From a virus: a stretch of 25,721 bases of DNA. The notes beneath the pieces are model-generated. The model ran no database searches. It was not told where the DNA came from and saw only the letters and a list, made by a program, of their open reading frames with translations. Location: the IMG/VR virus record IMGVR_UViG_3300030104_001217, positions 1 to 25,721 of that record, one strand, 5' to 3'. A program made the position numbers and the translations under genes. Of this stretch, positions 1 through 25,721 are shown piece after piece (the stretch's first letter is position 1; the number at the start of each line of letters is the position of its first letter).

Positions 1-563
1 AGTTCAACAAGTGAACAAGTTACAGGTGAAAAGTTGACACCAGTGGTATCAGAACCTGCACTAAAATCTGTGTATTGTGATATTGCACTAAGAATAGAAA
101 CAATATAGTTGTGTGTTCCAGGTACATCATAACTTCCTATCAATGTATATCCTGTACCTGTAGTTATTGATTGTGTTTCTACAGCAAAAATTGTAGGAAA
201 TAAATTTTTAATTTGGTCACATACTGCATCAAATACATTCTTACGAGGAAATGGAGGTGCTATTTTTATTAAATCACCTGCTGTATGTGCTGTTGCAGTT
301 GTACCTCTAGCTGCTCTAGTAACTGTAATTGTATTAGTAACAGCATTTAGGTCAGTACATATCATAAGCTCTTGACCTATTTCTATAATTGCACCTGCAT
401 CTAAAGCATCTTCTTCTTCTACAGATAACAAGTCACCATTAAATACAACAGATGTAGCTGAATCATTTATTGTTGTAGATAATGTTGTGTAACTAACAAT
501 ATCATCCATAGGTTCAAGATACTCTCTATAAGTTCTATCTACGAGATTACCAATATTGCTCAT
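1..563 (-). CDS. Putative head-tail adaptor/connector protein (partial)
   Basis: The reading frame is open from an ATG at 563 to the left edge, so 187 residues are visible and the C-terminus is missing. The start is preceded by a TAGGAT ribosome-binding site that overlaps the stop of the upstream gene, 8 nt away. The first ~20 residues (NLVDRTYREYLEP) look helical. They are followed by a beta-rich stretch with GAIIEIGQELMICT, then TVTRAARGTTATAHTAGD, a pattern I recognise from phage head-tail adaptor and baseplate-type beta-barrel domains (RGT.A..H..GD). A second part begins at PPFPRKNVFDAVCDQIKNLFP. Position after capsid and decoration genes fits a neck or connector role. The function is inferred from context and this motif, not from an exact family match. 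Confidence 0.6.
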   Translation of the reverse strand, partial: MSNIGNLVDRTYREYLEPMDDIVSYTTLSTTINDSATSVVFNGDLLSVEEEDALDAGAIIEIGQELMICTDLNAVTNTITVTRAARGTTATAHTAGDLIKIAPPFPRKNVFDAVCDQIKNLFPTIFAVETQSITTGTGYTLIGSYDVPGTHNYIVSILSAISQYTDFSAGSDTTGVNFSPVTCSLVE

Positions 564-571
564 TGGTTATC

Positions 572-901
572 CTAACTATTTCTAAAGTGTAATGTTATTT
601 TTCTGTCTGCTGCTTCGTTACCATCAGATGTAATTCTTATGTAACCATTACTAGCAAAAGCCCAACCTGAAGGGTCTACTCTTAACACATCTCCTGCTGA
701 AACTGTGTAAGTTGTATCAGTTCCATCTGTTTCTTTAACATCTACCCATGTAGAATTGTCCATAGCGAAATCAAATGTTATGTTAGAACCTGTCATAGCT
801 GCAGGAAATTGAATACCACAAAGTAGCATTCCCTCTGTTTCTACACCTAATGAATTATTGTTATCTGCTGAAATATCTATTAAAGCTGTTTTACTAATCA
901 T
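572..901 (-). CDS. Small beta-rich head protein, probable capsid decoration protein
   Basis: This is a 109-residue protein with ATG at 901 and an AAGGAA ribosome-binding site. The sequence is a run of short beta strands. The phrase GIQFPAAMTGSNITFDFAM, then a Trp-x-Asp-Val strand, a DGTDTTYTVSAGDVLRVDP strand pair, YIRI and a C-terminal KITLHFRN strand form a sandwich-like pattern that I associate with small phage head proteins encoded next to the major capsid gene. No signal peptide or membrane segment is seen. It lies between the capsid gene terminator and the connector gene, so it may be transcribed by readthrough or from the weak -10-like element at 911-919. Decoration or head-stabilising function is an inference from position and fold type. 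Confidence 0.55.
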   Translation of the reverse strand: MISKTALIDISADNNNSLGVETEGMLLCGIQFPAAMTGSNITFDFAMDNSTWVDVKETDGTDTTYTVSAGDVLRVDPSGWAFASNGYIRITSDGNEAADRKITLHFRNS

Positions 902-910
902 ACTTTCCTT

Positions 911-919
911 ACTATAGCA
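911..919 (-). promoter_or_regulatory. Possible extended -10 element before the decoration gene
   Basis: The minus strand reads TGCTATAGT, an extended -10 pattern (TGnTATAnT). It has no recognisable -35. Transcription would begin near 904, only a few bases before the ATG at 901 and past the ribosome-binding site, so it would give an almost leaderless mRNA. The same motif occurs in other gene-free stretches of the window, which is the main reason to record it; it may be chance. Confidence 0.25.
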
Positions 920-950
920 GAAGAAAAGGGTGGAGGTGGAGTTCCACCCT
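918..950 (-). terminator. Intrinsic terminator after the major capsid gene
   Basis: On the minus strand an 8-bp perfect stem (AGGGTGGA at 950-943 with TCCACCCT at 934-927) is followed immediately by TTTCTTCT, giving a T-rich tail after the C/T end of the stem. The loop holds a second TCCACC-type arm, so a shorter alternative stem (GGTGG with CCACC) is possible. It lies 17 nt past the capsid stop codon. It would lower expression of the downstream neck genes relative to capsid. Confidence 0.7.
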
Positions 951-966
951 AATCTTCAATTTTAAT

Positions 967-2085
967 TTAAGCTACTGCTTGAATTTTACAATGGTATGAA
1001 GGAGGACCAAATTCAAATCCCATCTCCATATAAATTGCTTTACCAATTCTAGCGTTTGCATCTTGGTCTAAGTCACGAACAAATACAGTACCAAATCCTG
1101 GGATATTGGTAAATACTGGTTGTATGTGAGCTAGGTCTAAGATGAAAGCAGTTCCTGTTGGCATGATATTAGGGTCAATGACCATTAGTCCGATTGAACC
1201 AAATGGTGTGATGACTGTATCAATGTCAATTCCTGCAACATTTCTATCTCTAGGAATGATTGCACCTGCTATATCAACTGTACCTTTAACAAGTTCATTG
1301 TTAAGGTCTAGTAATTGTTGTGGTGTTACACAAAGTACAGGTTGGTTCATTGGTGCATGGTTATCATACATCCTCTTCAACGCACCTGAAATAGTTTTGA
1401 AACTAATTACTTGTGCAGCTCCTCCTCCATCTCCATCTACATCATTGTAGAAACAGTTACCACCTAATGGGTTAACTGCTGCAGAGTTGGAAGCGTTTTT
1501 GTTAAGTGAAATCCACACATCAAGACCATACATCTCTCTTGTTCCTGACCCAGGGGTGACATTAGCACCATCTGAGAAAGAACCATTGAATGCAAACCAC
1601 TCAACTTCTCTTGCCACTTTTTCCATAGCTTTTTCAAGCTGTAATGCAAATTCATCATTTACTGGGTTACCACCAAATAATCCTAATTTATCTGCTGCTG
1701 TTACTGTTCCATCTCCATCAGATGAGTTAGCAATATTAGCTGACAAGTCAAAAGGATTTTGGTTACCTGTTGATGCTAAAGCTGTGTAGGTCATTTGTAC
1801 ACCCTTATGGAAAATTTGAGTTACATAAGTGTATGCAGCTCTATCTCTTCCAAGATATTCTGTAGGTGTAGAACCTTCTTGTCCTTTAGTTGGTTCTGAA
1901 TTAATAGTTGCATTATCTTCTACTTGGACTTGCCAATATGTAGAGTTTAATGTTTTACCACCATTCAAACCACCAACTGCTGACAGTAAAGGTGTTCTTT
2001 GACCACCAACTTTAAACAACTCACCAGTAAAGTTATTGATGTTTTGTGCATAAATCGTATTGTTAGTTAACGAAATATTTGCCAT
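967..2085 (-). CDS. Major capsid protein, HK97-like fold
   Basis: This 372-residue protein is placed directly after a scaffold-like gene, the standard order for phage heads. The start ATG at 2085 has an AGGAG site 8 nt upstream. The N-terminal part contains FTGELFKVGGQRTPLLSAV followed by a Gly-rich turn (about residues 19-43), then strands with an EG...RDRAAYTYVTQIF motif. This arrangement recalls the SU10-type/DUF5309 capsid family (established family, recognised from memory). The middle has a Gly/Asp-rich stretch (about residues 120-140 and 215-225) that could be a surface loop. The C-terminal half has the hydrophobic beta strands typical of the A-domain. No obvious N-terminal delta domain precedes the motif, in line with a separate scaffold. 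It is probably strongly expressed from the promoter at 2766-2792. Confidence 0.87.
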   Translation of the reverse strand: MANISLTNNTIYAQNINNFTGELFKVGGQRTPLLSAVGGLNGGKTLNSTYWQVQVEDNATINSEPTKGQEGSTPTEYLGRDRAAYTYVTQIFHKGVQMTYTALASTGNQNPFDLSANIANSSDGDGTVTAADKLGLFGGNPVNDEFALQLEKAMEKVAREVEWFAFNGSFSDGANVTPGSGTREMYGLDVWISLNKNASNSAAVNPLGGNCFYNDVDGDGGGAAQVISFKTISGALKRMYDNHAPMNQPVLCVTPQQLLDLNNELVKGTVDIAGAIIPRDRNVAGIDIDTVITPFGSIGLMVIDPNIMPTGTAFILDLAHIQPVFTNIPGFGTVFVRDLDQDANARIGKAIYMEMGFEFGPPSYHCKIQAVA

Positions 2086-2140
2086 TTTTTACTTCTCCTA
2101 TAAGTTAATTGTCTAAATTGTTTGAAGAAGTTTAGAAAAT

Positions 2141-2605
2141 CTATTTAGAGTTTTTCTTCGCTTCCTCTATAACAGATAACTTGGCAGCTATTGAATTTCG
2201 TATGTTGCCTGATTTTTCTACTTCACGAACTTGCGATACTACATCCTCGTTGTATAAATCTACAACTGAATTTTGCTGTATGTTGTTTAGTCTATCTTGA
2301 CTTTGCTCTGTAGCTTGTACAGTATCTTGTAATCTGTCTTGATTCCCAAACTCAACTCCAAATTCATTTGATGCGTATTGCTGTATTCCTTCAATAGTCA
2401 TATCACCTTCGTACATCATCTCAACTGCTTTTCCAACACCTTTAGTAGTGTCAAGACCTGCTTGTTTAAAAACTTCTTGTCTTTCTTTACCTTCAAATTC
2501 TGCGATTTTCGCTTCGTAGAGATTAAGTTTTTCTCTCATCTCTTTCCAGTTCTTTTCGCCAGTGTCAGAGTTGTTTAGTTCTTCTGTCATTATTCTATTG
2601 TCCAT
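2141..2605 (-). CDS. Putative scaffolding protein
   Basis: This is a 154-residue, highly charged, Gln/Glu/Lys-rich, mostly helical protein. A coiled-coil-like segment (KNWKEMREKLNLYEAKIAEF, about residues 19-38) and a Gln/Asp-rich helix (about residues 95-115) are visible, and the C-terminus is a basic helix ending KLSVIEEAKKNSK. Size, composition and position immediately before the major capsid gene are those of a phage scaffold, which binds capsid subunits during prohead assembly and is then lost. A start at ATG 2605 is preceded only by a weak AAAGA. A second ATG five codons in (2590) is equally possible. No protease gene is visible in the window, so removal could be by exit or by a protease encoded elsewhere. 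Confidence 0.7.
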   Translation of the reverse strand: MDNRIMTEELNNSDTGEKNWKEMREKLNLYEAKIAEFEGKERQEVFKQAGLDTTKGVGKAVEMMYEGDMTIEGIQQYASNEFGVEFGNQDRLQDTVQATEQSQDRLNNIQQNSVVDLYNEDVVSQVREVEKSGNIRNSIAAKLSVIEEAKKNSK

Positions 2606-2626
2606 TCTTTATACGATATTTTTACA

Positions 2627-2647
2627 AGTGGTGTATAAGTAACCACT
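2627..2647 (-). repeat. Hairpin in the scaffold/capsid leader
   Basis: AGTGGT and ACCACT form a perfect 6-bp inverted repeat around a 9-nt loop, 22 nt upstream of the scaffold start. No T-run follows on the minus strand, so it is not a typical terminator. It could affect mRNA stability or translation of the scaffold. Confidence 0.45.
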
Positions 2648-2682
2648 GCTTTTTAGTCTTACACTACTGTTTTTATTTGACA

Positions 2683-2707
2683 GGTCTTGTCAGTAGGCAT
2701 CAAGACC
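2683..2707 (-). repeat. Hairpin in the scaffold/capsid leader
   Basis: GGTCTTG and CAAGACC form a perfect 7-bp stem around an 11-nt loop. It is followed on the minus strand by CTGTCAAATAAAAACAG, which is not T-rich, so a terminator role is unlikely. It lies about 50-75 nt after the predicted start of the capsid transcript. Confidence 0.5.
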
Positions 2708-2765
2708 GATTACAAAATTGTAGGTCATTCTTTTACCCCCAGACCTAACTACAGGGTCAATGTTT

Positions 2766-2792
2766 AGTATAACAGATATTTTAAAGGTGCAA
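2766..2792 (-). promoter_or_regulatory. Candidate promoter for scaffold and capsid genes
   Basis: The minus strand carries TGTTATACT (extended -10, TATACT 5 of 6 to consensus) at 2774-2766 and TTGCAC at 2792-2787, 15 bp apart. The spacing is short for a sigma70 promoter, but the TGn extension can compensate. It sits in the only sizeable gap (189 bp) of the late gene cluster, just past the stop of the 352-aa gene, and would start a leader of about 150 nt before the scaffold gene. Confidence 0.6.
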
Positions 2793-2794
2793 GT

Positions 2795-3853
2795 TTATTG
2801 TTCTTCTAATCCTACTACTTGACCTGTTTGTGTTTTTGCAGCACCTAATTGAACTGCAGATTCTGATGCAGATTGTTCTGCAATTTTTTGTACAGTTTGT
2901 ATATCATCTGATTCGCCTAACCTAGAACCTATAATTTGTCCTTCTGTTAGACCTCTACCTTGTGCTGCTGCTGCACCCATAAGTCCAGGTGCTACTGCTG
3001 CTGTAGTTTGAAATACTTCTTTAGCTTGTGTTTGTGTTAAACCTTGTTTAGCTAAACTTTGTGCAAATGCAACATTAACCATTCCCATTCCTGCTACTTC
3101 TGCTTCAGCTAATATTTGACTTGCTCTTATGTTGCCTTCTAATATTTTTTGACCAACTGTAGGTGATACAAACATAGCAAATATAACTTCATCTGGAAAA
3201 TCTATACCAAAGTTTTCTAAATAAGCTGCTTTAACTTCTGGTATGTTATTTACGATTCCTTCGTAACCTAATTGTAATCTTGTACTAAATTCATCAGGTG
3301 ATACATTTCCTGCTATAGCAGCAACTATGTCATCAGAAAACTCTGATGGATTTAAATTATAATCTCTTAAATAACTACTCATTGTATCTACAGAAGTTAA
3401 ATACTCTACTTCTGTCATTCTCAATACTCCAGTAGATTCATCTCTTATGCCTGGATATATAGCTTCCATCAATGGATTAGCTCTCATATCTGCAAGTGCT
3501 TGTGTCATATCTTGTGATACTGTATAAGATTCTAATAATACATCTACTAATCTTGCATCTAAGTATGGGTATCTTCTAGCCATTTCTTCTTTAGTAGTAT
3601 TTTTTGCTACAGGTGCAGCTATATCTTCTGTTTCAGTATCTTCTACTCTAAATTGATTTGCTTGTCTTGATACCTGGTCATCTTCTGCTTCTGTTTTAGA
3701 AAATTTGTAACTAGCACTCTTAACTAAATCTTCTGCAAACTCTTGTGCAGAACTGTATAAAGAACCATCTGCTTTTTTTTGTGTTCTTGCGTAAGCATCA
3801 TCAAATGTTTCACCTGCAAGATTGTCATATCTATATATTGTTACTGATGCCAT
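2795..3853 (-). CDS. Virion-associated helical protein of unknown function (352 aa)
   Basis: I do not recognise a named family. The start ATG at 3853 has an AGGAGAT site at good spacing, 2 nt after the preceding stop. The N-terminal ~75 residues are polar and probably a linker. Residues 95-103 read YPYLDARLV, a motif also found near the N-terminus of the 2056-aa protein of the same operon (YPTLDKRLV). The central part (about 190-260) is helical, with NNIPEVKAAYLENFGI and an FVSPTVGQKILE segment, followed by an Ala/Gly-rich segment (VAPGLMGAAAAQGRG, about 290-305) and a Ser/Gln-rich tail. Position between the giant genes and the scaffold suggests a structural or ejection protein. No signal peptide is seen. 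Confidence 0.55.
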   Translation of the reverse strand: MASVTIYRYDNLAGETFDDAYARTQKKADGSLYSSAQEFAEDLVKSASYKFSKTEAEDDQVSRQANQFRVEDTETEDIAAPVAKNTTKEEMARRYPYLDARLVDVLLESYTVSQDMTQALADMRANPLMEAIYPGIRDESTGVLRMTEVEYLTSVDTMSSYLRDYNLNPSEFSDDIVAAIAGNVSPDEFSTRLQLGYEGIVNNIPEVKAAYLENFGIDFPDEVIFAMFVSPTVGQKILEGNIRASQILAEAEVAGMGMVNVAFAQSLAKQGLTQTQAKEVFQTTAAVAPGLMGAAAAQGRGLTEGQIIGSRLGESDDIQTVQKIAEQSASESAVQLGAAKTQTGQVVGLEEQ

Positions 3854-3855
3854 TG

Positions 3856-5082
3856 TTATCTCCTGTATATTGTAGATGCGTTAAACACGCCAGACACATC
3901 TTCTTGTAATGACCTAGATGCACTATTTAATATTTCTTCTTGAATATATGGTGTGTCAATATATTCTTTGTACATATATGTTTCAAAATCCTCATAGTTG
4001 CCTTCAAACTTTTGTGCTTGTCTTGCTACATTCATGAACTGTGTAGGTGTTAGTGTTTTCTGTCCAAGTATCTTTGTAGTTAAACTTTCAAAACTACCTG
4101 CCCATCCAGAATATTTACTACCTTTTGCCCATGGATATAAAGCATCAGCAGCTTTTTGTAAATCTTCTTTAATTAATGTTTCGTTATTACTTGTGCCATA
4201 CTCTGTATCTAATCTAAGTTTTGCAGCTATCTCATCTAACTTTCCATTATTTTTATACCCATCTAATAACAATGGTCCACCATAATCTAATACAAGTTCT
4301 TCTGCAGCAGAATATCCACCTCTTGTTTCTTCTATCTTGCCAATGTATTTTCTAAAATCTTCATGTATAACTTCATCACCACCCATAAGTTTTCTTCTTG
4401 CAGAATCTCCTAAATTTTTAATTATGTCGTTAGCTTCAGTTTTTGTTATTTTTCCTGTAGTAACAGCAGAATTTAAATCAGCAATAAGGTTGTTAATGTC
4501 TGCACCTGCTAATCCTTTTGAACCTGCCTCTAGTTTGTAATAAGCTAAATTGTCATTTATTATTTGTGTTGCTTCTTCTTCGTTTTGAAATGAAAACTCT
4601 GCCCATGCTCTAGCTTCTGCAGATGGATGTGATTTGTACCAAGATGTTTCTGATAACAACTCTGTAGGCACAGTGTCTAAATTTAATAATGCTGATAAAG
4701 CAAAAGCATATTGCATATCTAAATCTAAATAATGGTCTCCATAATGCCTGGAATTGTACTCTAATCTATCCTGTGTAATTCCTAATATTTTGTCTATTGT
4801 AGTATTTGCTGTAGATAGTTCTGCAAGTGTCATTAATTCACTCATACCCATTTCATATTCCATAAATACAAACTCACCATTTGCTTCTTCTACTTCATCT
4901 ACTGTTGCATAAACCTGACTAGGTGCAACACCATCTTTTAACATTGAAGGTTCATCCACTCTTATGTACAAAGGCATTTGGTCACCATTAGAGGTTTGCA
5001 TATAAATAACTCCATACAAAGTATCTCCTACTTGTATTAGTTCATCTGGTTCTATAAATTCATCTACAAAAAAATCTGCCAT
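3856..5082 (-). CDS. Virion-associated protein of unknown function (408 aa)
   Basis: This is a 408-residue acidic, mixed alpha/beta protein. The start ATG overlaps the stop of the 1769-aa gene in a TAATG junction, with AGGAT upstream. The first ~75 residues are beta-rich (QVGDTLYGVIYMQ, MPLYIRVDEPS), and the rest is helical. A C-terminal segment with DALYPWAKGSKYSG, LTTKILGQKTLTPTQFMNVARQ (split here as two adjacent helices, about residues 315-360) resembles a recurring pattern in large phage virion proteins, but I cannot assign a named family. The gene lies within the coupled giant-gene block, so co-assembly with the 1769-aa protein is likely. Confidence 0.55.
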   Translation of the reverse strand: MADFFVDEFIEPDELIQVGDTLYGVIYMQTSNGDQMPLYIRVDEPSMLKDGVAPSQVYATVDEVEEANGEFVFMEYEMGMSELMTLAELSTANTTIDKILGITQDRLEYNSRHYGDHYLDLDMQYAFALSALLNLDTVPTELLSETSWYKSHPSAEARAWAEFSFQNEEEATQIINDNLAYYKLEAGSKGLAGADINNLIADLNSAVTTGKITKTEANDIIKNLGDSARRKLMGGDEVIHEDFRKYIGKIEETRGGYSAAEELVLDYGGPLLLDGYKNNGKLDEIAAKLRLDTEYGTSNNETLIKEDLQKAADALYPWAKGSKYSGWAGSFESLTTKILGQKTLTPTQFMNVARQAQKFEGNYEDFETYMYKEYIDTPYIQEEILNSASRSLQEDVSGVFNASTIYRR

Positions 5083-8000
5083 TAATATCCTATACTTTCG
5101 TATGCTTTAGCTATTTTAATATAATTATCTACAGTAGCTAAAAATTCTTCATTACCATTGTACAACAATTCTTCACTGTTTTGCCACACTGGGTACTTAG
5201 TTATTTCATTTAATTCTTTGTTCAAATTTTTCTCATACTCTTCAGTTCCATAATGTTGTTGTGATAATCTCATGTGTCTGTTTATGTTGTCAAAATCATC
5301 ATTGTATTGTGGGTCATAGTTGTTAACAGTGTTAAATACATCTGGATTATTAGCAGTGTAGTTAGCTATTTCTTTTACTAAATTTACATTGTTTTCTCTT
5401 TGTTCTTGTATTTTAGTAAATGCTTGACCTGCACCACTAGCTATTTGTTTTTCTACCCATCCTGACAATGAATGGTCTTGTTGCCACTCTAAACCTTTCC
5501 AAGCATTTTTACCTGTGCTTACCCAAAATCGTTTCCATGCACCATCACCAGGATTATCATCTCTCAACTCTTTCATAAGTTTTTTTGTATCGCCAAACAA
5601 GTCACCTTCTATAATAAGACCTGTTGCTAAAGCACCTATTTCTGCTGCTGCGTACACTGCTGCTAGTCCTGCACCTATAGTTCCTGCTGCTGCAGCACCA
5701 CCTAATGATGCTATTGCTGCTCTACCACCTGTCATAGATACACCTTTAGCTATTGCACTTGACACTGGCTTTATAGATTTCATTACTATTTTATCTGCAA
5801 TATCAAACTTCTCTAATAATTTAAATGCACCACCTACAGGTTTAAATATTGTTTTAACAAAACTACCAGACTTTCTAGCTACATTTGCTATATCTGTAGA
5901 AGTAACATTTCTATGTCTTAACAATCCATTTGTGTATTCTGATTCACCACCTATAAAGTCTAGGTCAGGTGTAAAGTCACTTACAAAAGATGGGTATTTT
6001 TTTCGTAAAGGATAAAATTTTTCTGACACAAAAGGTGCAAAAGGACCATCAGAACCATTGTAATGTTTTTGAGGTCCATAAATTTGTGACATGTATATAT
6101 TGTGCATCTCTTCATATTCATAAACTCTGTTTACTCTAACTCCTGTTTCTGTAGGGTCACCATAACCATCATCCATGTAACTTATGCTTTCCATAATCTC
6201 TGTTACAAATGGGTTATATGTATGTACAGCATCTGGAGTTTGTGATTTAAATTTAAAATTATTATTTTTCATTACTTCGTTAAAATCTAATGCTGTTTCT
6301 GTATCACCATAAAATGCTACTTGTGAATCAAGCAACAATACTTGTGTTACTTTAAATGTTTCTTCATTTGCAGCATCTATTAAAGAAGTAAACTCATATT
6401 TTCCAGTTCTTATGTTGTACTCTGGATATATTAAATAATTTTTTTCTAAAAAATTTAATTCATCTTGTGATAATGTATCAAAATTATCTAAGTTATTATT
6501 ATTTTTAATAGTATCTTGTAATATTCCTCCTATAGATTCAATATCTATATTGTCGCTAGTTGTTGATTCAATGTGATGAAACACCATATCTTGATTTAAA
6601 CTTCCTTTTAAATCAATGCTAATACCCTCTTCATTTGTAACAGTAAAAATAACATTATTTAAATTAAATCCACTTATGTTATCTTGTGTTCTACCAAATT
6701 GTTCAAACTCTACACGAACATCATTTGCAAATCTATCTAAATCTTCACCAGTAAGTAACTTGTCCTCTATATTGCCAAACATAAAATTAGGGTTATTTAT
6801 AATTGGTGATAACTTTGTTCCTTGGTCTATTAAAAAATCTTCTGCATCCTGCATTACATCAGGTATTGGACCTAACAAATAATCTTTAACTCCTAACAAA
6901 GAATTAAGTTTTCTTCTACGAAGTAATGGTGCATTACTTTCACTCATTGTCTTTGTGTACATAGTTGAATCTGGGTCAGGGTCTGATGTTCCTACCAGTC
7001 CAAAAGCATACGCTAATCTACCTGGTAGCACTCTTATTTTATCTATGTTAAATCCTCCATACTCTCTCACTCCAACTGATTCTGGTAGAAAGTCTGGACC
7101 ATCTACTACTTTGTTTTCATCTACAACATCATGTATTTCCATCAATGATTTAATTATTGCTAAATCTTTTGTTGCATAATGATTTGGTAAATTACCTTGA
7201 TTACGAACCATACTACCCATTAATTCATTACTATCATTAGGAAGGTTGTCTATCCAATGATGTATTCTTAATTCTCCTGTGTCTGGGTCGTAACTGTAAG
7301 CTACTTGTGTGTAACTTCTAAACATCCAATCTTGATTTGTGTTGTCAGCTATACCTATATCAAACTCTAACATCTGTACACCACCATATTGATTAGGATT
7401 AGTTGTTACTGGGTTAACATCAAAATGTACAACATTTGTCTTTGGTCTTTCTAATAATCGTGAATAATTTGATTCACTACTAGGCATACCTAGGTTTACA
7501 CCTGCTGATATTATTCTATTAGATACTAATAAATTTCTTTTAAATACATCTTTTACATCTTCTTTAATAAAAGGTATAACAGTAGTTCCATCACTTCTCT
7601 CTAAAAATTTATAAGAAAATATAGTGCCATAAGTGTTTGGATATGAATTAATAAGATTAGCTACTGTTGTTTTTGCTTGATTAATATCTTGACCAGGCAA
7701 ATGTGACCTTCCTGCTGCAAGTCCTGTGACATCTAATTCATAGTCACTGTACTGTGTTAAATCAAAAAAACTTGCTGTACCATCTACTCTGTATGCAGAA
7801 TCCAATATTGCATTTTCTCCTGTAGGAATACTGCCATCAGATAGTTCTCCAAGTCTGTCTGTGTCTGTTAACAAGTCAGGTAATAAATCTGAATTACCAG
7901 ATGCTCTTGCTCTAAGTCCTGCAGCACTTGCCAAACTTCTCTGCCTACGAGTTGCACCTGATGTTGATGTAGTGTCTGGTTGAATATCTAATTCAATGCC

Positions 8001-10391
8001 TTGTAAATTTTGAAATACTTTCTCTTGTAGTTGTGCAAATTCATCAGGTGTCATATTGTCACTTTGATAAACAAGTTTATCTAAATCTTTTTGTATTTCA
8101 GAAGGTAAATTTTCAAACACTTCACTACTTAAATTTTTATACAATGATTCAAATGTTTCAAAAGAATCATTTATTATATCTTTTAAACTATATACAGAAG
8201 AAGGTCCAGGAGTTCCTTCACCTGTTACTCCAACAGGTGGTGTTGATACTATTGATGTAATATTTCTGTTTATTAGTTCCAACATACTTTTTTTAGTTCT
8301 ACCTAACATAAATGTATCTTTTAAGTCATTTCTTAATTTTTCTGTGTACTCTACATTTCCTATTTTTCCACCAAAAAATATGTCAGGAGTAAAGTTTTTA
8401 TTACCACTTGTCATGTAAATAATATTCCACATATCATCTGCATTCATATTGCTTGTGTTTAAAAACGCAAATCCCTCTTCATTCGGTATAGGTATAGCAA
8501 GTAATCTTCTTTCGTTGTCGTAGTATTGACCATCAAATATTGTTGCTATTAATCCTCTTAAAAAATCATCTTCAATACCTAACCCTCTCATAGCCAAACT
8601 CATTCGTTTATAAAAGTTTGTATATATAGATTCTTTTCCTTTTGTGTAATCACTCCAACCTATATATTCAAATTGTGTTAATTCAAAACCAACTCCTGGT
8701 GTGTCAAATGTATCAGGACCATTATTTGTACTTACACTTAAAAAATCTGATTTTTTTAAAGCATTTCTAGTAACTAAATAATTTCCTGCTTCACTACCAA
8801 ATCTATATCTCATTATTTTTTTTGCATGACCAGTGTTCCATTTACCTATTAAATTTGTTATAACTTTTTCTAAATTTTGTTGTTTAGCAATTGTATTTAA
8901 ATATGATTCTTGTCTGCGTGTTATTATTGCTCCTTTAGGTAAAACAACTGCTTTGTTACCAGACATGTAACTAAACTCTTCTGCAATCTCATAAAATTTA
9001 TTTTGAAACATAGATGTTCTTGCACTTGTTCTAAATACATTTTTAAATATTGTTTTATTATCCATATATTCAGGAAGCATCAATATTGGCATAGTTGCAT
9101 CACCTGTATTAAAACCAGTATATTTTCTATTTGTAATATTAAATTCAGGTAACACCATAGCACCTAATCTCTGATACATACTTACTAAATGAGGTAATCC
9201 TTTACTAACAGAAGATTCAAAAGCAACATTTTGTGTTTTAAAATGTCTTACCATGTTTTCAGTAAATCTAAAAAATTTACTCATTGTCTTAGTTTTTACA
9301 AGATTATTAGATGTAGCACTACCTGTTAATTCAGGTTCGTTATATAAAACTGCAAAACCATCTGCAGTTCCTGGATTTATCATTGACCAATCTATATGCA
9401 ATATATCTTCAGTAATACCCATTCTTTTAGATATTTCCTGTAATACATCATTGTCTATATCTGGTAATTTACTCCATTGGTCATCAGTAAGATTTAACAT
9501 GTTTGCAAAAAAATATTTGTACTTATTTGGTGTAACTACACTATTGCTATAGCTATCACTTATTTCTACCTGTCCTTGTACTGTACCTGCAGGTAATCCT
9601 CCTAGTTCTTTACTTATGTTTTCTAATACATTTACAATATTGTCCTCTAAAAATTCGCTTTTAAATTCATCAGACAAATTTAACGCCCAACTAAATAAGG
9701 GTCGTAATTCTACGCTAATTTCATCTGCAGGTGAATACTTAACCATTAATCCTCTAAACAAATCATAAGGTGGTATTTTTCCTGATACAGATGGTTTGTC
9801 TAATAATTGTTCTATTTCATTTATAGTATAAAAATCTACATCAACATCTCCCATTTCACCTATACCAACATGTGACAATTCAGCATCTAATCTCCAAAAA
9901 CCTTGTGAATAACCCCACAATAAAGCATCATATAATTCTGGAAAATCTGTTCGTAATCCCATAAAGTTAAATGCTTTTCCAGAATCATACATTAAGTCGT
10001 TCCCTTTTAAAATACCTACAGTTTTATTTAAAACTGCATTATGTAAAGAACCACCTTTTGTATCTAATCCAATGTCCATTAAATCTGAATCTTCTAAGTC
10101 TGTTATAAGTTGTGATAACGAAGAATCTGATGAACTATTTAATACATTAAAATTATCTTTAGCATCATTTACTAATAATGTTTGAAATTGTTGAACACCT
10201 AATACTTCTGAAAATAACCTTTTATTAAAACTATCATCAACACTTAAACCATCATCTATTAAAATATCTAATTTTTTTTCTTTGTATAATTTAAAATATT
10301 CTTCAAATACAAGCGTATATTGAGTAAAGAACTCTCTTAACATAGTTAAATGTTTAAGGTCTAGTTGTATTCTTGCTTGTTCTAACGACAT
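5082..10391 (-). CDS. Giant virion protein, probable DNA-ejection/internal protein (1769 aa)
   Basis: The 1769 residues are encoded without interruption. The start overlaps the preceding stop (TAATG) with AGGG upstream. I see no catalytic motif that names an enzyme. An Arg/Ala/Ser-rich low-complexity stretch (around residues 795-825, with ATRRQRSLASAAGLRARA) could be a flexible linker or a cleavage site. Near the C-terminus (about residues 1555-1595) is an Ala/Gly-rich hydrophobic segment (for example AAAAGTIGAGLAAVYAAAEI) long enough to cross a membrane, flanked by Lys-rich amphipathic sequence (VMKSIKPVSSAIAKG). Giant size, lack of a signal peptide and one buried hydrophobic segment are features of internal virion proteins that enter the cell envelope with the DNA, such as those of podoviruses. 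The function is inferred; a tape measure or minor head protein is the main alternative. Confidence 0.6.
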   Translation of the reverse strand: MSLEQARIQLDLKHLTMLREFFTQYTLVFEEYFKLYKEKKLDILIDDGLSVDDSFNKRLFSEVLGVQQFQTLLVNDAKDNFNVLNSSSDSSLSQLITDLEDSDLMDIGLDTKGGSLHNAVLNKTVGILKGNDLMYDSGKAFNFMGLRTDFPELYDALLWGYSQGFWRLDAELSHVGIGEMGDVDVDFYTINEIEQLLDKPSVSGKIPPYDLFRGLMVKYSPADEISVELRPLFSWALNLSDEFKSEFLEDNIVNVLENISKELGGLPAGTVQGQVEISDSYSNSVVTPNKYKYFFANMLNLTDDQWSKLPDIDNDVLQEISKRMGITEDILHIDWSMINPGTADGFAVLYNEPELTGSATSNNLVKTKTMSKFFRFTENMVRHFKTQNVAFESSVSKGLPHLVSMYQRLGAMVLPEFNITNRKYTGFNTGDATMPILMLPEYMDNKTIFKNVFRTSARTSMFQNKFYEIAEEFSYMSGNKAVVLPKGAIITRRQESYLNTIAKQQNLEKVITNLIGKWNTGHAKKIMRYRFGSEAGNYLVTRNALKKSDFLSVSTNNGPDTFDTPGVGFELTQFEYIGWSDYTKGKESIYTNFYKRMSLAMRGLGIEDDFLRGLIATIFDGQYYDNERRLLAIPIPNEEGFAFLNTSNMNADDMWNIIYMTSGNKNFTPDIFFGGKIGNVEYTEKLRNDLKDTFMLGRTKKSMLELINRNITSIVSTPPVGVTGEGTPGPSSVYSLKDIINDSFETFESLYKNLSSEVFENLPSEIQKDLDKLVYQSDNMTPDEFAQLQEKVFQNLQGIELDIQPDTTSTSGATRRQRSLASAAGLRARASGNSDLLPDLLTDTDRLGELSDGSIPTGENAILDSAYRVDGTASFFDLTQYSDYELDVTGLAAGRSHLPGQDINQAKTTVANLINSYPNTYGTIFSYKFLERSDGTTVIPFIKEDVKDVFKRNLLVSNRIISAGVNLGMPSSESNYSRLLERPKTNVVHFDVNPVTTNPNQYGGVQMLEFDIGIADNTNQDWMFRSYTQVAYSYDPDTGELRIHHWIDNLPNDSNELMGSMVRNQGNLPNHYATKDLAIIKSLMEIHDVVDENKVVDGPDFLPESVGVREYGGFNIDKIRVLPGRLAYAFGLVGTSDPDPDSTMYTKTMSESNAPLLRRRKLNSLLGVKDYLLGPIPDVMQDAEDFLIDQGTKLSPIINNPNFMFGNIEDKLLTGEDLDRFANDVRVEFEQFGRTQDNISGFNLNNVIFTVTNEEGISIDLKGSLNQDMVFHHIESTTSDNIDIESIGGILQDTIKNNNNLDNFDTLSQDELNFLEKNYLIYPEYNIRTGKYEFTSLIDAANEETFKVTQVLLLDSQVAFYGDTETALDFNEVMKNNNFKFKSQTPDAVHTYNPFVTEIMESISYMDDGYGDPTETGVRVNRVYEYEEMHNIYMSQIYGPQKHYNGSDGPFAPFVSEKFYPLRKKYPSFVSDFTPDLDFIGGESEYTNGLLRHRNVTSTDIANVARKSGSFVKTIFKPVGGAFKLLEKFDIADKIVMKSIKPVSSAIAKGVSMTGGRAAIASLGGAAAAGTIGAGLAAVYAAAEIGALATGLIIEGDLFGDTKKLMKELRDDNPGDGAWKRFWVSTGKNAWKGLEWQQDHSLSGWVEKQIASGAGQAFTKIQEQRENNVNLVKEIANYTANNPDVFNTVNNYDPQYNDDFDNINRHMRLSQQHYGTEEYEKNLNKELNEITKYPVWQNSEELLYNGNEEFLATVDNYIKIAKAYESIGY

Positions 10392-10576
10392 TAAACCCTA
10401 CTTACTAAATCCATAGCATTTTCTATATCTTGCATATCTGCATCTTCATCAACAAATATTGTCCAAGATTTATCATTAGCAATACCATAGTTATAGAGTT
10501 CTTTGACATCTCCTTCTGTGTATAGTTTAACTTCTTGCTCATCTGCAAATAAAGTTAAGTAATGGTCCTCATACAT
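10391..10576 (-). CDS. Small acidic protein of unknown function (61 aa)
   Basis: This 61-residue, Asp/Glu-rich protein begins at a TAATG junction with an excellent AAGGAGGT ribosome-binding site, the strongest in the block, and its stop overlaps the start of the 1769-aa gene. It therefore links two larger genes by translational coupling. The sequence is alternately beta and helix (HYLTLFADEQEVKLYTEGD, then a helix EDADMQDIENAMDLVSRV). No family is recognised. Its small size and acidity could suit a chaperone or assembly partner of the adjacent giant protein, but this is speculation. Confidence 0.6.
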   Translation of the reverse strand: MYEDHYLTLFADEQEVKLYTEGDVKELYNYGIANDKSWTIFVDEDADMQDIENAMDLVSRV

Positions 10577-11466
10577 TAAAAGAACCTCCTTCTTTCTGGT
10601 TTCATTTTATTCCTGTTTACTTTTGGATTTATTCTACGCATGTCTGCCATAGTGTCTATAAAATCCTGCCCTTGTTGCATAGGGTTTACATCAGGTTTTA
10701 ATGGTAACTCATCCCTGTTTATAGCAAATCTTTGTGGTCTTTGGTATTGATTAAATGTCATAGGGTATTCATCCCTTAATTCTTGACTTTTTTCTTTTAA
10801 TTGATTTTTTTCTGCAATTTCTCTTCTAGGAAATCTACTGTTAGGTTCTGTTAAATCATCACCATAAAAACCTGCATCAACAATACTTAAATCTTCTGCT
10901 TGTTTTTGTCCTTTTTTAAGCACTGCTTGATATGGTGCAACATCTGATAAATACCACTCATAAAATTCATCAACAGATTTAAAACCTGTTTGTATGTAAT
11001 CACCTATAGCACCTGTCTGTAATTCTGATGCGTGTACCATTCCATCTTGTAAATCTAATCCTCTTTCTAAATCTTGTGGTGTAGTAGCTCTTGGTGGAAA
11101 ATAACCAACTTGATTCATTTGGTCAAGCATATCTAAATATCTAGTTGCAAAATCCTTACCATTTTTTCTTATGTCAAATCCATCAACTTCTTTGTCATAT
11201 TCTACAAACTGTTTAATGTCTTTAACATAACTACTAACTACTTGAAAGTCAGTAAATTGTGATACTTCATTAGCATCATATCCTTCTGGTATTTGGTCGT
11301 TTATTTCTGCACCAGAACGAATAACTAATTTACCACTAACCATAAATGCGTATTGTTTGTCATTTTCAAAGTAATTACCATTTGTCATATCAACAAGGTC
11401 ACTACGCATCTCTTCTATTGTTTTGGCTTTATACCAATCAAAAGGTCCTAAATTATTTTCTTCCAT
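10576..11466 (-). CDS. Late-operon protein of unknown function (296 aa)
   Basis: This is a 296-residue, charged protein with a TAATG start overlap and AGAGGT upstream. The N-terminal half is a mixed fold (YAFMVSGKLVIRSG and a Phe/Tyr-rich helix region). The centre has a helical segment (DEFYEWYLSDVAPYQAVLKK). The C-terminal ~60 residues are Pro/Arg/Asn-rich and basic, ending in RNKMKPERRRFF, which suggests contact with nucleic acid or an acidic partner. No signal peptide, membrane helix or known catalytic motif is visible. Its place within the coupled block points to a structural or assembly role. Confidence 0.55.
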   Translation of the reverse strand: MEENNLGPFDWYKAKTIEEMRSDLVDMTNGNYFENDKQYAFMVSGKLVIRSGAEINDQIPEGYDANEVSQFTDFQVVSSYVKDIKQFVEYDKEVDGFDIRKNGKDFATRYLDMLDQMNQVGYFPPRATTPQDLERGLDLQDGMVHASELQTGAIGDYIQTGFKSVDEFYEWYLSDVAPYQAVLKKGQKQAEDLSIVDAGFYGDDLTEPNSRFPRREIAEKNQLKEKSQELRDEYPMTFNQYQRPQRFAINRDELPLKPDVNPMQQGQDFIDTMADMRRINPKVNRNKMKPERRRFF

Positions 11467-13112
11467 TATACCTCTGTCATAAACTGTCTAGCTGCTAAAA
11501 ATCTACTTTGAAACTTTGCACCTTGTTCTCTAAGTGCTTTTACATTGTTGACTGCACCTATTCTATCTGAAAGTCCTGTTTCTAATATTTTGTTAAACTC
11601 TAATTCAGAATTATAAGTATCTAGTTTAGGCATATTATATTTTGCTCTAACTTCTTCTTCAGTAGGTGCTATAAACTCTCCTACACCTGCTACAGTTCTA
11701 ACTCTTCCTTCTTCTTTTGCTTGTATGTATTCGTTATACAAAGTTAAATTTTTGTTATATGCTTGTTTCTCTATAGCATCTGCACCTGGTGCTAATATTG
11801 GTTTTTCTGTAACTAACGCTTGTGATTCTAACAACCTTGTACCAGACAAAAACATTTCTACTTGGTTTGCTATTTCTATTTTTCTATCAGCTTCTTTTTG
11901 TCTTGTGTCTAACAAATGTTGTCCAAACCTTACAGCATCACTAGCTGTCATGTTTAGTCCTAAAGCATTAAAATACTTTTGTAATTCTGCTTCCATTTCT
12001 ATTGGACTAGGATTTACTAAGTTATATCTTCTGTCTTGCCAATACTCTGTTCCTACACCCATTACTGCATCTAATGAATTTATCTCTAATGTTTTGTCCA
12101 TAATGCCTTGTACAACATTTGATTTACTTGCACCAAAACCTAGGTTGTTCCAGTCAGATACTTCTGTATTATAATTAGATACAACATTGTCATACGCATC
12201 TGGATTTAGTGCATTCATTAACACACTGTTATTTCCTTCTTCCATTAACAATGCAATAAACTGTAACTCTGGATTACCTGGACTAATAAATCCATCTCTT
12301 TCTATTAATCCTTCGTATGTTTCCCTATCGTAAAATATCATAAGGTCTTGTAATTCTTTTATCTGTGTATTGTCTAATGAGTACAGTAATTCTTCTGCAT
12401 CACCTAATTTAAATACTGCTTTAACAATATTGCCATTAGCATCTTTTATAGAGTCAGCAGATTCCTCTCCTGTTTTAATAAATGAACCATCTTCTACTGC
12501 TGTATATCCTGGTGTGTTTCCATAATAATAAGGTATTGGTTGTCCTGTTATAGGGTCATCATCTGCAACTGGTATAAAATCACCTACACTTAAACCTGAT
12601 TGTTCTGAATCACCAACAAAATAATTTACTAAAGGTTTTAAATTGTCTGGAAAAGCAAATGTGCTGTTTATACCTTGTAAACCAGTAAAATCATAATTTT
12701 CAATTTCTTGTGCATCTTCACTACCAAAAGCTATTTGTGTAGCTATATTTACATCATATTGTAAATTGTGAATAATACCTTTTAAGTCATTTATTTCAAC
12801 TAATCTACCTTGATATTGTTTATTACTTTTTACAAAACCTAATGATGGTGCATCTAACATTGATTGTTCAAAACTTATGTTGCCTCCATTAAGACCAAAA
12901 TCAACACCTTTATCCATAAGTTTTTGTATTGTTAAATTTTCACCTTGTCCTTCTCCTATGTATGTACCAACAACTACTACACTTATAATATCTTCAATAA
13001 CATCTCTTACAGTTCTACCAATTAATTCATCAGGATTTTCTTGATACCAATTAACTAATTCATTAAATGTTAATTCTCGTTCATCTCTAACTTCTGATAT
13101 ATAAACACCCAT
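11466..13112 (-). CDS. Late-operon virion-associated protein of unknown function (548 aa)
   Basis: This 548-residue protein starts at a TAATG overlap with the 2056-aa gene and a GGAGAT site 7 nt upstream. The N-terminus has a helical region with a hydrophobic strand (DIISVVVVGTYIG, about residues 42-54). The middle is Asn/Asp/Gly-rich. A C-terminal helical region contains KYFNALGLNMTASDAVRFGQ and then HLLDTRQKEADRK (about residues 385-415), followed by a charged coiled-coil-like tail. The helical pattern recalls segments of large phage tail or ejection proteins, but I do not recognise a named domain. Tight coupling to the 2056-aa gene suggests that the two are made in matched amounts and act in the same particle. 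Confidence 0.55.
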   Translation of the reverse strand: MGVYISEVRDERELTFNELVNWYQENPDELIGRTVRDVIEDIISVVVVGTYIGEGQGENLTIQKLMDKGVDFGLNGGNISFEQSMLDAPSLGFVKSNKQYQGRLVEINDLKGIIHNLQYDVNIATQIAFGSEDAQEIENYDFTGLQGINSTFAFPDNLKPLVNYFVGDSEQSGLSVGDFIPVADDDPITGQPIPYYYGNTPGYTAVEDGSFIKTGEESADSIKDANGNIVKAVFKLGDAEELLYSLDNTQIKELQDLMIFYDRETYEGLIERDGFISPGNPELQFIALLMEEGNNSVLMNALNPDAYDNVVSNYNTEVSDWNNLGFGASKSNVVQGIMDKTLEINSLDAVMGVGTEYWQDRRYNLVNPSPIEMEAELQKYFNALGLNMTASDAVRFGQHLLDTRQKEADRKIEIANQVEMFLSGTRLLESQALVTEKPILAPGADAIEKQAYNKNLTLYNEYIQAKEEGRVRTVAGVGEFIAPTEEEVRAKYNMPKLDTYNSELEFNKILETGLSDRIGAVNNVKALREQGAKFQSRFLAARQFMTEV

Positions 13113-16100
13113 TAATTATCTCCATATAGTTTGTTGTTTACTTCTCTAAAAAATACACCATAATACATACTACTCCAATAATAGTCAGGATAAGGGTACT
13201 TCTTCATTAATTCTAATGCAAAACTATGTAAATTAGCTCTTATTGCATCACCAAATTCTTTGTTCTCACTTATTAAATATGCACCTGTAAGAACATCTTT
13301 GGGGTCAACAGTTACACCTTTGTATGTACCACCTTGTTGTTGTAGTCTAACCCATCTATTTCTTTCTTTTAAATATTCTTGTAATGGTGTATTTGTAGGA
13401 CTTTGACTAAAAAACTCATCTTTATCCCATTGTTGTGCTTCCACTATTTTTTGTTCCCAATCTGCAGTATCTACACTTTCACCTAATGAACCAAATGGTA
13501 GTACACCATATTCTTGTACTTTTCTTTCTGTAAATGCTGACATGTGTGCATCTAAATCATTTTTTGAAATAGCAGGATTAGCTTCTTTGTGTTTTTTCTT
13601 TTCGTTTTTTATTTCTAGTTGTAATAATGTTTGATTTAATAAATCACCATATACTGCAGGTTTTAGTTTTACATTTGCATTTAAATATCCTTCATAAGAA
13701 AACTCATCATCAAAATTATCTGGAAAGTGATATACACCTGTAAGAGGAAATTCATTTAAATGTTTTTCATTTTCTACTGATGACCAAAATCTATAAGAAT
13801 CTTCAGTTACTGGTCTGTTACCAACTCTTGCAGTTTGTCTTTCTCTAAGTGGCACAGGGTTTATTCCAAACTTGTCTATAAATTGTTGTGTCGTTAAGTA
13901 ATAGTCATAATCATTTTCTACTAACATATCACTATATTTTTTAGTTAATGATTGTATTTGCCACCATCTACCATCTTTATCTTCTAACTCATATCTAGGT
14001 TGTATTCCTGTAGGCAAACCAAACTTAGCACCACCTCTAAAAAACCAGTGATTAGATGCAGCTTGTTCTGCTTGTTCCCATGCTCTGTCTTGTGATGCAG
14101 CATCATCTGGTGTCCATTCTCCTGCGTAATATAACATTGTGTAAATATCCATAACTGTACTATTAAACGCTTCATCATACTCTGGGTCATCTAATACATC
14201 TCTTGCAACATCTGAACCTTTGATAATATCTCTAGCCCAACCAACTTGGTCCAGTATTCCAAATCTTTGTTTTCTATCGCCAAAAGAACCTAATAAAAAT
14301 TCTTCTACAAATTCTGGTGGATTAATACCATAACGCCTACTAAATAATCTGTATGGTACTGTTACCCACCAACCAAAACCAGGTGAATAACCATTAGCAG
14401 AAACTAAGTTAAGACCAGACACAAAACCTTCTGGTTTTACTCTTAAACCTTCATCTTGATAGTTGCCACCTAAAAATGCTTGTTGCATAGGTGCAGCATC
14501 AATACCTAATTTTCTGTTTAATAATTTAGGAATACCCATTGTCATAACATTAAATACATCTAACCAATGAAACATTAGCTCACCTGTAACTGGGTCTTCT
14601 TCAAAAAATCCATTTTTACTATCCCATGGTTTTGCTTCTTTACCAGAATCTATAGCAAGACTTGCTCTGTAAAATTTTTGTGGATTATCTTTTATTAAGT
14701 TACTCCAGGTTTTAGGAACTTCTGCCCATATTTCTGGAAATGGAACATAAGTTTTTCCTAAATCTGATGCAACATGTCTTGTTGTACTTGCATATAACAA
14801 ATCACTTACAAACTCTAATGCTTTTGATTTAAGTCGTAAGTCCATATCTTCTAATGTCATTATGGATTCTTGTGGGTCTATTGGTGTTTCACGAACAAGT
14901 TTTTGTATATCATCATTTAACTCTGAACCCTTTAACCATTTATTAGCAAACACGCCTAACTCTTGTCTGGCATCTTTGTTAAGAAATGCTATTTCTTCTT
15001 TAGACAAATGAAAATATGCCCATTTAAATAATGGTTCTCTGTTTAATGTATCTGATGGTTTTGTAAGTAATAAGCTATAAGCATCTCTTAAAAATATATC
15101 TAATGCTTCTCCTAAGTTTTGTGCATTAACACCATCTGTCATATATTCTTTGTTCATATTTCCTGCAAGTTCAAATGCACCTAATTTGTTATCTACAATG
15201 TCTTTTTGAAATGCTGCTTTTAATGATGGCATAAATTGATTAACAAATGATTTTTTAGCAGTATTAACATTTACTTTTCTTGCATACTCTACAAAATCTT
15301 CTCCATCTATAAATCCACCATTAGCAATAAAATCTAGTATTTGTCTTGACCCTTGTGATAAATCAACTTCGTAGTTGTGAAATAAAAACTCACCTTGGTC
15401 GCTTTTTTTAAGTATGTCAGAATATCTATTTAGTATTTCATTACCTGCATCATCAAATATTTTAAGAGTAGGATTACCTTGTAGTTGACCAATTCTATAT
15501 GCTGCAGCTTTTACATACTTTTCTAAACCACCTGGTTTAAGTAACTCTCCACGCATTTTGTAATCTTCTGACATAGATATTATTTGGTCTATGTACTCTC
15601 TACCTGTTTTAGTATTCTGCACCCAGTTAAGTGTTTCTTCTACACCATCTCTAGCAACACGAATATGTAGTTCATCTGTTGAAAAATTTAATATTCTTGT
15701 TGTAAAAAATCTCCACCATTCAGGTCTTATGTTGCCACTAGCATCATATTTAGTTACAGTGTCATAAAAATCATCTCTAATTTTGTTTCTTGTTCTACCT
15801 GGTCTAAGTCTTTGTATAATTGATTGGTCTGCAGATGCTTTCATAAATTCATCTGTGTGTTTAAAAAATTGCCCAGTAACTCTAGCTGATGCAAATGTTC
15901 CAGGTTTAGAATCAATAATTTGTTTAGCTACAGTAAAGTTTTCTTCATACAAATACTCCAATACATTTTTGTTTATAACTGTGTACAAATCTACATCAGA
16001 AGTAAGTGTGTCTTGTATAGTTCTTTGTTTACCACTTATGTCATCTACAAGACTAACTAAGTAACCTTCATCTACTTCAAATAACAAATCTTTTAATTCT

Positions 16101-19100
16101 TTAGGAACTGCATTTCCTAGACTGTCAACTACTTCTCTAGGTATAAATATAGATTTTTGATGTCCTTTAATTCCTATAATCATAGCGTTTTGTATTTGTC
16201 GTATTGTGTCACGAAGTGCTAAATCACCTTCTTTTGTAATTTTTGGCATAGCGACACTAATATCAAAAAACCATTGTTTTGTAGAATCATCCCACCAATA
16301 TCCAAACACATGGTTTTCTTTTTCTAATAAACTTTTTACTTTAGGGTCAGTTATGTAATCTTCTAATATTGCTTTTAACGCACCTTTTCTATCGGTGTTA
16401 TTTATTAATGCTTGGTTATTTAAATACTCATCACTAATAATTCTTTGATATGGTTTGTATGGAGATACATACGCTATAACATTACCTTCGTATCTAGCTT
16501 TGTTTTTGTTATTAAGTGCAACAGAACCACCTTGTGATTCACCACTTGTAACAATATCTCCTAATTCATTACCAACTTCATCAACAGTTTTTCTGTTTAT
16601 AACACCATCATCTTTAAGTGTTTTAAGTTCTCCTATATCTTCAAACTCCCAATATTTAGCATCATTACCTTCAAACGCTGCTTTAAGATAACGACTACCA
16701 ACTTGACCTTCTATATTGACACCTAAATTAGTTGTTTTAATTAATTGTTGTATTTCTGGAAATGTAACTTTTCTTAAACCATCAGCAAATTCATCAGAAC
16801 CTAATGATATTACTGTGTCAGCTATTTCATCTTTCATTATTCTTGTTGTGTACAAAACTTCTTTTTGTGCATTGACAAGTTGTATTGTTGGGTTGTCTGA
16901 CCTACCTAACATTTTCATCATAAATGGATTTAACAAATGATATTCGTATGGGTGATTAACTAAATTAGGTGCACCTTTAAAAAACATTCTCATGTGTTCT
17001 TCTCCAGGAACACGAACAGCAAGTGCTGCTCTAAGCATCCACATAGGTTTTAAAGCTCTTTGTTGTATTATGTCATTGTAAAAAAAACGAAGTCTGCCTT
17101 CAGGTGCTATTTGTTCTATACCTTTTGTTCTCCATGATTTTTCAAAACCTCTTCGTGGTATTTTTGCATATTTAAGTATTTCTTGTGCATCTTCCCATGT
17201 AGTAGGTTTACTAAATGCTTCTCTTGTACGACTACCTTTTGGACCAACTACTCTTCTAAACATAGATGTGGCTCTAAGTAAATCTTCGTAATCTGGTAAT
17301 ACAGCATAATGTTCTGCCATTTCTCTTAAAGAAAAAGCTGTTGGTAATGCTTCGTTTACTTCATCAATAATGTTTCCTGCTTCATCTACGAATGATGATG
17401 TATTTATTTTTGTGCCAGGAAACTGCATAGGTATTCCTTTTTCACCATAAAAATACATTCTTTCTCTGCTTTCATCTTGAAACACTTTTGTTATGTAATC
17501 AAATATTTCACCTTCATCTACTAAATCAGGATTAGAATCTTTTATAGATTTAGTCATTGTTCTAAATACGCTATTGACTACAGCATTTACATCTTGTTGA
17601 TTTTTAGCTTTTAGTAATTGAAATATAATTTCATCTCTTTCTTTAAAACCTGCACCTGAAACTTTCATTAATCTATCTAAATTATCTGCTGTTTCTGTCA
17701 TAAGATTTATAGATGCAATTCTTGTAGGTGCTAATCCAAATGCTCTTTTAAGTTTTACTGGTAACACACCTGTAAGTTGTCCACCTAAACCTACAACACC
17801 ACCAAATTGGTTGTTTGTTTTTTTACCTATTAACGCACCTACTGTTCTACGAAGTGGTGCTATATCTGCAGAACCACCAGTTAATGCTTCTGCTAAATTA
17901 TTAGCTAGTACAGATAATGCTTTTGGTTGCATAGGTAGTTTGTTAAGTGGTCTTTGATTTATTAATTCATTCATTACTTTTGCATTAAAGTAAGTACCAG
18001 AATATGGTGCTAGTAATATACCTTCTAAATCACCACCACGCATAAGACTTTTAACTACTTCACGCATTACATCTTCATCTTTAACCCCTACTAATAATTT
18101 TTTAACATAAGGGTCTATGTTTCTAAGTTGTGGTATGTCGTTTAATCTTGCAATAGAATCATTTTTAGTTAATCCTGTTATAAAATCTTTACCCCATCTT
18201 GAATCTAATATTTCATCTGCAGTTTTACCAAATACTTGCCTTCTAGCTTCTTTACCTGTTTTTCCAGGCAAAACAGTTCTTACTGCTCTACCTGCTTTTG
18301 TAGTTTTATTTACATAAGCTGCTCTTTCTGCACTAGACAATATTGTTCTTGCACCTGTTTTAACACCTGCACCATACATAAATAACAAGTTTGTAGGGTC
18401 AGCACCTAATCTAAATACACCATCTACTAATGCTGATGTTAAGGAATAACCTACAGAACCTTCTGGTGCGAATGTACCTGCAAGTATTCTACCTGGTGAT
18501 ATATTGACATCTCCTGCAACTTTTGTGTCGTATTTAAATTGATTTTCATCTTCAGCAAAATCTTGTGTAACAGAATTACCATATATTTTTGCTGCTTCTT
18601 TTTTAGCTCTAGCAGGTGAATAACCTAAATTTAGTGCTTGTCTATATCCTTCTGTTTGTGTTAAGTCTTGACTGTTTGCAAAAAATCCAGTACCTAAATT
18701 TCTAACACCATATTTTTCTTGTGATTCTTTTGCTCTTGCGTACCTTGTCAAACCATATTTTTCTTTTGATTCGTTATACGCATCAGCAAAAGCATCTCCT
18801 AATAAATTTCTTCTTACATTGTCTGGTCCATTTTTTTGTATTGCAAAACCTGCTAAACCACTTTTAAGCACACCTTCTAATAATGGTGTATCTGTAGCTT
18901 GTGATGCAACTGCAGCAGATTTAAAACCTCTTGATACCCATTCAAATCCTTGTGTAAGTTTTAAATCTGACATTTGTGTAAATCTTTTAAATGGATTTAC
19001 ATCTGTTATTACTTTTTCTCTATCTTGTTTTTCTTGTGATGAAAATTGTTTTGCTGCTATATCTAGCAACAATTCATCATCAGCTTGTACACCCATTTGT

Positions 19101-19282
19101 GGTAAATAGGACACTAATCTTTTATCTAGCGTAGGATATGCACGACTTACATCTGCAACTTGTTGTGCTAGTTCAGGAGTTATTTGTTTTTTAAATAACT
19201 CTACTTCTTTTCTGTTAGCAGTAGATTGTTGAGAGTAATACTCCTCTAATTCAGGTGGTATAAAAAAATATGGCTTGACCAT
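13112..19282 (-). CDS. Giant virion protein, probable DNA-ejection/internal protein (2056 aa)
   Basis: This is the largest gene of the window, 2056 residues without interruption. The ATG follows the preceding stop directly (TAAATG) with only a weak GGA upstream, so it probably depends on coupling. Residues 49-57 read YPTLDKRLV, shared with the 352-aa protein. The sequence is largely helical and basic in the first ~900 residues, with segments such as GADPTNLLFMYGAGV. The C-terminal third is Trp/Tyr/Phe-rich (GFGWWVTVPYRLF, NHWFFRGGAKFG, YYWSSMYYGVFF). I see no polymerase, lysozyme or peptidase catalytic motif that I can defend, and no clear membrane helix. It may belong to the very large multidomain proteins of phages. 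Its position after portal suggests internal head or ejection protein, with minor tail protein as the alternative. Confidence 0.6.
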   Translation of the reverse strand: MVKPYFFIPPELEEYYSQQSTANRKEVELFKKQITPELAQQVADVSRAYPTLDKRLVSYLPQMGVQADDELLLDIAAKQFSSQEKQDREKVITDVNPFKRFTQMSDLKLTQGFEWVSRGFKSAAVASQATDTPLLEGVLKSGLAGFAIQKNGPDNVRRNLLGDAFADAYNESKEKYGLTRYARAKESQEKYGVRNLGTGFFANSQDLTQTEGYRQALNLGYSPARAKKEAAKIYGNSVTQDFAEDENQFKYDTKVAGDVNISPGRILAGTFAPEGSVGYSLTSALVDGVFRLGADPTNLLFMYGAGVKTGARTILSSAERAAYVNKTTKAGRAVRTVLPGKTGKEARRQVFGKTADEILDSRWGKDFITGLTKNDSIARLNDIPQLRNIDPYVKKLLVGVKDEDVMREVVKSLMRGGDLEGILLAPYSGTYFNAKVMNELINQRPLNKLPMQPKALSVLANNLAEALTGGSADIAPLRRTVGALIGKKTNNQFGGVVGLGGQLTGVLPVKLKRAFGLAPTRIASINLMTETADNLDRLMKVSGAGFKERDEIIFQLLKAKNQQDVNAVVNSVFRTMTKSIKDSNPDLVDEGEIFDYITKVFQDESRERMYFYGEKGIPMQFPGTKINTSSFVDEAGNIIDEVNEALPTAFSLREMAEHYAVLPDYEDLLRATSMFRRVVGPKGSRTREAFSKPTTWEDAQEILKYAKIPRRGFEKSWRTKGIEQIAPEGRLRFFYNDIIQQRALKPMWMLRAALAVRVPGEEHMRMFFKGAPNLVNHPYEYHLLNPFMMKMLGRSDNPTIQLVNAQKEVLYTTRIMKDEIADTVISLGSDEFADGLRKVTFPEIQQLIKTTNLGVNIEGQVGSRYLKAAFEGNDAKYWEFEDIGELKTLKDDGVINRKTVDEVGNELGDIVTSGESQGGSVALNNKNKARYEGNVIAYVSPYKPYQRIISDEYLNNQALINNTDRKGALKAILEDYITDPKVKSLLEKENHVFGYWWDDSTKQWFFDISVAMPKITKEGDLALRDTIRQIQNAMIIGIKGHQKSIFIPREVVDSLGNAVPKELKDLLFEVDEGYLVSLVDDISGKQRTIQDTLTSDVDLYTVINKNVLEYLYEENFTVAKQIIDSKPGTFASARVTGQFFKHTDEFMKASADQSIIQRLRPGRTRNKIRDDFYDTVTKYDASGNIRPEWWRFFTTRILNFSTDELHIRVARDGVEETLNWVQNTKTGREYIDQIISMSEDYKMRGELLKPGGLEKYVKAAAYRIGQLQGNPTLKIFDDAGNEILNRYSDILKKSDQGEFLFHNYEVDLSQGSRQILDFIANGGFIDGEDFVEYARKVNVNTAKKSFVNQFMPSLKAAFQKDIVDNKLGAFELAGNMNKEYMTDGVNAQNLGEALDIFLRDAYSLLLTKPSDTLNREPLFKWAYFHLSKEEIAFLNKDARQELGVFANKWLKGSELNDDIQKLVRETPIDPQESIMTLEDMDLRLKSKALEFVSDLLYASTTRHVASDLGKTYVPFPEIWAEVPKTWSNLIKDNPQKFYRASLAIDSGKEAKPWDSKNGFFEEDPVTGELMFHWLDVFNVMTMGIPKLLNRKLGIDAAPMQQAFLGGNYQDEGLRVKPEGFVSGLNLVSANGYSPGFGWWVTVPYRLFSRRYGINPPEFVEEFLLGSFGDRKQRFGILDQVGWARDIIKGSDVARDVLDDPEYDEAFNSTVMDIYTMLYYAGEWTPDDAASQDRAWEQAEQAASNHWFFRGGAKFGLPTGIQPRYELEDKDGRWWQIQSLTKKYSDMLVENDYDYYLTTQQFIDKFGINPVPLRERQTARVGNRPVTEDSYRFWSSVENEKHLNEFPLTGVYHFPDNFDDEFSYEGYLNANVKLKPAVYGDLLNQTLLQLEIKNEKKKHKEANPAISKNDLDAHMSAFTERKVQEYGVLPFGSLGESVDTADWEQKIVEAQQWDKDEFFSQSPTNTPLQEYLKERNRWVRLQQQGGTYKGVTVDPKDVLTGAYLISENKEFGDAIRANLHSFALELMKKYPYPDYYWSSMYYGVFFREVNNKLYGDN

Positions 19283-19666
19283 TTAGGAATCCAATAATTG
19301 GTCAAATATAGGGTCTGGAAATACCTCTCTTGCTGCCATTAAAAAATTATCTACAGTATTTGTAGTAATTGGTTCTGGTCCATTGTTACCTGGACCAAAA
19401 GGAATACCTGCAGTTACAGGTTCACTTGGTCTTTGTGTAGGTGCAGATAAAGATATAGGTTGTGGTCTAGGACCTGGTATTGTTCCTCCAGAACCACCAT
19501 CCATAGGTGGTGTGCCACCTACTGCAGCTATTTGATTTTCTATAGCAGTTGTTTGTCCTGTTGGGTCGCCTTCTTTTCTTGGTGGTGCAACAATATCCTG
19601 ATACGCACCTCCACCTGTCATATCAGTATCAGTTGCTTCTTTTAACGCTTTGCTTTTTCTTACCAT
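19283..19666 (-). CDS. Disordered Pro/Gly-rich protein with C-terminal helix (127 aa)
   Basis: The start ATG overlaps the end of the 68-aa gene by 7 nt and the stop abuts the 2056-aa gene. The first ~20 residues are basic and then charged (MVRKSKALKEATDTD). Residues ~20-100 are Pro/Gly/Thr-rich and almost certainly unstructured. The last ~25 residues form an amphipathic helix (NFLMAAREVFPDPIFDQLL). A disordered tether ending in a helix suggests a protein that docks onto the portal or the giant protein encoded next to it. The adjacent portal has a similar Gly/Pro/Gln-rich tail. No family is recognised. Confidence 0.6.
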   Translation of the reverse strand: MVRKSKALKEATDTDMTGGGAYQDIVAPPRKEGDPTGQTTAIENQIAAVGGTPPMDGGSGGTIPGPRPQPISLSAPTQRPSEPVTAGIPFGPGNNGPEPITTNTVDNFLMAAREVFPDPIFDQLLDS

Positions 19667-19866
19667 AAATCTTTTCCTAACTCTGGATTGTATTCATATT
19701 CAAATGTTAAATTTATAAAAAAGTGTGGGTGTGGTGTAGGTAAAGTTAAATATTGTTTTGCAACAATCATTTCTTCATCTTCTTTTGTTCCTGTAAATAC
19801 ATCTTCTGACCAATTTTCTTGATTAATCATATCAAAAAACATATTTGTAACTTTATTGTTGTCCAC
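19660..19866 (-). CDS. Small protein of unknown function with GTG start (68 aa)
   Basis: The start is GTG at 19866, chosen because AGGAGGT lies 4-5 nt upstream within the 3' end of the portal gene. The gene overlaps portal by 14 nt and the next gene by 7 nt. It encodes 68 residues, acidic in the N-terminal half (NWSEDVFTGTKEDEEMIVAK), then a Pro/His/Phe segment (LTLPTPHPHFFINLTFEYEY) that could be beta structure. No family is recognised. The dense overlap with neighbours on both sides, in a different frame, argues that it is a real gene. Confidence 0.6.
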   Translation of the reverse strand: MDNNKVTNMFFDMINQENWSEDVFTGTKEDEEMIVAKQYLTLPTPHPHFFINLTFEYEYNPELGKDLW

Positions 19867-21625
19867 CAGGACCTCCTGCTAATGCACCTAATACTTGTTC
19901 TATACCTGCAGGTTGTCCACCAGGACCTCCAGGAATTTGTGGTCCACCTTGTCCAAGTAATGCTTGTTCTTCTGGACTAGGTTCTTCACCTTCTGCTGTA
20001 TAAAATTTATCTAGTATCTCCGACATTTTTTGTGGGTCTTTTCTTATCTCTATTGCTGCCATAGTAGCTTTAGGATTACCTTGTGCTGCTTGTGACATTA
20101 ATGATTCAAACAATACTGTTTCTGCTTTTTCTGCAGATATTCGTTGTTGTATTTTAGATATGTTATCTAACCCATCCATGTTTTCTTGTAATGTCTGTGT
20201 ATCTATTATTCCTTGTTGTTTTAATTGCAACCCTGTAATAATTTTTTGTGGTTCATCAAATCCTGCCATTACTCCATACACTCTTCGTGTTTCATAGACT
20301 TCTTTTATATCTGATGTAGGTGTATAAGATTCTTTATACGCAGTTCCCTTGTGCCTACCTGCAATAGGTTTACGCACACCAGGAAACATAGTTTCATCAT
20401 ATTCTAATCTTTTTGCATCTAGTTCTTGTAATGCTTCTTGTAATATTCCTTGATACTCTCTTACATGAAGTGATGCAGATTGTCCTAATTCTTCTAAACC
20501 TCTACCTGTAACAAATGCGTTAGGAGATTGTCCATCATCAGATACTGGATATGCTGCACCAAGTCGCAGGTGTCTTTCAAGTCTATCTACTTGTTGAAAT
20601 AATTGGTATGGTAGATTATTGACTGGCTTAGACACTTGCGAACCAGGTGTTAAATAGTTTACAGCAAATCTGCCTTTTCTATATTTTCCTGACTCTATCT
20701 CTCCAACAATATTTGTTTCTGTAAATACTGCATCTTCCATAGCAATAGTTCCAAGTATGTTAATCTTTGCCATGTTCGCCATAAGACCTGTAATGTGTTG
20801 AAACTGTGATTGCATTTGGTCAAACGCATATCTTTTAGCTACAACAAAACAAGGACCTGACTTTAATACATTTGGCATAAAATCTATTATTTTTTTGTTT
20901 TCAGGCAGGAATACATAAGTTCCTTCTAAATCTCTATACTCAACTACAACTTTCCCATGTCCTGTAGAGTTAGCCCATCCTCCTGCTCTATCTGTACTAT
21001 CCATAAGTGCAGAATATGGGTTTTGAAAACCATCATTATTTTCTTCTTGTGCAAATATGTACTGTTTAGCATTTGGATATTGTTCTGCCAATATTGTGTG
21101 TGGCACTCTACGAATTATTGCTAATTCTTGTGGTTGTTGGTCGTTACCAAATATTCCAGGGTAACAACTAAATGGGTCTTGTAGTTCAGCATAAGGATAA
21201 GGGTTGCCATCTTTATCTCTTTTGTGTCCTATAGTCCATGCTATAAAACCATAACCAGGTAACCATCTTGCAGCTTGTGGTAACTGCATGTGTAGTTTTT
21301 GAAATTTATCGTATGAAGTAACAATGCGTTCTAGTTTTTCTGATTTTTTTCTAGCTCTCTCGCTATCTTTTTCGTTTATAATATCTACTTTTAAATCAGG
21401 ACTTCTACCTAGTTTCTGTGCAAATCTTTCTAGTGCTGTTAAAAATAAGTTAGGTGCAGGTAGTTCGTGATACTCTACATTGACTGAATTACCAAGAAGT
21501 GCTTTAACTGCAGCTTCACCACCATTCATAATGTCACGAATCCTAGACCTATCAACCATTTGTTCTTGATTAATTACTCTTAGGTAATCTATTTTATCGT
21601 ATAATTTTTTACTACTTAAAGGCAT
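19853..21625 (-). CDS. Portal protein
   Basis: This 590-residue protein lies immediately after terL (TAA directly followed by ATG; TGGAG upstream in the last terL codons). Portal proteins form the dodecameric ring at one head vertex through which DNA is packed and released. Evidence is position, length and overall pattern: a helical N-terminus, LPAPNLFLTALERFAQKLG, a long helix with Lys/Glu, an aromatic segment (ARWLPGYGFIAWTIGHKRD) followed by a domain with the description of DNA-side strands, a long helical stem/crown region (residues ~340-520), and a low-complexity Gly/Pro/Gln tail (about 555-590). That tail could sit inside the head or contact the disordered 127-aa protein. I see no fused protease or MuF domain. 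Confidence 0.82.
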   Translation of the reverse strand: MPLSSKKLYDKIDYLRVINQEQMVDRSRIRDIMNGGEAAVKALLGNSVNVEYHELPAPNLFLTALERFAQKLGRSPDLKVDIINEKDSERARKKSEKLERIVTSYDKFQKLHMQLPQAARWLPGYGFIAWTIGHKRDKDGNPYPYAELQDPFSCYPGIFGNDQQPQELAIIRRVPHTILAEQYPNAKQYIFAQEENNDGFQNPYSALMDSTDRAGGWANSTGHGKVVVEYRDLEGTYVFLPENKKIIDFMPNVLKSGPCFVVAKRYAFDQMQSQFQHITGLMANMAKINILGTIAMEDAVFTETNIVGEIESGKYRKGRFAVNYLTPGSQVSKPVNNLPYQLFQQVDRLERHLRLGAAYPVSDDGQSPNAFVTGRGLEELGQSASLHVREYQGILQEALQELDAKRLEYDETMFPGVRKPIAGRHKGTAYKESYTPTSDIKEVYETRRVYGVMAGFDEPQKIITGLQLKQQGIIDTQTLQENMDGLDNISKIQQRISAEKAETVLFESLMSQAAQGNPKATMAAIEIRKDPQKMSEILDKFYTAEGEEPSPEEQALLGQGGPQIPGGPGGQPAGIEQVLGALAGGPGGQQ

Positions 21626-23542
21626 TTAACTCCAATTATCTAAATCCATATTACTAGGTTCGTACCCTGAAAAGCTAGGACTATAATCGTACCCTAACTC
21701 TGCAAAGCGTTCCTTCTGCATTCTTCTTATGGCTCTCATTGGAAACCAACTAGCCATAACTATGTCAGTTTTTGTACCCACTGTCTTGCTTTTATTTTTA
21801 GCAGAACTAAAATACACCAACTGACTTGTATATAAGTTTACCTTCTCTTGTGCCTCAAAGCTAAGATATGGCAAAGAAATATTTTTTTCTTGAAACATTG
21901 GTCGCATAGCTGTCACACCATACAATGGGTCAAACTTGTTCTTAAATGTTTCGTGTCCTTCTAAAAATATACCATGACCTGATGCAAACTCCCTAATACT
22001 TTTATCTTGTCGTATTGCTTTCTGAAAACCATTTTCTTCTATAACCCAGTGTGACAAATTATACTTCATCCACCATTGTTTAATAATGTCTAGTGCTTGT
22101 GGAATACCACCACCTAAAGAGTTGTTCATATCTACCATGTGCAATTTATTTTCTACAGGTTCGTATGCCCACAAGAAAGCTGCTTGATAACCTGTAGATG
22201 CAGGGTCTAATCCTGCAATCAATCTTGTACCATGTGGTATGTGTCCTATGTCACGCTTTTGGTCACGACACTCTTCTATTTCTACTCTGTCAAATAATGC
22301 AAGTCCATCAGGCATAGCAACATTTAGATATACCATTTCGTATATAGCTCTACCACCTGTAGTTTCTGCTGCTCTTTTTCTATCCATTAACCATTTGTAA
22401 GTTCTTTTACCAGACCACAACATGCAATCTACATGTTCATCTTCGTTCCAGTCAGGTAAATTACAACCTGTGTCGTGTGCTTCTTCTACAATAGTTTTCC
22501 AGGATTCGTTGTCTAGCAAATGTGAATACAGGTCATCATAATGTTGCCTAGAACCAATAACAACCATAGCTGTATGTTCCTCTTTACGACTAGACAGTGT
22601 TGTTGTCCACCAACTCCTAGTGTTTTCTCTTGATGCAGGTTGCATAGTAGAAGTATGGTCCTCAATGTCATCTGCAATAATTAAGTCACAGTCACGAGAA
22701 AGTATCTTACCACCACGACCAATGCCTACCATTGTTGGTGACTTTATACCTGTCACTGTTCTAGTTCCTACAGTAAAACCACTTTGTGACCAAGACTTAC
22801 CTGTTCTTGTTGTAGGTTTAAATTTAGGTCCTGGTCCACATATTTCCTCTATTAACAATTCATTACTTTCTAGTTGGTCAAGTACAGAACCTATTGCATT
22901 CTTTGCAATCTCTTCGTTACCACCAACCCACAAAATACGAATGTTAGGTTTTGTGCAAATGAGCCACACTGCAAAATGTATAAGTAAGTCTGTCTTACCA
23001 TGTCGTGGAGGTGACAATATCATTTGTTGGTCACCATTTTCTATAGCATCTAAAATAGAGTTAATCCACTTAATATGAAAATCTGGTGTTTCGTATGGTT
23101 CTCCTGTTTCTGTTTGAAAATATCTATCTCTAAAATTACTAAAATCTTCTAATGATTTTTCTGCAACCTGTGGTAGTTCCCATTTGTCTTGTGCAGCTTT
23201 TGTTTCTAAATCTTGTAAGTATGCGTTGTATGCCATAGATACAGCACCAACAGTTGTTCCTAATATTTTTGCTACATCTGTTAATGTATTTTTTTCTTTT
23301 AAAATTTCTGCAGCTAAACCTGATTCAACAATGTCGTTGTAAACTTTACCTCTGCGTGATTCAACATTTTTACTAGGTATAGATAATTTTTTTTCTTCTT
23401 GTGTCCACTCTAAACCTTTATCTTTAGCTCTTTTCTTTTGCATCTTAATTCTGTTAGAACATCTATCGCTACAAAATTTTGACCTTCCTTTTGGCAATAC
23501 CCTATGACATCCTCCTGCGTAACATAGTTTATTTTTTTCCAT
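21626..23542 (-). CDS. terL: Terminase large subunit with N-terminal zinc finger and HTH
   Basis: TerL is the ATPase-nuclease that packs DNA into the prohead. In these 638 residues the N-terminus carries four cysteines (C7, C12, C24, C28) in a zinc-finger arrangement with a basic helix, then a helix-turn-helix-like segment (TLTDVAKILGTTVGAVSMAY, about 86-105). The ATPase has a Walker A-type SPPRHGKT (177-184) and Walker B DLIIADD (286-292) with E294. The RNase H-like nuclease has D446 in LIAGLDPAS, E502/E503 in VIEENGF and D593 in TDIVMA, as expected for the acidic metal site. No separate small terminase gene is seen nearby, so the N-terminal DNA-binding parts may replace it. The start at 23542 has no good SD and overlaps a zinc-ribbon reading frame by 14 nt, next to an A7 run. 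Confidence 0.93.
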   Translation of the reverse strand: MEKNKLCYAGGCHRVLPKGRSKFCSDRCSNRIKMQKKRAKDKGLEWTQEEKKLSIPSKNVESRRGKVYNDIVESGLAAEILKEKNTLTDVAKILGTTVGAVSMAYNAYLQDLETKAAQDKWELPQVAEKSLEDFSNFRDRYFQTETGEPYETPDFHIKWINSILDAIENGDQQMILSPPRHGKTDLLIHFAVWLICTKPNIRILWVGGNEEIAKNAIGSVLDQLESNELLIEEICGPGPKFKPTTRTGKSWSQSGFTVGTRTVTGIKSPTMVGIGRGGKILSRDCDLIIADDIEDHTSTMQPASRENTRSWWTTTLSSRKEEHTAMVVIGSRQHYDDLYSHLLDNESWKTIVEEAHDTGCNLPDWNEDEHVDCMLWSGKRTYKWLMDRKRAAETTGGRAIYEMVYLNVAMPDGLALFDRVEIEECRDQKRDIGHIPHGTRLIAGLDPASTGYQAAFLWAYEPVENKLHMVDMNNSLGGGIPQALDIIKQWWMKYNLSHWVIEENGFQKAIRQDKSIREFASGHGIFLEGHETFKNKFDPLYGVTAMRPMFQEKNISLPYLSFEAQEKVNLYTSQLVYFSSAKNKSKTVGTKTDIVMASWFPMRAIRRMQKERFAELGYDYSPSFSGYEPSNMDLDNWS

Positions 23543-23627
23543 AATTTTTACAATCTTTGTTCTGACACTTCATATCGTGTTGTGGTAAAAGTTCTCCACC
23601 ACAACGAGGACATGTAATTGGTATCAA
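23529..23627 (-). CDS. Small zinc-ribbon protein (32 aa), TTG start, overlapping terL
   Basis: I found this by reading the minus strand between the 40-aa gene and terL. The frame starts at a TTG one base after the stop of the 40-aa gene (TAATTTG) and ends with TAA inside the first codons of terL. It contains CPRCGGELLPQ, then MKCQNKDCKNYGKK: two Cys pairs (C6/C9 and C21/C26) in a clear zinc-ribbon pattern. It has no SD of its own, so it would rely on coupling. An A7 run at the end (GGA AAA AAA TAA) means that loss of one A in the transcript would fuse this ribbon to terL in frame. Whether it is a free peptide or an alternative N-terminus of TerL is open. Confidence 0.55.
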   Translation of the reverse strand: MIPITCPRCGGELLPQHDMKCQNKDCKNYGKK

Positions 23628-23628
23628 A

Positions 23629-23751
23629 TTATTTTTTTATTTTTTTAATTTTTCCATTGTGTGTTCTAGCAAACTTATGAGTTTTAGTTTCTCTAATTAG
23701 AGTTCCATAATATCTTTTGCCACCCCACATCCAACTAACTTTTTTAGCCAT
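23629..23751 (-). CDS. Small basic protein (40 aa)
   Basis: The ATG at 23751 overlaps the preceding stop (TAATG) and AGGT lies upstream. The 40 residues are Lys/Arg-rich: an N-terminal MAKKVSWMWGGKRYYG followed by THKFARTHNGKIKKIKK. The alternating pattern (RYYGTLIRET) looks like a short beta hairpin with a basic tail. Size, charge and position just before terL suggest a DNA- or RNA-contacting peptide. No family is recognised. Confidence 0.6.
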   Translation of the reverse strand: MAKKVSWMWGGKRYYGTLIRETKTHKFARTHNGKIKKIKK

Positions 23752-23927
23752 TATTTACCTACTTTTTTTTGTGCGTTTTTATGTGCTTTAGTAAATGTAC
23801 TACCTCTTTTTATAGAATTAGTCATATACTGTATGTGTTTTTTTGTATGATGTTTAGAATGTTTTTTCATGGCATTTTGTTGACTTTTAGTTAACTTTGA
23901 AACATCAACACCTTTAACTTTTACCAT
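23751..23927 (-). CDS. Small Lys/His-rich helical protein (58 aa)
   Basis: The start at 23927 overlaps the end of the 85-aa gene by 7 nt; GGAG lies 10 nt upstream. The stop overlaps the next start (TAATG). The sequence is helical and very basic with a His/Lys cluster (MKKHSKHHTKKHIQYM) and a C-terminal GSTFTKAHKNAQKKVGK. Short proteins with this HSKHH..KKH...M...G.(S/T)F..AH..A.KKVGK pattern are, to my memory, common and unnamed in phage genomes. Their function is unknown; nucleic-acid binding is a reasonable inference from charge. No signal peptide or membrane segment is present. Confidence 0.65.
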   Translation of the reverse strand: MVKVKGVDVSKLTKSQQNAMKKHSKHHTKKHIQYMTNSIKRGSTFTKAHKNAQKKVGK

Positions 23928-24178
23928 GCTTTACAACTCCAATACCTAGGTGTGGTTTTATCAGTAGCAGTATCACATTTGTGTCTAGCACGAAATGATG
24001 CTCTAGCTTCCTTATTACCTTTTCTAATTTTCATGTTAGGGTCGCCAAACATTACTTTTTTAACTTTGTCGCCATCCTTAACATATACCTTAGATTTTTT
24101 TCGACCATAACCTGGTTCACCTTTTTTAATTGCACTAGGTGAATTTAAAGTTACAGACTTACCTTGGTATGTAGCCAT
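23921..24178 (-). CDS. Conserved small phage protein of unknown function (85 aa)
   Basis: This 85-residue basic protein has its ATG overlapping the stop of the 23-aa gene (TAATG). The N-terminal half is Lys/Gly-rich (KKGEPGYGRKKSKVYVKDG). The C-terminal half contains a motif I recognise as conserved in many short phage proteins: KVMFGDPNMKIRKGN, then FRARHKCDTATDK and a final YWSCKAW. The RHxCD...YW(S/A)CxxW signature, with two cysteines, an His and paired Trp, could bind a metal or form a compact fold. I believe it corresponds to DUF5872-type proteins, but that name is from memory. The role is unknown; synteny with packaging genes suggests a virion or packaging function. Confidence 0.75.
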   Translation of the reverse strand: MATYQGKSVTLNSPSAIKKGEPGYGRKKSKVYVKDGDKVKKVMFGDPNMKIRKGNKEARASFRARHKCDTATDKTTPRYWSCKAW

Positions 24179-24249
24179 TAGTAACCCATTGATTTACTCT
24201 TGCGTTTTGAAGAGTATCGTTTTTTTTTCTTACCTGGTTTATTAGGCAT
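24178..24249 (-). CDS. Tiny Lys-rich peptide (23 aa), first gene of the late operon
   Basis: An ATG at 24249 follows a textbook AGGAGAT ribosome-binding site 4 nt upstream. The 23 residues are MPNKPGKKKKRYSSKRKSKS plus MGY, about half Lys/Arg. The stop overlaps the next start in a TAATG junction, the arrangement used throughout this operon, which argues for real translation. It could neutralise DNA in the head, bind RNA, or simply deliver ribosomes to the 85-aa gene. No family can be assigned at this length. Confidence 0.6.
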   Translation of the reverse strand: MPNKPGKKKKRYSSKRKSKSMGY

Positions 24250-24277
24250 TTTATCTCCTGTTGTTGCTAAATCTTAT

Positions 24278-24307
24278 AATAACACAAAACTCCACCGAAG
24301 TGGAGTT
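24278..24307 (-). terminator. Intrinsic terminator in the late leader
   Basis: On the minus strand an 8-bp perfect stem (AACTCCAC with GTGGAGTT) is capped by a TTCG loop closed by C-G, the stable UUCG tetraloop, and is followed by TTGTGTTATT after the stem's own TT. Read on the plus strand the loop is CGAA and no T-run follows, so it works leftwards. It lies about 40 nt before the first late gene, with a candidate promoter upstream, so it could act as an attenuator or a target for antitermination. Confidence 0.72.
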
Positions 24308-24403
24308 CTGTTATATACAGTGTCCAAACTGTTATGAAAGAAAAATAAAATACACAAATCATTTAACTACAAAGTCTTATGATTAGCTGTCTTTCTTTTT
24401 CTA

Positions 24404-24442
24404 ATTGTGTACCTCTACACAATACCTAAGACTTCCTTAGGT
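24404..24442 (-). repeat. Two contiguous hairpins in the late leader
   Basis: ATTGTGTA/TACACAAT (8 bp, 4-nt loop; 24404-24423) is directly followed by ACCTAAG/CTTAGGT (7 bp, 5-nt loop; 24424-24442), with no base between the two stems, so they could stack end to end. Neither has a T-run after it in either direction. Placed within the predicted leader RNA. Confidence 0.55.
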
Positions 24443-24506
24443 GTAACCACTATAGTGTTGTCCAGGCACAAAGTGCAAAAAAAATTTTTTATATTACCAA
24501 TAGTAA

Positions 24507-24526
24507 ACCCTCTGTTGCCAGAGGGT
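24507..24526 (-). repeat. GNRA-capped hairpin in the late leader
   Basis: ACCCTCTG and CAGAGGGT form a perfect 8-bp stem. On the minus strand the loop is GCAA, a GNRA tetraloop; on the plus strand it is TTGC. On the minus strand it is followed by TTACTATTGG, so termination is weak at best. A stable stem with this loop favours an RNA role on the minus strand. Confidence 0.55.
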
Positions 24527-24541
24527 CGTACTATACAAACA

Positions 24542-24608
24542 AAGAAAGGAGGGCTATGAATATTGTCTAAGCAACCAGAAGGTTGGATAAAGACTTCATG
24601 CCTTTCTT
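24542..24608 (-). repeat. Long interrupted hairpin at the predicted 5' end of the late transcript
   Basis: Arms pair in order: AAGAAA with TTTCTT, GGC with GCC, ATGAA with TTCAT, GTCT with AGAC, and CAACC with GGTTG around a 4-nt loop, separated by small bulges (GGAG, T, TATT) and one internal loop. It spans 67 bases and begins within a few bases of the start site predicted from the upstream -10. The plus strand of the bulge holds an SD-like GGAGG and a 4-codon reading frame, which I do not regard as a gene. Confidence 0.55.
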
Positions 24609-24616
24609 GTAACAGA

Positions 24617-24643
24617 AGTATAGCATAAAGTTAAATTAATCAA
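24617..24643 (-). promoter_or_regulatory. Candidate late promoter
   Basis: The minus strand has TGCTATACT (extended -10) at 24625-24617 and TTGATT (4 of 6 to the -35 consensus) at 24643-24638 with 15 bp between the hexamers. This is the same layout as the promoter before the scaffold gene (TGTTATACT, 15-bp spacing). Transcription would start near 24610 and run into the late genes. A hairpin (24644-24662) lies directly upstream of the -35. Confidence 0.5.
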
Positions 24644-24717
24644 AGAAACCTGCAGGGTTTCTATATGATTATGCGTAGGCGAAAGGAGGAAACTCCTACT
24701 ATAACAAAAACCCTGCA
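24644..24717 (+). other. Structured element with nested and alternative hairpins
   Basis: TGCAGGGTTT (24651-24660) and AAACCCTGCA (24708-24717) form a perfect 10-bp inverted repeat enclosing 47 bases. Inside is AGGAG-GAAA-CTCCT (24684-24697) with a GNRA loop on the plus strand. The left arm can instead fold locally as AGAAACC/GGTTTCT (24644-24662), so two mutually exclusive states exist. It resembles a small structured RNA or a regulatory switch. A minus-strand TGTTATAGT (24698-24706), an extended -10-like sequence, lies within it. No known ribozyme or riboswitch core is recognised. Confidence 0.4.
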
Positions 24718-24745
24718 CTTAAATAATACCATTTTTAAAACAAGG

Positions 24746-24754
24746 TGCTATAGT
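24746..24754 (+). promoter_or_regulatory. Possible extended -10 element, rightward
   Basis: TGCTATAGT matches the extended -10 pattern on the plus strand, with no good -35 upstream. Transcription would start near 24761 and run rightward through the repeat region; no gene begins until 25389. It could make a small RNA or a long early leader. Low confidence because the motif is short. Confidence 0.25.
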
Positions 24755-24766
24755 AGAGAAACAAGC

Positions 24767-24800
24767 AAAGGATTCTTCCTGCTTTTAGAAAAGGATTCTT
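24767..24800. repeat. Direct repeat AAAGGATTCTT, two copies
   Basis: The 11-base sequence AAAGGATTCTT occurs at 24767-24777 and 24790-24800, 23 bases apart (about two helical turns). Such spacing puts both copies on the same face of DNA and suits a protein-binding site pair. It lies in the gene-free control region. Confidence 0.5.
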
Positions 24801-24838
24801 GACCATTAACAATAAAGAAAGTGGATTAGCAGGACCAT

Positions 24839-24880
24839 GGTAACTGGGGTTAAAGCCCATTACTTCACATTGTTAAATGT
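24839..24880. repeat. Two small hairpins in the control region
   Basis: GTAA-C-TGGG pairs with CCCA-TTAC (24840-24863, one bulged C, 7-nt loop), and ACATT pairs with AATGT (24867-24880, 4-nt loop). No T-run of terminator type follows either in either direction. The stretch 24720-25000 contains no gene that I can support. Confidence 0.4.
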
Positions 24881-24950
24881 TACTGATTTTAGTTCATTCT
24901 GGTTTTTGGGAGGGAGTGACACAGGGTTAGCACCATCAATCTTTACATTT

Positions 24951-24973
24951 AAAGTAATTTAAATAATTACTTT
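24951..24973. repeat. AT-rich inverted repeat
   Basis: AAAGTAATT and AATTACTTT form a perfect 9-base inverted repeat around TAAAT. It is purely A/T apart from one G-C pair per arm, so it is more likely an operator or an easily melted site than a terminator. Confidence 0.5.
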
Positions 24974-25004
24974 TAAAGTTACCTTTACTAGCAATTAGGT
25001 ACAC

Positions 25005-25031
25005 TACTATATATAGTACCTCTATATAGAG
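25005..25031. repeat. Two adjacent perfect palindromes
   Basis: TACTATATATAGTA (14 bases, 25005-25018) and CTCTATATAGAG (12 bases, 25020-25031) are perfect palindromes separated by one base. GTAC tetramers flank them (near 24999, 25016, 25031 and 25061). Two dyad sites side by side suggest binding of a dimeric regulator or a melting region of an origin. Confidence 0.55.
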
Positions 25032-25062
25032 TACCCCTTAACAGCATATATTTAGAGGGTGT

Positions 25063-25075
25063 ACACACACACACA
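25063..25075. repeat. AC dinucleotide repeat
   Basis: Six and a half tandem copies of AC lie between the palindromes and the 15-base repeats. It is a simple-sequence tract that can vary in length by slippage; no coding frame uses it. Confidence 0.6.
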
Positions 25076-25097
25076 AGACACCCCACATTTAACCCCC

Positions 25098-25201
25098 CTA
25101 TATGTTGTATGTCCAGTAAAAACACTACATCTTGTGGTACTATATGTCGTGGTATTGACTACATACATACACTATATGTTGTGGTACTACATCTAGTATG
25201 A
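25098..25201. repeat. Iteron-like 15-base repeats
   Basis: Related units of the form ACTAYATSTYGTGGT occur at 25124 (ACTACATCTTGTGGT), 25139 (ACTATATGTCGTGGT), 25171 (ACTATATGTTGTGGT) and 25186 (ACTACATCTAGTATG), with a partial copy at 25098 (CTATATGTTGT). Copies at 25124/25139 and 25171/25186 are head-to-tail with exactly 15-base periods; the two pairs are 47 bases apart. They lie 130-260 bases upstream of the rightward promoter. This arrangement is typical of iterons of a replication origin or of operator arrays. Confidence 0.6.
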
Positions 25202-25332
25202 ATCAATATGTATACACTTTTGTTTTGTTCTGGGGATAGGTGTGCTAACTAAACATTGTGTGCAACTTAATCACAATACAACAAGAACAACCACACAGAT
25301 AAGCACAGTAATCATTAGGTTATTTTAAATAC

Positions 25333-25361
25333 TTGACAAGATATTAGCTATGGTGTATAGT
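25333..25361 (+). promoter_or_regulatory. Strong sigma70-type rightward promoter
   Basis: TTGACA (25333-25338, exact consensus) and TATAGT (25356-25361, 5 of 6) are separated by exactly 17 bases, the optimal spacing. Transcription would start near 25368, 20 bases before the GTG start of the next gene. This is the best promoter match in the window and probably drives the early operon. Confidence 0.82.
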
Positions 25362-25388
25362 TCTTTAGACAAACGAACTGGAGGTAAT

Positions 25389-25721
25389 GTGAAAGCATTT
25401 AAAATCAAGAAAACAATGGTACAAGAGTATGTATCATTTGGAGAAACTAGAGAAGAAGCAATAGCTAACTTTGAATATTCACAAGGTTATGACTTTGATT
25501 CAGTAAATATTAATGGCACAACCTATACAAATGGTGATGTCATTGATGGCAAGGTTACTGCTACTTCATTAGGAACTGGCAACTTTATAATCTTTAATCA
25601 GAAAGATTGGAAGTTCGCTAAAGCTATGTGGTTAAGAAATCATGATGATTCAGTAAAGATTCGTGAGTACAATGGCGAAGTAACTGATGCACATGAACTA
25701 AGTGCAGAGCAAGTAGCACAA
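25389..25721 (+). CDS. First rightward (probable early) gene, unknown function (partial)
   Basis: The frame is open from GTG at 25389 to the right edge (111 codons, no stop). I chose GTG because GGAGGT lies 3 nt upstream (25380-25385) and because the in-frame ATG at 25350 falls between the -35 and -10 of the promoter and so would not be transcribed. The sequence begins VKAFKIKKTMVQEYVSFGET and continues with REEAIANF, then strands (GTTYTNGDVIDGKVTATSL) and a WKFAKAMWLRNHDDSVKIRE segment. No known domain is recognised and no membrane segment is visible. Its position behind the strongest promoter suggests an early host-takeover or regulatory protein. The small spacing from SD to GTG is slightly tight. 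Confidence 0.6.
   Translation, partial: MKAFKIKKTMVQEYVSFGETREEAIANFEYSQGYDFDSVNINGTTYTNGDVIDGKVTATSLGTGNFIIFNQKDWKFAKAMWLRNHDDSVKIREYNGEVTDAHELSAEQVAQ

Follow-up and report, generated by a model that had tools for sequence, protein, structure and literature searches.

In a marine phage contig, the late (minus-strand) and early (plus-strand) genes diverge from a gap of 1.1 kb, which probably contains a separate gene for a small RNA, ending at a terminator of its own, and after it the promoter of the late genes. Judging from the sequences of the contig and its relatives, the late-strand part of this gap would be a string of short minus-strand units, not one long leader. In this arrangement, two promoters, PL1 and PL2, would make short RNAs, and the PL2 product, a candidate small RNA that we call sL, would end at a UUCG-capped intrinsic terminator. 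The terminator would thus form the 3' end of sL and insulate the late operon from upstream transcription, and a third promoter, PL3, would start the late mRNA 20 nt ahead of the first late gene. Bypass of the sL terminator would not be needed, because a conserved promoter past it would start the late genes afresh.

The window, that is, the whole stretch of DNA that was analysed, is a viral contig of 25.7 kb (25,721 nt; IMGVR_UViG_3300030104_001217), whose late genes lie on the minus strand. Among deposited phages, the relatives of its terminase are only distant (~25% identity); in IMG/VR, close relatives of the window number in the hundreds. These relatives are a family of uncultivated marine phages, and the group is widespread. 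For each element, as many as 112 distinct relatives were aligned; these relatives share ancestry, so the counts given below do not represent independent events. From this comparison we read promoter conservation, covariation of helix P1 of sL and of the terminator, the strand on which the latter acts, and the way in which the first late gene begins; start sites and termination are predicted. A DNA search of the region against 50,697 phage records gave no match, a search of Rfam 15 at gathering scores and at permissive thresholds gave nothing credible (the best hit was istR, with 25.8 bits where 45 are required), and literature searches found no comparable phage layout. The features are listed in Table 1.

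Table 1. Features of the window, with coordinates given in the direction of the feature where it was so recorded
Feature	Position	Strand	Details
Major-capsid match	967-2085	minus	
Hairpin downstream of capsid gene	950-911	minus	adjoins TGCTATAGT
nc2	2774-2605	minus	extended -10 TGTTATACT, then conserved RNA; upstream of a 154-aa gene and the capsid gene
Terminase large subunit	21626-23542	minus	
First late gene	24249-24178	minus	23-aa very basic peptide MPNKPGKKKKRYSSKRKSKSMGY; Shine-Dalgarno AGGAG 24259-24255
Promoter PL3	24284-24276	minus	extended -10 TGTTATTAT, overlapping terminator end; -10 hexamer 24281-24276; predicted start ~24269
Intrinsic terminator	24311-24284	minus	12-bp stem, UUCG loop, tail TTTTGTGTTAT
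Candidate small RNA sL	24442-24284	minus	~160 nt, predicted PL2 start to terminator
sL P1	24442-24424	minus	
sL P2	24423-24404	minus	
sL P3	24402-24339	minus	
sL P4	24332-24317	minus	invariant loop UGGACA
Promoter PL2	24490-24449	minus	A6T8 tract 24490-24477 (UP-element-like), weak -35, -10 TATAGT 24454-24449; predicted start ~24442
hpC	24534-24500	minus	GNRA-capped hairpin; z -5.9 against shuffles
hpB	24610-24541 (or 24608-24541)	minus, uncertain	5'-terminal hairpin of PL1 transcript; contains CCCUCCUUUC
Promoter PL1	24643-24617	minus	TTGATT 24643-24638, extended -10 TGCTATACT 24625-24617; predicted start ~24610
hpA unit	24731-24652	minus	extended -10 TGGTATTAT 24731-24723, then hairpin
nc1	24761-24935	plus	extended -10 TGCTATAGT 24746-24754; start ~24761; pseudoknotted, strongly conserved
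Iteron-like palindromic units	25003-25032, 25124-25153, 25171-25200	both	six units of ~15 bp, ACTAnATnTAGTGGT-like
Early-gene promoter	25333-25361	plus	strong, sigma70-like, TTGACA-17-TATAGT

The terminator was recovered by a pattern scan and is much more stable than shuffled sequences (z -6.6). It has the properties of an intrinsic terminator, namely a GC-rich hairpin followed by a T-rich tract, and its structure is conserved: none of the 12 pairs is broken in any of 32 relatives, four show two-sided changes, and three vary between A-U and G-U only. The UUCG loop is found in 61 of 81 relatives, and TTTTGTG is retained in nearly all. Since G-U pairs outnumber A-C combinations by 111 to 2, the terminator functions as minus-strand RNA. 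Efficient termination at 24284 is predicted; the U-tract (UUUUGUGUUAU) is imperfect, so that part of the transcription from PL2 probably passes it, perhaps under regulation, and could contribute some late RNA.

Directly past the terminator, the PL3 motif TTTTGTGnTAnnnT (TGnTAnnnT) is present in 79 of 81 aligned relatives, with fixed positions 99-100% conserved and free ones variable; the window contains it only once. A -35 is not recognisable for PL3, and the place where one would be expected falls inside the hairpin. The same pattern, with invariant -12T, -11A and -7T, is shared by PL1, PL3 and the promoters of hpA and nc1.

The start of the first late gene, which in relatives usually encodes a short, very basic peptide, provides evidence on where PL3 acts. 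Of 93 distinct relatives, 39 have the ATG 1-9 nt after the PL3 -10 and no Shine-Dalgarno sequence; in the other 54 it lies at 18-28 nt and a Shine-Dalgarno sequence is invariably present. Mixed cases do not occur. The leaderless genes mostly begin 6-7 nt from the -10, which is the normal distance from a -10 to +1, and those inspected at 1 nt carry a second in-frame ATG at 7. This split between leaderless and Shine-Dalgarno starts indicates that transcription begins 6-7 nt past the -10, and since the former start at about +1 and the latter always combine a longer leader with a ribosome-binding site, it identifies PL3 as the promoter that serves this gene. In eight genomes that lack both the terminator and PL3, an upstream TGnTAnnnT promoter after the A/T tract runs straight into a Shine-Dalgarno sequence and the same basic-peptide gene. 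About ten more genomes, in which no terminator was detected, are organised in other, unclassified ways.

An earlier sequence-only reading of this DNA had proposed a promoter at 24643-24617 followed by a leader with a 5' hairpin, a GNRA-capped stem, two stacked stems and a UUCG-capped terminator. The promoter is present and is conserved in 56 relatives, and all of the structures lie near the places given for them, are more stable than shuffles and are supported by relatives; the conservation of the stems, which that reading had suggested checking, was confirmed, with covariation in P1 and the terminator. The list of elements was nevertheless incomplete, since PL2, inside the leader, and PL3, just past the terminator, had been overlooked.

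PL2 was aligned in 109 sequences, in which the A/T tract is mostly 95-100% conserved and the -10 reads T99 A99 T78 A93 n T97 (percent conservation); in the window, the hexamer is present but lacks the TG. The RNA that would run from PL2 to the terminator folds into five helices (z -6.0), and the whole 362-nt leader is likewise more stable than shuffles (z -6.3). P1 shows two-sided changes at all seven of its pairs (32 relatives). The formal covariation test covered P1 and the terminator, as P2 varies in length and misaligns; here 99.7% of cells are paired, 11 of 19 pairs show two-sided changes, and 0 of 500 shuffles match this result. These data favour what the sequence-only reading had offered as its fallback, that the region may make a small RNA. 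sL as a transcript that exists and acts as a separate molecule is a candidate, and the likeliest guess at its role is that of a trans-acting or protein-binding RNA. Like phage small RNAs with intrinsic terminators, it would combine a sigma70-like promoter of its own, a folded body and a terminator; it differs from them in having no credible Rfam match and in belonging to a cluster of several structured RNAs.

Upstream of PL2, the extended -10 of PL1 (TGnTATAnT) has fixed positions that are 95-100% conserved in the 56 relatives (T and G, then T, A and T, and the final T, all at 100%), while the free positions are not conserved and the base n is random. hpB begins no more than ~8 nt from the start predicted for PL1 and folds as a single long hairpin; its energy is -18.7 kcal/mol, compared with -9.3 for shuffled versions (z -3.9). 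Which strand encodes it is uncertain, because the fold is slightly better on the plus strand. hpC keeps its GNRA loop in 91 of 109 relatives while the stem letters change, and its minus strand is the better fold in 61 of 69 (p 1.6e-10). A TATAGT ahead of hpC was considered as a promoter and dropped, being less invariant than the other promoters and part of a covarying stem. In several relatives (L058, L007, L011 and others), an ORF of ~34 aa, Cys-rich and zinc-ribbon-like, lies between hpC and PL2; its ATG follows TGCTATAGT by 6 nt, so that it is leaderless, and it is absent from the window.

The sequence-only reading took the terminator for a switch, by attenuation or antitermination, which transcription would have to get past to reach the late genes. 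This is not supported, given the conserved extended -10 directly past the terminator; that reading had itself named a promoter between 24249 and 24278 as evidence against a switch, and the start predicted for PL3 falls there. Regulated attenuation would mean that PL2 transcripts pass the terminator under some condition (a metabolite, a protein or translation coupling) and raise late expression, with sL as the sensor. A folded domain and an intrinsic terminator just before a gene are the standard layout of riboswitches and attenuators, and this is the layout observed here. We consider attenuation unlikely, however, in view of the dedicated promoter past the terminator, the eight genomes that manage without a terminator, and the lack of an Rfam match. 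Moreover, in 60 genomes neither terminator arm shows excess complementarity to its own upstream RNA (-6.04 and -5.40 kcal/mol, against -6.19 and -5.42 with that of other genomes); as the arms match their own upstream RNA no better than that of others, no competing antiterminator is seen.

Antitermination from PL1 through the terminator, whether Q-type or put-type via hpB, appears most improbable, although the layout resembles both known systems. As in the lambda system of PR', 6S leader RNA and tR' with Q, a late-strand promoter would yield a short RNA ending at an intrinsic terminator before the late genes, and as with putL after PL, a hairpin starts almost at the promoter. In a Q-dependent leader, no separate promoter for the late genes follows the terminator; here PL3 serves them, which renders antitermination unnecessary. 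The Q binding element sits in the late promoter, in the spacer from -35 to -10 (PMC6606751), and the corresponding spacers of PL1 and PL2 are free of conserved or repeated elements. A scan of 20 early proteins from relatives, with profiles that may overlook such proteins, gave no match to an antiterminator family, Q included; the window itself lacks the early region. Antitermination by put acts through the zinc-binding domain of the RNA polymerase beta' subunit, and a put RNA would be expected to be conserved wherever read-through depends on it. Like the put RNA of HK022, hpB would be a folded element with which a phage transcript begins, just past its promoter; put RNA, however, is ~70 nt long with two stem-loops and is found on early operons (PMC9378689), whereas the single hairpin hpB, in a region without a DNA match to phage records, is often undetectable. 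In particular, it has no match in 41 of the 97 genomes that carry the terminator, which also speaks against the cis-acting role that had been suggested for it. It is also quite unlikely that the hairpins serve a long transcript mainly as processing or stability elements, as in T7 (for example, as RNase III sites or as protective structures at its 5' or 3' end). Their positions directly after and directly before promoters, and also downstream of the capsid gene, where some variants lack a T-tract, would suit such a role, but it does not account for the retention of TTTTGTG at the terminator or for the invariant unpaired loops of sL, such as that of P4, which mere processing sites would not need. 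A separate small-RNA gene followed by a late promoter remains our preferred reading.

Other structured RNAs lie nearby, and nc1, hpA and nc2 have no match in Rfam. The outer stem of hpA covaries around an invariant loop, GUUUCCUCCUUUC (also given as CCUCCUUUC), which is complementary to Shine-Dalgarno sites. hpA is optional, and its extended -10 is absent in the aligned genomes without it; one relative (L063) carries it in inverted orientation. CCUCC loops directed against the Shine-Dalgarno sequence are known from alphaproteobacterial sRNAs, for example a rhizobial sRNA (PMC10746234); the hpA loop could likewise pair with Shine-Dalgarno sites, but hpA differs in sequence, stem and setting, so that this is a resemblance only.

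On the opposite strand, nc1 was found at 178 loci. Its 10-bp stem covaries and carries a CCUGCU loop that is able to pair with AGCAGG further downstream; 15 of 28 pairs show two-sided changes in 31 sequences, G-U pairs outnumber A-C by 214 to 3, and in 92 of 93 cases the plus strand gives the better fold. The 22 matches of the nc1 pattern in bacterial genomes were in unrelated organisms and were judged to be chance. nc2 is apparently doubly pseudoknotted, with ACCC/GGGU and AGGUC/GACCU in one knot and GGUCUUG/CAAGACC, CUACUG/CAGUAG and an A-rich linker in the other. In the hairpin downstream of the capsid gene, the stem varies and the loop keeps UCCACC. Because this hairpin also stands next to a TGnTAnnnT in 79 of 80 relatives, the module of a hairpin followed by an extended -10 recurs in this phage group. 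An N4-like virion RNA polymerase using hairpin promoters was rejected, as neither of the two giant proteins matches a polymerase family.

The iteron-like units between nc1 and the early promoter are likely operator sites of some regulator. Small early HTH proteins of two relatives (L095:5685-5954 and L198:4811-5116) are weakly similar to sigma factors and late activators, and are candidate regulators of the promoters in the gap.

As far as can be judged from comparative sequence evidence, the gap appears to be built from promoters and terminators that are ordinary in themselves but unusually densely packed, together with small-RNA families that are new. It is conceivable, if doubtful, that sL, the opposite-strand pseudoknotted nc1 and the CCUCC-loop hairpins able to mask ribosome-binding sites form a compact set of several new trans-acting RNAs that would direct the transition from early to late expression or translation in the host. 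At least two covarying RNA families, sL and nc1, are new, with start sites predicted precisely enough for testing, and the split between leaderless and Shine-Dalgarno starts is useful support for promoters from sequences alone. Each terminator hairpin would also be the upstream edge of the next promoter, a way in which a tightly packed phage may keep its units apart.
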